A stretch of 64,000 nt of DNA from Lachnospiraceae bacterium (GTDB lineage Bacteria > Bacillota > Clostridia > Lachnospirales > Lachnospiraceae): contig JAFUXA010000007.1 of assembly GCA_017470985.1 (NCBI GenBank), positions 31,252-95,251 on the forward strand, given 5' to 3'. Shown here in pieces: positions 1 to 64,000 of the stretch. The translations under genes and the position numbers were made by a program. Below the pieces are notes generated by a model. It had not been told where the DNA came from, searched no databases, and saw nothing but the letters and a program-made list of their open reading frames with translations. The first letter of the stretch is position 1. Each line of letters opens with the position of its first letter.

Positions 1-1646
1 TTGTAGCCGCTGCTGAATCTTATAGAAGATATAAGAGCATTGAGGATATGGAGCGCATGGCTGATAAGCGTCAGGCTCAGGATGATGAATTCTACAAGGC
101 GGTTAGAGGTCGTAAATACTACAACAAGGTTCTAGCCAATAGATTAAATGGAACTGATGTGCCATATATGGCATGGCGCAGATATCAGGAGATTTCAGAT
201 GAGGAGAGAATTCGACAGAGCCAGCAGAAGTTTGATTACATGCCATGTATCTCAATATTGGTTCCGGCTTATCGTACACCTAGAGATTTTCTGGTTCAGA
301 TGATTGAATCAGTTGTGAATCAGACTTATGCCAATTGGCAGCTTTGCATCGCAGATGCCAGTCTTGATGATTCAATCGTGGATATATTGGAGGATTATCA
401 CAAGAGAGATTCCAGGGTTGTATATAAGCTTCTGGAAGAGAACCTGGGTATTTCTGACAATACCAATGCGGCTCTTGATTTGGCTACAGGAGATTTTATT
501 GCTCTGTTGGATCATGATGATTTGTTGGATGAGGATGCCTTGTATGAGGTGGTTAAGTGCATAAATGAGGAGCAGGTGGATGTGGTTTATACTGACGAGG
601 ACAAGGTGAATATGACCTTGGATTATTATTTTGAACCACATTATAAGCCTGATTATAATCGTGAACTTCTTATGAGCTGCAATTATATAACACATTTCTT
701 TGTAGTGAAGAGAGATATTGTAGATAGAGTGGGACTCCTTGATAACCGTTTTGATGGATCTCAGGATTTTGAATTTATTCTAAGATGTACAAATCAGGTT
801 GAAAAGGTAGGCCATGTGAGAAAGGTAGTATATCATTGGAGATGTCATCCGGATTCTACAGCAATGAATCCTGAGACCAAGATGTACTGTTATACTGCCG
901 GAGTTGATGGAATTCAAAATACTCTGGATGCAGCCGGAATCAAGGGCGAAGCTTATAGACAGGATTCTTTTGGATGCTATGGAGTCAGATATCCATTAAA
1001 TGGAAAGCCGAAGATTCTTACTATAGTTGTAAATGGGGATAAATATTTAACAGATTATGAAAATGAGACGGTTGAATATTTGTCAAATATAAATGACGAG
1101 ACTATCTGGTCAGAGATAATGAAGGCTGAGAAAATTCATGATGCTGACTATGTGTTTATAGTTCAGGGCAATGGCGAGATGACAGGAATGGAAGATCTCA
1201 TTGCCAATATAGCCAGGGATGATATAGGTATGGTTGGAGCCAAGGTCACTTCTTCAGATGGATTGATTGTGGAAGCTGGCAGAGTTGTATCAAGAAATGC
1301 TGGATGCCAGAATGTATGTCTTGGAATGAAGACAGATGATCTGAGATATGACATGAGAACAATTCTACAGCAGGAAGTTATGGCATATGGATTGAATGGT
1401 ATCATGATACCAATTGAAGCACTGAGGGATTATGTAGAGAATAAATCTCGTGAGGAGACTTTGAATCAGTATATTGAAAATACTGGTGAGAAAATAGTAT
1501 ATGTGCCAATAGCTGAGTATAGAATGAATGATGATTTAAATCAGGTTATGAAAAATTATATAGATATAGCTGAGCCTGTTGGAGAAGACAGATATTATAG
1601 CAGTGAATACAGCTTGAGTGGAGATCCATATACATTTTCATGGTAA
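1..1646 (+). CDS. GT2-family glycosyltransferase, 5' end outside the window
   Basis: This is a nucleotide-sugar-dependent transferase of the GT-A (GT2) fold, presumably cytoplasmic and acting on a lipid-linked surface glycan. The reading frame is open from base 3 with no stop before the first ATG at 48, so the true start probably lies upstream and the entry is partial. Seen: an N-terminal extension, then the GT2 opening SILVPAYRTP, an acidic LLDHDDLLDEDAL motif, a YTDED segment and a DGSQDFEF acceptor-side motif. The last 200 residues look like a second, degenerate GT-like half. The gene at 17841 shares the YTDED block and overall plan, so the two are probably paralogs. Sugar and acceptor cannot be told from sequence. 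Confidence 0.85.
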   Translation, partial: VAAAESYRRYKSIEDMERMADKRQAQDDEFYKAVRGRKYYNKVLANRLNGTDVPYMAWRRYQEISDEERIRQSQQKFDYMPCISILVPAYRTPRDFLVQMIESVVNQTYANWQLCIADASLDDSIVDILEDYHKRDSRVVYKLLEENLGISDNTNAALDLATGDFIALLDHDDLLDEDALYEVVKCINEEQVDVVYTDEDKVNMTLDYYFEPHYKPDYNRELLMSCNYITHFFVVKRDIVDRVGLLDNRFDGSQDFEFILRCTNQVEKVGHVRKVVYHWRCHPDSTAMNPETKMYCYTAGVDGIQNTLDAAGIKGEAYRQDSFGCYGVRYPLNGKPKILTIVVNGDKYLTDYENETVEYLSNINDETIWSEIMKAEKIHDADYVFIVQGNGEMTGMEDLIANIARDDIGMVGAKVTSSDGLIVEAGRVVSRNAGCQNVCLGMKTDDLRYDMRTILQQEVMAYGLNGIMIPIEALRDYVENKSREETLNQYIENTGEKIVYVPIAEYRMNDDLNQVMKNYIDIAEPVGEDRYYSSEYSLSGDPYTFSW

Positions 1647-1673
1647 GTATATTTCTATAAGGAGATTGAGGGA

Positions 1674-3938
1674 TTGTTAAAGAAAATATTTGAGAAACTA
1701 AAGATTGGTTTCGAGAAATTAAAGAATAAATATAGTGTGATATATATGATTATTACACTGGTTCTGTCCTTGTTAATAGGGGTTGCAATGATGTGGACTG
1801 GACTTCCGGTGGAATATTATCAGCCGAGGGAAGATGATCTGGTAGGAACCATGCAGCTGAATAGTTCAACGGTTACTCATAGTGCGACTGTTGATGATGC
1901 CGGTAATGTTGTGCTTGATGGAATTGATTGTTATTTTGAGGTCAATAATATAGCTCATAGTGCTAAGACAGTTGTGCTTAGATTAGCTGAACCTGTTACT
2001 GAGATTACATCATTTAGAGTATCTGTAAATTATGGTGATGGATATGTTGATGAGCGCATGGATGAATTGCGTGGAGAGCTTAATGATGTGGAACTTCAGA
2101 TGACTCAGGAGACAGATGAGGCTGAGTTAGAGAATTTAGAAGACAGACAGATTGAATTAGTAGAAGGTATAAATGATTTAGAAGGTGAGCGTATTGTCAC
2201 AAGTGTATTTCGTGGCGCTGACTGTGTATGTATAAACATACCATCTGAACAATATACTGACTTGAGAATCCGCCCTGATGGTAATTTACATGTGGCTGCC
2301 GTGGAATTTCATTCACAGGATCCAATACTGATTACAGTGCCGTATCCAAAGACTAATCTTAGAGTTCTATGTGGATTGGTTGGCGGTTTTGCTTTATGGC
2401 TGATTTTTATACTGCTTGAAATGTTGACAGGTGTTGCCAAAAAGATCGCGGACTTGTTTTCAAGAAACAAGAAATTGTTGCTTCAGGATGTGTTGGCAGT
2501 GGTGATTATTGGTGTAGGTGCTGTGCTGATAAATCTTGTGGTTAGCCAAGGTGCATATCCATTTACATATCCGCTGTTTGTGGCTCTTGTGATGGCTACA
2601 ATTTATGTGGTTGTGAGAAATGTTATCATTCTGGAATTACCTTTGGAGAGAACCGTATTTGCCGTGACGATTCTCATGGGATTGGCAATGATTCTGTGTA
2701 CGCCATTTGGTTCATACAGTTGGGATGTGGCTATTCATTATGTGAATACTCTCCGTAATTCAGGTTTACATGGAAGTATTGGAACAACTACAAGTGATAT
2801 ATCATTTTTTGAAAGCAGTAATATCGCTTTGGATACATTTAGGAATACCCTGAACTATTTTAATGAGAATGGTAAATATGTGGTATCTTCAACTGATGCT
2901 GATTTGGCTATTAATTATTTGCCATCAGGAGTTGCTATAGCTGTTGCCCGTCTTCTTCATTTTAATTATTTCTGGAGATACAATATCGGTCGCATTGTGC
3001 AGCTTGTGACATATGCTTTGTGCGGTTATTTTGGTATTAAGAGATTACATAGTGGCAAGATGATTTTCACTACAATATTTTTCTATCCTGTATCAATTTT
3101 CCTTGCATCTCATTATTCATATGATTACTGGGTGACAGGTTTTATTATGCTTGGAATGGCATACTTTGTTGGAATATGCCAGGAGCAGGAAGAGTCGGTG
3201 AAGTACTCGGATACAATTATTATGTGTCTGGCAATGGCAATAGGCTGTATGCCGAAGAAAATATATGTGCCGGTATTATTATTCCCGCTGCTTATTGCAA
3301 CTCGCAAAATTAAGGATAAGAAGTGGATATATTATGGTATATGCATAGCAGCTTTGGTATTGGTATTTGCCACATTTTTCATGGAATCCACATCTCAGAT
3401 TTCCAATGGAGGAGATGTAAGAGGCGGTTCTGCAGTTAATCCATCTGAACAGTTGGCGGGAATGATTGCAAATCCAATAGGATATGCAGGAATACTTATT
3501 AATTTTATGATAGGTTATCTGAACCCTTCTGTTACCAAGGTTGGGACTTTCTTCGCTTATTTCCATACAGGAGTAGGCTATACTTTGATTGTGTTGATTC
3601 TTGCTATAGTTACACTTACTGACAAGGATGAATGTGACAGAGGCGCATATCCGGTTTTGGCAAGACTGTATTCAGTTCCATTTTTCTTTGGTGAAATAGC
3701 GCTTATGGCAACGGCCTTATACATGGCATTTACCCCTGTGGGAAGCCTGGAAATCAATGGCTGTCAGGGCAGATATATGATTCCATTGTTGTATCCGTTA
3801 TGCTCTATATTGTGCGGCGGTGGAATAAGGATTAAAAAGAATTGGAAGAAATGGTATAATAGTGCCATATTGGCGCTGTTAATTGCCATTATATATATTA
3901 ATACTTATTACCTTATGGTGGTAAATACTCTATATTGA
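1674..3938 (+). CDS. Large polytopic membrane protein, DUF2142-like
   Basis: A 754-residue integral membrane protein of surface-polysaccharide loci, resembling DUF2142 proteins, which have a GT-C-like layout. The start is TTG at 1674, chosen because AAGGAG at 1659-1664 sits at proper spacing and no ATG fits. One membrane segment lies near residues 21-43, then an outside domain of about 180 residues, then about ten further segments from residue 230 to the end. A QGRYMIPLLYP motif near the C-terminus fits the family. Unusual: residues of about 120-170 in the outside domain are very rich in Glu, Asp and Leu and look like a coiled-coil hairpin. A role in polymer transfer or assembly is inference. 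Confidence 0.7.
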   Translation: MLKKIFEKLKIGFEKLKNKYSVIYMIITLVLSLLIGVAMMWTGLPVEYYQPREDDLVGTMQLNSSTVTHSATVDDAGNVVLDGIDCYFEVNNIAHSAKTVVLRLAEPVTEITSFRVSVNYGDGYVDERMDELRGELNDVELQMTQETDEAELENLEDRQIELVEGINDLEGERIVTSVFRGADCVCINIPSEQYTDLRIRPDGNLHVAAVEFHSQDPILITVPYPKTNLRVLCGLVGGFALWLIFILLEMLTGVAKKIADLFSRNKKLLLQDVLAVVIIGVGAVLINLVVSQGAYPFTYPLFVALVMATIYVVVRNVIILELPLERTVFAVTILMGLAMILCTPFGSYSWDVAIHYVNTLRNSGLHGSIGTTTSDISFFESSNIALDTFRNTLNYFNENGKYVVSSTDADLAINYLPSGVAIAVARLLHFNYFWRYNIGRIVQLVTYALCGYFGIKRLHSGKMIFTTIFFYPVSIFLASHYSYDYWVTGFIMLGMAYFVGICQEQEESVKYSDTIIMCLAMAIGCMPKKIYVPVLLFPLLIATRKIKDKKWIYYGICIAALVLVFATFFMESTSQISNGGDVRGGSAVNPSEQLAGMIANPIGYAGILINFMIGYLNPSVTKVGTFFAYFHTGVGYTLIVLILAIVTLTDKDECDRGAYPVLARLYSVPFFFGEIALMATALYMAFTPVGSLEINGCQGRYMIPLLYPLCSILCGGGIRIKKNWKKWYNSAILALLIAIIYINTYYLMVVNTLY

Positions 3939-3957
3939 TTAGAAATAGGAGATTTCA

Positions 3958-4656
3958 ATGAATAACATTTTACTTATCATTCCGGCTTATAATGAGTCTG
4001 AAAATATTGAGAGGGTTGTGGATAATTTAATAGAGAATTATCCTGAGTATGATTATGTTGTGGTAAATGATGGAAGCACTGACAATACCCGCAAGATTTT
4101 ACATAATAGAGGATACAATTATCTCGACTTGCCAGTTAATACAGGTTTGGCGGGAGCTTTTCGCTGTGGAGTGAGATATGCCAATGCCAAGGGATATGAT
4201 TACGCAGTGCAGTTCGATGGAGATGGACAGCATAGAGCTGAATCTGTCAGCAAGATGTATCAGAAAATGGTTGAAACTGATTCCGATATTGTCATTGGAT
4301 CCAGATTCTGTGAGGTTGGAAAGGACCATAGCGCCCGCATGATTGGTAGTCGTCTTATCTCAACTCTTATTAAAATGAGAACCCATAGAAAGATTAATGA
4401 TCCGACTTCGGGACTTAGAATGTACAATAAGCGCATGATTAAGCTTATAGGTTATGATATTGCCTACACACCTGAACCTGATACACTGGCTTATCTCATT
4501 GGTTGTGGAGCTAAGGTTGAAGAGGTGCAGGTTGATATGGATGAGAGAATGTTCGGTACAAGTTATTTGAACATGTGGAATGCAATTAAATATATGTCAA
4601 CAGTTATTATGAATATTATTATATTGCAGTGGGTTAGAAAGAAGGAGGAATTATAA
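3958..4656 (+). CDS. Polyprenyl-phosphate sugar transferase (DPM1-like GT2)
   Basis: A 232-residue GT2 enzyme of the dolichyl-phosphate-mannose-synthase-like group, expected to load a sugar onto undecaprenyl phosphate at the inner face of the membrane. Seen: IPAYNESENI at residues 8-17, VNDGSTDNT from 36 and the FDGDGQH metal/substrate motif at 86-92. The protein has no membrane anchor of its own. Its stop codon overlaps the start of the next gene (TAATG), which encodes a small DUF2304 membrane protein. That pairing is common for DPM-like transferases and suggests the neighbour anchors or partners it. The sugar is unknown. Confidence 0.85.
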   Translation: MNNILLIIPAYNESENIERVVDNLIENYPEYDYVVVNDGSTDNTRKILHNRGYNYLDLPVNTGLAGAFRCGVRYANAKGYDYAVQFDGDGQHRAESVSKMYQKMVETDSDIVIGSRFCEVGKDHSARMIGSRLISTLIKMRTHRKINDPTSGLRMYNKRMIKLIGYDIAYTPEPDTLAYLIGCGAKVEEVQVDMDERMFGTSYLNMWNAIKYMSTVIMNIIILQWVRKKEEL

Positions 4657-5003
4657 TGTCCAATATGCTTCGAATTCTGCTTCTTGTTGGAGCGGTTTTA
4701 ATGCTTATATATACAATCAAATCTATTCGCAAATCCAAGATTCAGATGAAGGATGCTCTGGTCTGGGTGCTGATAGCAGTTCTTATTGCTATATTTGGAA
4801 TATTTCCTGCAATTCCTTTCTGGGTAGCAGGAATGCTTGGAATTGATTCTGCTGCAAATATGGTATTTCTTATATTTATTGCAATTATGATTTTATGCAT
4901 ATTTGCAATGGCACGAAGAATATCTCTTTTGGAAGATAAGTTGAATACTATGGCGGGAGAGATTGCCATTAGAACCAAGAAAGATGATGGAGAGGAAGAA
5001 TAA
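4656..5003 (+). CDS. DUF2304 small membrane protein
   Basis: A 115-residue membrane protein with three hydrophobic segments at about residues 4-21, 33-55 and 66-88, followed by a charged, possibly coiled C-terminal tail (ISLLEDKLNTMAGEI). Length, topology and the position directly after a DPM-like transferase match DUF2304. Start ATG at 4656 shares a base with the preceding stop and follows AAGGAGG. The function of DUF2304 is not established; translational coupling suggests it forms a unit with the transferase, perhaps as membrane anchor or lipid-sugar flippase. Confidence 0.8.
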   Translation: MSNMLRILLLVGAVLMLIYTIKSIRKSKIQMKDALVWVLIAVLIAIFGIFPAIPFWVAGMLGIDSAANMVFLIFIAIMILCIFAMARRISLLEDKLNTMAGEIAIRTKKDDGEEE

Positions 5004-5007
5004 AAAT

Positions 5008-5790
5008 ATGGTTGATCATATTTTTGTAATATGTGCTTATAAGGAAAGCCCATATCTTGAAGAGTGCATACAGTCATTGAAGAATCAGACATTGCAGTCA
5101 GATATAATTATGATTACATCTACTCCATGTGATTATATAACTGATATGGCAGCAAAGTACAATATTCCATTGTATGAAAATACGGGAGAGGGCGGAATTG
5201 CGCAGGATTGGAATTTTGGAGTGTCAAAATGCGATGCACATTATATAACAATTGCTCATCAGGATGATATATACGAGCCTGAGTATGCCAGCAAGATTGT
5301 AGATTCAATGAAGAAATCACGCAAACCGTTGATTGCGTTTACCGGTTATGGTGAATTGAGAAACGGGCAGAAATTATATTCTACCCCTTTGATAAATGTT
5401 AAGAAGACTATGCTGATACCTATGAAGGTGAAAGCCTTTGCAGGCAGTAAATTTATCAGAAGAAGATGTATATCACTTGGAAATTCTATTTGTTGTCCCG
5501 CAGTGACTTATTGTATGGATAATTTGGAAAAACCGGTATTTAGAATTGGATTGAAGAGTAATCTTGACTGGGAGACATGGGAGAGATTGTCCAGAGAAGA
5601 TGGAGATTTCATCTATATCCAAGAGCCACTGATGTGTCATAGATTACATGAGGAATCAACTACTTCTAAGCTTATAAATGAGAATAAGCGTGGTAATGAG
5701 GATCTGGAAATGTTCTATAAATTCTGGCCGAAACCAATTGCTAAGCTCATTAATAGATTGTACTCGAGAGGAGAGTCATATAATGGATAA
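5008..5790 (+). CDS. GT2-family glycosyltransferase
   Basis: A 260-residue GT-A glycosyltransferase. The start is placed at ATG 5008: an open frame runs back to 4963 but lies inside the DUF2304 gene, while 5008 follows a GGAGAGGAAG ribosome binding site by about 10 bases. Seen: the opening HIFVICAYKESPYLEECI, HQDD at residues 84-87 as the metal-binding acidic motif, and LDWETWERL as the probable acceptor-side region. The C-terminal hydrophobic stretch is short. It overlaps the next GT gene by 8 bases, so it is translationally coupled within the polysaccharide operon. Donor and acceptor are unknown. Confidence 0.85.
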   Translation: MVDHIFVICAYKESPYLEECIQSLKNQTLQSDIIMITSTPCDYITDMAAKYNIPLYENTGEGGIAQDWNFGVSKCDAHYITIAHQDDIYEPEYASKIVDSMKKSRKPLIAFTGYGELRNGQKLYSTPLINVKKTMLIPMKVKAFAGSKFIRRRCISLGNSICCPAVTYCMDNLEKPVFRIGLKSNLDWETWERLSREDGDFIYIQEPLMCHRLHEESTTSKLINENKRGNEDLEMFYKFWPKPIAKLINRLYSRGESYNG

Positions 5791-6772
5791 GATGCCCAAG
5801 GCAACCATTATTATACCTGTATATAATGTGGAACAGTATCTGAGAAAATGCATAGATAGTGCTCTGAATCAGACTTATTATAATTGTGAAGTTATATGTG
5901 TAAATGATTGCAGCCCCGATGACAGCCAGAAGATTCTGGATGAATATCAGGTGAAGTATCCTGACAGATTCTCTTATATTTTGAACAAAGAAAATATGGG
6001 ACAGGGAAGAAGCCGAATGGCAGCACTAGAGCAGTCTACAGGTGATTACATATTTTTCTTAGATGGTGATGATTATCTGGCAGAAGATTATGTTGCAACA
6101 TATATGAGAGAAGTGGAAAACGAGGACTACGATATTGTAGTTGGAGGCTTCACTCGCATAATGCCAGACAAAGAAGTCGTACATGATATTGTAGAAAGCG
6201 AGTTTACTCGAGTGTGCTATACAGTTGCATGCTGTAAGATGTATCGCAAAGCATTTATAACTGAACATAATATCGATTTTACGGATAAGCGAATAGGAGA
6301 GGATATCTTCTTTATGCTGTCCTTTTATTGCTGTAATGCAAAAACAAAATTTATTCATTACTATGGATATAAATATTTGTTAAATCCGAAATCTACTACA
6401 GGTGCTTTGAATTACAATAAGCACTTTGAACGGATTGCTGTTGGTATGTTTTCTGATTTAATGGAGAAGTATCCTGTGTCATCATTGAGTGATGAACAGA
6501 TTAGATTATTAGAATATGCATATTTATCTACTATGACAGATGCTTTGCTGCACTATGGTCATGGATGTAAACCACAGATTATGAGAGACATGCACGAGTA
6601 TGTCATGAATGATATGAAAGAGCGTTTCCCGAATATTAGAAGTAATCCATATTTCAAGATGTTTGGTATTTCGGGGCCGTCCTTGGCCAACAGAATTGGT
6701 GTGAGTGTTTTCATGGCTTGTATCAAGTTACATTTGGACAAATCATTATGCTTCTTGGCATCGCTGATTTAG
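5783..6772 (+). CDS. GT2-family glycosyltransferase
   Basis: A 329-residue GT2 transferase. The start is ATG 5783, inside the last codons of the previous gene and preceded by GAGAGGAGAG; the longer open frame from 5678 is overlap with that gene. Seen: TIIIPVYNVEQYLRKCIDSALNQT at the N-terminus, VNDCSPDDS at 40-48 and FLDGDDYL at 92-99, all classical GT-A elements. An RIGEDIFF motif, typical of the catalytic-base region of capsule GT2 enzymes, follows. The protein probably adds one sugar of the repeat unit at the inner membrane face. Nothing suggests damage. Confidence 0.87.
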   Translation: MDKMPKATIIIPVYNVEQYLRKCIDSALNQTYYNCEVICVNDCSPDDSQKILDEYQVKYPDRFSYILNKENMGQGRSRMAALEQSTGDYIFFLDGDDYLAEDYVATYMREVENEDYDIVVGGFTRIMPDKEVVHDIVESEFTRVCYTVACCKMYRKAFITEHNIDFTDKRIGEDIFFMLSFYCCNAKTKFIHYYGYKYLLNPKSTTGALNYNKHFERIAVGMFSDLMEKYPVSSLSDEQIRLLEYAYLSTMTDALLHYGHGCKPQIMRDMHEYVMNDMKERFPNIRSNPYFKMFGISGPSLANRIGVSVFMACIKLHLDKSLCFLASLI

Positions 6773-6784
6773 GTTTGGAGATTT

Positions 6785-7885
6785 ATGGTTAGTGTAATAA
6801 TACCCGTATATAACGGCGCAAATTATATAAGACAGACAGTTACAAATATTTTAAATAGTACATATCAAGATCTAGAAGTTATATTAGTTGTGGATGGAAG
6901 TCCTGATAATAGTCTGGAGATATGTCAGGAATTATCCAAGGAAGATTCTAGAGTTCATGCTTATTACAAGGAAAATGGTGGAATTCCCCACGCTAGAAAT
7001 TATGGAATCGAAAGAGCTACAGGAGATTATATATGTGTATGTGATCAGGATGATGTGGTTCAAAATGAGATGTATGAGCGCATGGTGGATAGGATTGACG
7101 GTGAGGGCGCAGATATATGTATGTGCAGTACAGGTCAGTTGATAAATGGTGAGATTGTACCATTTGAGACATTTCCTGATTCTACATATGTAGGGGATGA
7201 AGTGAGACGCAAGTTGTTATATCCAGTTGTATTTGAAGGATATGATATTCCTGGTTATGAGAGTGTAGAGAATCGTCATCCAAGTATATGGAAGACTTTG
7301 ATTAGACGCGATTTTTATTTAGAGCATAAGTTGAACTTTCATGCATATGTTAGTTTTGAAGATGATTTATTGATGCTTGTAAATTTACTTGCTGTAGCAG
7401 ATAAAGTCTGTACAGTAAGTTACAGAGGTTATCTGTGGAATATTAATCTGAATTCTGAGTCCCATGCCAGAAAATATATAGCTGATATGGGATTGAAACA
7501 AAGAGGCTGGGTGGATGACATATGCGCCTCTGTGGCGCTGTCGGAAGCGGATGATGAAGTGCAGAAGTATGTGAGACAGGTTACAAACTGCAAGGTGTTC
7601 GTTGATGCTATTTTGAATTTGTGCAGCCCATATAGACAGGAGAAGTTTGGCGATATTCGAGATTACTATGAGAAGAACATATATTGCTATGATTTCAAAG
7701 AGGCTATGGAGGTGGCTCCATATGCTCAGCGTAAATTCCCGATGCAGAGATATATTTTGAAATCCCTGTCACAAGGTCATACATATAGAAGCTATTTCGT
7801 TGCAAGGACTTTGGTATTTATTCTGGATAATGTATTAAAGAGTAAGTTGATGATGAAATTAGACAGTTTGATGAAAGGTAATTAA
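6785..7885 (+). CDS. GT2-family glycosyltransferase
   Basis: A 366-residue GT2 enzyme with [10 protein letters not shown] at residues 2-11, VVDGSPDNS from 35 and CDQDD at 86-90. [10 protein letters not shown] segment marks the acceptor-side acidic motif. It starts 12 bases after the previous stop with a weak TTGGAGA ribosome binding site. The arrangement of three successive GT2 genes (5008, 5783, 6785) suggests each adds a different residue of one oligosaccharide unit. Specificity is not predictable from sequence. Confidence 0.87.
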
Positions 7886-7889
7886 ACGG

Positions 7890-8453
7890 ATGTCAGTTTT
7901 GAATTCTATTAGAAATATAATATATAGCCGGATACAGGGACGGAAGTTTAAGCGCGTTGGCGGGCAATTTTTGACCAATGGCAAGGTGTCAATAATCGGT
8001 GGAAAATGTGTGGAAGCAGAAGGCAATTTCTATGTTGGAAATGGGTTTCGCATTGAGGCAGTTGAGAAATTCGGTGGCAAGACATTTCATCCAAGTATCA
8101 GAATAGGCAAGAATTTTGCGGCGGGAGATTATGTACATATTGGAGCTTTAGATAGCATTACCATAGGAGATGATGTTCTCTTTGGCTCCAAGATATATGT
8201 GACAGATCATCAGCATGGTAATACAACATATGTTGATTTATCACAATCTCCTCATGAGAGAATGCTGGTGAGCAAGGGACCTGTTGTCATCGGCAATAAA
8301 GTATGGATAGGAGATAATGCTGTCATAATGGACGGTGTTACAATAGGGGATAGCGCAATTATTGCAGCCAACGCAGTGGTTACGAAAGATGTGCCACCAT
8401 TTTCTGTTGTTGGCGGAGTTCCTGCCAAAGTTATAAAGCAGGTAGAAGCATAA
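7890..8453 (+). CDS. Left-handed beta-helix (hexapeptide) acyltransferase
   Basis: A 187-residue acetyl- or acyl-CoA-dependent O-acetyltransferase of the maltose/galactoside acetyltransferase and WcaF type. Seen: repeated hexapeptide strands ([I/V]GxxxxI pattern) through the middle, the conserved [10 protein letters not shown] and VTDHQHG block (His as likely catalytic base), a [34 protein letters not shown]-like run and the VPAKVIK ending of this family. It sits 4 bases after a GT gene, so it probably acetylates the surface glycan or a nucleotide sugar. The QdtC-type N-acetyltransferase of amino-sugar pathways also has this fold, so an N-acetyltransferase role with the FdtA/FdtB genes downstream is possible. 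Confidence 0.83.
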
Positions 8454-8475
8454 TAGATTAGAGGAATTAGTAGTG

Positions 8476-9396
8476 ATGGATAAAGAACAGAAATCCATAG
8501 ATGTATCAGTGGTAGTAGCTTCATATTATCCTAGTTGGGAGAAGATGAAGTTCACTCTTGATTCTATATTGATGCAGACTGGAGTGAATATACAGATAAT
8601 CATTTCCGACGATGGATCTGATGATAATTTGTTTGATGAAATACAGGCTTATATGCAGGAAAATCATTTTGATAATTATAAGCTGGTTGGAGATGACATA
8701 AATCACGGTACTGTTATAAATATTTATAATGGAATTTGCGAAGCAAACGGAAGATACTCGAAATTCATAAGTCCTGGTGATGCCTTAAATGGTAAGGACA
8801 CTCTTGCTAAGTGGCTGAAGGCTCTGGAAGAATCCGGAAAGAGATGGAGCTTCTGTGATGCAGTATATTTTGGAGATGTGAGGGATTTGAAGCCTGTTAT
8901 AGCCAATGCAAATCCTCAGATTATAGATTGTTATCAAAGAAATGATGCTATAACCTGTCGCTGGAATTATCTGGTATTAAATGATTTGGCTTTAGGGGCT
9001 TGTACTTTAGGTCAGACTGATTTGCTAAAGGAATGCCTGTCAGAGATAGTCGGCAAGGTTAAATATGCAGAAGACAATATATACAGATTGATGATGTATA
9101 GAAATATAGTACCTATGTATTATGAGCATAACTCAGTATTATATGAGTATGGAACTGGAGTATCAACTTCAGCTAATGATAAGTGGACGAAGCTGTTGCT
9201 GGCAGATTCCAATGAGACTGATAAAGTGATGTTTTCTGATGAAAACAGAGATGAATTTCAGGACAAGATATATAGAGCATATGAGAAGAGAAAGGCAGAG
9301 TCGAAAATAAGTCAGCTTAATCTTGGAGCAAAAGGTCGTTTGAAAATAATGTTGAAGCGCAACCTCTTCCCGAGAAAGACTCCTTCGAAATTATGA
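8476..9396 (+). CDS. GT2-family glycosyltransferase
   Basis: A 306-residue GT2 transferase. Either GTG 8473 or ATG 8476 could start it; ATG is preferred, 10 bases after GAGGA. Seen: SVVVASYYPSWEKM at the N-terminus and IISDDGSDDN at 42-51. The usual DxDD is replaced by a SPGDAL segment around residue 99, as in some capsular GT2 subgroups, so metal binding may differ. A CRWNY segment and YAEDNIYRLM follow as acceptor-side motifs. The 3' end overlaps the flippase start by 4 bases (ATGA), which indicates translational coupling. Confidence 0.83.
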   Translation: MDKEQKSIDVSVVVASYYPSWEKMKFTLDSILMQTGVNIQIIISDDGSDDNLFDEIQAYMQENHFDNYKLVGDDINHGTVINIYNGICEANGRYSKFISPGDALNGKDTLAKWLKALEESGKRWSFCDAVYFGDVRDLKPVIANANPQIIDCYQRNDAITCRWNYLVLNDLALGACTLGQTDLLKECLSEIVGKVKYAEDNIYRLMMYRNIVPMYYEHNSVLYEYGTGVSTSANDKWTKLLLADSNETDKVMFSDENRDEFQDKIYRAYEKRKAESKISQLNLGAKGRLKIMLKRNLFPRKTPSKL

Positions 9397-10826
9397 ATAA
9401 ATTAAAACTCTTTTTGGAAAATTTTTTGGTATATGGATTGGGCGGCGTAATCAGTCAGATTGTTCCGCTTATTATGGTACCTATTGTTACCCATATTATG
9501 CCCAATACAGATTATTATGGAATTACAGATATGTCCCAGACTATTGTAAGTTTCTGTAGCGCCATTGCACTTATGGGAATGTATGATGCCATGTATCGTA
9601 TGTTCTTTGAAAAAGAAGAGAGTGAATACAAAAAGACTGTGTGCTCCACTGCATTATTATTTACAATAGCATCATCATTTATAGTCTTTTTGTTGATGAT
9701 TATATTTAGAGCGCAAATTGCAGGAGCATTTTATAATAATAGAAATCTGGCATATGTGGTATATATTACTGCCATGTCAACTCTTGTGGGAGCCACCAAT
9801 GGTATTATATCTGCTCCTACTCGAATGGAGAATAAACGCAAGATTTTCCTGATTACCAATACACTTAGTCCGGTATTCTCATATTCTATTGCAATACCTT
9901 TGCTTTTGGCAGGACATTATATAATTGCTTTGCCGCTTGCTTATGCATTGTCTGCATTGATTTTGGAAGCATCATTTGCATGTATGAATCATAAGTGGTT
10001 TTCCCTTGGATTATTTGATAAGGAACTGCTGAAGAAGATGCTTGTTATTGCCTTGCCTTTAATGCCGAATTTTCTGGTATACTGGTTGTTCAACTCAGCT
10101 GACAGGCTTATGATTACACATTTGATAGGTATAGGGGCTTCCGGTGTCTATGCTGTCGGTGCCAAGCTTGGATTGGCAAGCCAGTTAATATATACTGCCT
10201 TTGCAGGTGGTTGGCAGTTTTTCGCATTTTCAACTATGAAGGAGGAGAATCAGGTTCAAACCAACTCCAGAATATTTGAATATTTAGGTGGTATTTCCTT
10301 TGCTGCAACTATGTTTATATGTGCGTTGGCAGAACCGATTTATGCTTTGTTATTTGACCAGGAATATCATGGTGCATTTATTGTATCTCCATACCTGTTT
10401 TTGGCGCCATTACTTCAGATGTTGTTTCAGGTGGCAGCCAACCAGTTTCTTGTTATCAAGAAGACCTGGCCGAATTTATTTATATTGGCTGTAGGTGCTT
10501 TGGCAAATATTATTATTAATTATGTGATGATTCCGAAAATTGGAATTGAGGGAGCAGCGTTGGCAACTCTTATTGGATATGCTATGGCAGATATAATCTG
10601 CTGTATCGTCTTAATCAAGATGGATTTGATGGTACTGTCAACCAGATTCATGTTGGCAGTGTTGATTACAGGATTTTTGCTTGTTATGTGGAGATTTGTA
10701 TTTATCCATCATGTCTTTATTACATTGGTAGCAGCAGTGGGATTGAGCCTGATACTGGTAGTTTTATATAGAGATGATGTTATGAGAATAGTGAATGCTT
10801 TGATTCATAGAGGAGATAATAAATAA
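9393..10826 (+). CDS. Polysaccharide flippase (Wzx/MATE-like, MOP superfamily)
   Basis: A 477-residue polytopic membrane protein that would flip the undecaprenyl-diphosphate-linked repeat unit across the membrane. About 12-14 hydrophobic segments are visible. The N-terminal FLVYGLGGVISQIVPLIMVPIVTHIM and the SADRLMITHLIGIGASGVYAVGAKLG block are characteristic of the RfbX/Wzx branch, and length is normal. It starts in the last codons of the preceding GT gene. No Wzy-like polymerase is obvious in the window; the DUF2142-like protein at 1674 or a gene outside could fill that role. Confidence 0.88.
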   Translation: MNKLKLFLENFLVYGLGGVISQIVPLIMVPIVTHIMPNTDYYGITDMSQTIVSFCSAIALMGMYDAMYRMFFEKEESEYKKTVCSTALLFTIASSFIVFLLMIIFRAQIAGAFYNNRNLAYVVYITAMSTLVGATNGIISAPTRMENKRKIFLITNTLSPVFSYSIAIPLLLAGHYIIALPLAYALSALILEASFACMNHKWFSLGLFDKELLKKMLVIALPLMPNFLVYWLFNSADRLMITHLIGIGASGVYAVGAKLGLASQLIYTAFAGGWQFFAFSTMKEENQVQTNSRIFEYLGGISFAATMFICALAEPIYALLFDQEYHGAFIVSPYLFLAPLLQMLFQVAANQFLVIKKTWPNLFILAVGALANIIINYVMIPKIGIEGAALATLIGYAMADIICCIVLIKMDLMVLSTRFMLAVLITGFLLVMWRFVFIHHVFITLVAAVGLSLILVVLYRDDVMRIVNALIHRGDNK

Positions 10827-10827
10827 C

Positions 10828-11316
10828 ATGAGAATGAGAAGATTAGAGGAGAAAGATGCTCCTTTTATGCTGGAGTGGATGCATGATGAAAGCGTAGTTG
10901 AATATTTATCAGCGAATTTTGCAGCCAAGACAATAGATGACTGCAAGGCTTTTATAGAGTCATCATACACGGATACAGATGTAAATATGGCTGTGGTAAA
11001 TGATGATGATGAGTATATGGGAACTGTCAGTTTGAAACATATACAGGATAAAACAGCAGAATTTGCTATTACATTTCGCAAATGTGCCATGGGCCAGGGA
11101 TATTCAACTTATGGCATAAAGAAAATCATAGAATATGGACTGGAAGAGTTAGGACTTGAGAGCGTATATTGGTGTGTATCTCCGGATAATGCCAGAGCGG
11201 TTCGCTTTTATGACAAAAATGGTTATAATAGAGTAGATTCAGCTATTTTGAATATAGTAGGAGATTATTCACCTGAACAGATTGAATATTTTATATGGTA
11301 TCAGGTGTGCAAATAA
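10828..11316 (+). CDS. GNAT-family N-acetyltransferase
   Basis: A 162-residue acetyl-CoA-dependent acetyltransferase of the RimJ/RimL-like GNAT group. Seen: MRMRRLEEKDAPFMLEWM at the N-terminus, an acetyl-CoA pyrophosphate-binding region around AMGQGYSTYGIKKII and the VSPDNARAVRFYDKNGY motif near the C-terminus, typical of the fold. It begins one base after the flippase stop and precedes the FdtA- and FdtB-like genes. By position it is the best candidate to N-acetylate the 3-amino-3,6-dideoxyhexose made by those two enzymes. That assignment is inference, because family members also modify proteins and other amines. Confidence 0.8.
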   Translation: MRMRRLEEKDAPFMLEWMHDESVVEYLSANFAAKTIDDCKAFIESSYTDTDVNMAVVNDDDEYMGTVSLKHIQDKTAEFAITFRKCAMGQGYSTYGIKKIIEYGLEELGLESVYWCVSPDNARAVRFYDKNGYNRVDSAILNIVGDYSPEQIEYFIWYQVCK

Positions 11317-11335
11317 AGCGCGAGAGGATTAGAAA

Positions 11336-11737
11336 ATGCAAGTAGTAAAATATGTATTTCAGCCCCATGGTGATGATAGAGGGCAGTTGGTTGCTTTGGA
11401 AGAAATGAAAGATATCCCTTTTGAAATAAAGAGAGTTTATTATATGTATGACACCAAGGAAGGTGTAACCAGAGGTTATCATGCTCATAAGAATTTGGAG
11501 CAGATTCTGATTTGCATACATGGCAGTTGCAAGATTCGCCTCAATGATGGAACAGAGACCAAGGTGGTTCCTCTTGAAAAACCATACGAGGGATTGTATG
11601 TTGCCAATAATATGTGGAGAGAAATGTTTGACTTCTCTCCTGACGCAGTTCTTATGGTCTTGGCATCAGAATTGTATGATGAATCAGATTATATCAGAGA
11701 TTATGACGAATTTTTGAAATTCGTAGGAGGTAAATAA
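11336..11737 (+). CDS. fdtA: dTDP-4-oxo-6-deoxyglucose 3,4-ketoisomerase, FdtA/QdtA-like (WxcM-type cupin)
   Basis: A 133-residue cupin that moves the keto group of dTDP-4-keto-6-deoxyglucose from C4 to C3, the committed step towards 3-amino-3,6-dideoxyhexoses (Fuc3NAc or Qui3NAc). Seen: [12 protein letters not shown] early, then [10 protein letters not shown] with His49 and His51 at the positions known as catalytic in FdtA, and a cupin core. Length is normal for the family. The aminotransferase gene follows after 2 bases and a GNAT gene precedes, completing an FdtA-FdtB-acetyltransferase set. Whether the product is the galacto (FdtA) or gluco (QdtA) epimer cannot be decided here, so the symbol is provisional. 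Confidence 0.82.
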
Positions 11738-11739
11738 TT

Positions 11740-12837
11740 ATGAAGGTACCATTTGTTACATTTGGACCTCTTCAGCAGGAATTGGATTCTGAATTAAGAG
11801 GTGCATTTGAGAGAGTATATGATAGAAGTTGGTATATAGAAGGCGTAGAGGATGAGGCTTTTGAGAAGGCTTTTGCTAAATATTGTCATACAGATTACTG
11901 TGTGGGAGTCGGCAATGGTTTGGATTCTCTTATGCTTGCATTGAAGGCTTTGGGAGTAGGCGAAGGTGACGAGGTTATAGTGCCTTCTAATACTTATATT
12001 GCTACAGCCCTGGCTGTAACTTATGTAGGAGCTAAGCCTGTATTTGTTGAGCCTGATATCAATACATTCAATATTGATCCAAATAGAATTGAAGCGGCTG
12101 TGACCGAGAAAACCAAGGCTATAATGCCGGTACATCTATATGGTCAGGCTTGTGATATGGATCCGATTATGGAGATCGCCAGAAAACATGGCTTGTATGT
12201 GGTAGAAGATTGCGCTCAGGCACATGGTGCTACTTATAAGGGAAGAGTTATTGGTTCCTTTGGTGATGCGGCAGGATTCTCATTCTATCCTGGCAAGAAC
12301 TTAGGAGCTCTTGGTGATGCAGGTGCTACAACTACCAACAGTAAAGAGCTGGCTGATAAGATTCGTGCTTTGGGAAATTACGGATCTGATTATAAGTACC
12401 ATCATATATATCAGGGGAATAATTCCAGATTAGATGAGTTGCAGGCAGCATTTTTGGCAGCTAAGCTTCCACATCTTGAAAAGGTAAATGAGAATAGAAG
12501 AGCTACTGCAGATAAATATTTATCAGGAATTAATAATCCTGAAGTTATTCTGCCTGTTGTTCCGGATTATGCTGTTCCTGTATGGCATATATTTGGAATC
12601 AGATGTAAGAGAAGAGATGAGTTAGAGAAGCATCTAAATGATTTGGGAATAAGCACTAATAAGCATTATCCAATACCTATGCATCTGCAGGGATGCTATT
12701 CAGATTTGGGATATAGCGAGGGTGATTTCCCGATTGCAGAAGAGATAAGCAAGACTGAATTAAGTTTGCCGATGTACTATGGTATGACTGATGAAGAGAT
12801 ACAGTATGTTATAGATGGTATCAACAGTTTTAAATAA
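11740..12837 (+). CDS. fdtB: DegT/DnrJ/EryC1 sugar aminotransferase, FdtB/QdtB-like
   Basis: A 365-residue PLP-dependent aminotransferase expected to aminate the 3-keto-6-deoxyhexose made by the upstream isomerase, using glutamate. Seen: the N-terminal [26 protein letters not shown] (cofactor phosphate region), [11 protein letters not shown] with Asp157 and Gln160 contacting the pyridine ring, and [15 protein letters not shown] with Lys186 as the Schiff-base lysine. Length and order fit the DegT family. It starts 2 bases after the isomerase stop with GGAGG in the preceding coding end, so the two are co-translated. The exact sugar is inference from context. Confidence 0.87.
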
Positions 12838-12859
12838 TTAGTTGTGAGCGAAGAGGATA

Positions 12860-13927
12860 ATGAACAATAATAGAAATGCTAGGCAATCAAATATAGAATT
12901 GTTGAGAGTACTATGTATGCTTGGTGTAGTAGTTCTTCATTTTAACAATCCTGTAATTGGAGGAGCGATAGACAAAGTTGCTCCTGCATCTATGCATAGA
13001 CTGGCTCTATGTGTTGCGGAAAGTATAGCTGTATGTGCAGTTGATTTGTTTGTATTAATTACAGGATATTTCTTGTGTAACAGTTCAAAATCCAGAAGTG
13101 TAGTGAAGCCGATTAAGCTGTTGGTTCAGGTGATTGTATTTAATGAAGCCTGGTATTTAATCGAAAGCTTTATACAACACCGACCTATTGATATGAAGTA
13201 TGGCGTGTTTAATTATTTATTTCCGGCATCTTACTTTGCAATTTTGTATGCGGCAGTTTATCTGGTGTCACCGTTGATCAATAGAGCCTTTGATGGTATG
13301 CAAGATGCTAATCTTGACAAAGTAGTAGCTTTGCTGGTGATATTATTTTCCATCGAGCCTTATGCAGTGGAGTTATTAGAACATAAGACTGGAATGAGTT
13401 TTGTGGGGCTGTCTTTTATAAGCGCTTATGGAAATGGTGATGGATATAATATTGTGAATTTTATCCTCATGTATATTATTGGTCTGTGGATTAGACGGCG
13501 GGAAGATTCTATCAAGAAGATTTCAAGCTGGATAATATTTTGGATATGGATTGTTGATGTTGCATTTATTGTATGGATTATTCAATATGACTGGAACTAT
13601 GCATTGGAATATTTAAGCCCATTTGTAGTTGCGCAGGCGGCACTGTTATTTGTAATATTTAACAGATTGAGTATTCAGAGCAGGATTATCAACAGCCTGG
13701 CCAAAGCTACATTTAGCGTATATTTATTAAATGGCTTTATGCTTCATTATATAGATGTGAATAAAATCGTGAATCAAAACATATTGGTTATGATTATAGA
13801 AATTGCAATTGTGGCAATTGTGATTTATATCTTGTGTTGGATTCTCGAAATGATTTATTCATTTATTGTAGACAGAGTGATTCTGGGTGGAATTTCCAAG
13901 GATGCATTGTCTATAAAATACCATTAG
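12860..13927 (+). CDS. Acyltransferase-3 family membrane O-acyltransferase
   Basis: A 355-residue multi-spanning membrane protein of the acyltransferase_3 (OafA/WecH-like) family that transfers acetyl or another acyl group to extracytoplasmic or lipid-linked sugars. Seen: RQSNIELLRVLCMLGVVVLHF at the N-terminus, with the Arg/His motif of the family, and about ten hydrophobic helices. It is the last gene before a new promoter at 13928, so it likely ends the upstream transcript. The substrate is probably the polysaccharide made by the locus. Confidence 0.85.
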   Translation: MNNNRNARQSNIELLRVLCMLGVVVLHFNNPVIGGAIDKVAPASMHRLALCVAESIAVCAVDLFVLITGYFLCNSSKSRSVVKPIKLLVQVIVFNEAWYLIESFIQHRPIDMKYGVFNYLFPASYFAILYAAVYLVSPLINRAFDGMQDANLDKVVALLVILFSIEPYAVELLEHKTGMSFVGLSFISAYGNGDGYNIVNFILMYIIGLWIRRREDSIKKISSWIIFWIWIVDVAFIVWIIQYDWNYALEYLSPFVVAQAALLFVIFNRLSIQSRIINSLAKATFSVYLLNGFMLHYIDVNKIVNQNILVMIIEIAIVAIVIYILCWILEMIYSFIVDRVILGGISKDALSIKYH

Positions 13928-13956
13928 TCGACATCGTGATAGTTTAATGATAGAAT
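13928..13956 (+). promoter_or_regulatory. Predicted sigma-A promoter upstream of rmlC
   Basis: TCGACA at 13928-13933, a 17-base spacer and TAGAAT at 13951-13956. It overlaps the acyltransferase stop codon and reads towards rmlC. A short AGGTT/AACCT hairpin with a T-rich tail follows at about 13971-13989 and may weakly terminate upstream transcripts. Confidence 0.55.
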
Positions 13957-14005
13957 AAACAAGGTTTTTAGTTTACAACCTGTATTTTTGGAGGAACAAA
14001 TAGAT

Positions 14006-14590
14006 ATGGCAAAATATGGCAAGATTGAAGTTACTGAAGATTGTAACGGTATTAAAGGTTTAAAGGTAATCGAGCCTTCAGTATTCGGTGATGAGCGCGG
14101 TTACTTTATGGAGACATATAATTATAATGATTTCAAGGCAGCAGGCATTGACTGCGAATTTGTACAGGACAATCAGTCTGCTTCCAAGAAGGGCGTGCTT
14201 CGTGGATTGCATTTCCAGCTTAATTACCCACAGGATAAGCTTGTGCGCGTAATCAAAGGTGAAGTCTATGATGTGGCAGTTGATTTGCGTGAAGGTTCTG
14301 AGACATTTGGTAAATGGTTTGGAATTAAGCTTACAGAGGAGAACAAGAAGCAGTTCTTCATTCCAAAGAATTTCGCACATGGATTCCTTGTGCTTTCTGA
14401 TTATGCAGAGTTTTGCTACAAGGTTACTGATTTCTATCATCCAAATGATGAGGGTGGATTAATGTACAACGATCCTGATATTGGAGTTGAGTGGCCACTT
14501 CCGGAAGGAATGACAGAGGATGATTTGATTTTGTCTGACAAGGACAAGGTGAACTGGAGTTATAAAGAATATTTAGCTGAACATCGTTAG
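14006..14590 (+). CDS. rfbC: dTDP-4-dehydrorhamnose 3,5-epimerase
   Basis: A 194-residue RmlC/RfbC enzyme that epimerises dTDP-4-keto-6-deoxyglucose at C3 and C5 on the route to dTDP-L-rhamnose. The start is ATG 14006, after GGAGGA; an upstream in-frame TTG at 13988 overlaps that ribosome binding site and is rejected. Seen: DERGYFMETYN, FVQDNQSASKKGVLRGLHFQ (the catalytic His is in RGLHFQ), VDLREGSETFGKW and IPKNFAHGFLVLSD, all diagnostic. rmlA, rmlB and rmlD are not in the window. Together with the FdtA-like gene it suggests the locus draws both L-rhamnose and an amino-dideoxyhexose from the same dTDP-keto sugar. Confidence 0.93.
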   Translation: MAKYGKIEVTEDCNGIKGLKVIEPSVFGDERGYFMETYNYNDFKAAGIDCEFVQDNQSASKKGVLRGLHFQLNYPQDKLVRVIKGEVYDVAVDLREGSETFGKWFGIKLTEENKKQFFIPKNFAHGFLVLSDYAEFCYKVTDFYHPNDEGGLMYNDPDIGVEWPLPEGMTEDDLILSDKDKVNWSYKEYLAEHR

Positions 14591-14670
14591 GATTTTCGGG
14601 CTGACATAAGTGCAACGGATACTGATTCGATGCATTTGTTGTATGAAATGTTGGATAAGGAATATAAGAA

Positions 14671-15207
14671 ATGAGCAACAATGAGTTGAGAATTCGAATG
14701 TATCCCAAACCTAGGGATGTATTTGATATAATTGTCAATTGGTTGACAAAATATAAAGCTTTTGCATGGTTTAAACCTATTTACTATGCTGCCAAAGAAT
14801 TTTGGCTCTACGCCCTGTTCGGCCTGGGAACCATAATTATAAGTATTGGCTCCTATGACATAATGACAGAAAGCATGGGCATGCCGATTCTGATTGCCAA
14901 TGCAATCTCCTGGATTGGCGCTACACTTTTTGCTTTTGCAACAAACCGTAAATGGGTATTTACTACTCATGTGAAGGGCGCATGGGCCTTTGTGGTTCAA
15001 TTGGTAGGATTCAGTGGCGGCCGATTCGTTACTCTTATTATGGAGGAGTGGATACTTCTGTTTTTCGTATATATGAAGGGCTTGCCAAATATGCCTGTGA
15101 AATATGTGGCACAGGTATTGGTTATTGCTATCAACTACTTGATTAGCAAGCTGGTAGTATTCAGAAGCAGAACGGCTCCGGTGGATCATGAGAGATTAGA
15201 GTCTTAG
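14671..15207 (+). CDS. GtrA-family membrane protein
   Basis: A 178-residue protein with four hydrophobic segments (about residues 47-67, 73-92, 105-126 and 143-162) of the GtrA/DPMS family, which is associated with moving or presenting polyprenyl-phosphate-linked sugars. Seen: ALFGLGTIIISIGSYDIM, NAISWIGATLFAFATNRKWVF (the NRKWVF motif is typical of GtrA) and INYLISKLVVFR at the end, also typical. The next gene is a DPM-like transferase with C-terminal membrane helices. The pair would build and flip one lipid-phosphate sugar for side-chain addition. Confidence 0.86.
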   Translation: MSNNELRIRMYPKPRDVFDIIVNWLTKYKAFAWFKPIYYAAKEFWLYALFGLGTIIISIGSYDIMTESMGMPILIANAISWIGATLFAFATNRKWVFTTHVKGAWAFVVQLVGFSGGRFVTLIMEEWILLFFVYMKGLPNMPVKYVAQVLVIAINYLISKLVVFRSRTAPVDHERLES

Positions 15208-15224
15208 TTAGGAGAATTATTAGG

Positions 15225-16151
15225 ATGGATAAAATAGCAGTACTTATACCATGCTATAATGAATCTCAGACAATAGAGAAAGTAGTGACAGATTTCAAAC
15301 GGGCATTGCCTGACGCTGTCGTTTATGTATATGACAATAATTCCACAGATAACACTGCTGAGATTGCAGCGGCAGCAGGTGCTGTTGTTCGACATGAGTA
15401 TCAGCAGGGCAAGGGAAATGTTATTCGCCGTATGTTTAGAGACATAGATGCCCAGTGCTATCTCATGGTGGATGGTGATGACACATATCCGGCAGAGTTT
15501 GCGCCGGAGATGGCAGCTAAGGTCTTGGAGAGAAATGTGGATATGGTTGTGGGAGACAGATTGTCTTCTACTTATTTTGAGGAGAACAAGAGACCATTTC
15601 ATAACTTCGGAAATTCTCTGGTTCGCTGGTCCATTAATAAATTATTCCACAATGATATCAAGGATATCATGACTGGTTACAGAGCTTTCTCTTATCAGTT
15701 TGTGAAGACATTTCCTGTATTATCACAGGGCTTTGAGATTGAGACAGAGATGACAATCCATGCATCTGACAAGAATATGTTCATGGAAAATGTTGTTATA
15801 GAATATCGTGACAGACCGGAAGGTTCAGAGTCCAAGCTGAATACATATTCAGACGGTATGAAGGTTTTGCTTACCATTGCAGGGCTTTTTAGAAATTATA
15901 AGCCTATGGCTTTCTTTGGAGCTATATCAATTATTTTGATGCTTCTTGGTGTGGTATTTTTGATTCCGGTATTGGTTGAATATGCAAATACCGGTTTGGT
16001 TGAGCGATTCCCAACACTTATAGTGTGTGGCTTCGTTTTTCTGACAGCTATTATCTCGTTCTTCTCAGGAATGATTTTACAGACAATAGCTCACAAGAAT
16101 CGCCAGGACTTCGAAATGGAGTTGCAGCGCGTCGCTCACGACGTCAAGTAA
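15225..16151 (+). CDS. Polyprenyl-phosphate sugar transferase with C-terminal membrane helices (GT2)
   Basis: A 308-residue GT2 enzyme that should transfer a sugar to undecaprenyl phosphate. Seen: AVLIPCYNESQTIEKVV at 5-21, YDNNSTDNT at 36-44, MVDGDDTYPAE at 81-91 and two C-terminal membrane segments at about 229-251 and 263-286, as in GtrB/Csb-type transferases. It follows gtrA by 17 bases. This is the second lipid-phosphate transferase of the locus (the other is at 3958), so two different activated sugars may be supplied outside the cell. A large inverted-repeat cluster follows its stop. Confidence 0.87.
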   Translation: MDKIAVLIPCYNESQTIEKVVTDFKRALPDAVVYVYDNNSTDNTAEIAAAAGAVVRHEYQQGKGNVIRRMFRDIDAQCYLMVDGDDTYPAEFAPEMAAKVLERNVDMVVGDRLSSTYFEENKRPFHNFGNSLVRWSINKLFHNDIKDIMTGYRAFSYQFVKTFPVLSQGFEIETEMTIHASDKNMFMENVVIEYRDRPEGSESKLNTYSDGMKVLLTIAGLFRNYKPMAFFGAISIILMLLGVVFLIPVLVEYANTGLVERFPTLIVCGFVFLTAIISFFSGMILQTIAHKNRQDFEMELQRVAHDVK

Positions 16152-16316
16152 TTAGAATATTTATTGTTGTGATAGTTATCTATTATCAGGATCGCTTCCG
16201 CTACCTGCTCGCACCAGCGGTACTAAATTTGCTGCGCTTGTGCTTGCTCATTAAGTACCGGGGCTCGCAATGTTCCTGATATATAGATAACTATCACAAC
16301 AATTCAATTAGTTAAT
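16152..16316. repeat. Long nested inverted repeat, copy A (reverse orientation)
   Basis: Arms at 16163-16191 and 16274-16303 are complementary over about 29 bases with a single one-base indel. Inside, GGTACTaAA at 16219-16227 faces TTaAGTACC at 16251-16259, enclosing a GC-rich apical part. Read on the reverse strand it has the order (C/T)ACTTAA...TTTAGTA then a CGAG/AAGCG-rich segment, the same order as copies B and C. No open frame of note is inside. Its arms are AT-rich and could also end transcription of the upstream operon. Confidence 0.85.
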
Positions 16317-16344
16317 TGCACTTGAAATCCTGACCAACGCAGGG

Positions 16345-16500
16345 CTGGTAGGTATGCGGAACCAGTATCTATTTACAGGAACGTGGAAAACGCCGGCACT
16401 TAACGAAGAAGCGATAGCTTCTGAGTTTAGTATCCGCTGCGTTTTCCCCGTAACGAGAGTGTTCCTGATAATAGATACTGGTTCCACCTACCGGAATAAT
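16345..16500. repeat. Long nested inverted repeat, copy B (forward orientation)
   Basis: Outer arms at 16347-16382 and 16461-16492 are complementary apart from a 4-base insertion (ATGC) in the left arm and a small AT difference. Within lie a perfect 9-bp stem (GGAAAACGC at 16385-16393 with GCGTTTTCC at 16439-16447), the core pair CACTTAA 16397-16403 and TTTAGTA 16426-16432, and an apical AGAAGC/GCTTCT stem (16407-16422). It lies directly behind copy A and before the UDP-sugar pyrophosphorylase gene. Arms share the middle segment TATCTATTATCAGGA with copy A, while the remaining stem sequence differs. Confidence 0.87.
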
Positions 16501-16557
16501 TGGTTAAATAAACATCGGGGGTATAAGGGGAAGAATTTGAGTGGAGGTTACTTTGAA

Positions 16558-17781
16558 ATGACTAAAGAACAGGCAATGAAAGTGCTTGAGGAGCACAATC
16601 AGACACATGTAATGAGAGGTTTCGATGATTTAACATCAAGCCAGCAGGAGACACTTCTCAACCAGATCGCAGATCTGCAGTGGGATGATATAGCTCTTGC
16701 AGGAAATCAGACAGAGATTCCACTTGGTGAGATTACACCAATTGAAGGAATGGATGTAGAAGAAATTGATGCCAAGAGAGATGAGTTTGCCAAGATTGGC
16801 TATGATGCTATCAAGGAAGGCAAAGTTGCAGCACTTCTTCTTGCAGGTGGTATGGGTACTCGTCTCGGATTTGACAAGCCAAAGGGTGAGTTGAATGTGG
16901 GAATTGATAATACTTTATACATTTTCCAGTGCTTAATTAACAATCTCATGGATGTGACAAATGTGGCAGGCAAGACTGTTCCACTTTATATTATGACAAG
17001 TGAGAAGAACAATGACGAGACAATCCGCTTCTTCGAGGAGCAGAATTACTTCGGTTATCCTAAGGAGGATGTGGCTTTCTTCGTTCAGGAGATGGCAGCA
17101 GCTGTAGATTATGACGGCAAGCTTCTCATGGAAGAGCCAGGTCGTCTTGCAACATCACCAAATGGTAATGGTGGATGGTTCTCATCTCTTCAGAAAGCAG
17201 GTCTTTTGGAGGATGTACATAAGCGTGGCGTTGAGTGGATTAATATTTTTGCAGTGGATAATGTGCTTCAGAGAATTTGTGATCCTGCATTTATCGGAGC
17301 TACAATCGCCAGCGGCAAGGTCAGCGGAAGCAAGGTTGTCCGCAAGGTTGATCCATATGAGAAGATGGGTGTAATGTGTCTTGAGGATGGCAAGCCATCA
17401 GTTGTAGAATATTATGAGCTCAGCGAAGATATGGCAGAAGCTACCAACGCTGATGGAAAACTTACATATGCATACGGGGTTATTCTCAATTACATTTTCC
17501 GAGTAGATAAGCTTGAGGAGATTGTGGAGAAGCATTTACCGGTTCATGTGGTGGAGAAAAAGATTCCATATATTACAGCAGAGGGCGAGAATGTTAAGCC
17601 TACAGAACCAAATGGTTACAAGTTTGAGACACTTGTTGTTGACATGATTCGTCTCATGGATGATAATCTGCCATTTGAGGTTGTTCGTGAGAAGGAGTTT
17701 GCTCCAATCAAAAACTTGCACGGTGTGGACTCACTTGATTCAGCTCGCGAGTTGCTCAAGGCAAATGGTGTGGAATTATAA
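16558..17781 (+). CDS. UDP-sugar pyrophosphorylase (UDPGP family, UAP-like)
   Basis: A 407-residue uridylyltransferase of the eukaryote-like UDPGP family that makes UDP-GlcNAc/GalNAc or UDP-glucose from the sugar-1-phosphate and UTP. The start is ATG 16558 after GGAGG at 16543; an open frame extending back to 16354 runs through repeat copy B and is not credible. Seen: LLLAGGMGTRLGFDKPKG at 93-110 (nucleotide-binding loop), SPNGNGGWF, the NIFAVDNVL block and VVEYYELSEDM. Members in Lachnospiraceae are annotated variously; UAP resemblance favours an N-acetylhexosamine substrate, but glucose cannot be ruled out. A terminator-like hairpin follows. Confidence 0.85.
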   Translation: MTKEQAMKVLEEHNQTHVMRGFDDLTSSQQETLLNQIADLQWDDIALAGNQTEIPLGEITPIEGMDVEEIDAKRDEFAKIGYDAIKEGKVAALLLAGGMGTRLGFDKPKGELNVGIDNTLYIFQCLINNLMDVTNVAGKTVPLYIMTSEKNNDETIRFFEEQNYFGYPKEDVAFFVQEMAAAVDYDGKLLMEEPGRLATSPNGNGGWFSSLQKAGLLEDVHKRGVEWINIFAVDNVLQRICDPAFIGATIASGKVSGSKVVRKVDPYEKMGVMCLEDGKPSVVEYYELSEDMAEATNADGKLTYAYGVILNYIFRVDKLEEIVEKHLPVHVVEKKIPYITAEGENVKPTEPNGYKFETLVVDMIRLMDDNLPFEVVREKEFAPIKNLHGVDSLDSARELLKANGVEL

Positions 17782-17795
17782 AAAGATTTATATAG

Positions 17796-17817
17796 ACCCC
17801 GGCTTTTTAGTCGGGGT
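17796..17817 (+). terminator. Hairpin after the UDP-sugar pyrophosphorylase gene
   Basis: ACCCCG and CGGGGT form a 6-bp stem around a GCTTTTTAGT loop. The T tract behind it is weak (TAATTT), so it may act as a partial terminator. Confidence 0.5.
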
Positions 17818-17840
17818 AATTTCAGTATAAAGAGGTTGTT

Positions 17841-19250
17841 ATGGCAGAACCAATATTTTCTATAATAATGTGGACTCATAATACCAATGAAGCATTCTTT
17901 CGCGATTGCATGGAAACTCTGGCATCTCAGACTTATGAGGGATGGCAGCTGTATATTATGGACAATAACGGAGCTGGATTTGTTCATCGAATCGCTACAG
18001 AATTCTTTCCTGAGGATATCCGAGTACATTATCGAAAACTGAAGACTGACAAAGGTATGGCATATGCTTACAATGTTGGAACACATTTTGTCATGACAAG
18101 TCTGGCTGGTGATGACCGGGCCAATGCGTCAAGTGAGTATATGCTCTTTATGAATCAGCATGATCGCTTAAGTCCTGAGGCATTATCGCTCATGGCTTCT
18201 GTGGTAAATGGTGTGGAAGATGTGTCTGACTGGCCTGAGATTATCTATACTGATGAGGACGAGATAGAGGGCGTGGATAGAGTTCGCCCGAATTTCAAGA
18301 CGGGATTTAACAAAGAATTATTGCTGCACAGAGACTATATCGGCGGATTTTTCGTCTTGTCAGTTCAGGCTGCTAGACAGCTTGGAGAGTTTCAGTCCAA
18401 GCTGCAGCACGCGGTGACTTATGATTATCTGTTGCGCGCCATGGAGAATCGTATGCGTTTTGCTCATGTGCCGGCTTTGATTTATCATAAGCGTCATGTA
18501 TATGATGTCAATCTGGAAAATATGTCCCGTAAAGAGCGCCGCAAATATGAGTTGAAAATAAAAAGAGAGTACATGGTTGCAGCCAAGGCTTCCCTTGCCA
18601 GACAGGGTATTGACGGAGAGATTACTGAGGGAAGCGATATGTCATACTGGATTATAGATTATAATGGAGTGGATTATGATCATCACAATCGTGATTTTAT
18701 CTTCCTGAAAAAAGATGGTATCAAGACATATACCAAGGATGCACAGAATATAAAGCGCATGTATGGTTATATAAAGCAGCTGGATGTGGCGGTAGTCGGT
18801 GGCAGATTTATAAAGTCTGGATTTGCCATAGAAAATTGTGGCTACATCTACAACAGCGGTGGAATAGCATTTCCTGCATTTTATGACCAGAAATTTTACA
18901 GACCTACTTATCAGCAGTTGGCTTCAATTCCAAGAGATGTAAGTATGGTAGATTTTGATTATTGCATGCTGGATGCGAAAATCTATCGCAAGCTGGGCGG
19001 CTTTGATGGCAATCTCACTGGCAGGGATTTGATGCTTGATTATTGTATGAGAGCCATTGAGAGAGGCTATAGAGTGGTTGTTGACCCTGCTATTATTGTC
19101 AGAGGTGGCAAGCGGGAATTCGATAGCACCAGAGAATCCAGTGCATATTTCCTTGAGAAATGGCAGGATAGACTGATTCCAGAAGATCCATTTTACAATA
19201 GAAACCTGCCTATGGGATTAGAGAATTTCAGATTAGATATTGGAGAGTAA
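17841..19250 (+). CDS. GT2-family glycosyltransferase, paralog of the first gene
   Basis: A 469-residue GT2-like protein. Seen: FSIIMWTHNTNEAFFRDCMETLASQTYEGWQLYIMDNN at the N-terminus (GT-A opening), FMNQHDRLSPEAL where most relatives carry DxDD, YTDEDEIEGVDRVRPNFKTGFNKELLL, and GRDLMLDYCMRA. The YTDED block and the following RP.F..G.NKELL segment match the partial gene at the window start, so the two are related. The missing DxDD acid pattern suggests altered metal use or weak activity. It is followed by an LCP gene after 17 bases, which places it in the wall-glycan pathway. Confidence 0.8.
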   Translation: MAEPIFSIIMWTHNTNEAFFRDCMETLASQTYEGWQLYIMDNNGAGFVHRIATEFFPEDIRVHYRKLKTDKGMAYAYNVGTHFVMTSLAGDDRANASSEYMLFMNQHDRLSPEALSLMASVVNGVEDVSDWPEIIYTDEDEIEGVDRVRPNFKTGFNKELLLHRDYIGGFFVLSVQAARQLGEFQSKLQHAVTYDYLLRAMENRMRFAHVPALIYHKRHVYDVNLENMSRKERRKYELKIKREYMVAAKASLARQGIDGEITEGSDMSYWIIDYNGVDYDHHNRDFIFLKKDGIKTYTKDAQNIKRMYGYIKQLDVAVVGGRFIKSGFAIENCGYIYNSGGIAFPAFYDQKFYRPTYQQLASIPRDVSMVDFDYCMLDAKIYRKLGGFDGNLTGRDLMLDYCMRAIERGYRVVVDPAIIVRGGKREFDSTRESSAYFLEKWQDRLIPEDPFYNRNLPMGLENFRLDIGE

Positions 19251-19267
19251 TAAAGAGGGAGAATTCT

Positions 19268-20818
19268 ATGGCAAAGAAAGAGATTTATAATATCGAATTG
19301 CCTTCAGAAAGAGGAAGTAGAACAAGTAGTTCTGGCGGAATGAGAACCAGAGCAAATGGTGGCACAACAAGAAATAGTGGCGCTTCTAGAAGCGGTGTCG
19401 GTACAAGAACTGGTGCTTCATCAACTAGAGGTGGCTCATCCCGAGGCGGTTATGCTTCTGGAGCCAGAAACGGCGCTAGTAAGAAGAAAATATCGACTGG
19501 CACTTCAAACAGAAGCGGCTATGGCTCGGGGAGCAGAACCGGATCTGCATCATCCAGAAATGGAGCATCTACAAGAACTGGATCTGCATCATCAAGAAGA
19601 GGATATGATTCCAGACGAGATTCATCAGAATACAGAAGCAGCACACGAGGCGCCTCACGAACGACTTCCTCTCGTAACAGACATATAGATGAGTACGAGG
19701 GGGCTGAGAACTACGAAAGACCTCGTAGAAGTTCTCGTCAGATTGCCAAGGCCAGAAAGAAGCGTAAGCGCAGGAAGATATTATTTATAATCGAAGCAAT
19801 TGCTCTTATCTTATTGCTTCTATTCCTGTTTGCCTGGTTGAAACTGGGACTTATCAATTGGGATGACCTTAAAAACCTGCGGACCAACAAGTTGGATGAT
19901 GAGACTGCAGCTTTGCTTGATGGTTATACAACAGTTGCCTTCTTTGGTGTGGATAACCGTTCCGCAGGACATTATGAAGGTGGAAACAGTGATAGTATTA
20001 TGATTTGTACTATCAACAACGACACCAAGGAAGTGCGAGTGGCATCTGTTTACAGAGATACTGTTCTCGATGTAGACGGCAAGGGAACTTATAAGAAATG
20101 TAATTATGCATACAACCATGGTGGCCCTGAGGAAGCAATCAATATGCTGAATCTCAACATGGATTTGGATATACAGAAATATGTGGCGGTAGACTTCTTC
20201 GCTCTTGCTGAAGTGATTGATGCCTTTGGTGGAATTGATTTGGATATTACTGAGGATGAGGCATATCATATGAATTCCGGTGGAGATATGTGCTACATTT
20301 GGGAGACTGCAACCAGTGCCGGTGTGGAAGTGCCGCCTGATGTAACTCCTGGAACAGGTGTCCATGTAAATGGAGTTCAGGCCGTAGCTTACGCCCGAAT
20401 CAGAAAGACCTCCGGTGGAGATTTCGCTAGAGCTCAGAGACAGAGAATAGTTCTGGAAAAGGTTGTAGAAAAGGCTCAGCATGCCAACATATTTACATTG
20501 AACAAAGTGGCGGATGCAGCTTTTGATGATGTGGGAACCAACTTTACTTTGAATCAGATTCTAAGCCTGGCCAAGTATGTGAAGGATTATCAGCTGGTGG
20601 ATACAGCAGGCTTCCCATTTTACAAGAACTCAGAGCACAGATTGGAGGGAACATCAGTTGTATGCCCATGTACACTTGAGTCAAATGTGCGTCAGCTTCA
20701 CGCTTTCTTGTACAATAATCCGGAAGTGAAATTGTCTGATGTTGTTGTAAGTACATCCAAGGACATTGAAAATCTCATGGGATTAGGCGAGGAAGATGCA
20801 CTGGATTACGGTTATTAA
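19268..20818 (+). CDS. LytR-CpsA-Psr (LCP) family glycopolymer ligase
   Basis: A 516-residue membrane-anchored protein that transfers lipid-linked glycopolymer to peptidoglycan. Residues 1-160 form a cytoplasmic tail made of Ser, Arg, Gly, Thr and Ala in imperfect repeats (GSRTGSASSRNGASTRTGS type), followed by a Lys/Arg cluster and one membrane segment at 171-191. The LCP domain runs from about 220 to 440: FFGVDNRSAG, NSDSIMICTIN, VASVYRDTVLDV and HVNGVQAVAYARIRKTSGGDFARAQRQRIVL carry the conserved Asp and Arg residues. The long basic low-complexity tail is much larger than in typical LCP proteins. It closes the polysaccharide locus. Confidence 0.9.
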   Translation: MAKKEIYNIELPSERGSRTSSSGGMRTRANGGTTRNSGASRSGVGTRTGASSTRGGSSRGGYASGARNGASKKKISTGTSNRSGYGSGSRTGSASSRNGASTRTGSASSRRGYDSRRDSSEYRSSTRGASRTTSSRNRHIDEYEGAENYERPRRSSRQIAKARKKRKRRKILFIIEAIALILLLLFLFAWLKLGLINWDDLKNLRTNKLDDETAALLDGYTTVAFFGVDNRSAGHYEGGNSDSIMICTINNDTKEVRVASVYRDTVLDVDGKGTYKKCNYAYNHGGPEEAINMLNLNMDLDIQKYVAVDFFALAEVIDAFGGIDLDITEDEAYHMNSGGDMCYIWETATSAGVEVPPDVTPGTGVHVNGVQAVAYARIRKTSGGDFARAQRQRIVLEKVVEKAQHANIFTLNKVADAAFDDVGTNFTLNQILSLAKYVKDYQLVDTAGFPFYKNSEHRLEGTSVVCPCTLESNVRQLHAFLYNNPEVKLSDVVVSTSKDIENLMGLGEEDALDYGY

Positions 20819-20825
20819 TAAAGTG

Positions 20826-20855
20826 TTGGGAATATTTGCCCAATAATGCTATAAT
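20826..20855 (+). promoter_or_regulatory. Predicted promoter upstream of glmS
   Basis: TTGGGA at 20826-20831, an 18-base spacer and TATAAT at 20850-20855. It would give a leader of about 150 bases before glmS. The same stretch has a short TTGGG/CCCAA hairpin overlapping the -35 region. No glmS ribozyme core was recognised in the leader. Confidence 0.5.
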
Positions 20856-21011
20856 AAGTGGACGTGTAGTTAGATTGACAATTGAAAATGTGTGAATCTG
20901 AATGCATGTTGTTGAAGAATTAAATGGTAATATTTGATACATAAAAGCAAAAATCATTGTGATTGGATGAATGGCTTTTATGAAATTAATAGTGATAGAA
21001 AGGGAACAAAT

Positions 21012-22841
21012 ATGTGTGGAATAGTTGGATATATAGGTAAGTCACAGGCTGCACCTATATTGCTTGATGGACTTTCACGATTGGAATACAGGGGATATGA
21101 TTCAGCCGGAATTGCAGTATATAATGGCAACGAGCTGGTGGGCAAGAAAGCTATGGGTAAGCTGAAGGCCCTGTCTGAGCTTACTCATGATGGCGAGAAT
21201 ATGCCTGGAACAGTTGGTATTGGGCATACTCGTTGGGCTACCCATGGAGAACCATCTGTAACCAATGCTCATCCTCATTTCAACTCTGATGAGACAATTG
21301 CAGTGGTACACAATGGTATCATTGAAAATTATATGAAGATTCGCGAGAAGCTTACAGCCAAGGGTTATGTATTTCAGTCAGAGACTGATACAGAGTGTGT
21401 AGCACATTTGCTTGATTATTATTACAATGGCAATCCGCTGGAGGCTATTACCAAGGTTATTCACCGTGTGGAAGGTTCGTATGCTCTTGGAATTATTTTC
21501 GCAGAGCATCCGGACAAGGTTTATGCAGTTCGTAAGAACAGTCCGCTTATTGTAGGCGAGAGCGAGACGGGAAGTCTCATTGCATCAGATGTGCCTGCTG
21601 TTTTGAAGTACACTCGCGATGTGTATATGATTGAAAATGATGAGATTGCTGAGCTTACAGAAGATGATATTAAGTTCTTTGATGTGGATGGTCAGCCAAT
21701 TGAGAAGCAGTCTAAGCACATTGATTGGGATGCGGATGCTGCTGAAAAGGGTGGTTATGAATATTTCATGTTGAAGGAAATGTTCGAGCAGCCAAAGACG
21801 GTTAGAGATACATTGAATCCTAGAATTGACAAGGATGACAATATATTTATCGAAGAGCTTGGAATGACAGACGAGGAAATCAGGGATATTTCCCGAATTA
21901 GAATTGTGGCATGTGGTTCTGCATATCACACTGGTGTAACTTCCAAGTATGTATTTGAAGGAATGGCTCGAATTCCAGTTGAGGTGGATCTGGCATCAGA
22001 GTTCAGATACAGAGATCCAATTCTAGATCCAAAGGAATTGGTGATTATCGTATCTCAGTCAGGTGAGACAGCTGATTCCCTTGAGGCATTGAAGTTGGCT
22101 CGCGCCAAGGGTAATATCACTCTTGGTATTGTAAATGTAGTTGGATCATCCATTGCCCGTGAAGCTGACAAGGTAATGTACACATGGGCTGGACCTGAAA
22201 TAGCCGTTGCTACAACCAAGGCTTATACAGCACAGCTTATTGCTGAGTACTTATTGGCAATTAAATTTGCTTATGTTAGAGGTCAGATTACAGCAGATGA
22301 GATGCATGAGTATGTAGGTGACTTGAAGAAGTTGCCAGAGCAGATTGAGATGCTTCTTGCAAATCAGACTCGTATTCAGAAGTTTGCTAACAGATATGTT
22401 TCTGCCAAGGATGTGTTCTTCATTGGTAGAGGAATTGATTATGCTATTTCTCTTGAGGGCTCATTGAAGTTGAAAGAGATTTCTTACATTCATTCGGAGG
22501 CTTATGCAGCCGGAGAATTGAAACATGGTACAATCTCACTTATTGAGGAGGGAACTCTTGTTGCTGCAGTTGTAACACAGAAGGATCTGTATCCGAAGAC
22601 AATCAGCAACATTCGTGAGGTTACAACTCGCGGAGCATTTGTTCTTGCAGTTACTAATGAGGACAATACAGAGATTGAAAATGTAGCAGATTATGTTATT
22701 TACATACCTGAGACTAATCAGTATTTCACAAACTCACTTGCAATTATTCCATTACAGCTATTTGGTTACTATGTATCAGTAGGCAAGGGATTGGATGTGG
22801 ATAAGCCAAGAAATCTGGCTAAGTCAGTTACAGTAGAGTAA
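21012..22841 (+). CDS. glmS: Glutamine--fructose-6-phosphate aminotransferase (isomerising)
   Basis: A 609-residue enzyme that makes glucosamine-6-phosphate from fructose-6-phosphate and glutamine, the entry to UDP-GlcNAc and wall synthesis. The start is ATG 21012, giving MCGIVGYIG so that Cys2 becomes the N-terminal nucleophile; an open frame upstream to 20934 would bury that cysteine and is rejected. Seen: LEYRGYDSAG and GHTRWATHG in the glutaminase domain, SQSGETADSLEAL in the first SIS domain, SIS domain two from about 455, and the C-terminal DKPRNLAKSVTVE typical of GlmS. A terminator follows directly. Confidence 0.97.
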   Translation: MCGIVGYIGKSQAAPILLDGLSRLEYRGYDSAGIAVYNGNELVGKKAMGKLKALSELTHDGENMPGTVGIGHTRWATHGEPSVTNAHPHFNSDETIAVVHNGIIENYMKIREKLTAKGYVFQSETDTECVAHLLDYYYNGNPLEAITKVIHRVEGSYALGIIFAEHPDKVYAVRKNSPLIVGESETGSLIASDVPAVLKYTRDVYMIENDEIAELTEDDIKFFDVDGQPIEKQSKHIDWDADAAEKGGYEYFMLKEMFEQPKTVRDTLNPRIDKDDNIFIEELGMTDEEIRDISRIRIVACGSAYHTGVTSKYVFEGMARIPVEVDLASEFRYRDPILDPKELVIIVSQSGETADSLEALKLARAKGNITLGIVNVVGSSIAREADKVMYTWAGPEIAVATTKAYTAQLIAEYLLAIKFAYVRGQITADEMHEYVGDLKKLPEQIEMLLANQTRIQKFANRYVSAKDVFFIGRGIDYAISLEGSLKLKEISYIHSEAYAAGELKHGTISLIEEGTLVAAVVTQKDLYPKTISNIREVTTRGAFVLAVTNEDNTEIENVADYVIYIPETNQYFTNSLAIIPLQLFGYYVSVGKGLDVDKPRNLAKSVTVE

Positions 22842-22845
22842 GTTT

Positions 22846-22882
22846 GGGGCTCGTCACCTTTTGGGGGCGAGCTCATTTTATT
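22846..22882 (+). terminator. Rho-independent terminator after glmS
   Basis: A GGGCTCGTCACC / GGGGGCGAGCTC stem-loop with a TTTTG loop is followed by TCATTTTATT. Confidence 0.75.
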
Positions 22883-22990
22883 AAAAATATTTAACACAGG
22901 CATAACAAAATGTGTGCTAAATCATCACATTTCCATCACAAATGAAAATTATATTAGTATCTAGAAAGTATATGAAGGGAGCGCAAAGAG

Positions 22991-24322
22991 ATGGATACTT
23001 CAAATAATAACAATAATAATTACAATTATTATTACGACCCAAACGAGAATAAATCAAAGGAAGAAAAGAAGGCTATAAAGCGAGCAAAGCGTGCCCAGAA
23101 GCAGGCTCAGAGAAGAGAGAGAAGACAGGGCGAGAGCTTTGGATTCAAGTTGGCCAAGGTGGCATGTGTGGCTGTAGTATTTGGTCTGGTATCAGGTTCA
23201 GTATTTGCAGGAACTGAGAGATTTATCCTGAAGGACAGAGGAAATGATTCTTCAACACAGTCAGTAGAAGCTCAGACTATATCTAAGTCCAATTTGCTTG
23301 ACTCTACTTCAGTTTCAACAGCTACAACAGTTTCTGATGTGTCAGATATTGTAGACAATGTAATGCCTTCTATTGTGGCAGTTACAAATCTGTCTTACAC
23401 AGAATATAGAAATCTATTTGGCAGAACTGCAACTTATGAGAATGAAGCAGCAGGTTCCGGTATTATCATCAGCCAGGATGACGAGTATATATATATTGCA
23501 ACCAACAATCATGTTGTTGAAGGTGCTGAGACTCTTACAATTACATTTTGCGATGACGCAGCAGTGCCTGCGACTGTAAAAGGTACAGATGCATCCGTGG
23601 ATTTGGCAGTAGTTGCGGTAAAGATTTCAGATATTGACTCAGATACAATGAGCAATATTCAGGTGGCTTCTGTTGGCGATTCAGATACATTGAAAGTTGG
23701 TGAATCTGCAGTTGTTATTGGAAATGCCTTGGGCTATGGACAGTCCGTAACTACAGGTATCATTTCTGCCACAGAGCGTGATGTTACTCTGCAAAATGAG
23801 GACGGAACAACTATTACCAATTCGCTTATACAGACAGATGCGGCAGTTAACCCTGGAAACAGTGGTGGTGCTTTGTTAAATATTAATGGTCAGGTAGTTG
23901 GTATTGTATCTGCTAAATATTCAGATACTGCAGTTGAAGGTATGGGATATGCAATTCCTATTACAACTGCCCAGACAATTATTTCAGAACTTATTAATCG
24001 TAAAGAGGTGTCAGCTGAGGATGCTTCTTACTTTGGAATAGCAGGTGTAGATATATCTGCTTCCATGTCATCTTACTATAACATTCCTCAGGGCGTATAT
24101 GTGTCAAAGGTTGCCAGTGGAAGCGGTGCTGAACTTGCTGACATTTCACAGAAGGATGTAATTACCAAGTTCAATGGTAAGTCAGTCAGCTCAATGGAAG
24201 AGATTAGTGAGCAGATGAAATATATTCCAGCCGGCACAACTATTTCAGTTACAGTTGCCAAGGCAAATGATGATTATAAAGAGACTGATGTGAAGGTTAC
24301 ACTGAGTAACAAGATGAAATAA
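22991..24322 (+). CDS. HtrA/DegP-type membrane-anchored serine protease
   Basis: A 443-residue S1C protease for quality control of exported proteins. An Asn- and Lys/Arg-rich cytoplasmic N-terminus precedes a membrane segment at about 53-73. The catalytic triad is visible as His174 (NNHVVEG), Asp204 (VDLAVV) and Ser291 (GNSGGAL), followed by a single PDZ domain at about 345-440. Length and architecture match Gram-positive HtrA proteins. It has its own region between two terminator/promoter areas, so it is probably monocistronic. A repeated CATCACA pair lies upstream at 22923-22940 and might be a regulator site, which is speculative. Confidence 0.93.
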   Translation: MDTSNNNNNNYNYYYDPNENKSKEEKKAIKRAKRAQKQAQRRERRQGESFGFKLAKVACVAVVFGLVSGSVFAGTERFILKDRGNDSSTQSVEAQTISKSNLLDSTSVSTATTVSDVSDIVDNVMPSIVAVTNLSYTEYRNLFGRTATYENEAAGSGIIISQDDEYIYIATNNHVVEGAETLTITFCDDAAVPATVKGTDASVDLAVVAVKISDIDSDTMSNIQVASVGDSDTLKVGESAVVIGNALGYGQSVTTGIISATERDVTLQNEDGTTITNSLIQTDAAVNPGNSGGALLNINGQVVGIVSAKYSDTAVEGMGYAIPITTAQTIISELINRKEVSAEDASYFGIAGVDISASMSSYYNIPQGVYVSKVASGSGAELADISQKDVITKFNGKSVSSMEEISEQMKYIPAGTTISVTVAKANDDYKETDVKVTLSNKMK

Positions 24323-24334
24323 TTGCTCTCCTCC

Positions 24335-24363
24335 TTGCTTAAGAAGTGGAACTTACTTATAAT
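24335..24363 (+). promoter_or_regulatory. Predicted promoter upstream of carbamate kinase
   Basis: TTGCTT at 24335-24340, a 17-base spacer and TATAAT at 24358-24363, about 30 bases upstream of GGGAGGAG and the ATG of the kinase gene. Confidence 0.6.
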
Positions 24364-24398
24364 ATTTACATACAGAAATTTCCAGGGAGGAGACTGAA

Positions 24399-25331
24399 AT
24401 GGGAAATAAGAGAATAGTAATTGCTTTGGGACATGAAGCACTTGGAACTACTTTACCTGAACAACAGAAGGCTTTAGAGAAGACTGCCAAGGCAGTAGCA
24501 AAATTTATCTTGCAGGATTATCAGGTGGTAATTACACATAGTAACGGGCCACAGGTTAGCACAATTCATGCAGCAATGTCTGAATTTGCCAAGAACCATC
24601 CGGAATATTCTGCGACTCCTATGTCAGTTTGCTCTGCAATGAGTCAGGGATTTATCGGATATGATTTGCAGAATGCTATCAGATCTGAACTTATTATGCA
24701 TGGTATATACAAGACTGTATCTACTATTTTGACACAGGTTACAGTTGACCCATATGATGAAGCATTTTACAAGCCTAGCAAAGTTGTAGGTAGAATTCTT
24801 ACAGCAGCAGAGGCTGAAGCTGAGGAGCAGAAAGGCAATCACGTGGTTGAAGTAGAAGGTGGTTTCCGTAGAATCGTAGCGACACCTAAGCCAATGGAGA
24901 TTGTAGAGTTGGATGCTATCAAAGCACTGCTTGATGCAGGTCAGGTTGTAATAGCCTGCGGTGGCGGCGGAATCCCTGTTCTTCCACAGGAGAACAAATT
25001 ACAGGGCGCCAGTGCTGTGATTGAAAAGGATACAATTGCTGGATGTCTGGCTGACAAGCTTGATGCAGATATGCTTGTTATCTTGACAGGAGCTGATAAG
25101 GTGGCATTGAATTATGGCACAGATAATCAGACAAATCTGGATTATATCACAGTGAAACAGGCCAAGGATTATATGGCCCAGGGACAGTTTGAGGCTGGCA
25201 CAATGCTTCCAAAGATTCAGGCGGCTGTGGAATATATTGGAGATTCAGCAGTGAGAAAGGCTCTGATTACAAAGCTTTCAGCCGACAAGGTTTCTCTCGG
25301 TGGCGAGATGGGAACTATGATTGGTAAGTAA
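24399..25331 (+). CDS. arcC: Carbamate kinase
   Basis: A 310-residue amino-acid-kinase-fold enzyme that interconverts carbamoyl phosphate plus ADP and carbamate plus ATP. Seen: RIVIALGHEALG at the N-terminus, ITHSNGPQVS, SQGFIGYDLQNAI, VIACGGGGIPVL and TGADKVALNYG, all diagnostic of ArcC. In most relatives the first motif reads ALGGNAL; here it is ALGHEAL, a substitution in the nucleotide/substrate loop. No arcA or arcB lies next to it, so it may act in purine or agmatine/citrulline degradation or simply in ATP recovery. Its stop codon sits inside the first unit of a 20-bp tandem repeat. Confidence 0.93.
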   Translation: MGNKRIVIALGHEALGTTLPEQQKALEKTAKAVAKFILQDYQVVITHSNGPQVSTIHAAMSEFAKNHPEYSATPMSVCSAMSQGFIGYDLQNAIRSELIMHGIYKTVSTILTQVTVDPYDEAFYKPSKVVGRILTAAEAEAEEQKGNHVVEVEGGFRRIVATPKPMEIVELDAIKALLDAGQVVIACGGGGIPVLPQENKLQGASAVIEKDTIAGCLADKLDADMLVILTGADKVALNYGTDNQTNLDYITVKQAKDYMAQGQFEAGTMLPKIQAAVEYIGDSAVRKALITKLSADKVSLGGEMGTMIGK

Positions 25332-25422
25332 GAATTAAGTCTGGAAAGTAAGAACTAAGACTGGTGAGTAAGAATTAAGACTGGTAAGTGAGAATTAAGA
25401 TTAACAAGTAAGAATTAAGATA
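25323..25422 (+). repeat. Five-copy 20-bp tandem repeat overlapping the arcC stop
   Basis: Units at 25323, 25343, 25363, 25383 and 25403 share the form GGTAAGTAAGAATTAAGACT with one to five changes each. The first unit contains the last arcC codons GGT AAG TAA. All units carry the TAAGAATTAAG or a near form. The rest of the gap to 25647 holds a terminator and a possible promoter, and no further gene is visible. Confidence 0.9.
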
Positions 25423-25467
25423 TAAGTTGATAAGTGTGTGCAAATAGACTTGTTGGCTGTAGTTTTG

Positions 25468-25510
25468 CTCAAGAAATATGTGGTAGACATATATTTCTTG
25501 AGTTTTTTAT
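25468..25510 (+). terminator. Rho-independent terminator downstream of arcC
   Basis: CTCAAGAAATAT at 25468-25479 pairs with ATATTTCTTGAG at 25491-25502, a perfect 12-bp stem, followed by TTTTTTAT. Confidence 0.9.
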
Positions 25511-25647
25511 TTCAGCTGTTTGCATGCATTATGGAGTCAGTGATGACTCGAGCAGGAGTATTTGAACTGCATGAGTTAGAAAATGTGAATTGGAATTGAT
25601 TAAACAAATACTGGTTTATGCCGGGTAAATATACTAGAATATAGTTT

Positions 25648-26892
25648 ATGAGAGATGTGAAATTTGCGGTGGTAATTCCGGCGTATAATGCCCAGGATTA
25701 TTTACCAGAAATGTATAAAACTTTATTAGAACAGACATACAAGAATTTCCTTGTGATAACCATTGATGATTGCAGTCAGGATAAGACTGGTGATATTGCA
25801 GATGAGTATGTGGAAATATTTCACCAGGCAGGCATTGATATGGTGGCTCACCACAAGACTGTAAACGAAGGCCTAAGTGCTGCGAGAAATACAGGAATTG
25901 ATATTGCAATTTATGCAGGTAATTGCGATTATATCCTGTTTTTGGATGCTGATGATACAGTATCTGTTGAACTCTTGGCTACACTGGTGGAGAAGATTAC
26001 TGGTGCAAATGCTGTCCAGGAAAGCGAAATCGATAATCATGATGATTTTATGAGAAATGCTCCTGACATGCTAATTTACGGATTCAGCGAGGATTATTAT
26101 TCTGAACATGGTGAACTGACATTTTCCAGAGAGATTCACACTGACGAAGCATATTTGACACGTCATAAAAAGAGTGACGAGGCTCAGGTTTTGGATTTTG
26201 TGAAGGACAACCGGGCGTATATGACTATGCTGGCAGAATTGGAAGCTAATACAATGCTTGGTTATGCATGGAACAAGGCATATAAGCTGGCATTATTTGA
26301 CAGGTATAACTTGATTTTTGAGGTGGTGATGCATATCGAGGACATAGTCTTTAATCTGGCTTTCCTGGAGCATGCCACAAGCCTATGTGTGGTTGATGAG
26401 ATTTTGTATCACTATAGAAATGCCAATCAGGTCAGGTTAACTGCCAAAGTGCTGCCTAATTACATGCGGTTGCAGAAGCGTCGCGTATATGAATTTATGC
26501 GATTACAGAATCATGTGGCTGAGGATTCGGCTGGCATGAAGAGGGATTCTGTTGGTGAAGCAGAGATTCCTGAGAGGGTATATCAGGTGGCTGCGGGAGT
26601 GTATTTTAGATCATTGGAATCTATGATTGTGAGAGAAATCTCGCAGAAGAAAAACAAAAGAGATATAATAGAGATGGTTGAATCAGAACTTGTTGATGAA
26701 TTATATACTGTCAACGGCAAGAATCTGTATTTGCTATTGAGGGGACATTTGCCGGAGAGTAAGACGGCTGAATTATTGTATAAGCCTCTGGCTCAGGGAA
26801 AAATTAATAAGGCTTACCGAAATGCTTGTATTATTGGCTTTGTTCAGAAGCATTTCTCGGGACTTTATGCAAAATTGAAACAACACAGGTAG
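25648..26892 (+). CDS. GT2-family glycosyltransferase
   Basis: A 414-residue GT2 protein. Seen: KFAVVIPAYNAQDYLPEM at 5-22, IDDCSQDKTGD at 39-49 and FLDADDTVS at 98-106, then a longer C-terminal half with several acidic and basic helices of unknown role. No ribosome binding site of normal strength is visible before the ATG at 25648; a TATACT box lies only 13 bases upstream, so the message may be nearly leaderless. An in-frame alternative start was not found. mgsA follows after 12 bases with its own AAGGAG, so the two are probably co-transcribed although functionally unrelated. Confidence 0.83.
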   Translation: MRDVKFAVVIPAYNAQDYLPEMYKTLLEQTYKNFLVITIDDCSQDKTGDIADEYVEIFHQAGIDMVAHHKTVNEGLSAARNTGIDIAIYAGNCDYILFLDADDTVSVELLATLVEKITGANAVQESEIDNHDDFMRNAPDMLIYGFSEDYYSEHGELTFSREIHTDEAYLTRHKKSDEAQVLDFVKDNRAYMTMLAELEANTMLGYAWNKAYKLALFDRYNLIFEVVMHIEDIVFNLAFLEHATSLCVVDEILYHYRNANQVRLTAKVLPNYMRLQKRRVYEFMRLQNHVAEDSAGMKRDSVGEAEIPERVYQVAAGVYFRSLESMIVREISQKKNKRDIIEMVESELVDELYTVNGKNLYLLLRGHLPESKTAELLYKPLAQGKINKAYRNACIIGFVQKHFSGLYAKLKQHR

Positions 26893-26904
26893 AAGGAGAG
26901 AATT

Positions 26905-27381
26905 ATGAACGAGAATTACATTACACTTACAATTGGTAAGCAGAAGAACATTGCACTGATTGCCCATGATGGCAAGAAGCAGGAATTGATTAAATGGTGT
27001 CAGGATAATGCTGAGATTTTGAATCAGCATTTCTTGTGTGGAACTGGAACAACTGCCCGTATGATTACAGATGGAACAGGACTTCCTGTTCGTGGATATA
27101 ACAGCGGCCCATTGGGTGGTGACCAGCAGATTGGTGCCAGAATTGTAGAGGGCAAAGTTGATTTTGTAGTATTCTTCTCAGATCCACTTACAGCAGCACC
27201 TCATGATCCTGATGTGAAGGCGCTTCTTCGTATAGCTCAGGTTTATGATATTCCAATTGCTATGAACAAGGCTTCCGCTGATTTCATGTTACAGTCGGCG
27301 CTTATGGATCAGTTCTATGATCACGAGGTTATCAATTTCAACAAGAACATCGCAGACCGCGCGAAGAATATGGAAAAGTAA
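26905..27381 (+). CDS. mgsA: Methylglyoxal synthase
   Basis: A 158-residue enzyme that converts dihydroxyacetone phosphate into methylglyoxal and phosphate, a bypass that frees phosphate when sugar phosphates pile up. The residues important in the E. coli enzyme are all present with a shift of two: His21, Gly68, Asp73, Asp93, His100 and Asp103, in LIAHDGKKQ, NSGPLGGDQQIG and FFSDPLTAAPHDPDV. Length is normal. It is preceded by a GT2 gene and followed by a small membrane peptide gene. RhaD, elsewhere in the window, produces the same substrate. Confidence 0.96.
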   Translation: MNENYITLTIGKQKNIALIAHDGKKQELIKWCQDNAEILNQHFLCGTGTTARMITDGTGLPVRGYNSGPLGGDQQIGARIVEGKVDFVVFFSDPLTAAPHDPDVKALLRIAQVYDIPIAMNKASADFMLQSALMDQFYDHEVINFNKNIADRAKNMEK

Positions 27382-27453
27382 AACTGATTGTGGTAGAATA
27401 AACCCATGTATGAAACATATAACTTATGACTTTATGGGGAAAGAGGTAATAAT

Positions 27454-27597
27454 ATGACAGAATTAGGATTTATTATATTTTTTGCAATATTAATCTTGCT
27501 GGTTGTTGTGGTTGCAGTTGTTGTAACAGTTGCTTCTGTCGCTGGTGCATCAGCAGCTATCGCAAATGAGATTAGTGAGGAAAACGACGCGAAATAA
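27454..27597 (+). CDS. 47-residue single-span membrane peptide
   Basis: A short open frame with ATG at 27454 behind AAAGAGG, ending TAA 27595-27597. The product begins MTELGFIIFFAIL, has one hydrophobic span of about 28 residues rich in Val, Ile and Ala, and ends in a charged tail (NEISEENDAK). It is flanked by mgsA and followed within 35 bases by a strong terminator, which supports it as a real gene. No family was recognised, and the role is unknown. Confidence 0.65.
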   Translation: MTELGFIIFFAILILLVVVVAVVVTVASVAGASAAIANEISEENDAK

Positions 27598-27625
27598 CAA
27601 TTAGAATATGCTATTTTGAGATTGA

Positions 27626-27653
27626 AAGCAGCCCTTGGCGGCTGCTTTTTTTA
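27626..27653 (+). terminator. Rho-independent terminator after the small membrane peptide gene
   Basis: AAAGCAGCC and GGCTGCTTT flank a short CTTGGC loop region, followed by a run of seven T. Confidence 0.9.
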
Positions 27654-27693
27654 GGACTTATGGCGCACCGGCTACCAAAAGAGGAAAAAACAA

Positions 27694-28464
27694 ATGAAGA
27701 CGAAGATAATCATAGCAATGCACAAACCCTATAATGTGCCTACAGAGGAAGTCTATCAACCACTTCATGTGGGAGCTTCTGGCAAGGAGACTATTACTGG
27801 CGCCAGAAGAGACGACGAGGGCGAGAATATTTCACAGAAGAATCCTTACTACTGCGAGCTGACAGGTCTGTACTGGGCGTGGAAGAATCTGGATGCGGAT
27901 GCCATTGGCCTTGTACACTATCGCAGATATTTTGTTAACGAGAATAAGGAGACTCTGTCTTCTAAAGAGGTAGAGAAGCTGATGGATGGCTGCGATGTGG
28001 CGGTGCCGGCTAAGAGACGCTATTATATTGAGTCCCTTTATTCTCATTATGCTCATACACTGGATGGAGAGCACCTGGACAAAGCCAGGGAGATAATTTC
28101 AAGACAATATCCTGAGTATCTGCATGCCTGTGATGAAGTTTACAAGCGCACCTGGGGATATATGTTCAACATGTGCATTATGAGACGGGAGTATTTGGAT
28201 GGATATTGCACTTGGCTTTTTGATATCCTGTCACAGCTTGAGAAGGAAATTGGAATTTTAGATGATGCATTTTCTGCCAGATTGTATGGTCGTGTAAGCG
28301 AGATCTTATTCGATGTATGGCTTTTGTATAAGCAGGAAAATGATTCTGCAATTCGCGTGACTGAGGTTCGAACCAGACACTTAGAGCATGTGAACTGGCT
28401 GAAAAAAGGTGGTGCATTTCTTGTGGCCAAATTCTTCGGAAAGAAGTATAAGAAGAGTTTCTAA
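27694..28464 (+). CDS. DUF4422 protein (predicted glycosyltransferase)
   Basis: A 256-residue protein with the DUF4422 signature: KIIIAMHKPYNVP at the N-terminus, NISQKNPYYCELTGLYWAWKN, the GLVHYRRYF motif and a YMFNMCIMRREYLDGYC block. DUF4422 proteins occur in capsule and LPS loci and are regarded as glycosyltransferases, often acting on galactofuranose-type or similar sugars, but the activity of this one is unknown. RBS AGAGGA lies just upstream. A GT2 gene follows after 47 bases, so the pair could complete or branch the surface glycan made by the first 20 kb. Confidence 0.85.
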   Translation: MKTKIIIAMHKPYNVPTEEVYQPLHVGASGKETITGARRDDEGENISQKNPYYCELTGLYWAWKNLDADAIGLVHYRRYFVNENKETLSSKEVEKLMDGCDVAVPAKRRYYIESLYSHYAHTLDGEHLDKAREIISRQYPEYLHACDEVYKRTWGYMFNMCIMRREYLDGYCTWLFDILSQLEKEIGILDDAFSARLYGRVSEILFDVWLLYKQENDSAIRVTEVRTRHLEHVNWLKKGGAFLVAKFFGKKYKKSF

Positions 28465-28511
28465 ATCCTTCGGGAAGAATTGCAAGTAATAAGATAGGTT
28501 GGAAAATGTAA

Positions 28512-29474
28512 ATGAAAGTATCGGTTATAACAGCTTTTTACAAAGGCAATAAATATATGCCGTCATATGTGAAGTGCATGCTGGCAAATGCTGCCTATTT
28601 GCAGGGGGCAGGCCATGAGCTGGAGGTCATTTTGGTAAATGACAGCCCGGCTGACAAGGTTATGCTGGTAAATGACAGTCAGACCAGGCAACTGATTAAA
28701 GTGATCAACCAGTCTCAAAACACGGGAATTCATGGGGCGCGAGTTGCTGGATTGAAACATGCTACCGGCGATTACATAATGTTTCTGGATCAGGATGATT
28801 TGCTTGCAGATGATGCTTTGCTTCAACATGTGAATTGCATCCTGGAATGGCAGAACAAGCTGGACGAAATCAACAAGAACATGTCACAGGAATTACAGCA
28901 GACAGAGACAATTCAGAAAATGTATAATCCTGTATCTGTATCCAATGCTTCGTTGGAACAGGCTGATGGAAACTCCCTCACATGGTATAGGACTGATTAT
29001 CATAAGAGACAGATTGGCAATCTACAGACCTATCTGAAAGTTGGAAATCAGATTATATCTCCAGGGCAATGCCTGATTCCACGACAGTTTGTGCCTCGTA
29101 TATGGACGGAGAGAATCTGTAAGGAAAATGGCTCTGACGATTATTATTTATGGCTTGTAATGTTGGGGCTTCGCCATCATTTCATACTGGTGGATGAGGA
29201 ACTATATACTCATAAATTTACCGGGGCAAATATTTCTGCAGACACTACCAATACAGATGTGTCTACCTACGAGTTTGTGGATTTTCTGCGAGATACAGAT
29301 TACCTGTCATCCGGTGATATTAATAAGCTCCTTAGAATGAATAAATACAAGGCAAATTTCAGAGCGTCAAATAAATTCATGAAAATTATTTTGTCCATTT
29401 GCAATATGGATATTTTCCTCGCCAATGTATTTTATAAAATCAAAACCAAAACACCGGTTGGGTTCAACAGGTGA
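28512..29474 (+). CDS. GT2-family glycosyltransferase
   Basis: A 320-residue GT2 transferase: VSVITAFYKGNKYM at 3-16, VILVNDSPADKV at 39-50 and MFLDQDDLLADDAL at 90-103. The ribosome binding site is weak (AGGTTGGA). The first VNDS motif is followed ten residues later by a second VNDS, a small internal duplication. ENGSDDYYLWLVML is the likely acceptor-side region. A strong terminator follows, so this gene ends the DUF4422-GT2 transcript. Confidence 0.85.
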   Translation: MKVSVITAFYKGNKYMPSYVKCMLANAAYLQGAGHELEVILVNDSPADKVMLVNDSQTRQLIKVINQSQNTGIHGARVAGLKHATGDYIMFLDQDDLLADDALLQHVNCILEWQNKLDEINKNMSQELQQTETIQKMYNPVSVSNASLEQADGNSLTWYRTDYHKRQIGNLQTYLKVGNQIISPGQCLIPRQFVPRIWTERICKENGSDDYYLWLVMLGLRHHFILVDEELYTHKFTGANISADTTNTDVSTYEFVDFLRDTDYLSSGDINKLLRMNKYKANFRASNKFMKIILSICNMDIFLANVFYKIKTKTPVGFNR

Positions 29475-29551
29475 TAGACCAAAATAATCATAATATGTCA
29501 GATGTTAAAACATGAGAAATTCCTTTAAAACAGAAGGAAATAAAACCCGAA

Positions 29552-29590
29552 GGCTATGCGTTAAATCCTTGTAACGTGTGGCCTTTTTTG
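29552..29590 (+). terminator. Rho-independent terminator between the GT2 gene and valS
   Basis: GGCTATGCGTT at 29552-29562 pairs fully with AACGTGTGGCC at 29573-29583 when G-U pairs are allowed, followed by TTTTTT. No T-box motif precedes it. Confidence 0.82.
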
Positions 29591-29691
29591 ATAAAATAAA
29601 GAAGATTATAAGGAAAAATATATACTTGCGTTAAGAAGGCGCAAAATCTCATAGAAAATGAGATGGGAAAATTAGATGACAGGAGTTTATC

Positions 29692-32358
29692 ATGAGTAAG
29701 GAACTAGCAAAAACTTACGATCCTAGTGGATTAGAGGACAGACTATATAAGAAGTGGGAGGAGAATGGATATTTCCACGCGGAAGTGGACAGAAGCAAGA
29801 AACCATTTACAATTGTGATGCCACCTCCAAATATTACAGGACAGCTTCATATGGGACATGCTCTCGACAACACTATGCAGGATATTCTGATTAGATATAA
29901 GAGAATGCAGGGTTACAACGCTTTGTGGCAGCCGGGAACAGATCATGCGGCAATTGCTACAGAGGTAAAGGTTATCGAGCATCTCAAGAAACAGGGAATT
30001 GACAAGGCTGATTTAGGCAGAGAAGGCTTCCTTGAGAAATGTTGGGACTGGAGAGAAGAATACGGCAATAGAATTATCAATCAGTTGAAGAAGATGGGTT
30101 CTTCTGCAGATTGGCAGAGAGAGCGTTTCACAATGGATGAAGGATGCTCTAAGGCTGTTGAAGAAGTATTCGTTAAGCTTTATAACGAGGGATACATCTA
30201 CAAGGGCAATAGAATTATTAACTGGTGTCCGGTTTGTCAGACTTCTATTTCTGATGCCGAGGTTGTACACGAGGAGCAGGCTGGACATTTCTGGCATATG
30301 AAATACGAGATAGTAGGTGAGCCTGGCAGATATGTAGAGTTTGCAACTACTCGTCCAGAGACAATGCTTGGAGATACAGCTGTTGCTGTAAATCCTGATG
30401 ATGAGAGATATACAGATATTGTTGGCAAGACTGTAATGCTTCCATTTATGAATCGCGAGATTCCGGTTATTGCTGATGAGTATGTAGACAAAGAGTTTGG
30501 TACAGGTGTGGTAAAGATTACACCGGCTCATGATCCAAACGATTTCGAGGTTGGTAAGAGACATGACTTGCCAGTTATAAATATTTTAAATGATGATGCT
30601 ACTATCAATGAAAATGGTGGCGAGTTCGCTGGAATGGATAGATATGAAGCCCGCGATATCATCGTCAAGAAGATGGACGAGATGGGACTTCTGGTAGGCA
30701 TTGAAGACTACAGCCACAATGTTGGTACACATGACAGATGTAAGACAACAGTTGAGCCAATGGTTAAGCCACAGTGGTTCGTTGCAATGCAAGAGCTTGC
30801 AAAGCCTGCCATCGAAGCTATCAAGACTGAGGAATTGCAGTTCGTTCCAAAGAATTATGACAAGACATATTTACATTGGCTTGATAACATCCGCGACTGG
30901 TGTATCTCAAGACAGTTGTGGTGGGGACATAGAATTCCTGCATACTATTGCGAGGAATGCGGCGAGACAGTAGTTGCCAGAAGCGACGAGGCTCCAACAG
31001 TTTGTCCTAAGTGTGGATGCACACATATGAAGCAGGATGATGATACACTGGATACATGGTTCTCATCAGCGTTGTGGCCATTTTCTACACTTGGCTGGCC
31101 GGATAAGACAGAGGATTTGGATTACTTCTATCCTACCAATGTTCTTGTTACAGGTTACGATATCATTTTCTTCTGGGTTGTTAGAATGGTATTTTCCGGA
31201 TATGCTCACACTGGCAAGAGCCCGTTTAACACAGTATTGATTCACGGACTTGTTCGTGACGATCAGGGCCGCAAGATGAGTAAGTCTCTGGGAAATGGTA
31301 TTGACCCACTTGAAGTTATTGATAAATATGGTGCTGATGCACTTAGACTTACACTTATTACAGGAAATGCTCCTGGAAATGACATGCGTTTCTATTGGGA
31401 GCGTGTGGAAAATAGTAGAAACTTCGCCAACAAGATATGGAATGCTTCTAGATTTATCATGATGAATTTAGACGGCGTGGATGTAACAAAGCCGGCAGAT
31501 GCTGATTTGAAGCCTGAAGACAGATGGATTCTGTCTCTGGTAAATACTCTTGCCAAGGATGTTACAGAGAACATGGATAAGTTCGAGCTTGGAATCGCAG
31601 TTCAGAAGGTTTATGACTTCATCTGGGATGAGTTCTGCGATTGGTATATCGAGATTGTAAAGCCTCGTATGTACAAGAAGGACGAGGATATGGTTTCGGC
31701 AAATGCAGCTCTTTGGACATTGAAGACTGTGCTTACCAATGCTTTGAAGCTTCTTCATCCATATATGCCATTTATCACAGAGGAAATCTACTGCACTCTT
31801 CATCCGGAAGAGGATTCTATTATGATTTCTGATTGGCCGGTTTATACAGATGCATGGAACTTCGCTGCTGAGGAAGCAATGCTTGCTCATGTGAAGGATT
31901 TGATCAAGGGTACAAGAAATATTCGTACAGAAATGGATGTACCACCAAGCCGCAAGGCTAAGCTTCTTATTGCAGCCAAGACAGAAGATGTGGCAGATAT
32001 ATTTGAGCAGATGATTCCAGCTTATATGACTCTGGCAAATGCCAGCGAAGTTGCAGTGGCAGCAGGAGAAAATGCTTCTGAGGAATTGTCAGTTCCAGAG
32101 GATGCAGTATCAGTAGTTATTCCGGATGCTGTAGTTTACATGCCTCTTTCTGATTTGGTTGACTTCGAGAAGGAGAAGGAGCGTCTCACTAAGGAGAAGG
32201 CTAAGCTTGAAAAGGAACTTGCTCGTTCCAAGGGCATGCTCTCAAATGAGAAGTTCTTGAGCAAAGCTCCTGAAGCAAAGGTTGCTGAAGAGAAAGCCAA
32301 ACTTGCAAAATACGAGCAGATGATGGCAGAAGTTGAGGCCCGCCTGGCTTCACTGTAG
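29692..32358 (+). CDS. valS: Valyl-tRNA synthetase
   Basis: An 888-residue class I synthetase that charges tRNA-Val. Seen: PPPNITGQLHMGH with the HIGH-type motif at 53-56, the CP1 editing domain with TTRPETMLGD and ITPAHDPNDFEVG, a zinc-like CEECGETVV...CPKCGC knuckle near residue 425-445, KMSKS at 528-532, and a C-terminal coiled coil (VDFEKEKERLTKEKAKLEKEL) that binds tRNA. Start ATG follows ACAGGAG. No T-box leader was recognised in the 100 bases upstream. Repeat copy C follows 20 bases after the stop. Confidence 0.97.
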   Translation: MSKELAKTYDPSGLEDRLYKKWEENGYFHAEVDRSKKPFTIVMPPPNITGQLHMGHALDNTMQDILIRYKRMQGYNALWQPGTDHAAIATEVKVIEHLKKQGIDKADLGREGFLEKCWDWREEYGNRIINQLKKMGSSADWQRERFTMDEGCSKAVEEVFVKLYNEGYIYKGNRIINWCPVCQTSISDAEVVHEEQAGHFWHMKYEIVGEPGRYVEFATTRPETMLGDTAVAVNPDDERYTDIVGKTVMLPFMNREIPVIADEYVDKEFGTGVVKITPAHDPNDFEVGKRHDLPVINILNDDATINENGGEFAGMDRYEARDIIVKKMDEMGLLVGIEDYSHNVGTHDRCKTTVEPMVKPQWFVAMQELAKPAIEAIKTEELQFVPKNYDKTYLHWLDNIRDWCISRQLWWGHRIPAYYCEECGETVVARSDEAPTVCPKCGCTHMKQDDDTLDTWFSSALWPFSTLGWPDKTEDLDYFYPTNVLVTGYDIIFFWVVRMVFSGYAHTGKSPFNTVLIHGLVRDDQGRKMSKSLGNGIDPLEVIDKYGADALRLTLITGNAPGNDMRFYWERVENSRNFANKIWNASRFIMMNLDGVDVTKPADADLKPEDRWILSLVNTLAKDVTENMDKFELGIAVQKVYDFIWDEFCDWYIEIVKPRMYKKDEDMVSANAALWTLKTVLTNALKLLHPYMPFITEEIYCTLHPEEDSIMISDWPVYTDAWNFAAEEAMLAHVKDLIKGTRNIRTEMDVPPSRKAKLLIAAKTEDVADIFEQMIPAYMTLANASEVAVAAGENASEELSVPEDAVSVVIPDAVVYMPLSDLVDFEKEKERLTKEKAKLEKELARSKGMLSNEKFLSKAPEAKVAEEKAKLAKYEQMMAEVEARLASL

Positions 32359-32373
32359 TTGTACTGATTATAG

Positions 32374-32570
32374 TTCCAGCTTCGAGCTGAGCAAATGTCT
32401 CTCAGAGGAACCCTTAGAAGCGACAGCACTTAACGAGCTTTAGCGAGTTTAGTACTGCTTCGCTTCTACGGGAGCGAGAGCGCTTCCGCGAGAGATATAT
32501 GCTCAGCGATGAAGCGGATATGTGATTACGCTTCTACGGGAGCGAGAGCGCTTCCGAAAGAGATATACCC
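32374..32570. repeat. Long nested inverted repeat, copy C, with a duplicated right half
   Basis: Outer arms at 32376-32410 and 32484-32517 share GAAGC, GCTGAGCA and CTCTC/GAGAGA blocks in complementary order. The inner stem is perfect (TAGAAGCGA at 32415-32423 with TCGCTTCTA at 32460-32468), and the core CACTTAA 32427-32433 and TTTAGTA 32448-32454 is as in copy B. A 28-base segment at 32461-32488 is repeated exactly at 32529-32556, so the right half is duplicated with a 68-base period. It lies between valS and deoC. Confidence 0.85.
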
Positions 32571-32624
32571 GTCAAACACGGACTATTATAATTTTTATTC
32601 AAATTTATCAAGGAGAGTATAAAT

Positions 32625-33323
32625 ATGACAGATACACAGATTAAGGATATTCTCGCTCACAGCGACCACACCCTACTCGCAGTGGACGCAATATGGGCAG
32701 ATATTAAGCAGATCGCAGACGATGGCATGAAATATGACACAGCATCAATCTGCATCCCGGCATCATTTGTAAAAGATGCCAAGGATTATATCGACAAGGA
32801 GCAGGCTGACAGAGCTGAGGCAGATAGATTGAAGGTCTGCACAGTAATTGGTTTCCCAAACGGCTATGATACAACAGCTGCTAAGTGTTTTATGGCAAAT
32901 GATGCTGTAGACAACGGCGCTTCAGAAGTTGACATGGTTATCAATATCGGTTGGGCCAAAGATGGCAAGTATGATGATATCCTGGATGAGATTAATCAGG
33001 TGAAGGCTCACTGTAAAGGTAGACTTCTCAAGGTTATTATTGAGACTTGCAAATTAACAGATGAAGAAATTATCAAGATGTGTGATGTAGTATCTAAGTC
33101 AGATGCAGAATATATCAAGACATCAACAGGTTTTGCTGGTGGCGGAGCTACATTTGAGCATGTGGCACTTATGGCAGAACATGTATATAACGACACATTG
33201 GTAAAGGCATCCGGCGGAATCTCATCTCTTGAGGATGCTGCTAAATTTATGGAATTGGGTGCTTCCAGATTAGGTACCAGCAAAGTTGTTGGTGCTGTGA
33301 AAAAGCTTGCGGGTAACAACTAG
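32625..33323 (+). CDS. deoC: Deoxyribose-phosphate aldolase
   Basis: A 232-residue class I aldolase that splits 2-deoxyribose-5-phosphate into acetaldehyde and glyceraldehyde-3-phosphate in deoxynucleoside breakdown. Seen: VCTVIGFPNGYDT, EVDMVINIGW with Asp103, and AEYIKTSTGF with Lys165 as Schiff-base lysine, then VKASGGI with the second active-site lysine. Length is normal. AAGGAGAG precedes the ATG; a TATAAT at 32585-32590 may be part of its promoter. The neighbours on either side are unrelated, and no other deo genes are present. Confidence 0.95.
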   Translation: MTDTQIKDILAHSDHTLLAVDAIWADIKQIADDGMKYDTASICIPASFVKDAKDYIDKEQADRAEADRLKVCTVIGFPNGYDTTAAKCFMANDAVDNGASEVDMVINIGWAKDGKYDDILDEINQVKAHCKGRLLKVIIETCKLTDEEIIKMCDVVSKSDAEYIKTSTGFAGGGATFEHVALMAEHVYNDTLVKASGGISSLEDAAKFMELGASRLGTSKVVGAVKKLAGNN

Positions 33324-33360
33324 TATTTGAAGGTAACATATGATGTAGTGGGGAGAAGAC

Positions 33361-34788
33361 ATGGCAGATTTTCAACTTAAACCGTATTCAAAAACTCCAA
33401 TTGTACATGTAGATCCAAAGGGAATGTTCGCTAATATGACCATTCCTTCTCCTGGTGCGGACGAACAGAAACCGCGTTTTTCTGCAGATGATTTAAAACT
33501 TGCCCTTAGCCGAGGTGGTGTGGTTTATGGTATAGATGAGGCTATGGTCAGTGCTTTGGCAGATGATCCAATGTATGATACAGAAGTGATTGTAGCAGCA
33601 GGAAAGCCACCTGTGGAAGGTGAAAATGGTTACTACGAATATCATTTCAGTCAGGATTTCTCCAAGAAGCCGACTATTCGACCTGATGGTTCGGCTGACT
33701 TTTTGAGTATTAAGCTGATTGAAGTAGTACATGAAGGGGATTTGATTGCTACATATCATCCGGCCGTATTTGGAGAGCCTGGAACATCCGTCAGAGGTGC
33801 AGATGTAAAACCAAAACTTGTGAGAGATATGCCTCCTCTGGCTGGACGAGGATTTCATAGAGATGATAATGGTTTGGAGTACTATGCTGATATCGATGGT
33901 AAAATAGTTCTGACCAATAATAGAATAACTATTTCACCTGTTTATGAAATAGAACATGATGCAGATATGACTGTAGGAAATATTGAATTCAAGGGTGATG
34001 TAATTATTCATGGTGGTGTGAAACATGGGGTAAGAATTCATGCCACAGGTACAGTCACAATTGATGGCCTGGTTGAGAATTGCCAGGTTCATGCAGGCAA
34101 GAATCTCTTCATGTTAAGTGGTGTCAAGGGTGGAGAGCGTACAGTCATTCACTCTGATGGAGATATTACGGCAGAGTTTATAGAATATGCATGCATATCT
34201 TGCAAAGGAGATTTGCGGGCAGATGTATTATTTAACTGTACAGTTAATTGTGATGGAAGAGTTATTACAACATCAGGTAAACATTCTGCTATTATAGGCG
34301 GTTCAGTTAGTGCTGTGGAAGGTGTATCTGCTCTTATTTTGGGAAATAAATTTGGAACTGTCACTCGAGTTACTGTGGGTATGGACCATGAACGTATGCA
34401 GGAGATGGCAGGAGTTATCGACAAGATTAGAAATCTGGAGGATAACATTTACAAGATTAAAAAAGGTATTGACGATTTCGACAAGATTGCATCCGAGAAG
34501 AATCCGGATTACAAAAACGATCCTAGGCGTATGCAGCTTCTGAGAGTGAAGATTCGTGATGAGGCTGTGGTGTCTCAGGACAGAATTAGACTGGAGGAAT
34601 TACAGTCTCTGGTTGAGAAGGGACGCAAGGCCACTGTAAAGGTGTATGATACAGTTTACGCCGGAGTAAGTGTCAAAAATACGGATAGAATGGTTACAAT
34701 GTCTGACTACCAGAAGCATGTGGAATTCGTTAAGACAGAGACCGGAATTAGATTGGATGTTTTGGATGAACCAATACCAGAGGAGTAA
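33361..34788 (+). CDS. FapA / DUF342 family protein
   Basis: A 475-residue protein of the FapA (flagellar assembly protein A, DUF342) family. An N-terminal helical part is followed by a parallel beta-helix region around GNIEFKGDVIIHGGVKHGVRIHATGTVTIDGLVENCQVHAGKNL-like repeats and then a C-terminal coiled coil (LEDNIYKIKKGIDDF). In characterised bacteria FapA-like proteins act at the cell pole or in polar flagellar/regulatory assembly; the role here is unknown. A 52-codon frame and a zinc-ribbon TPR gene follow closely, suggesting one transcript. Confidence 0.8.
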   Translation: MADFQLKPYSKTPIVHVDPKGMFANMTIPSPGADEQKPRFSADDLKLALSRGGVVYGIDEAMVSALADDPMYDTEVIVAAGKPPVEGENGYYEYHFSQDFSKKPTIRPDGSADFLSIKLIEVVHEGDLIATYHPAVFGEPGTSVRGADVKPKLVRDMPPLAGRGFHRDDNGLEYYADIDGKIVLTNNRITISPVYEIEHDADMTVGNIEFKGDVIIHGGVKHGVRIHATGTVTIDGLVENCQVHAGKNLFMLSGVKGGERTVIHSDGDITAEFIEYACISCKGDLRADVLFNCTVNCDGRVITTSGKHSAIIGGSVSAVEGVSALILGNKFGTVTRVTVGMDHERMQEMAGVIDKIRNLEDNIYKIKKGIDDFDKIASEKNPDYKNDPRRMQLLRVKIRDEAVVSQDRIRLEELQSLVEKGRKATVKVYDTVYAGVSVKNTDRMVTMSDYQKHVEFVKTETGIRLDVLDEPIPEE

Positions 34789-34793
34789 TACAG

Positions 34794-34952
34794 ATGATAG
34801 ATTTCGAGGAAGAGTTGAAGAATTTCCAGCCTAGTATGGAAATCAAGGAAGCTGAAAAGGAAATACAAAATAGAGATTTGACAGATATGACTGATATTTT
34901 GCGTCAGCTGGCTCAAGCAGGAAATGATCAGTCTCGCAGATGGGAGCAGTAA
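34794..34952 (+). CDS. 52-residue hypothetical protein
   Basis: A short frame from ATG 34794 to TAA 34950-34952, five bases after the FapA-like stop (AGGAG at 34781-34785 serves as ribosome binding site) and three bases before the next start. The product is acidic and helical (IDFEEELKNFQPSMEIKEA, then LTDMTDILRQLAQ) without a membrane segment. Close packing between two genes and a good ribosome binding site support translation. Family unknown; it could be an adaptor for one of its neighbours. Confidence 0.65.
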   Translation: MIDFEEELKNFQPSMEIKEAEKEIQNRDLTDMTDILRQLAQAGNDQSRRWEQ

Positions 34953-34955
34953 TCC

Positions 34956-36347
34956 ATGGATATGAAATGTTATGTGTGTGGCACCATGGTGGAAAATGAG
35001 AAGAATTGTCCATATTGCGGTGCTGACATGGATATATATAGGAAAATATTAATCAACTCAGAGGTCTTATATAATCGAGGCTTGGAACAGGCTCAGGTTA
35101 GAGATTTATCTGGTGCAATTCAAACTCTAAATGAATCTTTGCGTTGTAATAAGACCAATACAAATGCTAGAAATTTGTTGGGACTTATATATTTTGAGAT
35201 TGGTGAGCCGGTAATGGCAATGAGCGAATGGGTTCTAAGCAAAAACATTCAGCCGGATAATCCTCTGGCAGACAAATATCTCGAAGAGCTTCAAAGCGAA
35301 GCAGGAGCTCTTGATAAAATCAATCAAACCATCAAAAAATATAATCAGGCCCTGGAATACTGTGAGCAGGGAAGCAGAGATTTGGCAAGTATTCAGTTGC
35401 GCAAAGTCCTGGCATTGAATCCGAATTTTGTTGCAGGTCGTCAGCTTCTGGCACTTTTATATATGCAGGATGGCAAATATAATGATGCCCGCAAGGAACT
35501 CAATGCAGCTAATAAAGTTGATGTGAGAAATACAATCACACTTCGTTATGCCAGAGAATGTAAAGATCGTCTCAAGGAATTAAATCAGAACAAGAAGAAA
35601 AAGAAGAAGGATAGCATCGTATCTTTTCAGGATGGTAATGATACAATTCTTATGTCCCAAAACTCTTTCATGGACATGGTGGAGGGTACTAGAGCCAGTT
35701 TTGGTAATGTGCTTGTGGGATTATTTATCGGATTGTTAATATGTTTCTTCCTGGTGGTTCCTACAGTCAAGCAGAGAGCAGTTGAGAAAGCGTCAGAGAA
35801 TCTGGTGGCTACTAACGAGGAGCTGACAAGCAGTTCTTCTAATGCTTCCACCCTGCAACAGCAGGTGAAGGATTTGCAGGCTCAGCTGGACAAATACACT
35901 GGCAAAGGTGATGCTGTTGAATCCTATGAGAAACTTATGGAAGCGAAAGAAGCTTATGATGTGGCAAATATGCAAGGCGCTCAGGAAGCTATCGCAGTGG
36001 TAAACAAGGATCTCCTTTCTGACAGAGGCAAGGCTATATATGATCAGGTCTACGAAGGCGCTTATGCTCAGACTTTGCAGGAGACCTATGGCAGTGCTTA
36101 TACAGCTTATACTACCCAGGATTGGGAAAATGCCATCAATGGATTTAAGCTTTGTACTGCCATTGATGAGGACTACGAGAATGGTTACGCGCTGTTTTAT
36201 CTGGGCGATGCTTACTATTCAAAATGGAATTTTGATGAGGCAATCAATACATTTAAAAGAGTTATAGAAATTGTGCCTGACTCCGGTGCGGCAAGAAGAG
36301 CACAGGAGAAAATTGATGAATATAATAAGTTAAAAGAAAATCAATAA
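34956..36347 (+). CDS. Zinc-ribbon, TPR and coiled-coil membrane protein
   Basis: A 463-residue protein of unknown function. An N-terminal zinc ribbon (Cys5, Cys8, Cys18, Cys21) is followed by TPR-like helices at about 35-205, a basic KKKKKK run, one membrane span at 251-270, a coiled coil at about 275-315 and further TPR repeats to the end. The cytoplasmic and outside halves thus both carry TPR modules. It follows the FapA-like gene and the 52-residue frame, and a terminator follows it. A scaffold for an envelope assembly is a reasonable inference, but no partner is known. Confidence 0.8.
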   Translation: MDMKCYVCGTMVENEKNCPYCGADMDIYRKILINSEVLYNRGLEQAQVRDLSGAIQTLNESLRCNKTNTNARNLLGLIYFEIGEPVMAMSEWVLSKNIQPDNPLADKYLEELQSEAGALDKINQTIKKYNQALEYCEQGSRDLASIQLRKVLALNPNFVAGRQLLALLYMQDGKYNDARKELNAANKVDVRNTITLRYARECKDRLKELNQNKKKKKKDSIVSFQDGNDTILMSQNSFMDMVEGTRASFGNVLVGLFIGLLICFFLVVPTVKQRAVEKASENLVATNEELTSSSSNASTLQQQVKDLQAQLDKYTGKGDAVESYEKLMEAKEAYDVANMQGAQEAIAVVNKDLLSDRGKAIYDQVYEGAYAQTLQETYGSAYTAYTTQDWENAINGFKLCTAIDEDYENGYALFYLGDAYYSKWNFDEAINTFKRVIEIVPDSGAARRAQEKIDEYNKLKENQ

Positions 36348-36372
36348 TTTATAAAAATGAGTATTAAATAAT

Positions 36373-36430
36373 AAGGCTTAGACAGTCGAGCATTTACTAT
36401 GGAATGCGTGGTTGTTTAGGCCTTTTATTT
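36373..36430 (+). terminator. Terminator after the zinc-ribbon TPR gene
   Basis: A stem of about 20 pairs, many of them G-U (GGCTTAGACAGTCGAGCATT facing the AATGCGTGG... arm that ends GGCC), loop TACTATGG, then TTTTATTTT. Confidence 0.82.
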
Positions 36431-36540
36431 TATTAAAATTTTATAGAAATTTAATTGTATTAAATTGAGTTGGAAATTAGAATAATTTGTATCGAGCAAT
36501 TATGATATAGCAATAAATCACGAATTATTAGTCAGATGTA

Positions 36541-36569
36541 TTGTTGATGGACAGATAATAATATAGAAT
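36541..36569 (+). promoter_or_regulatory. Predicted promoter of the export triad
   Basis: TTGTTG at 36541-36546, a 17-base spacer and TAGAAT at 36564-36569, followed by a 45-base leader and AAGGAG at 36601. The stretch from 36431 to 36540 is AT-rich and shows no gene. Confidence 0.5.
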
Positions 36570-36617
36570 TATTTGAAACGGAGACTATATCTGATTCGAG
36601 AAGGAGAGAGACAAGTG

Positions 36618-38144
36618 ATGAACTGGATTAAGGAACACAAGAAGAGAGTCATAGCCATAGCAGTTGTTATTGTTCTTATTATAATAGGAATATTTAGCTG
36701 CACTAGAAGCTCTGGGGATGAGCAGACTCAGCAGACAGTGGCTCAGGTGGAGAAGCGCACATTGATGGAGAGCGTATCTGCTACGGGAAATGTTATGGCT
36801 TCAGATGAGTTTGAAGTGAAGTCAAAGGCCAATGGTGTAGAGGTTTTGTCCGTAAATGTAGAAGTGGGAGATATGGTATCTCAGGGACAGATTATCTGTA
36901 CTATGGATGCCAAGGATTTGCAGGAGAGACTTGACGATACTTTTGAGAATCAAAATAATCAGAACAAGAATGATTCTCAGTCTAGACAGACAGCTGCAGA
37001 TAATTTGAAGACAGCAGAATCCAATCGCAATGAAAGTCTGCAGGAGATTGCTGACAATGTGGCCAAGGCAGAAAGTGATTACAATTATGCAGTTTCAACC
37101 TATGAGACATCCAAGGCCAGTTATGAGACAATCCTGGCTTCTACTGTAGATGCCGAGCATCCTAATGGTGATGAAAATGATGCCAAAGTACTTGCTGCCA
37201 AGAATCAGATGATTTCAGATGAGCAGGCAATGAATAATGCCAAGACTCGTTATGATAATCAGGTGAATCGTCGTGCAACAAACGAACAGAGAGTGTGGGA
37301 TACATACAATACTGCTGTGGACAATTACAATAATACTATTGAGAATCTGGATGGCAGAGAGGACAACTATGGAGATTCCATCAAGGATTTGCAGGAGCAG
37401 ATTGCTGACTGTACAGTGGTTGCGCCAGTATCTGGCATGATTACATCTCTCAATGTGACTGTAGGAGATAATTTCAATGGCTCTGTTGTGGCTGTTATTG
37501 ATAATGTGGATGCTCTTGATGTTGTAACTGAAATAGATGAGTATGATATTAACAGAGTGCAGGAAGGTCAGAAGGTTATTATCAAGACCAATGCTACTGG
37601 AGATGAGGAACTCAGTGGCGTGGTGAAGAAAGTATCCAAGATTGCCACAGGTGCAACTACATACTCTGATGGAAGTGGAAGCGGTTCAAGCATAAGTGGC
37701 GGTGGATTTAGCTTTGATTTGGGAAATATTGCTGATGCTTCTTCTTTTGGAGGTTCATCATCAACTGGCAACAAGGATGTAACTTTTACAGTGAAGATTG
37801 CCATGGATAAATTAGATGAGAGACTTAGAATTGGAATGACTGCCAAGCTTAGTATTATTACTCAGGAAAATGAGGATGTAATCTGCGTTCCGTTTAATGC
37901 TATTCAGACAGAGGATGATGGCAAGACCTTCTTCGTAAATCAGATAACAGGAACTGATGAGGAGACTGGTGAATATGTTACTAAGAAGGTTAGTATATCC
38001 AAGGGTATAGAGAGCGATTACTACACTGAGATTTTAGGCGGTGGCTTCAAGGTGGGTGACGAGATATTGATGCCTGAAGTAGAGCGAGCTAATACTTTGG
38101 AGGATATGATTAATCAGTCTAGTTCTATGGGAGGAGTGAAGTAA
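36618..38144 (+). CDS. MacA/HlyD-like periplasmic adaptor (membrane fusion) protein
   Basis: A 508-residue adaptor for an ABC exporter. The start is ATG 36618 after AAGGAG (GTG 36615 is also possible). A basic N-terminus and membrane anchor at about 10-26 end in IFSC, which could be a lipobox. The biotinyl-lipoyl half-motifs (VEVGDMVSQGQIICTMDAKDL and VVAPVSGMITSLNVTVGD) flank a long helical hairpin at about 110-260 rich in Asn, Gln and Lys, then beta-barrel and C-terminal domains. A Gly/Ser-rich insert (SDGSGSGSSISGGGFSF) sits in the barrel region. ATPase and permease genes follow immediately, giving a MacAB-type triad. Confidence 0.87.
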   Translation: MNWIKEHKKRVIAIAVVIVLIIIGIFSCTRSSGDEQTQQTVAQVEKRTLMESVSATGNVMASDEFEVKSKANGVEVLSVNVEVGDMVSQGQIICTMDAKDLQERLDDTFENQNNQNKNDSQSRQTAADNLKTAESNRNESLQEIADNVAKAESDYNYAVSTYETSKASYETILASTVDAEHPNGDENDAKVLAAKNQMISDEQAMNNAKTRYDNQVNRRATNEQRVWDTYNTAVDNYNNTIENLDGREDNYGDSIKDLQEQIADCTVVAPVSGMITSLNVTVGDNFNGSVVAVIDNVDALDVVTEIDEYDINRVQEGQKVIIKTNATGDEELSGVVKKVSKIATGATTYSDGSGSGSSISGGGFSFDLGNIADASSFGGSSSTGNKDVTFTVKIAMDKLDERLRIGMTAKLSIITQENEDVICVPFNAIQTEDDGKTFFVNQITGTDEETGEYVTKKVSISKGIESDYYTEILGGGFKVGDEILMPEVERANTLEDMINQSSSMGGVK

Positions 38145-38846
38145 ATGAGTAAGACGATTATCCAGCTTCGAGATATCGTAAAACGATTTTATATCGGCAC
38201 TCCAAATGAACTTGAGGTACTTCATGGTATATCACTTGATGTACATGAAGGAGAATTCGTATCTATTGTAGGACAGTCCGGTTCCGGCAAATCTACATTG
38301 ATGAATATCATTGGAGCTTTGGACAGACCTACAGAAGGCAGTTATATCTTAGATGATGTAAATGTAATTGCTGCCAAGGATGCGGAATTATCCAGAATCA
38401 GAAACAAGAAGATTGGTTTTGTATTTCAGACTTATAATCTTATTTCCAAAACCAATGCTATAAGAAATGTGGAGATGCCTATGCTCTATGCAGGTATCCC
38501 TATGCGTCAGAGAAATGAGCGAGCAAAGGAATTGCTGGAACTGGTTGGTATGTCAGACCGTATGAAACATCTGCCTGAGGAATTGTCAGGAGGTCAGAAG
38601 CAGCGTGTGGCAATTGCCAGAGCTATGGCCAATGAGCCTGCTATTATCCTGGCGGATGAACCGACGGGAGCTCTTGATTCTGCTACAGGACGAATGGTTA
38701 TGGATTTATTTCATAAGCTTCATGAGGAGGAGGGCAAGACAATTGTTCTCATTACCCATTCCAATGAGTTGGCAGAGGAGACTCAGAGAATTATTACCAT
38801 TCGCGACGGCGAGGTAATAGGCGAGAGAGAGGGGGCGAAGTCATGA
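38145..38846 (+). CDS. MacB/LolD-type ABC transporter ATPase
   Basis: A 233-residue ATPase that drives the FtsX-like permease encoded next to it. Seen: Walker A GQSGSGKST at 43-51, the Q-loop VFQTYNLIS, signature LSGGQKQRVAIARA, Walker B IILADEPTGALD and the switch His in VLITHS. Length and motifs are typical of the MacB/LolD group. It begins directly after the adaptor stop (GGAGG upstream) and overlaps the permease start by 4 bases, so all three are translated together. Confidence 0.95.
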   Translation: MSKTIIQLRDIVKRFYIGTPNELEVLHGISLDVHEGEFVSIVGQSGSGKSTLMNIIGALDRPTEGSYILDDVNVIAAKDAELSRIRNKKIGFVFQTYNLISKTNAIRNVEMPMLYAGIPMRQRNERAKELLELVGMSDRMKHLPEELSGGQKQRVAIARAMANEPAIILADEPTGALDSATGRMVMDLFHKLHEEEGKTIVLITHSNELAEETQRIITIRDGEVIGEREGAKS

Positions 38847-40159
38847 CAATGCTATATGAGAATATCAGACTTGCTCTTTTCAGTCTCAAGGCGAACAAGA
38901 TGAGATCTCTGCTTACCATGCTTGGAATTATAATTGGTATTGCGTCTGTTATTACTATTATGACAGTTGGAGATTCAGTTACAGCAACAGTTACAGATTC
39001 TATGAGTTCTCTTGGAGCCAACAATGTGCAACTTATGTTGGAGCCCGTCAGTGATGAGGAAGAAGAGGAGGACAGTATGTCTTCCATGCTTGGAATATCA
39101 TTTTCCGGAGGAGATGATGAGAAAGAACCTAGGGAGTCTGATTTAATAACAGCTGATATGTTGGCTCAGTTGAAGGATACTTATCCTGAAGAAATCAAAG
39201 CATTTTCCATATCAGAAAGTGTGGGAAGAGGTGAACTTCAGCTGGCAGGGCAGAATTCTAATGTTATGATATCAGGCACATCTTTGGGTTTTTTCATGGC
39301 AAATGATATCGAGATGTTAGAAGGAAATTATTTCGCAGAGCAGGACATGGAAAATGGTTCTATGGTAGCTCTGTTGTCAGAGGACGCCCTGGATGATTTG
39401 TTTGACGGAGATGCGGAGAAAGCTGTGGGCAGTGAAGTGACCATGGCGGTGGATGATAAATATTATAATCTGGTTATCAGCGGAGTGTACAAAGCCTCGA
39501 ACGAGGATGATGCTTCCAATGCCAATATGATGATGTTTATGATGGGCAATAATACTACTAATCTCTATGTGCCATTGAAGACTGCTCAGAGAATCAATCA
39601 TACAAGCGGATATAGCAACCTTATGGCGGTTATTAATCCGGAGAAGGATCCGGAGATTGTCAAGACTCAGATTGAGGGATTCTTTGATAATATTTACCGC
39701 AATAATCACAGCTTTCATGTGACAGCAACTACTTATGCTTCACTGGTTTCTATTATGCAAAAGATTATGGATACTATTACTTCTGCCATTGCCTTGATTG
39801 GTGGAATCGCTCTGGTGGTAGGTGGAATTGGTGTAATGAATATTATGCTTGTGTCCATTACGGAGAGAACTAGGGAGATCGGAACCAGAAAAGCGCTGGG
39901 AGCGCCGAATAGTTCCATTAGAATGCAGTTTATTATTGAATCAATTGTAATATGTATTATTGGCGGAATAATAGGTATATTGATTGGATGCGCCGGTGGA
40001 ATTGCTTTGGCAAAATATGTTGGAGCTGATGTGGTGCCATCCCTGCGAAGTATATTGATATCTCTTGGATTTTCTATGGCTATTGGTGTATTCTTCGGAT
40101 ACTATCCGGCCAATAAAGCTGCGAAGCTTAATCCAATTGATGCCTTGAGATACGAGTAA
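38843..40159 (+). CDS. MacB/FtsX-like ABC transporter permease
   Basis: A 438-residue permease of the MacB_PCD/FtsX type: an N-terminal membrane segment at about 20-42 with ANKMRSLLTMLGIIIGIASVI, a large outside domain with a Glu-rich stretch (EEEEEDSMSS) and three C-terminal membrane segments including IGGIALVVGGIGVMNIMLVSITERTREIGTRKALGA and the ending NPIDALRYE. The start overlaps the ATPase stop (ATGA). With the adaptor and ATPase it forms an exporter, probably for a peptide, lipid or antimicrobial; the substrate is unknown. Confidence 0.93.
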   Translation: MTMLYENIRLALFSLKANKMRSLLTMLGIIIGIASVITIMTVGDSVTATVTDSMSSLGANNVQLMLEPVSDEEEEEDSMSSMLGISFSGGDDEKEPRESDLITADMLAQLKDTYPEEIKAFSISESVGRGELQLAGQNSNVMISGTSLGFFMANDIEMLEGNYFAEQDMENGSMVALLSEDALDDLFDGDAEKAVGSEVTMAVDDKYYNLVISGVYKASNEDDASNANMMMFMMGNNTTNLYVPLKTAQRINHTSGYSNLMAVINPEKDPEIVKTQIEGFFDNIYRNNHSFHVTATTYASLVSIMQKIMDTITSAIALIGGIALVVGGIGVMNIMLVSITERTREIGTRKALGAPNSSIRMQFIIESIVICIIGGIIGILIGCAGGIALAKYVGADVVPSLRSILISLGFSMAIGVFFGYYPANKAAKLNPIDALRYE

Positions 40160-40197
40160 TCTGTTATAATGGAAGAAAAAAACGGGAAGTGAAGAAA

Positions 40198-41520
40198 ATG
40201 TATAGAGAAATATCGAAGCTGATAATGTATGGCAATATGGATAGGGATTGTATTCTCTATCAGGTGGGAGATATATTTCGCAGATTTCATGAGGGAAGTG
40301 ATTCTGACTCGAAATTAATAGAAGATATCTACACTCAGGTGAAGAGAATACTTGAGGTATCCACAGACTATGGATTTGACAAGAATCTATGGCAGTGTTA
40401 TCTGGCTTTCTATATGGTAAATGATGAGAACCCATTTTCACTTACATGTGAGAAGGTGGGAGCCAGTGACGGAAGTGTCAATCATTTTGCCAAAAATGAT
40501 TTTGAGGTATTTAGAAAACTGTTCCATTTTGATTTCTCCGAGTTAGAGAATAAATTGGGCATTGACTGCTTCACATATTTGACAAACTACCATGCTATTG
40601 GCAAGCCTGAACTTATGTATAATCAGAATGTATCTGAGAAGATTATTGAGCTTCGGGACAAATTGGACAAGGCAGCAGGCGTTGATGAATTCTTTGATAT
40701 AGTAACAACATTTTACAGAGAATACGGTGTGGGCATGTTTGGATTGAACAAGGCTTTCCGTTTAAATGATGTAGCTGATGGCAGCGATGTTGAGCTTCAT
40801 GCAATCAACAACATGGACAAGGTTGTGCTGGATGATTTGATTGGCTATGAGATTCAGAAGAAGAAGCTGGTGGATAATACCAGAGCATTTGTCCAGGGCA
40901 AGAAGGCCAACAATGTCTTGCTATATGGTGACAGCGGAACTGGCAAGTCCACAAGTATCAAGGCTATTGTCAATGAATTTTATCCGGATGGATTGAGAAT
41001 GATTGAGATTTATAAGCATCAGTTCAAGGATCTGTCCAATATTATTGCCAAGATTAAAAATCGAAATTATAAATTTATAATATATATGGATGATTTGTCT
41101 TTTGAGGAATTTGAGGTGGAATATAAATTTCTCAAGGCGGTAATCGAGGGCGGTGTTGAGACTCGACCTGATAACATCCTCATATATGCCACTTCCAACA
41201 GGCGCCATCTTATTAAGGAAACCTGGAAGGATAGAAATGATGTGGAAGTGCAAAATGGTATGCATCATTCAGATACTATGGAGGAGAAGTTGTCTCTGGT
41301 TAATAGATTTGGTGTGACAATCAATTACAGCAAACCTAGTCAGAAGGAATTCTTTAATATCGTAGTAGAACTTGCCCGAAAGCAGGGAATCACAGAGTCC
41401 ATGTATTCTGATGATGAGCTTCATGCTGAAGCCAATAAGTGGGAATTATCTCATGGTGGAATTAGCGGGCGTACTGCTCAACAATTTGTAAATTATTTGT
41501 TGGGAAATATAGAAAAATAA
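40198..41520 (+). CDS. DUF815 AAA+ ATPase
   Basis: A 440-residue ATPase of the DUF815 family. The start is ATG 40198; GTG 40189 in frame is less likely. The N-terminal 200 residues are helical and unassigned. The AAA+ core carries Walker A LLYGDSGTGKST at 241-252, Walker B KFIIYMDDLSFEEF and the sensor-like ILIYATSNRRHLIKE. The family function is not established; a chaperone or remodelling role is assumed from the fold. A TATAAT is seen at 40165-40170, so it may have its own promoter after the permease gene. A strong terminator follows. Confidence 0.88.
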   Translation: MYREISKLIMYGNMDRDCILYQVGDIFRRFHEGSDSDSKLIEDIYTQVKRILEVSTDYGFDKNLWQCYLAFYMVNDENPFSLTCEKVGASDGSVNHFAKNDFEVFRKLFHFDFSELENKLGIDCFTYLTNYHAIGKPELMYNQNVSEKIIELRDKLDKAAGVDEFFDIVTTFYREYGVGMFGLNKAFRLNDVADGSDVELHAINNMDKVVLDDLIGYEIQKKKLVDNTRAFVQGKKANNVLLYGDSGTGKSTSIKAIVNEFYPDGLRMIEIYKHQFKDLSNIIAKIKNRNYKFIIYMDDLSFEEFEVEYKFLKAVIEGGVETRPDNILIYATSNRRHLIKETWKDRNDVEVQNGMHHSDTMEEKLSLVNRFGVTINYSKPSQKEFFNIVVELARKQGITESMYSDDELHAEANKWELSHGGISGRTAQQFVNYLLGNIEK

Positions 41521-41532
41521 TAATACAACAGA

Positions 41533-41570
41533 GGACACATATTTAAAATAATATGTGTCCTTTTTTTATT
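41533..41570 (+). terminator. Rho-independent terminator after the DUF815 gene
   Basis: GGACACATAT and ATATGTGTCC form a 10-bp stem around a short AT loop, followed by seven T and ATT. Confidence 0.93.
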
Positions 41571-41628
41571 TAGGCGCTGAGGCTATGATGTATATGTTAC
41601 AAGTTAAAATATTATTGGGAGGTGAACC

Positions 41629-43020
41629 ATGGAATATTATCTTGGAATAGATATTGGGGCTTCCAGCGGCCGACATATTCTCTCTTATTTAGAGAATGGC
41701 AAAATGAAGCTTGAAGAGATATATAGATTTTACAACGGCAACGACACTGTGGATGGACATCTGGTATGGGATGTTGACAGATTGTACAAGGAGATAATTG
41801 CCGGAATCAAAAAGTGTAAAGAGATAGGCAAGATTCCAGTATCCGTGGGAATTGATACATGGGCAGTGGATTATGTGCTTTTGGACGAGTTGGGCAATAC
41901 CATAGGACCTGTGTATGGATATAGAGATCATAGAACTGATGGCATTGATGAAGAGGTTTATAAAATCATTTCACAGGATAAATTATATGCCAGGACGGGA
42001 ATTCAGAAGCAGATTTTCAATACCATATATCAGCTTATGGCATTGAAACTTCAGGAGCCGGAGAAACTGGCTGCAGCCAGGGATTTGCTTATGATACCGG
42101 ATTATTTCAATTATAAATTAACCGGTGTGAAGAAACAGGAATATACCAATGCTTCTACAACTCAGCTTGTAGATGCTGTGACAAATGATTGGGACTATGA
42201 GCTTATTGATATGCTAGGATTCCCGAGAGATATATTTGAACCGATTGAAAAGCCTGGTACTGTAGTTGGAAATTTCACAGAAGAGGTTTGTAAGGAAGTG
42301 GGATTTGATTGCAAGGTGATTATGCCTGCAACTCATGATACTGGTTCTGCAGTTATGGCTGTTCCTAGTTTGTCAGATGACACCCTCTATATTAGTTCAG
42401 GAACCTGGTCTCTCATGGGGACAGAATTGAAGAAGGCAAATTGCTCTGCAGATGCACAGGATAGAAATTTCACCAACGAAGGCGGCTATGATTATCGCTA
42501 CCGTTTTTTGAAAAATATTATGGGGCTATGGATGATTCAGTCTGTCAGAAAGGAACTCGCTCCGGACATGGATTTCGGAACTATTAGCGATAATGCTTCT
42601 AGAGAACTTATCCAGTCGATTGTAGATGCCAATGATGATAGATTTCTATCTCCTGAAAATATGACTGCAGAAGTGCAGGCTGCGTGTCGTGAGACCGGTC
42701 AGTTAGTCCCTGAGGGAATTAATCAGGTTGCGGCAGTAATTTATAATTCACTGGCAAAATGTTACGCCAGAACAGTTGAAGAGATACAGAGCGTAACCGG
42801 CGTGAACTACGATAGGATTCATATTGTAGGCGGCGGTGCCAATGCGGATTATCTAAATAGAATCACAGCTGAGGCTACAGGCAAAGAAGTCCTTGCAGGA
42901 CCAACTGAGGCTACAGCAATAGGAAATATTATGTGTCAGATGATTGCTTCAGGCAGATTCAAGAATCTCATGGAAGCCAGAAAATGTGTTATGGAATCAT
43001 TTGACATAAAGAAGTACTAG
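41629..43020 (+). CDS. rhaB: Rhamnulokinase
   Basis: A 463-residue FGGY-family kinase that phosphorylates L-rhamnulose at O1 with ATP. Seen: LGIDIGASSGRH at 4-15 (phosphate loop), the GHLVWDVDRLYKEI block and GIDTWAVDYVLLD that are characteristic of RhaB, the RDHRTDG segment, ATHDTGSAV and SSGTWSLMG, and HIVGGGANADYLNRITAEATG in the C-terminal lobe. Start follows GGGAGGTG. The aldolase gene rhaD is next after 78 bases, giving the second and third steps of L-rhamnose breakdown; the isomerase rhaA is not in the window. Confidence 0.95.
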   Translation: MEYYLGIDIGASSGRHILSYLENGKMKLEEIYRFYNGNDTVDGHLVWDVDRLYKEIIAGIKKCKEIGKIPVSVGIDTWAVDYVLLDELGNTIGPVYGYRDHRTDGIDEEVYKIISQDKLYARTGIQKQIFNTIYQLMALKLQEPEKLAAARDLLMIPDYFNYKLTGVKKQEYTNASTTQLVDAVTNDWDYELIDMLGFPRDIFEPIEKPGTVVGNFTEEVCKEVGFDCKVIMPATHDTGSAVMAVPSLSDDTLYISSGTWSLMGTELKKANCSADAQDRNFTNEGGYDYRYRFLKNIMGLWMIQSVRKELAPDMDFGTISDNASRELIQSIVDANDDRFLSPENMTAEVQAACRETGQLVPEGINQVAAVIYNSLAKCYARTVEEIQSVTGVNYDRIHIVGGGANADYLNRITAEATGKEVLAGPTEATAIGNIMCQMIASGRFKNLMEARKCVMESFDIKKY

Positions 43021-43098
43021 ACATGCAAAAAAGCATGGATTGAATGAAATAGATACATTAATGAAAATAAAACAGGATTGTGAAACAGGAGGAACAAG

Positions 43099-43932
43099 AT
43101 GAAAGTATTAGATGCAGAATTTGTACAGGGATTTATTCGTATGGCCAATGACGGCTGGGAGCAGGGATGGCATGAGAGAAACGGAGGAAATCTCACATAT
43201 CGTATAAAGGATGAAGAAGTTGAGAGCATTAAGGAGAACTTCAATCCTGGTGAGTGGCAGCCAATTGGAACAACAGTTTCAAATCTTGCAGGTGAGTATT
43301 TCCTTACAACAGGAAGCGGTAAATATTTCCGCAATGTTATTTTGGATCCAGAAGATTCTCTTGGAATTGCAGAGATTGATGAAAAGGGTGAAAACTACAG
43401 AGTTGTATGGGGATTTGTCAATGGAGGAAGACCTACATCTGAATTCCCAAGTCATCTGATGAATCATGAAGTGAAGAAGTTGGCTACAGGCGGTAAGTAC
43501 AGAGTAATCTATCATGCTCATACTACCAACATTATCGCTCTTACATTTGTACTTCCACTTTCTGATGAAGTATTTACAAGAGAGTTATGGGAAATGGCAA
43601 CAGAGTGTCCTGTTGTATTCCCTTCAGGAATCGGCGTAGTTCCATGGATGGTTCCAGGTGGAAGAGATATTGCAGTAGAAACAAGTAAGCTTATGAAGAA
43701 ATATGATTTGGCTATATGGGCTCATCATGGTATGTTTGCAGCTGGAGAGGATTTCGATCTTACATTTGGACTTATGCATACAGCTGAAAAGTCTGCTGAG
43801 ATTTTGGTAAAGGTTCTCTCTATGAATCCTCACAAGCTTCAGACAATCACACCTGATGATTTCAGACATTTGGCGAAGGACTTTAATGTTAACCTTCCTG
43901 AGGAATTCCTCTACGAGAAGAAGACATTATAG
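43099..43932 (+). CDS. rhaD: Rhamnulose-1-phosphate aldolase
   Basis: A 277-residue class II aldolase that cleaves L-rhamnulose-1-phosphate to dihydroxyacetone phosphate and L-lactaldehyde. Zinc ligands are visible as His139 and His141 in YHAHTTN and a third His at 209/210 in WAHHGMF; RNGGNLTYRI and GRPTSEFPSH are substrate-binding segments typical of RhaD. Length matches the E. coli enzyme (about 274). It follows rhaB, with a short CATGC/GCATG hairpin in the gap, and ends at a strong bidirectional terminator. Confidence 0.95.
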   Translation: MKVLDAEFVQGFIRMANDGWEQGWHERNGGNLTYRIKDEEVESIKENFNPGEWQPIGTTVSNLAGEYFLTTGSGKYFRNVILDPEDSLGIAEIDEKGENYRVVWGFVNGGRPTSEFPSHLMNHEVKKLATGGKYRVIYHAHTTNIIALTFVLPLSDEVFTRELWEMATECPVVFPSGIGVVPWMVPGGRDIAVETSKLMKKYDLAIWAHHGMFAAGEDFDLTFGLMHTAEKSAEILVKVLSMNPHKLQTITPDDFRHLAKDFNVNLPEEFLYEKKTL

Positions 43933-43961
43933 GATATACAGATAAAACTCTGATAATATAT

Positions 43962-44001
43962 ACGGGTGGAATCTCATGAAAATGAGGTTCCACCCGTTTT
44001 T
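43962..44001. terminator. Bidirectional terminator between rhaD and the reverse-strand methyltransferase
   Basis: A 16-bp stem (ACGGGTGGAATCTCAT facing ATGAGGTTCCACCCGT, one G-U pair) with a GAAA tetraloop is followed by TTTTTAG on the forward strand. The reverse strand offers AT-rich sequence after the stem, so it can serve both convergent genes. Confidence 0.93.
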
Positions 44002-44023
44002 AGCGTTCTTTGGTTAATTATTT

Positions 44024-44953
44024 CTATTTAACAATCCCCTCGTATCTTCCGCTTGCTCCACATGGAAGGAACAGTCCGGACTCTGTAACAGGAAGACCGA
44101 TTTCATCAGCCTCCACACTTCCGGGATACTTCTTGAGTGCTGTGGAAATCATATAGTGCAAAACAGCAGGCTGCAATCCTGTTGTATATGAATTCACCAG
44201 ATAGAATAGGGGCTCATCTGTCAGAAGCTCCGCTGCAAGAGTGATGAGCTCATATACAGCTTCTTCTAGTTTCCAGATTTCTCCTTTTGGGCCTCTGCCG
44301 TAAGAAGGAGGATCCATTATAATTCCATCATAATGATTGCCGCGTCGGATTTCGCGCTCTACGAATTTTTTGCAATCGTCCACCAGCCATCTGATTGGTG
44401 CGTCCCCTAAACCTGAAGATACAGCATTTTCTTTAGCCCATGTGACCATGCCTTTGGAAGCATCAACATGAGTTACGCTTGCTCCGGCAGCTGCTGCTGC
44501 AAGTGTAGCACCGCCTGTGTATGCAAACAGATTTAGTACTTTGATTTCTCTCTCAGGATTCTGTTTCTTCTTATTATATATAAGAGAAGAAAACCAGTCC
44601 CAGTTTGTAGCCTGCTCTGGAAATAATCCAGTGTGCTTGAAGCTGAATGGCTTGAGATTGAATGTAAGCTGACCATTTCCATTTACATAACCTGCATTTC
44701 CATCTGAGTGATTTGGTAAATTATAATTAATTGACCACTGCTCTGGCAGGTCAAAGAATTCCCATTCGCCACCGCCTTTTTTGCTTCTATGGTAATGGCC
44801 GTTGAGCTTGCGCCATTCTTTACACTCCTTTGGCGTATTCCAGATTACCTGAGGATCCGGTCTCAACAGAGTATATCCGCCCCATCTCTCGAGTTTCTCT
44901 CCCTCGCTACAATCTATTACTTCATAATCTTTCCAATTATCTGCAATCCACAT
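44024..44953 (-). CDS. Class I SAM-dependent methyltransferase (RlmI-like)
   Basis: A 309-residue methyltransferase resembling the catalytic part of the RlmI/RlmK 23S rRNA methyltransferase group. Seen: KVLNLFAYTGGATLAAAAAGASVTHVDASKGMVTWAKENA (SAM-binding motif I and II) and IIMDPPSYGRGPKGEIWKLEE (motif IV, DPPSYG). An N-terminal domain with WNTPKECKEWRKLNG precedes. No PUA domain is obvious, unlike RlmI. The target base or protein is not known. It stands alone on the reverse strand, with SD AAAGGAG upstream, and is bounded on its 5' side by repeat copy D. Confidence 0.85.
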   Translation of the reverse strand: MWIADNWKDYEVIDCSEGEKLERWGGYTLLRPDPQVIWNTPKECKEWRKLNGHYHRSKKGGGEWEFFDLPEQWSINYNLPNHSDGNAGYVNGNGQLTFNLKPFSFKHTGLFPEQATNWDWFSSLIYNKKKQNPEREIKVLNLFAYTGGATLAAAAAGASVTHVDASKGMVTWAKENAVSSGLGDAPIRWLVDDCKKFVEREIRRGNHYDGIIMDPPSYGRGPKGEIWKLEEAVYELITLAAELLTDEPLFYLVNSYTTGLQPAVLHYMISTALKKYPGSVEADEIGLPVTESGLFLPCGASGRYEGIVK

Positions 44954-45014
44954 ATCATGCTCCTTTTTAATATGAAAGTGTTTCTTCTATTATAATATGT
45001 ATTTCCGCTGCAAT

Positions 45015-45280
45015 GAATATTCCGCAACCGCCTAAGATGCAGCAGAATCTCTCGGCGGCCCTCTCCGGCGCACTAAATGTGACGCCTAAAGAGGACACGC
45101 CTGCGTCTACTGCTTCTAAGGCGCTTGCTGTATTAACGTAATAGTAGCTGGGACCTTAGGCAGAATAGACGAAGGGTTCTTCCTCCAAGGCTTACATGTA
45201 GTAAGCCGGGAGGGAGACCCTGAGAGATTCTGTTCTGCGTTAGGTACCAGCGGCCGATTAGGCGCTTGCGGAATATCTAA
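45015..45280. repeat. Long nested inverted repeat, copy D (diverged, reverse orientation)
   Basis: Outer blocks ATTCCGCAA 45019-45027, CGCCTAA 45029-45035 and CAGAATCTCTC 45043-45053 pair in nested order with GAGAGATTCTG 45222-45232, TTAGGCG 45258-45264 and TTGCGGAAT 45266-45274. Read in reverse it shows the core elements ACGTTAATA...CATTTAGTG and a CCGAGAGAT...TGCTGC segment resembling the right side of copy C. A second internal hairpin, GGCTTAC/GTAAGCC at 45189-45207, is flanked by GGGTTCTTCCTCC and GGGAGGGAGACCC. It fills the gap between the methyltransferase and the ribosomal promoter; no gene is seen there. Confidence 0.75.
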
Positions 45281-45387
45281 TATCGTCAGCTACGCTTGCA
45301 TAGTATAACAAAAGATTGTAATATTAGGAAGTATTTCACAGAAAAGCAAATTGTACTAAAAAAAATACAATTAAATATTTCAAACTC

Positions 45388-45416
45388 TTGCAAGTATTGA
45401 ATTTATAGGGTATACT
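45388..45416 (+). promoter_or_regulatory. Predicted promoter of the S10 superoperon
   Basis: TTGCAA at 45388-45393, a 17-base spacer and TATACT at 45411-45416, preceded by A/T-rich sequence that could act as an UP element. It is the only credible promoter before rpsJ and would produce a leader of about 230 bases. Confidence 0.8.
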
Positions 45417-45422
45417 AACTCT

Positions 45423-45656
45423 TGCTGTGACATTGATAGCGTTGAAGCGTGAGGTTGCTGCTGATAATCGACCATAGTTATTGGCAGGTTTTCCGTGGAG
45501 CGAATGTCAAGTTAGGAAACTGGCGACAAGTCACTGTACCCAATAATGTCTACCACGAGAGTAGAAACACGTGTGTAAATCCGTAGGACACACACGGAGG
45601 AGTGTACAGTCACCGCTTGTCGTACAATATTAAGTACGAAGGAGGCGACTTTTTTT
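45423..45656 (+). promoter_or_regulatory. Structured 5' leader of the S10 operon
   Basis: A 230-base leader with several hairpins: TCTAC/GTAGA at 45549-45565, CGTGTGT facing ACACACG at 45570-45596, a long enclosing pairing of CGACAAGTCACTGTAC (45524-45539) with GTACAGTCACCGCTTGTCG (45604-45622), and CGTAC/GTACG at 45621-45638 just before GGAGG. The last two share a few bases and so are partly alternative. A seven-T run lies between the ribosome binding site and the rpsJ ATG. By analogy with other S10 operons it is probably an autoregulatory leader, with L4 as the obvious candidate ligand; I did not recognise a named RNA family. Confidence 0.65.
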
Positions 45657-45971
45657 ATGGCAAGTATTATGAGAATCACACTCAAGGCTTATGATCACGA
45701 ATTAGTTGATGCATCTGCCAAGAAAATCATCGAGACTGTGAAGAAGGATGGAGCACAGGTGAGCGGACCAGTACCACTTCCAACAAAGAAGGAAGTTGTT
45801 ACTATCTTAAGAGCCGTACACAAGTACAAAGATTCTAGAGAGCAGTTCGAGCAGAGAACTCATAAGAGACTCATTGATGTTGTTAACCCAACTCAGAAGA
45901 CAATTGATGCTCTTCAGAGAGTTGATATGCCAGCTGGTGTATTTATCAACATCGCAATGAAAGAGAAGTAG
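45657..45971 (+). CDS. rpsJ: 30S ribosomal protein S10
   Basis: A 104-residue S10, part of the 30S head and also the NusE antitermination factor. Seen: [71 protein letters not shown], essentially canonical. The start ATG lies 11 bases after GGAGG, with MASI before the conserved MRI. It is the first gene of the S10-spc-alpha block and is separated from rplC by a 156-base structured gap. Confidence 0.97.
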
Positions 45972-46044
45972 GAAATACTTCAAAACAATTTTGTAAATCC
46001 TCGATAGGTTTAATATAGAAGCAACTATATGTTCCACTTATATT

Positions 46045-46119
46045 ACCTGTACTAGGATGATCGGTTCCGCTACTCCGTATATACGGGCATGAAGCGATCC
46101 GCTGTAGATTAACAGGAGG
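46045..46119 (+). promoter_or_regulatory. Hairpin region before rplC that involves the ribosome binding site
   Basis: CCTGT at 46046-46050 pairs with ACAGG at 46112-46116, the latter overlapping the AGGAGG of rplC. Inside, GGAT(GAT)CG at 46055 faces CGATCC at 46095-46100, and the apex is a perfect palindrome CCGTATATACGG at 46075-46086. The fold would partly hide the rplC ribosome binding site. Regulation is inference. Confidence 0.5.
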
Positions 46120-46127
46120 TAAGAAAA

Positions 46128-46811
46128 ATGAAGAAAGCTATTTTAGCAACAAAAGTCGGAATGACACAGATCTTCAACGAAGAGGGATCATTGATTCCTG
46201 TAACAGTTCTTCAGGCTGGCCCTTGTGCAGTAACACAGGTTAAGACAGTTGAGAATGACGGTTACGAAGCAGTTCAGGTTGGATTCGTTGACAAGAAGGA
46301 AAAGGTTGTCAACAAGGATGCAGCTGGAAAGAAGTCTATCAAGCGTAGACATGGAGTAAACAAAGCTGAGAAGGGACACTTCGATAAGGCTGGCGTATCT
46401 GGAAAGAGATATGTAAGAGAGTTTAAGTTTGAGAATTGCGCAGATTACAATCTTGGCGATGAAATCAAGGCTGACATTTTTGAAGCTGGTGACAAGATTG
46501 ATGCTACAGCAATTTCAAAGGGTAAGGGATTCCAGGGTGCTATCAAGAGACTTGGTCAGCACAGAGGACCTATGGCACATGGCTCTAAGTTCCATCGTCA
46601 TCAGGGTTCTAACGGTTCTTGTTCTACACCAAGTAGAGTATTCAAGGGCAAGGGAATGCCAGGACATATGGGTAGCGTAAAGGTTACTATCCAGAACCTT
46701 GAAGTTGTAAAGGTAGATGTAGAGAACAACCTGCTTTTGGTTAAGGGTGCTGTTCCAGGACCTAAGAAGTCTCTCGTTACTATTAAAGAGTCTGTTAAGG
46801 CAGGTAAATAA
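46128..46811 (+). CDS. rplC: 50S ribosomal protein L3
   Basis: A 227-residue L3, which binds 23S rRNA near the peptidyl-transferase centre and starts 50S assembly. Seen: [15 protein letters not shown] at the N-terminus, [29 protein letters not shown] loop region with the conserved Gln/His residues, and [24 protein letters not shown]. Length is slightly above the bacterial usual (about 209). It starts 8 bases after AGGAGG. Confidence 0.97.
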
Positions 46812-46840
46812 TTCGGTAGAAGGAAAGGAGGAGCTTTACG

Positions 46841-47461
46841 ATGGCTAAAGTATCCGTATACAATATGGAAGGCAAGGAAGTTGAGAAGATCGACCTCAAC
46901 GATGCAGTCTTCGGTGTAGAAGTAAACGAGCATCTCGTTCATCTCGCAGTTGTTCAGCAACTTGCAAATAATCGCCAGGGAACTCAGAAGGCAAAGACAC
47001 GTTCTGAAGTTAGCGGTGGCGGAAGAAAACCATGGAGACAGAAGGGAACAGGACATGCACGTCAGGGTTCTACAAGATCTCCACAGTGGACAGGCGGCGG
47101 AGTCGTATTCGCACCAGTACCAAGAGATTATTCCTTCAAGTTAAACAAGAAGGAGAAGAGAGCAGCTCTTAAGTCTGCATTATCTTCTAAGGTAGCTGAG
47201 AACAAGTTCGTTGTTGTTGATGAGCTTAAGTTCGACGGTATCAAGACAAAGGATTTCGCAAAGGTTTTATCTAACCTCAAGGTAGAGAAGGCACTTGTAG
47301 TAATCAGCGATAATGATGAGAATGTAGTTAAGTCTGCAAGAAACATCGCTACAGTAAAGACAGCTTCAACAGAGACAATCAATGTGTTCGATATCTTAAA
47401 GTACGACACAGTTGTTGTTACAAAGGATGCTGTAAATAAGATTCAGGAGGTGTATGCATAA
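46841..47461 (+). CDS. rplD: 50S ribosomal protein L4
   Basis: A 206-residue L4, which lines the exit tunnel and in several bacteria represses the S10 operon. Seen: [78 protein letters not shown], the conserved tunnel loop. An AAGGAGG site lies upstream, and the stop shares a base with the rplW start. It is the natural candidate regulator for the leader at 45423. Confidence 0.97.
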
Positions 47462-47760
47462 TGGCAAACGTACAATATTATGATGTTATCATCGAGCCTG
47501 TAATTACAGAGAAAAGTATGAACGCTATGGCTGAGAAGAAGTATACATTTCTTGTTCATCCAGAAGCTAACAAGACAATGATAAAGGATGCAGTTGAGAG
47601 AATGTTCGAAGGCACAAAGGTTGCTTCTGTTAACACTATGAACAATAGCGGCAAAGAGAAGAGACGTGGTAGAACAGTTGGAAAGACTGCTAAGTACAAG
47701 AAGGCAATTGTTCAGCTTACAGCTAACAGCAAGGATATCGAGATTTTTGCTGGACTTTAA
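47461..47760 (+). CDS. rplW: 50S ribosomal protein L23
   Basis: A 99-residue L23 located at the tunnel exit, docking site for trigger factor and SRP. Seen: [44 protein letters not shown] and [23 protein letters not shown], canonical. It is translated from an ATG that overlaps the last base of rplD, with AGGAGG inside the rplD end. A 181-base gap with short palindromes follows before rplB. Confidence 0.97.
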
Positions 47761-47941
47761 AATTGCGTAGCAATTTTAAGTTGCGGGATTAAAGCGAAGC
47801 GCCGCGACTTCCTTATAAAAAAGAGGAAGCACCGCAACTACCTTATGAAAAGCGCTGATCCGAAAGGATCAAGAATATCTCGAAATAATTATACGTCAGA
47901 AAAGACGCGACAATGAAAACGTATTTGAAAGGAGAAAGAAA
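47761..47941 (+). other. Unusually long structured gap between rplW and rplB
   Basis: The gap starts with a perfect AATTGC(GTA)GCAATT palindrome that touches the rplW stop, then two related segments, GCCGCGACTTCCTTATAAAAA and ACCGCAACTACCTTATGAAAA, and a GATCC(GAAA)GGATC hairpin at about 47857-47870. No frame is visible. The AAAGGAG of rplB is at its end. Function is unknown; it could be a processing or attenuation point. Confidence 0.65.
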
Positions 47942-48784
47942 ATGGGAATTAAGACATATAACCCATATACACCTTCCAGAAGAAATATGACTGGTTCAGA
48001 TTTCTCTGAGATTACAAAAAATACTCCTGAGAAATCACTTACAACTTCTTTAAAGAAGAACGCTGGTCGTAATAATCAGGGTAAGATTACAGTAAGACAC
48101 CAGGGTGGTGGAAACAGAAGAAAATACAGAATCATCGACTTCAAGAGAAGAAAAGATGATGTACCTGCAAAGGTAATTGGTATCGAGTACGATCCAAACA
48201 GAACAGCTAATATCGCACTTATCTGCTACGCAGATGGCGAGAAGGCATACATCCTTGCACCAGAAGGATTGACAGATGGAATGACAGTTATGAACGGAGC
48301 TAACGCAGAAATCCGTGTTGGTAACTGCTTACCACTTGAGAATATCCCAGTTGGTACAATGATTCACAATATTGAGATGTACCCAGGTAAGGGCGGACAG
48401 TTGGTTCGTTCAGCTGGTAATGCAGCTCAGCTCATGGCTAAGGAAGGTAAGTACGCAACACTTCGTCTTCCATCAGGCGAAATGAGAATGATTCCTTTAA
48501 ATTGTAGAGCTACAATCGGTGTTATCGGAAATGGTGACCACAACCTTGTTAAGATTGGTAAGGCTGGTCGTAAGCGCCATATGGGTATCCGCCCAACAGT
48601 TCGTGGTTCTGTTATGAACCCTAATGACCATCCACATGGTGGTGGTGAAGGTAAGGCTCCAGTTGGACGTCCAGGTCCATGTACACCTTGGGGTAAACCT
48701 GCACTTGGTCTTAAGACACGTAAGAAGCACAAGAGTTCTAACAAGCTTATCGTAAGAAGAAGAGACGGTAAGGCTATCAAGTAA
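47942..48784 (+). CDS. rplB: 50S ribosomal protein L2
   Basis: A 280-residue L2, essential for subunit joining and peptidyl-transferase activity. Seen: [60 protein letters not shown], the [25 protein letters not shown] block and [27 protein letters not shown] with the functionally important His in HPHGGGEG. Length is normal. The start follows AAAGGAGAAAG. Confidence 0.97.
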
Positions 48785-48794
48785 GGAGGATATT

Positions 48795-49076
48795 ATGGCA
48801 CGTTCATTAAAGAAGGGACCATTTGCTGATGAAAGCTTATTAAAGAAGGTTGATGCAATGAACGCATCTGGTGACAAGTCTGTTATCAAGACATGGTCAC
48901 GCCGTTCAACAATCTTTCCACAGATGGTAGGACATACAATCGCTGTTCATGACGGAAGAAAGCATGTTCCTGTATATGTTACAGAGGATATGGTAGGACA
49001 TAAGCTCGGTGAGTTCGTAGCTACAAGAACTTACAGAGGTCATGACAAGAACGAAAAGAAATCTAAAGTACGCTAA
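48795..49076 (+). CDS. rpsS: 30S ribosomal protein S19
   Basis: A 93-residue S19 of the 30S head, contacting S13 and the A-site tRNA. Seen: [19 protein letters not shown] and [53 protein letters not shown], canonical over the full length. It starts 10 bases after the rplB stop, behind AAGGAGG. Confidence 0.98.
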
Positions 49077-49099
49077 TTTTTGAAAGGAGGTTTCATATC

Positions 49100-49495
49100 A
49101 TGGCAAAAGGACATAGATCCCAGGTTAAACGTGAGAGAAACAGTCAAAAAGATACAAGACCTTCAGCAAAGTTATCTTTCGCTAGAATGTCTGTTACAAA
49201 GGCTTGCTTCGTATTGGACGCTATTCGCGGAAAGGATGTTCAGACAGCTCTTGCTATCGTAACTTACAATCCTAGATACGCATCAAGCATTGTAGAGAAA
49301 TTATTAAAGTCAGCTATTGCAAATGCTGAGAATAACTATCCAGATAAGAATTACAGTTTGGAAAACCTTTATGTTGCAGAGTGTTATGCAAACAAGGGAC
49401 CAACAATGAAGAGAATTAGACCAAGAGCACAGGGTAGAGCTTATAGAATCGAGAAGAGAATGAGCCACATTACAATCGTGCTCGATGAGAGATAG
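49100..49495 (+). CDS. rplV: 50S ribosomal protein L22
   Basis: A 131-residue L22, whose beta-hairpin reaches into the exit tunnel. Seen: SFARMSVTKACFVLDAIRGKDVQTALAIVTYNPRYASSIVEKLLKSAIANAENN and the tunnel hairpin KGPTMKRIRPRAQGRAYRIEKRMSHITIVL. The ATG at 49100 follows GAAAGGAGG. An overlapping frame from 49080 in another register is discarded. Confidence 0.97.
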   Translation: MAKGHRSQVKRERNSQKDTRPSAKLSFARMSVTKACFVLDAIRGKDVQTALAIVTYNPRYASSIVEKLLKSAIANAENNYPDKNYSLENLYVAECYANKGPTMKRIRPRAQGRAYRIEKRMSHITIVLDER

Positions 49496-49504
49496 GAGGC
49501 AGTC

Positions 49505-50161
49505 ATGGGACAGAAAGTTAATCCTCACGGCTTAAGAGTCGGTGTTATCAAGGATTGGGATTCTAAGTGGTATGCAGAGGACCAGTTCGCTGATTACTTA
49601 GTTGAAGATTATAATATCAGAACATTTCTTAAGAAGAAATTATATGCAGCTGGCATTTCAAAGATTGAAATTGAAAGAGCAGCTGGTAGAGTAAAAGTTA
49701 CTGTTTACACAGCTAAGCCTGGTGTCGTTATCGGTAAGGGTGGAGCTGAAATCGAGAAAGTTAAGTCTGAATTACAGAAGTTGACAACAGAGAAGCTTGT
49801 TGTTGATGTTAAGGAAATCAAGAGACCTGACAAGGATGCACAGCTTGTTGCAGAGAACATCGCTCAGCAGCTTGAGAACCGTGTATCATTCCGTAGAGCT
49901 ATGAAGTCTTGCATGTCAAGAGCTATGAAGTCTGGCATCAAGGGTATCAAGACTAGCTGTTCAGGACGTCTTGGTGGTGCTGATATGGCTCGTACAGAGT
50001 TCTACAGCGAAGGTACAATTCCACTTCAGACACTTAGAGCAGATATTGATTATGGATTCGCTGAGGCTGACACAACTTATGGTAAGGTCGGCGTAAAGGT
50101 ATGGATCTACAAGGGAGAGGTTCTTCCTACAAAGGGTAACAAGGAAGGAGGAGTTCAGTAA
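49505..50161 (+). CDS. rpsC: 30S ribosomal protein S3
   Basis: A 218-residue S3, part of the mRNA entry channel. Seen: [23 protein letters not shown], a KH domain with [20 protein letters not shown], and the C-terminal domain with [17 protein letters not shown]-like and [16 protein letters not shown]. The RBS TAGGAGG precedes. The stop overlaps the rplP start (TAATG), giving translational coupling. Confidence 0.98.
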
Positions 50162-50598
50162 TGTTAATGCCAAAGAGAGTTAAGCATCGTAAGCAGTTCC
50201 GTGGAAAGATGACAGGAAAGGCTACACGAGGCAATAAGATTACATACGGTGAGTATGGTATCGTGGCAACTGAGCCATGCTGGATTCGTTCAAATCAGAT
50301 CGAGGCAGCCCGTATTGCAATGACACGTTACATCAAGCGTGGTGGTAAAGTTTGGATCAAGATTTTCCCTGATAAGCCAGTTACAGCTAAGCCAGCTGAA
50401 ACTCGAATGGGTTCTGGTAAGGGAGCTTTAGAGTACTGGGTAGCAGTTGTTAAACCAGGTAGAGTATTATTTGAGATCTCAGGAGTTCAGGAAGACGTTG
50501 CTCGTGAAGCTTTACGTCTTGCTACACACAAATTACCTTGCAAGTGCAAGATAGTTTCTCGTGCAGATTTAGAAAGCGAGGTTGCAAATGAAAACTAA
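50161..50598 (+). CDS. rplP: 50S ribosomal protein L16
   Basis: A 145-residue L16 that helps position A-site tRNA. Seen: [88 protein letters not shown], canonical. The start is the ATG overlapping the rpsC stop, with GGAGG inside rpsC; it also overlaps the rpmC start at its own end. Confidence 0.98.
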
Positions 50599-50794
50599 TA
50601 CATATGTAGAAGAGTTAAAGAAGGCATCTGTTGCAGATTTAAATGCACAGTTAGTTGAAGCAAAGAAGGAACTTTTTAATTTAAGATTCCAGAATGCAAC
50701 CAATCAGTTAGAGAATACAGCTAGAATCAAGGAAGTTAGAAGAAACATCGCTAGAATTCAGACTGTAATTACAGAGGCTGAGAAGAATCAGTAA
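50588..50794 (+). CDS. rpmC: 50S ribosomal protein L29
   Basis: A 68-residue L29 at the tunnel exit. The start is ATG 50588, which overlaps the end of rplP by 11 bases and follows a GAGG in rplP; an in-frame TTG at 50582 is less likely. Seen: [47 protein letters not shown], typical two-helix protein. Confidence 0.95.
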
Positions 50795-50831
50795 GATTGG
50801 AATCGTATAGATTAGAAAGGAGACAATTATC

Positions 50832-51089
50832 GTGGAAGAAAGAAATCTTAGAAAAACACGTGTAGGTGTTGTTGTAAGCGATAAGATGGACAAGACAATC
50901 GTTGTTGCTGTAAAGGACAACGTAAAGCATCCACTTTACAACAAGATCGTTAAGAGAACTTATAAATTAAAGGCTCATGACGAGGCTAATGACGCTCACA
51001 TTGGTGATACAGTCAAGGTTATGGAGACAAGACCATTGTCTAAGGACAAGAGATGGAGACTTGTTGAAGTCATGGAGAGAGCAAAGTAA
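50832..51089 (+). CDS. rpsQ: 30S ribosomal protein S17
   Basis: An 85-residue S17, an early 16S rRNA binder. The start is GTG at 50832, placed by AAAGGAG nine bases upstream. Seen: [48 protein letters not shown] and [22 protein letters not shown], canonical. Confidence 0.97.
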
Positions 51090-51107
51090 TAGAAGGAGGC
51101 TACAAGC

Positions 51108-51476
51108 ATGGTACAGCAGGAAAGTAGATTAAAGGTTGCTGATAACACAGGTGCTAAGGAAATCCTTGTTATTCGTGTTATGGGCGGTTCTACAAGAAGA
51201 TATGCTAACATTGGTGACATAATCACTGCTACAGTAAAAGATGCAACACCTGGCGGAGTTGTTAAGAAGGGTGATGTTGTAAAAGCTGTTGTAGTACGTA
51301 CAAAGAAGGGTGCTCGTCGTAAGGATGGATCTTACATCAAGTTTGATGAGAACGCAGCCGTTATCATCAAAGATGACAAGACTCCAAGAGGAACTCGTAT
51401 TTTTGGACCTGTAGCTAGAGAGCTTCGTGATAAGCAATTCATGAAAATCGTTTCTCTTGCTCCAGAAGTATTATAG
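51108..51476 (+). CDS. rplN: 50S ribosomal protein L14
   Basis: A 122-residue L14 at the subunit interface (bridges to 16S rRNA). Seen: [68 protein letters not shown] and the C-terminal [28 protein letters not shown], canonical. AAGGAGG precedes. Confidence 0.98.
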
Positions 51477-51486
51477 GAGGTAAACG

Positions 51487-51819
51487 ATGGCAACATTGAA
51501 GATTAAGAAGGGCGACACAGTAAGAGTTATTGCTGGCGCTGATAAAGATAACGAGGGCAAGGTTATTGCTGTAAATAAGGAGAACCACAGCGTTGTAGTT
51601 GAGGGTGTAAACCTTGTTAAGAAGCATACAAAGCCAAGCATGGCAAACCAGGCCGGCGGAATTATTGAGCAGGAAGCTCCAATTGATATTTCAAATGTCG
51701 TTTTATTAGTAGATGGACAGCCTACAAAGGTTGGATTCAAGCGTGTTGAAGATCCAGCTAGAGCAGGTAAGACAAAGGCAGTTCGTGTAGCTAAGAAGAC
51801 TGGCAAGGAAATCGATTAA
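51487..51819 (+). CDS. rplX: 50S ribosomal protein L24
   Basis: A 110-residue L24, an assembly initiator carrying a KOW motif near the N-terminus ([26 protein letters not shown]). The rest ([33 protein letters not shown]) is canonical. It starts 10 bases after the rplN stop, behind AGGAGG. Confidence 0.97.
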
Positions 51820-51842
51820 TATCACGAAAGGAGATAAGACCG

Positions 51843-52382
51843 TTGAGTAGAGTTAAAGATCAATATTTAAACGAAATCGTACCTAAGATGGTAGAGAAGT
51901 TCGGTTATAAGAATATTATGGAAGTTCCAAAGCTTGACAAGATCGTAATCAACATGGGTGTTGGTGAAGCTAAGGAAAATGCAAAGGTTTTAGAGGCAGC
52001 TATCAAAGACATGGAAGCTATTACAGGTCAGAAGGCTGTTCCTACTAGAGCAAAGAACTCAATCGCTAACTTCAAGTTAAGAGAAGGTATGGCAATTGGA
52101 TGTAAGACAACTTTGAGAGGCGAGAAGATGTATGACTTCGCTGATCGTCTCATCAACTTAGCACTTCCACGTGTACGTGACTTTAGAGGTGTTAGCGCAG
52201 ATTCTTTCGATGGAAGAGGAAATTATGCACTTGGTATCAAGGAGCAGATCATCTTCCCTGAGATCGAGTATGACAAGGTTGATAAAGTTAGAGGTATGGA
52301 TGTAATTTTTGTAACAACAGCTAAGACAGACGAAGAAGCTCGTGAGTTATTGAGATTATTCGGTATGCCTTTTGTAAAGTAA
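51843..52382 (+). CDS. rplE: 50S ribosomal protein L5
   Basis: A 179-residue L5 that binds 5S rRNA and contacts P-site tRNA. The start is TTG at 51843, set by AAAGGAG upstream and by the conserved N-terminus ([43 protein letters not shown]). [38 protein letters not shown] follows. The weak start codon may tune its level. Confidence 0.97.
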
Positions 52383-52397
52383 TTCAGGAGGATTAAC

Positions 52398-52583
52398 ATG
52401 GCTAGAAAATCAATGAAGGTAAAGCAGGCACGTAAGCAGAAGTTCTCTACAAGAGAGTATTCAAGATGTAGAATCTGTGGACGTCCACATGCTTATTTAA
52501 GAAAATATGGTATCTGCAGAGTTTGCTTCCGTGAGTTAGCATACAAGGGCCAGATTCCAGGAGTGAAGAAAGCTTCTTGGTAA
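52398..52583 (+). CDS. rpsN: 30S ribosomal protein S14, zinc-binding type
   Basis: A 61-residue short S14 (type Z, also called rpsZ) with a zinc site of Cys24, Cys27, Cys40 and Cys43 ([20 protein letters not shown]). The C-terminus [18 protein letters not shown] is canonical for the C+ form. CAGGAGG precedes the ATG. Such zinc forms can be replaced by a C- paralog when zinc is scarce; none is in the window. Confidence 0.98.
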
Positions 52584-52625
52584 GAGCTAGATTCTTTACA
52601 TGAGTATTTAGGAGGAAAAACAATC

Positions 52626-53027
52626 ATGACAATGAGTGATCCAATCGCAGATATGCTTACAAGAATTCGTAATGCTAATACTGCTAAACATGATACAGTA
52701 GATGTACCAGTTTCAAAGATTAAGCTTGCTATTGCTGATATCCTTGTAGATGAAGGATACATCGCAAAGTATGACATCATTGAGGATGGTAATTTTAAGA
52801 GCATGCGCATTACTTTGAAGTATGGCGCTAACAAGAATGAGAAGATCATCACAGGCATCAAGAGAATCTCTAAGCCAGGTCTTCGTATTTATGCAGGTAA
52901 GGATGAAATCCCTACAGTTCTTGGTGGACTTGGTATTGCAATCCTTTCTACAAACAAGGGAATCGTTACAGACAAAGAGGCTAGAAAGCTTCAGGTCGGT
53001 GGTGAAGTACTTGCCTTTGTTTGGTAG
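52626..53027 (+). CDS. rpsH: 30S ribosomal protein S8
   Basis: A 133-residue S8, binder of 16S helix 21 and the known repressor of the spc operon in E. coli. Seen: [44 protein letters not shown] and [54 protein letters not shown] 52626 (MTMSDP) is nine bases from AGGAGGA; ATG 52632 would also fit. A 126-base gap with three hairpins follows. Confidence 0.97.
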
Positions 53028-53037
53028 TTTAACTGCA

Positions 53038-53131
53038 GCTTACTCATAGAAGTAAGCCACAATTAAGTTCCAAAAAGTATAACCTGACCGTATGGTCAGA
53101 CATACTGTAATAATCAACCCGTCATTGACGG
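53038..53131 (+). promoter_or_regulatory. Three consecutive hairpins between rpsH and rplF
   Basis: GCTTAC/GTAAGC at 53038-53057, CTGACC(GTAT)GGTCAG at 53084-53099 extended outwards by AGTAT/ATACT, and CCGTCA/TGACGG with a one-base loop or shifted pairing at 53119-53131. The last lies 8-20 bases before AAGGAGG of rplF. No T runs follow, so they are not plain terminators. A binding site for a ribosomal protein or an RNase cleavage region is possible. Confidence 0.7.
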
Positions 53132-53153
53132 AGTATTTTAAGGAGGTACGGGC

Positions 53154-53693
53154 ATGTCACGTATAGGAAGAATGCCAATCGCAATTCCTGCAGGTGTTAC
53201 TGTAGAGGTTGCAGAAAATAATCATGTGACTGTTAAAGGTCCAAAGGGAACTCTCGAGAGAACACTTCCATCAGAGATGGATATTAAGGTTGAGGGTGCT
53301 GAAGTTATCGTAACAAGACCAAACGATTTGAAGAAGATGAAGTCTCTTCACGGTCTTACAAGAACACTTATTAACAACATGGTAATCGGTGTTACAGAAG
53401 GTTACGAGAAGAAGTTAGAGGTTAATGGTGTAGGTTACAGAGTACAGAAGTCTGGAAAGAACTTAACATTACACCTTGGATATTCTCATCCAGTAGACAT
53501 GGTAGACCCAGAAGGTCTCGAGTCAGTAGTTGATGGTAATGTAATTACAATCAAAGGTATCGATAAAGAAAAAGTTGGACAGTATGCAGCTGAGATCCGT
53601 GATAAGAGAAGACCTGAGCCATATAAGGGCAAGGGAATCAAGTACATGGATGAAGTAATCAGACGCAAGGCTGGTAAGACAGGTAAGAAGTAA
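53154..53693 (+). CDS. rplF: 50S ribosomal protein L6
   Basis: A 179-residue L6 near the sarcin-ricin loop. Seen: [42 protein letters not shown] and the C-terminal domain ending [35 protein letters not shown]-like, canonical for the family. The ATG follows AAGGAGG by eight bases. Confidence 0.98.
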
Positions 53694-53710
53694 TAAAGGA
53701 GTGACGAGAA

Positions 53711-54079
53711 ATGGTTAGTAAGAAATCAAGAGAAGTAATTCGCCAAAATAAGCATAGAAGACTTCGCAACAATATTTCCGGAACAGCAGACAGACCTCGT
53801 TTAGCTGTATTCAGAAGCAACAACCATATGTATGCTCAGATTATTGATGATACAGTTGGAAATACATTAGTATCTGCTTCTACACTGGATAAGGACGTTA
53901 AGTCTGAATTAGATAAGACAAATAACGTAGCTGCAGCTGAAAAGCTCGGTGAAGTTATTGCAAAGAAGGCTTTAGATAAAGGAATCAACACTGTTGTATT
54001 TGACAGAGGAGGATTCATCTATCAGGGTAAGATTAAGGCTTTAGCTGATGCAGCTAGAGAAGCTGGATTAGAATTTTAG
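53711..54079 (+). CDS. rplR: 50S ribosomal protein L18
   Basis: A 122-residue L18, a 5S rRNA binder. Seen: [47 protein letters not shown] with the conserved basic N-terminus, and [26 protein letters not shown] at the end. AAAGGAG precedes the start. Confidence 0.98.
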
Positions 54080-54092
54080 GAGGAAATAACAC

Positions 54093-54602
54093 ATGAGACA
54101 TGAAATAATTGATGCATCTCAATTAGAATTAAATGATCAGGTAGTATCAATCAAGCGTGTAACTAAGGTTGTTAAGGGTGGTCGTAACATGCGTTTCGCA
54201 GCTTTAGTTGTTGTCGGTGACGGCAATGGTCATGTTGGTGCAGGACTCGGAAAGGCAGCTGAAATCCCTGAGGCAATCCGTAAGGGTAAGGAAGATGCAA
54301 TGAAGAAGTTGATCACTGTAAAGCTTGATGAGAACAACTCTATCACACATGATATTTATGGTAAGCATACTGGTGCAACTGTATTATTAAAGAAGGCTCC
54401 AGAAGGTACTGGAATCATCGCTGGTGGTCCAGCGCGTGCCGTTTGTGAGTTAGCAGGAATTCAGAACATCCGTACTAAGTCATTAGGTTCTTCTAATAAG
54501 CAGAACGTAGTACTTGCTACAATTGATGGTTTAAGCCAGTTGAAGTCTCCAGAGGAAGTTGCAAAGCTTCGTGGTAAGACTGTAGAAGAGATTCTCGGTT
54601 AA
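54093..54602 (+). CDS. rpsE: 30S ribosomal protein S5
   Basis: A 169-residue S5, important for decoding fidelity and mRNA unwinding. Seen: [60 protein letters not shown] (double-stranded RNA-binding domain) and [30 protein letters not shown]. The start follows TAGGAGG, 13 bases after rplR. Confidence 0.98.
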
Positions 54603-54616
54603 GGAGGAAATGAAAG

Positions 54617-54802
54617 ATGGCAGATAAGAAGTTAAAGATTACACTTGTAAAGTCACCAATCGGTGCAGTACCAAAGAACAAGAAGACAGTTGAGGCTCTT
54701 GGTTTAACAAAGCTTAACAAGACTGTTGAAATGCCTGATAATGCTGCAACACGTGGTATGATTCGCAAGGTAGCACATTTAGTAAAAGTAGAAGAAATCT
54801 AA
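54617..54802 (+). CDS. rpmD: 50S ribosomal protein L30
   Basis: A 61-residue L30 of the bacterial short form. Seen: [57 protein letters not shown], canonical. TAAGGAGG precedes the ATG. Confidence 0.97.
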
Positions 54803-54824
54803 GATTAAATAAGGAGGTGTCACA

Positions 54825-55265
54825 ATGGATTTATCTAACTTAAAGCCAGCTGATGGCTCAAAGCACAGTGATAATTTCAGAAGAGGACGTGGACACGGTT
54901 CAGGAAATGGTAAGACCGCTGGTAAGGGTCACAAGGGACAGAAGGCTCGTTCAGGAGCTCCAAGACCTGGATTCGAAGGTGGACAGATGCCATTATACAG
55001 ACGTATTCCTAAGAGAGGATTTACAAACAGAAATTCCAAGAATATCGTTGGAATCAATCTTTCATACCTTGAGAGATTCGACAATGGTGCAACTGTAACA
55101 GTTGAGTCACTTGTTGAGGCTGGTATTGTAAAGAATCCTAGAGATGGTGTCAAGATTCTTGGTAACGGTGAGCTTACTAAGAAGTTAGATGTGAAAGTTA
55201 ATGCTTTCAGTGCAAGCGCTAAGGAGAAGATTGAAGCCCTTGGTGGAACAGCAGAGGTGATTTAA
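54825..55265 (+). CDS. rplO: 50S ribosomal protein L15
   Basis: A 146-residue L15, a late-stage assembly protein. Seen: [69 protein letters not shown], the Gly/Arg/Lys-rich N-terminal extension, and a C-terminal KAESF-like domain. It ends one base before the secY ATG, so the two are coupled. Confidence 0.97.
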
Positions 55266-55266
55266 T

Positions 55267-56577
55267 ATGTTAGAAACACTCCGCAATGCATTTAAAATAA
55301 AAGATTTACGCAAGAGAATTATCTTTACATTTTTGATGCTGGTTGTAGTTAGAATCGGAAGTCAGCTTCCGATTCCTGGAGTGGATCCTGATGTTTTCAA
55401 GAACTTGTTCTCAACTACCGGTGATGCAATGAATTTCTTTGATGCAATCACTGGTGGTTCTTTTGAACAAATGTCAGTATTTGCTTTGAATATTACACCG
55501 TATATCACTTCTTCAATCATTATGCAACTTCTGACAATTGCATTCCCTAAATTAGAGGAAATGCAGAGAGATGGGGAGAGCGGAAGAAAGAAGATTACTA
55601 AGATCACTCGTTATGTTACAGTTGGTCTTGCTCTTACAGAGTCACTTGCTATGGCAATTGGATTTGGTAGAAGCGGATATCTTACAGAGTTCAATGCTTT
55701 GTATGTAATTATGACAGTTACATCACTTACAGCAGGTTCTGCAGTATTGATGTGGATTGGTGAGAGAATCACAGAGAAGGGTGTTGGAAATGGTATTTCT
55801 ATCGTCCTTGTTATAAATATTGTCTCTCGTATTCCAAATGATCTTAAGACTTTATTTGAACAGTTTATCAAAGATAAAACTGTTGCAAAAGGAACTCTTG
55901 CAGCTGTAATTATTGCAGCGATTATATGTGCAATTGTGCTTCTTGTAGTTTACTTACAGGCAGCTGAGCGCAAAATACCTGTACAATATGCAAAGAAGAT
56001 TCAGGGAAGAAAGCAGGTTGGAGGTAATTCATCTGTTATTCCTATGAAAGTTAATACAGCAGGTGTTATTCCTGTAATCTTTGCACAGTCATTGATGCAG
56101 ACACCAGTTATCATCTGTACTTTGGTTAACTACCAGGGAACTGGATTCTGGGGAAAGGTCTTGAGAGGTCTTTCACAGCAGAACTGGTTTGATACAGACA
56201 ACTGGATTTACTCAATTGGTGCTATAGTATACTTCTTGCTTATCATTGGATTTGCATACTTCTATACATCAATTACATTTAATCCGCTTGAGATTGCTGA
56301 GAACTTAAAGAAGAGCGGCGGTACAATTCCTGGTATCAGATCAGGAAAGCCAACAAGCGACTACTTACAGTCAGTGCTTAATTACATCATTTTCATTGGT
56401 GCTGTTGGTTTGTCAATCGTTGCATTCCTTCCAATTATTTTCAGTGGACTATTCAATGCAAGCGTATCATTTGGTGGAACTTCAATCATCATTATTGTGG
56501 GAGTTATAATTGAAACTCTGAAGCAGATTGAGTCACAGATGCTTGTTAGAACATACAAGGGATTTTTGAATGACTAA
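55267..56577 (+). CDS. secY: Protein translocase subunit SecY
   Basis: A 436-residue, ten-span membrane channel of the Sec translocon. Seen: LRNAFKIKDLRKRIIFTFLMLVVVRIGSQLPIPGVD at the N-terminus, FFDAITGGSFEQMSVFALNITPYITSSIIMQLL (plug and TM2 region), RKITKITRYVTVGLAL-type segments, the cytosolic loop ERKIPVQYAKKIQGRKQVGG and EQIESQMLVRTYKGFL-like end. The translation start is directly behind rplO. A perfect 8-bp hairpin lies between it and adk. Confidence 0.98.
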   Translation: MLETLRNAFKIKDLRKRIIFTFLMLVVVRIGSQLPIPGVDPDVFKNLFSTTGDAMNFFDAITGGSFEQMSVFALNITPYITSSIIMQLLTIAFPKLEEMQRDGESGRKKITKITRYVTVGLALTESLAMAIGFGRSGYLTEFNALYVIMTVTSLTAGSAVLMWIGERITEKGVGNGISIVLVINIVSRIPNDLKTLFEQFIKDKTVAKGTLAAVIIAAIICAIVLLVVYLQAAERKIPVQYAKKIQGRKQVGGNSSVIPMKVNTAGVIPVIFAQSLMQTPVIICTLVNYQGTGFWGKVLRGLSQQNWFDTDNWIYSIGAIVYFLLIIGFAYFYTSITFNPLEIAENLKKSGGTIPGIRSGKPTSDYLQSVLNYIIFIGAVGLSIVAFLPIIFSGLFNASVSFGGTSIIIIVGVIIETLKQIESQMLVRTYKGFLND

Positions 56578-56593
56578 TAAATAATAACCTGAT

Positions 56594-56621
56594 GGAGATG
56601 CTATAGTTTTATGGCGTCTCC
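56594..56621 (+). other. Hairpin between secY and adk
   Basis: GGAGATGC and GCGTCTCC form an 8-bp stem (one G-U pair) around TATAGTTTTATG. No T run follows. It may stabilise or cleave the polycistronic message. Confidence 0.6.
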
Positions 56622-56648
56622 TAAGGTGTTATATAAGGAGGTTTTTAC

Positions 56649-57293
56649 ATGAAGATTATCATGTTAGGTGCCCCTGGGGCAGGAAAGGGAACACAGGCTA
56701 AGCAGATTGCAGGTAAATACAATATTCCTCATATTTCTACTGGAGATATTTTCCGTGCTAATATCAAAAACGGAACAGACCTTGGAAAGAAGGCAAAGGA
56801 ATATATGGATCAGGGACTTTTGGTTCCAGATGAGTTAACATGTGATTTGGTCATGGATAGAATTAGCCATGATGATTGTAAAAATGGATTTGTACTTGAT
56901 GGATTTCCAAGAACAATTCCTCAGGCAGAGGCTCTTGATGCGGCTTTGAATAAAATCGGTCAGACAATGGACTTTGCTATAAATGTAGATGTTCCTGATT
57001 CTCATATTGTAAATAGAATGTCAGGAAGACGTGCTTGTCTCGGATGTGGAGCTACATATCATGTGGTTGCAATTCCACCAAAGAAGGAAGGCATCTGTGA
57101 TATTTGTGGAGCAGAGCTTGTTCTTAGAGATGATGATAAGCCAGAGACAGTTCAGAAGAGACTTGATGTATATCATGAGCAGACACAGCCACTTATCGAG
57201 TATTATGATAAGCAGGGCATCTTGAAAACTGTTGATGGAACAATGCAGATGGAAGATGTATTTGCAGGTATTGTCGAAATCCTTGGAGCATAA
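56649..57293 (+). CDS. adk: Adenylate kinase
   Basis: A 214-residue kinase that equilibrates ATP, ADP and AMP. Seen: P-loop GAPGAGKGTQ at 7-16, the AMP-binding DGFPRT, and a zinc-binding LID with Cys130, Cys133, Cys150 and Cys153 (typical of Gram-positive Adk). AAGGAGG precedes. In most clostridial operons map follows adk; here the next gene is the KOW-domain protein after one base. Confidence 0.98.
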   Translation: MKIIMLGAPGAGKGTQAKQIAGKYNIPHISTGDIFRANIKNGTDLGKKAKEYMDQGLLVPDELTCDLVMDRISHDDCKNGFVLDGFPRTIPQAEALDAALNKIGQTMDFAINVDVPDSHIVNRMSGRRACLGCGATYHVVAIPPKKEGICDICGAELVLRDDDKPETVQKRLDVYHEQTQPLIEYYDKQGILKTVDGTMQMEDVFAGIVEILGA

Positions 57294-57294
57294 A

Positions 57295-57564
57295 ATGTCA
57301 GTTAGAGGTCAAGCATTCTTAGCAAAATCTAAAGCAGGGCATGATAGAAATCATGTGTATGTAGTTTTAAAATGTGAAGATGACATGGCTTATCTCGTAA
57401 ATGGAACAACCAGAAAGGTTGATAATCCTAAGAGAAAAAAGTTAATGCATATTCAACCAATTACACATTTGTCTGGAGAAATCACAGAGGTTCTTGAACA
57501 CGAGACTCTGACAGACGAAGATGTAATCGATGTACTTGAGAGATATCTCGGTCAGTTGAATTAG
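57295..57564 (+). CDS. KOW-domain RNA-binding protein (L14e/L27e-like)
   Basis: An 89-residue protein that begins with [28 protein letters not shown], a KOW-type RNA-binding segment, followed by [22 protein letters not shown] and an acidic C-terminal helix. Such proteins occur between adk/map and infA in Firmicutes and look like ribosomal-protein relatives of unknown role. The start is ATG 57295; an open frame back to 57232 lies inside adk in another register. Spacing of one base after adk and 11 before infA indicates coupling. Confidence 0.88.
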
Positions 57565-57575
57565 GAGGAATTAAA

Positions 57576-57794
57576 ATGTCTAAAGCAGACGTAATTGAAG
57601 TTGAAGGAACTGTTATTGAAAAACTTCCAAACGCGATGTTTTCAGTAGAGCTTGAAAATGGTCATCAGATCTTGGCTCACATTAGTGGAAAGCTTCGTAT
57701 GAATTACATTCGTATCTTACCAGGTGATAAGGTTACAATTGAGATGTCACCTTATGATTTATCGAAAGGTAGAATTATCTGGAGAGATAAATAA
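57576..57794 (+). CDS. infA: Translation initiation factor IF-1
   Basis: A 72-residue S1-fold factor that occupies the A site during initiation. Seen: [71 protein letters not shown], canonical and full length. TAGGAGG precedes. Confidence 0.98.
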
Positions 57795-57811
57795 AAATTT
57801 CAAATTAATTG

Positions 57812-57840
57812 TTGACTTTTCAAATACGTTTCCGTATAAT
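57812..57840 (+). promoter_or_regulatory. Near-consensus internal promoter before rpmJ
   Basis: TTGACT at 57812-57817, a 17-base spacer and a perfect TATAAT at 57835-57840, located in the infA-rpmJ gap. It is the closest match to the sigma-A consensus in the window. It would drive rpmJ-rpsM-rpsK-rpsD-rpoA-rplQ separately from the S10 promoter. A short AAACG/CGTTT hairpin follows the -10 box. Confidence 0.85.
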
Positions 57841-57924
57841 GTTAAACGGACGTTTTTGATAGATTTTGGTGTATTTTATATAAAAATAAGCCAAAATTCC
57901 GCAAAAAGAAAGGAGGATTTTCCC

Positions 57925-58038
57925 GTGAAGGTTAGATCATCAGTTAAACCTATTTGCGAAAAGTGCAAGGTTATCAGAAGAAAGGGAAGCATTCGCATCA
58001 TTTGCGAAAATCCAAAACACAAGCAGAGACAGGGTTAA
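57925..58038 (+). CDS. rpmJ: 50S ribosomal protein L36
   Basis: A 37-residue L36 with the zinc site Cys11, Cys14, Cys27 and His32. The start is GTG at 57925, behind AAAGGAGG; a longer open frame upstream (from 57724) has no family support. Residue 5 is Ser where many relatives have Pro. This is the zinc-containing C+ form. Confidence 0.97.
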
Positions 58039-58326
58039 TCCTGGGAAATTGTTTTACAATTTCAGAGAAAATATTATGTGCGGCTGCAGTCTAGCTATCT
58101 ATAGACTGTTCATAATATAAGTAGCATTTTGTCATTTTATATGCTACATCAACACTTACATGCAATATGTAGGTGTATTGTGCGTTTAAGCACATGGAGG
58201 AAAATAGATTCATACACACATTTCAGGCCGGGAAACCGGAGCTGTATGCTGTTTATTTTTTTCAGTACCTTATAATTTGGATGATGATTCGTCCACAAAG
58301 AATATTTTATGGAGGTGTAAACACAC
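58039..58326 (+). promoter_or_regulatory. Hairpin-rich leader between rpmJ and rpsM
   Basis: A 288-base gap with five local hairpins in order: AGTCTA...TAGACT around 58089-58109, GTAGCA...TGCTAC at about 58122-58148, ACACTTACAT/ATGTAGGTGT around 58152-58176, GTGC/GCAC near 58179-58193 and CCGG(GAAA)CCGG at about 58228-58239 with a GAAA-type loop. GGAGG of rpsM lies at its end. A short frame in it, from 58173, overlaps rpsM and has no family support. It probably houses translational feedback for the alpha operon, whose repressor in other bacteria is S4; that is inference. Confidence 0.65.
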
Positions 58327-58698
58327 ATGGCTCGTATCGCAGGTGTAGATTTACCAAGAGAAAAACGTGTTGAGATCGGTTTGACTTACATCTATGGAAT
58401 CGGTAGAGTAACTTCAAACGAGATTCTCGAAGCAGCAAATGTTGATCCTAGCACACGTGTTAAGGATCTTACAGATGACGAAGTAAAGAAGATTAGTGCT
58501 GTCATCGATGAGAAGAATATCCTTGTAGAGGGTGATTTAAGAAGAGATATCGCTCTTAACATCAAGAGACTTCAGGAGATTGGATGCTATCGTGGTATCC
58601 GTCATAGAAAGGGACTTCCAGTACGTGGTCAGAAGACAAAGACAAATGCTAGAACACGTAAGGGTCCTAAGAGAACTGTTGCTAATAAGAAGAAATAA
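58327..58698 (+). CDS. rpsM: 30S ribosomal protein S13
   Basis: A 123-residue S13 that forms bridges between 30S head and 50S. Seen: [34 protein letters not shown] and the basic C-terminus [34 protein letters not shown], canonical. ATGGAGG lies upstream. Confidence 0.98.
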
Positions 58699-58758
58699 TT
58701 AGGCAGTTTATAGTTGATTTTATAAATTTAGATTTTAAGAAAGTAGGTTAGTTTAGAT

Positions 58759-59151
58759 ATGGCTAAGGTTGCAAAGAAAGTAACAAAGAAGCGCGTAAAG
58801 AAAAACGTTGAACGTGGCCAGGTGCATATTCAGGCATCTTTTAACAATACAATTGTAACAATTACAGATGCTCAGGGTAACGCTCTTTCATGGGCAAGTG
58901 CAGGTGGTCTTGGATTTAGAGGTTCAAGAAAATCTACTCCATATGCTGCTCAGATGGCAGCTGAAACTGCTGCAAAGGCAGCACTCATTCATGGATTAAA
59001 GACGGTAGATGTATTCGTAAAGGGACCAGGATCAGGAAGAGAAGCAGCAATCCGTGCAATTAATGCATGTGGTATTGATGTAACAAGTATTACTGATGTT
59101 ACTCCTGTTCCACATAATGGATGTCGTCCACCAAAGCGTAGAAGAGTTTAA
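58759..59151 (+). CDS. rpsK: 30S ribosomal protein S11
   Basis: A 130-residue S11 of the 30S platform. Seen: [58 protein letters not shown] and [17 protein letters not shown], canonical. The ribosome binding site is weak (AGTAGG) compared with its neighbours, which may mean that translation depends on rpsM. Confidence 0.97.
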
Positions 59152-59170
59152 TTAGGAGGGATAATCTAAG

Positions 59171-59764
59171 ATGGCAGTTAATAGAACACCTGTCCTTAAG
59201 AGATGCCGTTCACTTGGAATGGAACCATCTTATTTAGGATATGATAAAAAATCAAATAGACAATTAAAGAGATCCGGAAGAAAAACATCTGAGTACGGAC
59301 TCCAGTTGAGAGAAAAGCAGAAGGCTAAGTTCATCTATGGCGTATTAGAGAAGCCTTTCCGTAATTATTATGACGCAGCTGACAGAAAGAAGGGTATGAC
59401 AGGTGAGAACCTTATGACAATTCTTGAGTCACGTCTTGATAATGTAGTATTCCGTATGGGATTTGCTAGAACACGTAGAGAAGCACGTCAGGTTGTTGAT
59501 CACAAGATGTTCTTAGTAAACGGTAAGCCTGTAAATGTACCATCATACCTTGTTAAGGCTGGTGATGTAATTGAGGTTCGCGAGAATAAGAAGAGCCTTC
59601 AGAGATTTAAGGATATCGTTGAGGTAACAAATGGTAGACTTGTTCCAGATTGGATCGATGTTGACCTTGAGAAGTTACAGGGAACTGTAAAAGAGTTACC
59701 TACAAGAGAGCAGATTGACGTTCCAGTTGATGAAATGCTTATCGTCGAGTTGTATTCTAAGTAA
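59171..59764 (+). CDS. rpsD: 30S ribosomal protein S4
   Basis: A 197-residue S4, primary 16S binder and known autogenous regulator in several bacteria. Seen: [64 protein letters not shown], and the S4 RNA-binding domain with [52 protein letters not shown]. No N-terminal four-Cys zinc knuckle is seen (a single Cys13 only). TTAGGAGGG precedes. Confidence 0.97.
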
Positions 59765-59814
59765 TATTAGATTGAAATTTTAACTGGTAGACCATAATAA
59801 GGAGGAACAACGCA

Positions 59815-60774
59815 GTGTTCGATTTCGAAAGACCAAATATTGAGACTATAGAAATCTCAGAAGATAAAAAATATGGAAGATTTGTTGTAGAACCTTTGGA
59901 GAGAGGTTATGGAACAACACTTGGTAATTCACTTAGAAGAATCATGCTTTCTTCATTACCAGGTACAGCGGTTAGCCAGGTTAAAATCGACGGTGTTCTA
60001 CATGAGTTCAGTTCAATTCCTGGAGTAAAGGAAGATGTAACTGAAATCATTATGAATATTAAGAATTTAGCACTCCGCAATAACAGTGAGTCAGATGACC
60101 CAAAGACAGCTTACATTGAGTTTGAGGGTGAGGGCGTTGTGACTGCAGGTATGATTCAGGTTGATCCTGACATTGAGATCATGAACCCTGATCTTGTCAT
60201 CGCTCATCTCAACGGCGGTGCTGATAGCAAGCTTTACATGGAGCTTACTATTACAAATGGTCGTGGATATGTAGGAGCTGATAAGAATAAGGCAGAGGAT
60301 ACACCAATTGGTGTTATCGCTGTTGATTCTATCTACACACCAATTGAGCGTGTCAATATTAAAGTTGAAAACACTCGTGTAGGACAGATTACAGACTATG
60401 ACAAGCTTACATTAGATGTATATACTAATGGAACAACTTATCCAGAAGAGGCAGTAAGTATTGCTGCTAAGGTTTTGGATGAATTGCTCAAGTTATTCAT
60501 CGGTTTGTCTGATAAAGCTGATACAGTTGCTCCATTTGAAGAGAAGGAACTTGATCAGAAAGAAAAGGGCAATGATATGAGCATTGAAGAGTTAGAATTA
60601 ACTGTTCGTTCATTCAATTGCTTAAAGAGAGCTAACATCAATACAGTAGGCGAGTTATGCGATAAGACTATTGATGACATGATGAAGGTTCGTAATTTAG
60701 GTAAGAAGTCATTAGATGAGATTCTTGCTAAGCTTGAGGAATTAGGTCTTGGCTTGAAGAATATCGAGGACTAA
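59815..60774 (+). CDS. rpoA: DNA-directed RNA polymerase subunit alpha
   Basis: A 319-residue alpha subunit. The start is GTG 59815 behind AAGGAGG. The N-terminal dimerisation domain ([57 protein letters not shown]) spans about 1-230, and the C-terminal domain, with [26 protein letters not shown] and [21 protein letters not shown], spans about 255-319. Its fold and length are normal. Confidence 0.98.
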
Positions 60775-60914
60775 TAGACAATTATTAACAGGCTTTCGGT
60801 AAGTCCGATGAGCACGAAAACCATAAGATTATAGATAGCAGAACCATTCGACGTGTTTTAGTAAGACCAAAGAGCGTAAGATGCGGCGCGCTATCTACAT
60901 AGGAGGAAATAAAA
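60775..60914 (+). other. Structured gap before rplQ
   Basis: ATAGATAGC at about 60832-60840 pairs with GCTATCTA at 60891-60898, enclosing about 50 bases. Two related segments, GGTAAGTCCGATGAGCACG and AGTAAGACCAAAGAGCGTA, lie about 70 bases apart. No frame is visible. The rplQ AGGAGG follows immediately. Confidence 0.55.
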
Positions 60915-61439
60915 ATGGCAAAGTATAGAAAATTAAGCAGAACATCTTCACAGCGTAAGGCTTTACTTAGAAACCAGGTTACAAATCTTTTGTACCATGG
61001 AAGAATTGTTACAACAGAAGCTAAGGCTAAGGAAGTAGCAAAGATTGCTGAGGGAATTATCGCTCTTGCAGTTAAGGAAAAGGATAACTTCGATGAAGTT
61101 ACTGTTCAGGCTAAGGTTGCTCGTAAAGATGCAGATGGCAAGAGAGTTAAGGAAGTAGTTGATGGTAAGAAGGTTACTGTATTCGATACAGTTGACAAGA
61201 CTATCAAGAAGGATCAGCCTTCTAGACTTCATGCAAGAAGAGAGATGCTTAAGGTATTATATCCTGTAAAGACAGCTGGTACATCTAGAAAGGAAATCAA
61301 GGAAGTTGATATGCCTAAGATGTTATTCGAGGAGATCGCTCCTAAGTATGCTGATCGCCAGGGTGGTTATACAAGAATCATCAAAGTCGGACCTCGTAAG
61401 GGTGACGGCGCTATGGAAGTTGTACTTGAGTTAGTATAA
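60915..61439 (+). CDS. rplQ: 50S ribosomal protein L17, long form
   Basis: A 174-residue L17, while E. coli and B. subtilis have about 120-127. The core is normal: [50 protein letters not shown], and the end with [36 protein letters not shown]. The extra length is a charged insert of about 45 residues near 57-105 ([17 protein letters not shown] region). Long L17 forms are known in clostridia. A terminator follows. Confidence 0.95.
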
Positions 61440-61460
61440 TTTCAGATTATAATGGTATTG

Positions 61461-61494
61461 AAAAGGCCGGTGTCATGTGACGCCGGCTTTTTTG
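61461..61494 (+). terminator. Terminator of the S10-spc-alpha block
   Basis: AAAAGGCCGGTGTCA and TGACGCCGGCTTTT form a stem (one bulged G, one G-U), followed by TTTTTGG. Confidence 0.92.
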
Positions 61495-61537
61495 GTGCTT
61501 GCGGAAATTAGGTTGCAGCGGAAACATATAAAATAGG

Positions 61538-62278
61538 TTAGCGGGTGGTGTCGACGGAGATGAGCCGCGTGTACTCGTCCAGCGACGCATGATATTTTGC
61601 GCGACTCACCGGAATGATTTCCCCTGAAGTAAGAGTTATATCCTTAGAGTCAAAGCGTTTGATATACAGATAATTTACCAGATAGCCCTTATGGACTCTA
61701 ATAAATCCATGAGGAGCCAGTTGCTCCTCTAGGGCTTCCATACGAGAATATATCTTGGTAGGCTCATTATCATCATCTGTATATAGAAACTGTATGTTCT
61801 TGATACATTCTACGTATTTTAGAGAGGTGGTTCTAATGGAAGTAAAACCTCCTCTTGATTTAAACTGTATTATAGATGAATAATCATTGCTATTTACCAC
61901 ATCACGCACATATCTCTCAATTACATTGTTGATATCTGTCATAAAATTATTCTTTCTCACAAATCCGAATGGATGAATATTGAAAGTGTCAAAAACTCGA
62001 TCTGTGTTGCTTGAGACAAATATTACCTCAGTGGTATTATTTTTTCTTTTGATTTTCTCACCAAGAGCTACGCCATCCATCTCAGGCATACTTATATCTA
62101 AAAAAATGAGATTATAGGAAAAGGTTGTCAGCTGATTAATTAAATCATTCGCTGATAGAAAAGAATCAATTAGCACATCAACACCATTTGATGCGAAAGT
62201 TGTTTCTACAGATGCTGTTACAATTGATGCAGCTTGTGGTTCATCATCGCATATAGCGATATGTAATCTTGTTTTCAT
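61538..62278 (-). CDS. LytTR-type response regulator
   Basis: A 246-residue regulator: receiver domain at 1-120 with acidic pocket CDDE (Asp11, Asp12), phosphoacceptor Asp61 in LIFLDISMPEMDG and Lys109, then a LytTR DNA-binding domain at about 135-240 (YVECIKNIQFLYT, HGFIRVHKGYLVNYLYIKRFDSKDITLTSGEIIPVSR). It belongs to the AgrA/ComE group, which bind paired 9-bp repeats. The sensor gene lies 3 bases upstream on the same strand, and candidate repeats lie at 63719-63748. Confidence 0.93.
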   Translation of the reverse strand: MKTRLHIAICDDEPQAASIVTASVETTFASNGVDVLIDSFLSANDLINQLTTFSYNLIFLDISMPEMDGVALGEKIKRKNNTTEVIFVSSNTDRVFDTFNIHPFGFVRKNNFMTDINNVIERYVRDVVNSNDYSSIIQFKSRGGFTSIRTTSLKYVECIKNIQFLYTDDDNEPTKIYSRMEALEEQLAPHGFIRVHKGYLVNYLYIKRFDSKDITLTSGEIIPVSRAKYHASLDEYTRLISVDTTR

Positions 62279-62281
62279 AAT

Positions 62282-63652
62282 TTAAGAGTGCTCCTTCTTT
62301 TGATACATATCCATTAAAATTTCTACACTAAACATACCATCTTTTATATGATACAGGATATTTCCATTATACTTATCAACTACAGACTGTATGATTGCAT
62401 GACCTTTGCCATGAGCGTCTTTGTTATTCTTGGTGGTTCTCAGACCATTCTCCAGGAACTTAGGAGATTTCCTGGTTTGATTTTTCACCTGGATAAACAT
62501 ATAGTCCTGCTGTGGCTTCATTGTGATATATATGGTTTTGTCATCACATTTCTCAGAGCTTACAGCTTCAATAGCGTTATCAACTAAATTGGTTAGAAGT
62601 TTACATAGATCAACTTCTTTGAAGGGGAGTTTAGGTGGAACTGCAAGCTTTAAATCCAAGGTGGCACCAACGCGATGGGCAGTTGTATTTTCCATGTTAA
62701 ATATTGCATCTAGCACACGATTACCGCAATCAACAGTAGATACAAGGGGTTCTGCAAATGAGCCTAGTAATTCAAAATAATAATTTCTTAAATCATCATA
62801 TTGCTCATTGTTCAACAGAATTTGCATATATGCATATTGGTTTCTAATATCATGTCGTATTTTGTGCAATTCCAGCAGATTATGATCAGCTATGGTAAGC
62901 AGTTGCTTGGTGGAGCTGTTAAGCTGCTTCTCAATTTGAAGATCTAATATTTCATTTTGTTCACGGCATATTTGCCATGCCATTCTATAAGTTACAGTAT
63001 CAATTATAAAAAGCAAAATCAGTATTATAGACATAAGGATGTATACTGGCATGTTTTGCTTGAAATCATTTATCGGCATAATATGAAGTCTACATATGTC
63101 ATATACAATTACTGCCGCGGCAGAAGGAATAGCAATACTTAATGTTAATCTGACTGTGTATGGACTGACTTTAAAAGCGGACATCCTGGTCTTGTCAAAA
63201 AATACTGCGGCAATAAGAAGAAACAGCGAGGCGGCGATTTTGACATACAGGCTGTTGAAATTAGTTATATATATGGTGAGTAGCATGCCGTAAGTATCAC
63301 CAATCTGTGTGACTACCATGATGAGAGAATAAACCACGGCGCTGGTCATTATCTTCAAACTCTTTTCATAAGGACAAATAATTGCTGCAAAGCATATGAT
63401 AGTAATAAGGGGAGTGCACCAAGTGCCTGCTCCTTTTAATATAGGAAAAGATTGTGATGCCTGGTAAAATAAAAAATTGATAATTGAAGATGTCAACATC
63501 AGAAGAAGTGTCTCGATTATAAATTCAGGCATCTGGGACAGACTTTTTATATGAGGCTGTAATGCAGTTACAATCAATATGGCCACACATACAATCTGAA
63601 TAATATATGCGAGATCGACAAAGATTCTTATATAATCAGTTAATTCATTCAT
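62282..63652 (-). CDS. GHKL sensor histidine kinase, AgrC/ComD-like
   Basis: A 456-residue kinase. Six or seven membrane segments fill residues 1-222, as in peptide-sensing AgrC-type receptors. A dimerisation/phosphoacceptor helix carries His267 in LHKIRHDIRNQYAYM, and the GHKL ATPase has the N-box KLLTNLVDNAIEA at about 351-363 and a GKGHAIIQSVVDKYNG region. It is co-transcribed with the response regulator, which follows after three bases. The signal is unknown; no AgrB or AgrD is in the window, but it ends too close to rule them out. Confidence 0.92.
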   Translation of the reverse strand: MNELTDYIRIFVDLAYIIQIVCVAILIVTALQPHIKSLSQMPEFIIETLLLMLTSSIINFLFYQASQSFPILKGAGTWCTPLITIICFAAIICPYEKSLKIMTSAVVYSLIMVVTQIGDTYGMLLTIYITNFNSLYVKIAASLFLLIAAVFFDKTRMSAFKVSPYTVRLTLSIAIPSAAAVIVYDICRLHIMPINDFKQNMPVYILMSIILILLFIIDTVTYRMAWQICREQNEILDLQIEKQLNSSTKQLLTIADHNLLELHKIRHDIRNQYAYMQILLNNEQYDDLRNYYFELLGSFAEPLVSTVDCGNRVLDAIFNMENTTAHRVGATLDLKLAVPPKLPFKEVDLCKLLTNLVDNAIEAVSSEKCDDKTIYITMKPQQDYMFIQVKNQTRKSPKFLENGLRTTKNNKDAHGKGHAIIQSVVDKYNGNILYHIKDGMFSVEILMDMYQKKEHS

Positions 63653-63675
63653 ACTACCACCCTACCTTTAATTAC

Positions 63676-63705
63676 ATTATACGACTAGAATTGTATCATA
63701 GTAAA
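63676..63705 (-). promoter_or_regulatory. Predicted promoter of the two-component system
   Basis: Read on the reverse strand: TTTACT (63705-63700), an 18-base spacer and a perfect TATAAT (63681-63676), about 25 bases upstream of the sensor ATG. Confidence 0.6.
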
Positions 63706-63718
63706 ATAAAATTATTTT

Positions 63719-63748
63719 GCAGTTTGTCACGAAAAATATGCCGTTTGT
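63719..63748. promoter_or_regulatory. Candidate LytTR operator (paired 9-bp direct repeats)
   Basis: GCAGTTTGT at 63719-63727 and GCCGTTTGT at 63740-63748, separated by 12 bases (21-base period). This is the geometry and core (CxGTTxxT-like) expected for LytTR/AgrA-family regulators. It sits just upstream of the -35 box of the sensor gene. A looser third GTT-type site is at 63763-63771. Confidence 0.7.
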
Positions 63749-63921
63749 CATAAAGCTAAATGTAAGTTGTAATGCGGACTTGTCTAAGTGTCACAACCCT
63801 ATTGAATGCAGGTGTCTAAGCGGATATTATACCTCCATAGAACTGCAAATTATTGCATTATGTAAATGTCAACATCAAAATGTTTAAAAGTTCCAAAGTA
63901 AAAATGTAGTTTTTTAATGAT

Positions 63922-64000
63922 CTATTTTTGCTCATCAGCATCTAATAAATCATAATAATCCTTTGTTCTATATGATGGCCCAATCATTTTGATTACATGT
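63922..64000 (-). CDS. 3' end of an unidentified reverse-strand gene
   Basis: The reverse strand reads an open frame of 25 codons from the window edge to TAG at 63924-63922, with product end VIKMIGPSYRTKDYYDLLDADEQK. An internal ATG gives a 21-residue alternative. It could be the end of a longer protein or a short peptide gene; at 270 bases from the sensor start it is a separate gene of the same strand. No family can be named from this fragment. Confidence 0.4.
   Translation of the reverse strand, partial: HVIKMIGPSYRTKDYYDLLDADEQK

Follow-up and report, generated by a model that had tools for sequence, protein, structure and literature searches.

ERIC, BOX, RUP and Correia-type repeats are imperfect intergenic palindromes of about 100 bp that have no gene of their own, and within each such family the arms share one sequence. 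The element described here differs from these repeats, as they are generally described, in that its outer arms vary from copy to copy.

In the descriptions cited here, REPs measure 20-40 bp and for the most part carry a GTAG or CGTC tag, and a link to RAYT genes is described for REPINs (PMC3116915; PMC3733652). The REP doublets within REPINs are inverted, and the authors of one of these accounts draw a comparison with IS200/IS605 transposition (PMC3116915). As far as those descriptions go, the present element is like REPs and REPINs in being extragenic, present in many copies, able to form hairpins, arranged in inverted doublets and marked by compensatory changes in its less conserved part. 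It is unlike them in that its core alone spans 80-104 nt, with an RNA-like fold and a GNRA loop, and in that Y1 transposase genes do not track it in the genomes sampled. Many cores contain a GTAG, but the column of its T holds T in 38, G in 29, A in 9 and C in 4 of 80 rows. Given that the tests of RAYT linkage, size and tag fail, the element is not filed as a REPIN, though its organisation is much alike; it is here called a new form of intergenic palindromic repeat with an RNA-like core.

A further point of comparison is the maintenance of hairpins by template switching, for which multi-base repairs and loop inversions are given as the expected marks, with loop inversions reported as very rare in that study's own data (PMC8794818). 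Both multi-base repair of pairing and a loop inversion occur in the present element; the study, in the part considered here, deals with RNA genes including rRNA, whereas the element is a dispersed intergenic repeat (PMC8794818).

Two hairpins between genes and a third copy

The window, that is, the whole stretch of 64,000 nucleotides that was analysed, is part of contig C8 in a draft genome of 2.38 Mb and 35 contigs. Copies A and B of the element are two long imperfect hairpins between a glycosyltransferase-like and a nucleotidyltransferase-like ORF (Table 1). The two long nested inverted repeats of the original prediction are real: the arms of copy A pair perfectly over 21 nt (16163-16183/16283-16303), those of copy B pair at 88% over 32 nt (16351-16382/16461-16492), and the stretch 16140-16510 has a folding energy of -156.9 kcal/mol where 100 shuffles average -91.06 (sd 5.55), which gives a z score of -11.86. 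The common core that had been proposed is also borne out, in that A and B fit one covariance model. The two were said to lie head to tail in opposite orientation; they are mutually inverted, but the 5' sides of the cores face each other. Copy A is closed, in the predicted fold, by an outermost stem between 16144-16152, the end of the upstream gene, and 16315-16325; the first of these lies outside the block that is absent from the sister species G002 and the second lies within it.

Table 1. Features of the window, with positions counted from its first letter
Feature	Position	Strand	Basis or remark
Glycosyltransferase-like ORF	15225-16151		Name read from translation; on one side of A+B
A+B block	16153-16511		Both hairpins inside; without counterpart at the orthologous place in sister species G002
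Copy A, whole hairpin	16163-16303	-	Outer arms 16163-16186 and 16279-16303
Arm segment common to A and B	16177-16191	+	Inverted copy at 16463-16477 (-)
Core of copy A	16187-16278	- (RNA-like strand)	Covariance model, 83.2 bits
GNRA tetraloop GGAA, copy A	16196-16199	-	Sequence and family counts
Copy B, whole hairpin	~16347-16492	+	Arm pairing and fold
Core of copy B	16376-16467	+	Covariance model, 79.4 bits
GNRA tetraloop GAGA, copy B	16455-16458	+	Sequence
Nucleotidyltransferase-like ORF	Coding probably from ~16558		Name read from translation; listed start further upstream, inside copy B
Copy C with arms	32366-32527	+	Between two co-directional ORFs; closing pair 32366/32527
Core of copy C	32406-32488	+	Covariance model, 76.4 bits
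Repeat of the 3' (GNRA-side) half of copy C	32509-32556	+	Weak match, 15.6 bits, E 0.11; sequence

The arm segment that A and B were predicted to share, TATCTATTATCAGGA, is exact in both, and it recurs with two mismatches at 16366-16380; three such matches were found in none of 100 shuffles. The proposed origin of the pair, duplication and then divergence, can be upheld in part at most, given that 15 nt of arm are held in common while the cores of A and B belong to two different sub-types and the pair, of about 358 bp, is present or absent as one block. In G002, contig C10, positions 39826 and 39827 are adjacent where matches to the window stop at 16152 and resume at 16511. The difference is either an insertion or a precise loss, and no target-site duplication, which together with terminal inverted repeats would mark a MITE of a known IS, was seen by eye at this clean empty site.

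The original prediction also named copies C and D. A third copy does lie in the window, and its region (32366-32575) folds at z -8.48; half-element repeats resembling the one that follows it are found at loci L070 and L076. A further region, 45017-45276, has no match to the covariance model at E <= 1 and is therefore no fourth copy, though it may be related to the element. It is a different, larger structured region (z -9.71) upstream of an S10-Clostridia ribosomal protein leader (RF03136) at 45434-45529, which scores 90.2 bits. Sequence similar to 45017-45276 adjoins several elements, as in the left flank of L004 and L098, and there the conserved stem motif seems to be turned inside out: GAGTTAAGTGC ... 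GCACTAAACTC.

A family of repeats and its distribution

The genome of the window was first searched at the DNA level, which gave further dispersed copies of the core. A covariance model, R1, was built from 13 copies and has 20 matches in the same draft genome at E <= 0.1, so the search that had been suggested for other copies did find them. At E <= 0.001, R1 is positive in 16 of 61 genomes including this one; all 16 are among the 37 from the window's family, and none of the 24 genomes from other families of the same order is positive. A broader model, R2, from 101 matches of which 80 are distinct, finds the element in 158 of 397 sampled genomes of the family, with copy numbers that are lower bounds, as 11 candidates per genome were scored. 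Seven of 291 genomes in a sample of the class are positive, all seven from the window's family. One relative, G018, has 69 matches within 396 kb. Five stretches of G018 whose first position is a contig end (L352, L353, L356, L357 and L361) open inside an element; the repeat therefore probably breaks assembly, and the true copy number may be higher. One carrier whose title does not mark it as a MAG is Eubacterium sp. MSJ-21, with loci L148 and L209.

An exact pattern for the core has at least 80 matches; among those listed, the titles are Lachnospiraceae (38), Agathobacter (19), Eubacteriaceae (12), Eubacterium (4), Fusicatenibacter (3), and Butyrivibrio, Clostridium, Clostridia and Thermoflexaceae (1 each). 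The 12 listed matches titled Eubacteriaceae come from one MAG, which is placed within the window's family. The element appears to occur in a single bacterial family, which the titles of the matching records give as Lachnospiraceae. The pattern has no match in viral contigs, and 16152-16500 has none in plasmids and phages. A scan of the window against Rfam 15 at the gathering score returns S10-Clostridia only, and a scan of eight loci at E <= 1 returns only T-box and a weak U6, neither on the core. Among the publications listed in literature searches, no title or opening of an abstract describes an element of this kind.

Listed ORFs cross 5 of the 20 copies in the window's genome, four of them short (64-87 aa) and the other the start-extended ORF at copy B. 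Orientation relative to the flanking ORFs is 12 ++, 6 -- and 2 +- for these 20 copies, and 16 ++, 25 --, 11 +- and 8 -+ for the 60 of 69 G018 copies that could be judged; such inconsistency argues against a simple mRNA leader. Elements within 1.5 kb of each other are in the -/+ arrangement in 18 of 19 cases in G018 (the other is -/-) and in 9 of 13 cases in set A4, described below, where 3 are ++ and 1 is -/-. Between the 18 inverted G018 pairs no shared cargo was found: six enclose an ORF of more than 100 aa, of an ordinary kind as read, and the rest A+T-rich DNA. At L056:1640-2360 in G013, a unit of about 60 nt is repeated many times between two inverted elements.

An RNA-like core within copy-specific arms

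Read on the RNA-like strand, the core begins with an outer stem (GGAAC/GUUCC type), which is followed by a variable inner stem, the conserved stem, a free apical loop and a small hairpin with a GNRA loop. The conserved stem, CACUUAA..UUUAGUA, has a U.U mismatch, seen on either side in 77 of 80 rows, and a tandem G.A, seen in 68 to 72 of 80 rows per column. The GNRA tetraloop is found in 80 of 80 rows, in 68 of 68 in A3, the set from G018, and in 75 of 77 in A4, a separate set; these counts are to be read with the model alignments fitted to structure and a search that may itself favour GNRA loops. A4 consists of 77 matches from 61 of the 62 loci given, copies outside the model-building sets; it shares no row with A2, with which A3 shares 4 of 69 rows.

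The original prediction was to be refuted by a lack of other copies or of compensatory changes in their stems; neither is the case, and compensatory change is plain in A4. Pairing is found in 89.1% of cells against 71.5% when shuffled, and double changes are found in 23 of 26 core pairs, amounting to 434 cells against 138 in shuffled and 25-88 in slid controls. Selection had been proposed on structure rather than on sequence; structure is indeed kept while sequence changes, but the core sequence is conserved too. Among A4 core pairs in which Watson-Crick together with either G-U or A-C makes up at least 90%, 33 G-U stand against 5 A-C. For pairs more than 90% Watson-Crick, with those below 90% excluded, A2 has 8 G-U and 3 A-C, and A3 has 15 and 2. 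When G-U and A-C are treated by one symmetric rule, A3 yields 46 G-U and 62 A-C, where 60 of the 62 A-C fall at column pair 15/123 and 31 of the 46 G-U at 19/116. Maintenance of the core at the DNA level, as a pooled count of 31 G-U to 39 A-C would have it, was rejected, since that count stems from columns that are unpaired in some sub-types. A tRNA control for G-U against A-C was dropped, with 4 of 8 tRNAs usable, which is too few. DNA loops are not known to require a purine at loop position 3. The strand asymmetry and the strict purine at that position point to an RNA-like core, and the argument, made from sequence, holds because core G-U far exceeds A-C. In two copies, L357:7222-7321 and L345:1717-1805, the imperfect conserved stem is now a perfect palindrome.

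The outer arms, of 20-40 bp and outside the core, differ from copy to copy. The left arm of an A4 copy scores a median of 18 against its own right arm (74 of 77 copies scored, 3 below 8) and a median of 1 against an arm of another copy (300 draws), and own-arm pairing with non-pairing between copies was likewise seen in an earlier set of 92 non-duplicate copies with flanks long enough. Where cores are at least 99% identical, the outer left arms average 53% identity in G018 (15 pairs; left arms only, from the 13 of 21 copies with regular arm length) and 46% in G112 (11 pairs), and the arms still pair within each copy. Flank similarity drops about 60 nt from the core and rises a second time where partner hairpins lie. 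Isolated mismatches in the arms comprise 52 G-U, 43 A-C and 71 others in 149 copies (non-duplicate, with flanks long enough), and 44 G-U, 32 A-C and 72 others in A4. The arms have at most a slight preference for G-U.

Orthologous copies were compared as pairs in the same orientation, leaving out the inverted L034/L102 and L048/L111 as well as L041 and L004/L112. Core, arm and flank diverge by 2.7, 6.9 and 15.7% from G002 (12 pairs) and by 8.4, 39.9 and 40.1% from G001 (4 pairs). The arm changes relative to G002 are 46 one-sided, 4 two-sided and still paired, and 2 two-sided otherwise, with 2.2 two-sided changes expected if the sides were independent; relative to G001 they are 31, 15 and 8, with 12.1 two-sided expected. 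Compensation in the arms is above chance but accumulates slowly, given that most arm changes in close orthologues are one-sided (46 against 6). The original reading of arm complementarity as a sign of selection on RNA structure is not supported as it stands, in view of the slight G-U excess in the arms and the mostly one-sided changes.

Multi-base events are also seen. In 2 of 58 G018 copies, the perfect complement of one strand of the conserved stem has taken the place of the other strand, with several mismatches removed together, and a comparison of L048 with L111 shows an outer palindrome of unchanged direction around an inner part that is inverted. These are marks of hairpin-templated copying. 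At another locus, a terminator-like hairpin of the window's genome is uninterrupted, and in G002 its loop contains an element, near which is a copy cut to its left half; one copy that is whole in G002 is left only in part in the window's genome. Gene conversion, as an alternative to recent spread, could account for the identical cores within G018 or G112. Copying of the arms from the target was considered and rejected: the outer arms of different copies are about half identical, and the empty sites compared have no arms.

Candidate partners and competing explanations

A search of 41 genomes was made for each of Y1 transposase, IS110 transposase and reverse transcriptase. Within the family, and in drafts that may be incomplete, 7 of 12 genomes with the element have Y1, 8 of 12 IS110 (E <= 0.001) and 6 of 12 RVT_1 (E <= 0.001); for genomes without the element the figures are 8 of 13, 10 of 13 and 7 of 13, respectively. 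None of the three tracks the element across these genomes, and each was rejected as its partner. Two genomes with the element, G013 and G024, have no match to any of them, in drafts that may be incomplete; G013, 86% complete, has 20 element matches. No element lies in 30 Y1 loci, 10 of which are from element-bearing genomes. Of the 57 IS110 and reverse-transcriptase loci, 42 were run through the model and gave two matches, both at one G018 locus, as the density of elements in G018 would give.

The reading favoured here, and judged somewhat probable from the sequence comparisons, is of a REPIN-like, non-autonomous intergenic repeat with a core that works at the RNA level and arms that are kept complementary largely by hairpin-templated copying. 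The core would act as RNA and be bound by a factor supplied in trans, and the element's spread would be non-autonomous and analogous to that of REPINs. The arms would not be read for their sequence. Their pairing would be restored largely by template switching, in which one arm serves as the template for the other during DNA replication, and weaker selection for pairing may act alongside.

A structured RNA that works in place, either an sRNA or an mRNA element, with selection on the folding of arms and core together and copies that are now immobile, would explain the GNRA loop, the excess of G-U and the slow change of the core at orthologous places. It sits poorly with the slight G-U excess in the arms, with the inconsistent orientation to ORFs and with a sister species that has no A+B, and is considered unlikely. 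Rather less is expected of a palindrome that functions as DNA, a single-strand hairpin or cruciform recognised by a recombinase or transposase, with RNA irrelevant. The nearly strand-symmetric arm mismatches, the inversion and deletions at hairpins, and the parallels to IS200/IS605 drawn by the REPIN authors in the account cited (PMC3116915) are all consistent with it; the core G-U excess, the strict purine at loop position 3 and the want of any association with Y1 argue against it. That a young core entered a separate and older hairpin repeat at its tips, with that repeat as the source of the divergent arms, is very improbable despite near-identical cores beside divergent arms at a sharp boundary, and is largely refuted in the examined part of G018, where all 24 hits of a 5' flank motif in 396 kb sit on elements (14 match the core regex, 9 have a variant, perfected or decayed core, and 1 is cut by a stretch end) and no arms-only hairpin was found by that motif.

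To the favoured reading of a REPIN-like repeat with an RNA-level core can be added a more speculative step, which is held to be improbable as yet: the element would be a SINE-like one of bacteria, formed by a small folded RNA with no gene of its own, present across a single bacterial family in tens to hundreds of copies, spread by a machine that acts in trans and with copy-specific arms rebuilt by hairpin-templated DNA copying. If this were so, RNA-level and DNA-level forces would shape different parts of one hairpin. The element adds a common repeat family, without a match in two Rfam 15 scans, to a major family of gut bacteria. Covariation is usually taken as proof of selection on RNA. Here one hairpin combines an RNA-like core with arms in which pairing seems to be in part a by-product of replication, and the question of whether covariation reflects RNA selection thereby becomes testable in closely related genomes.
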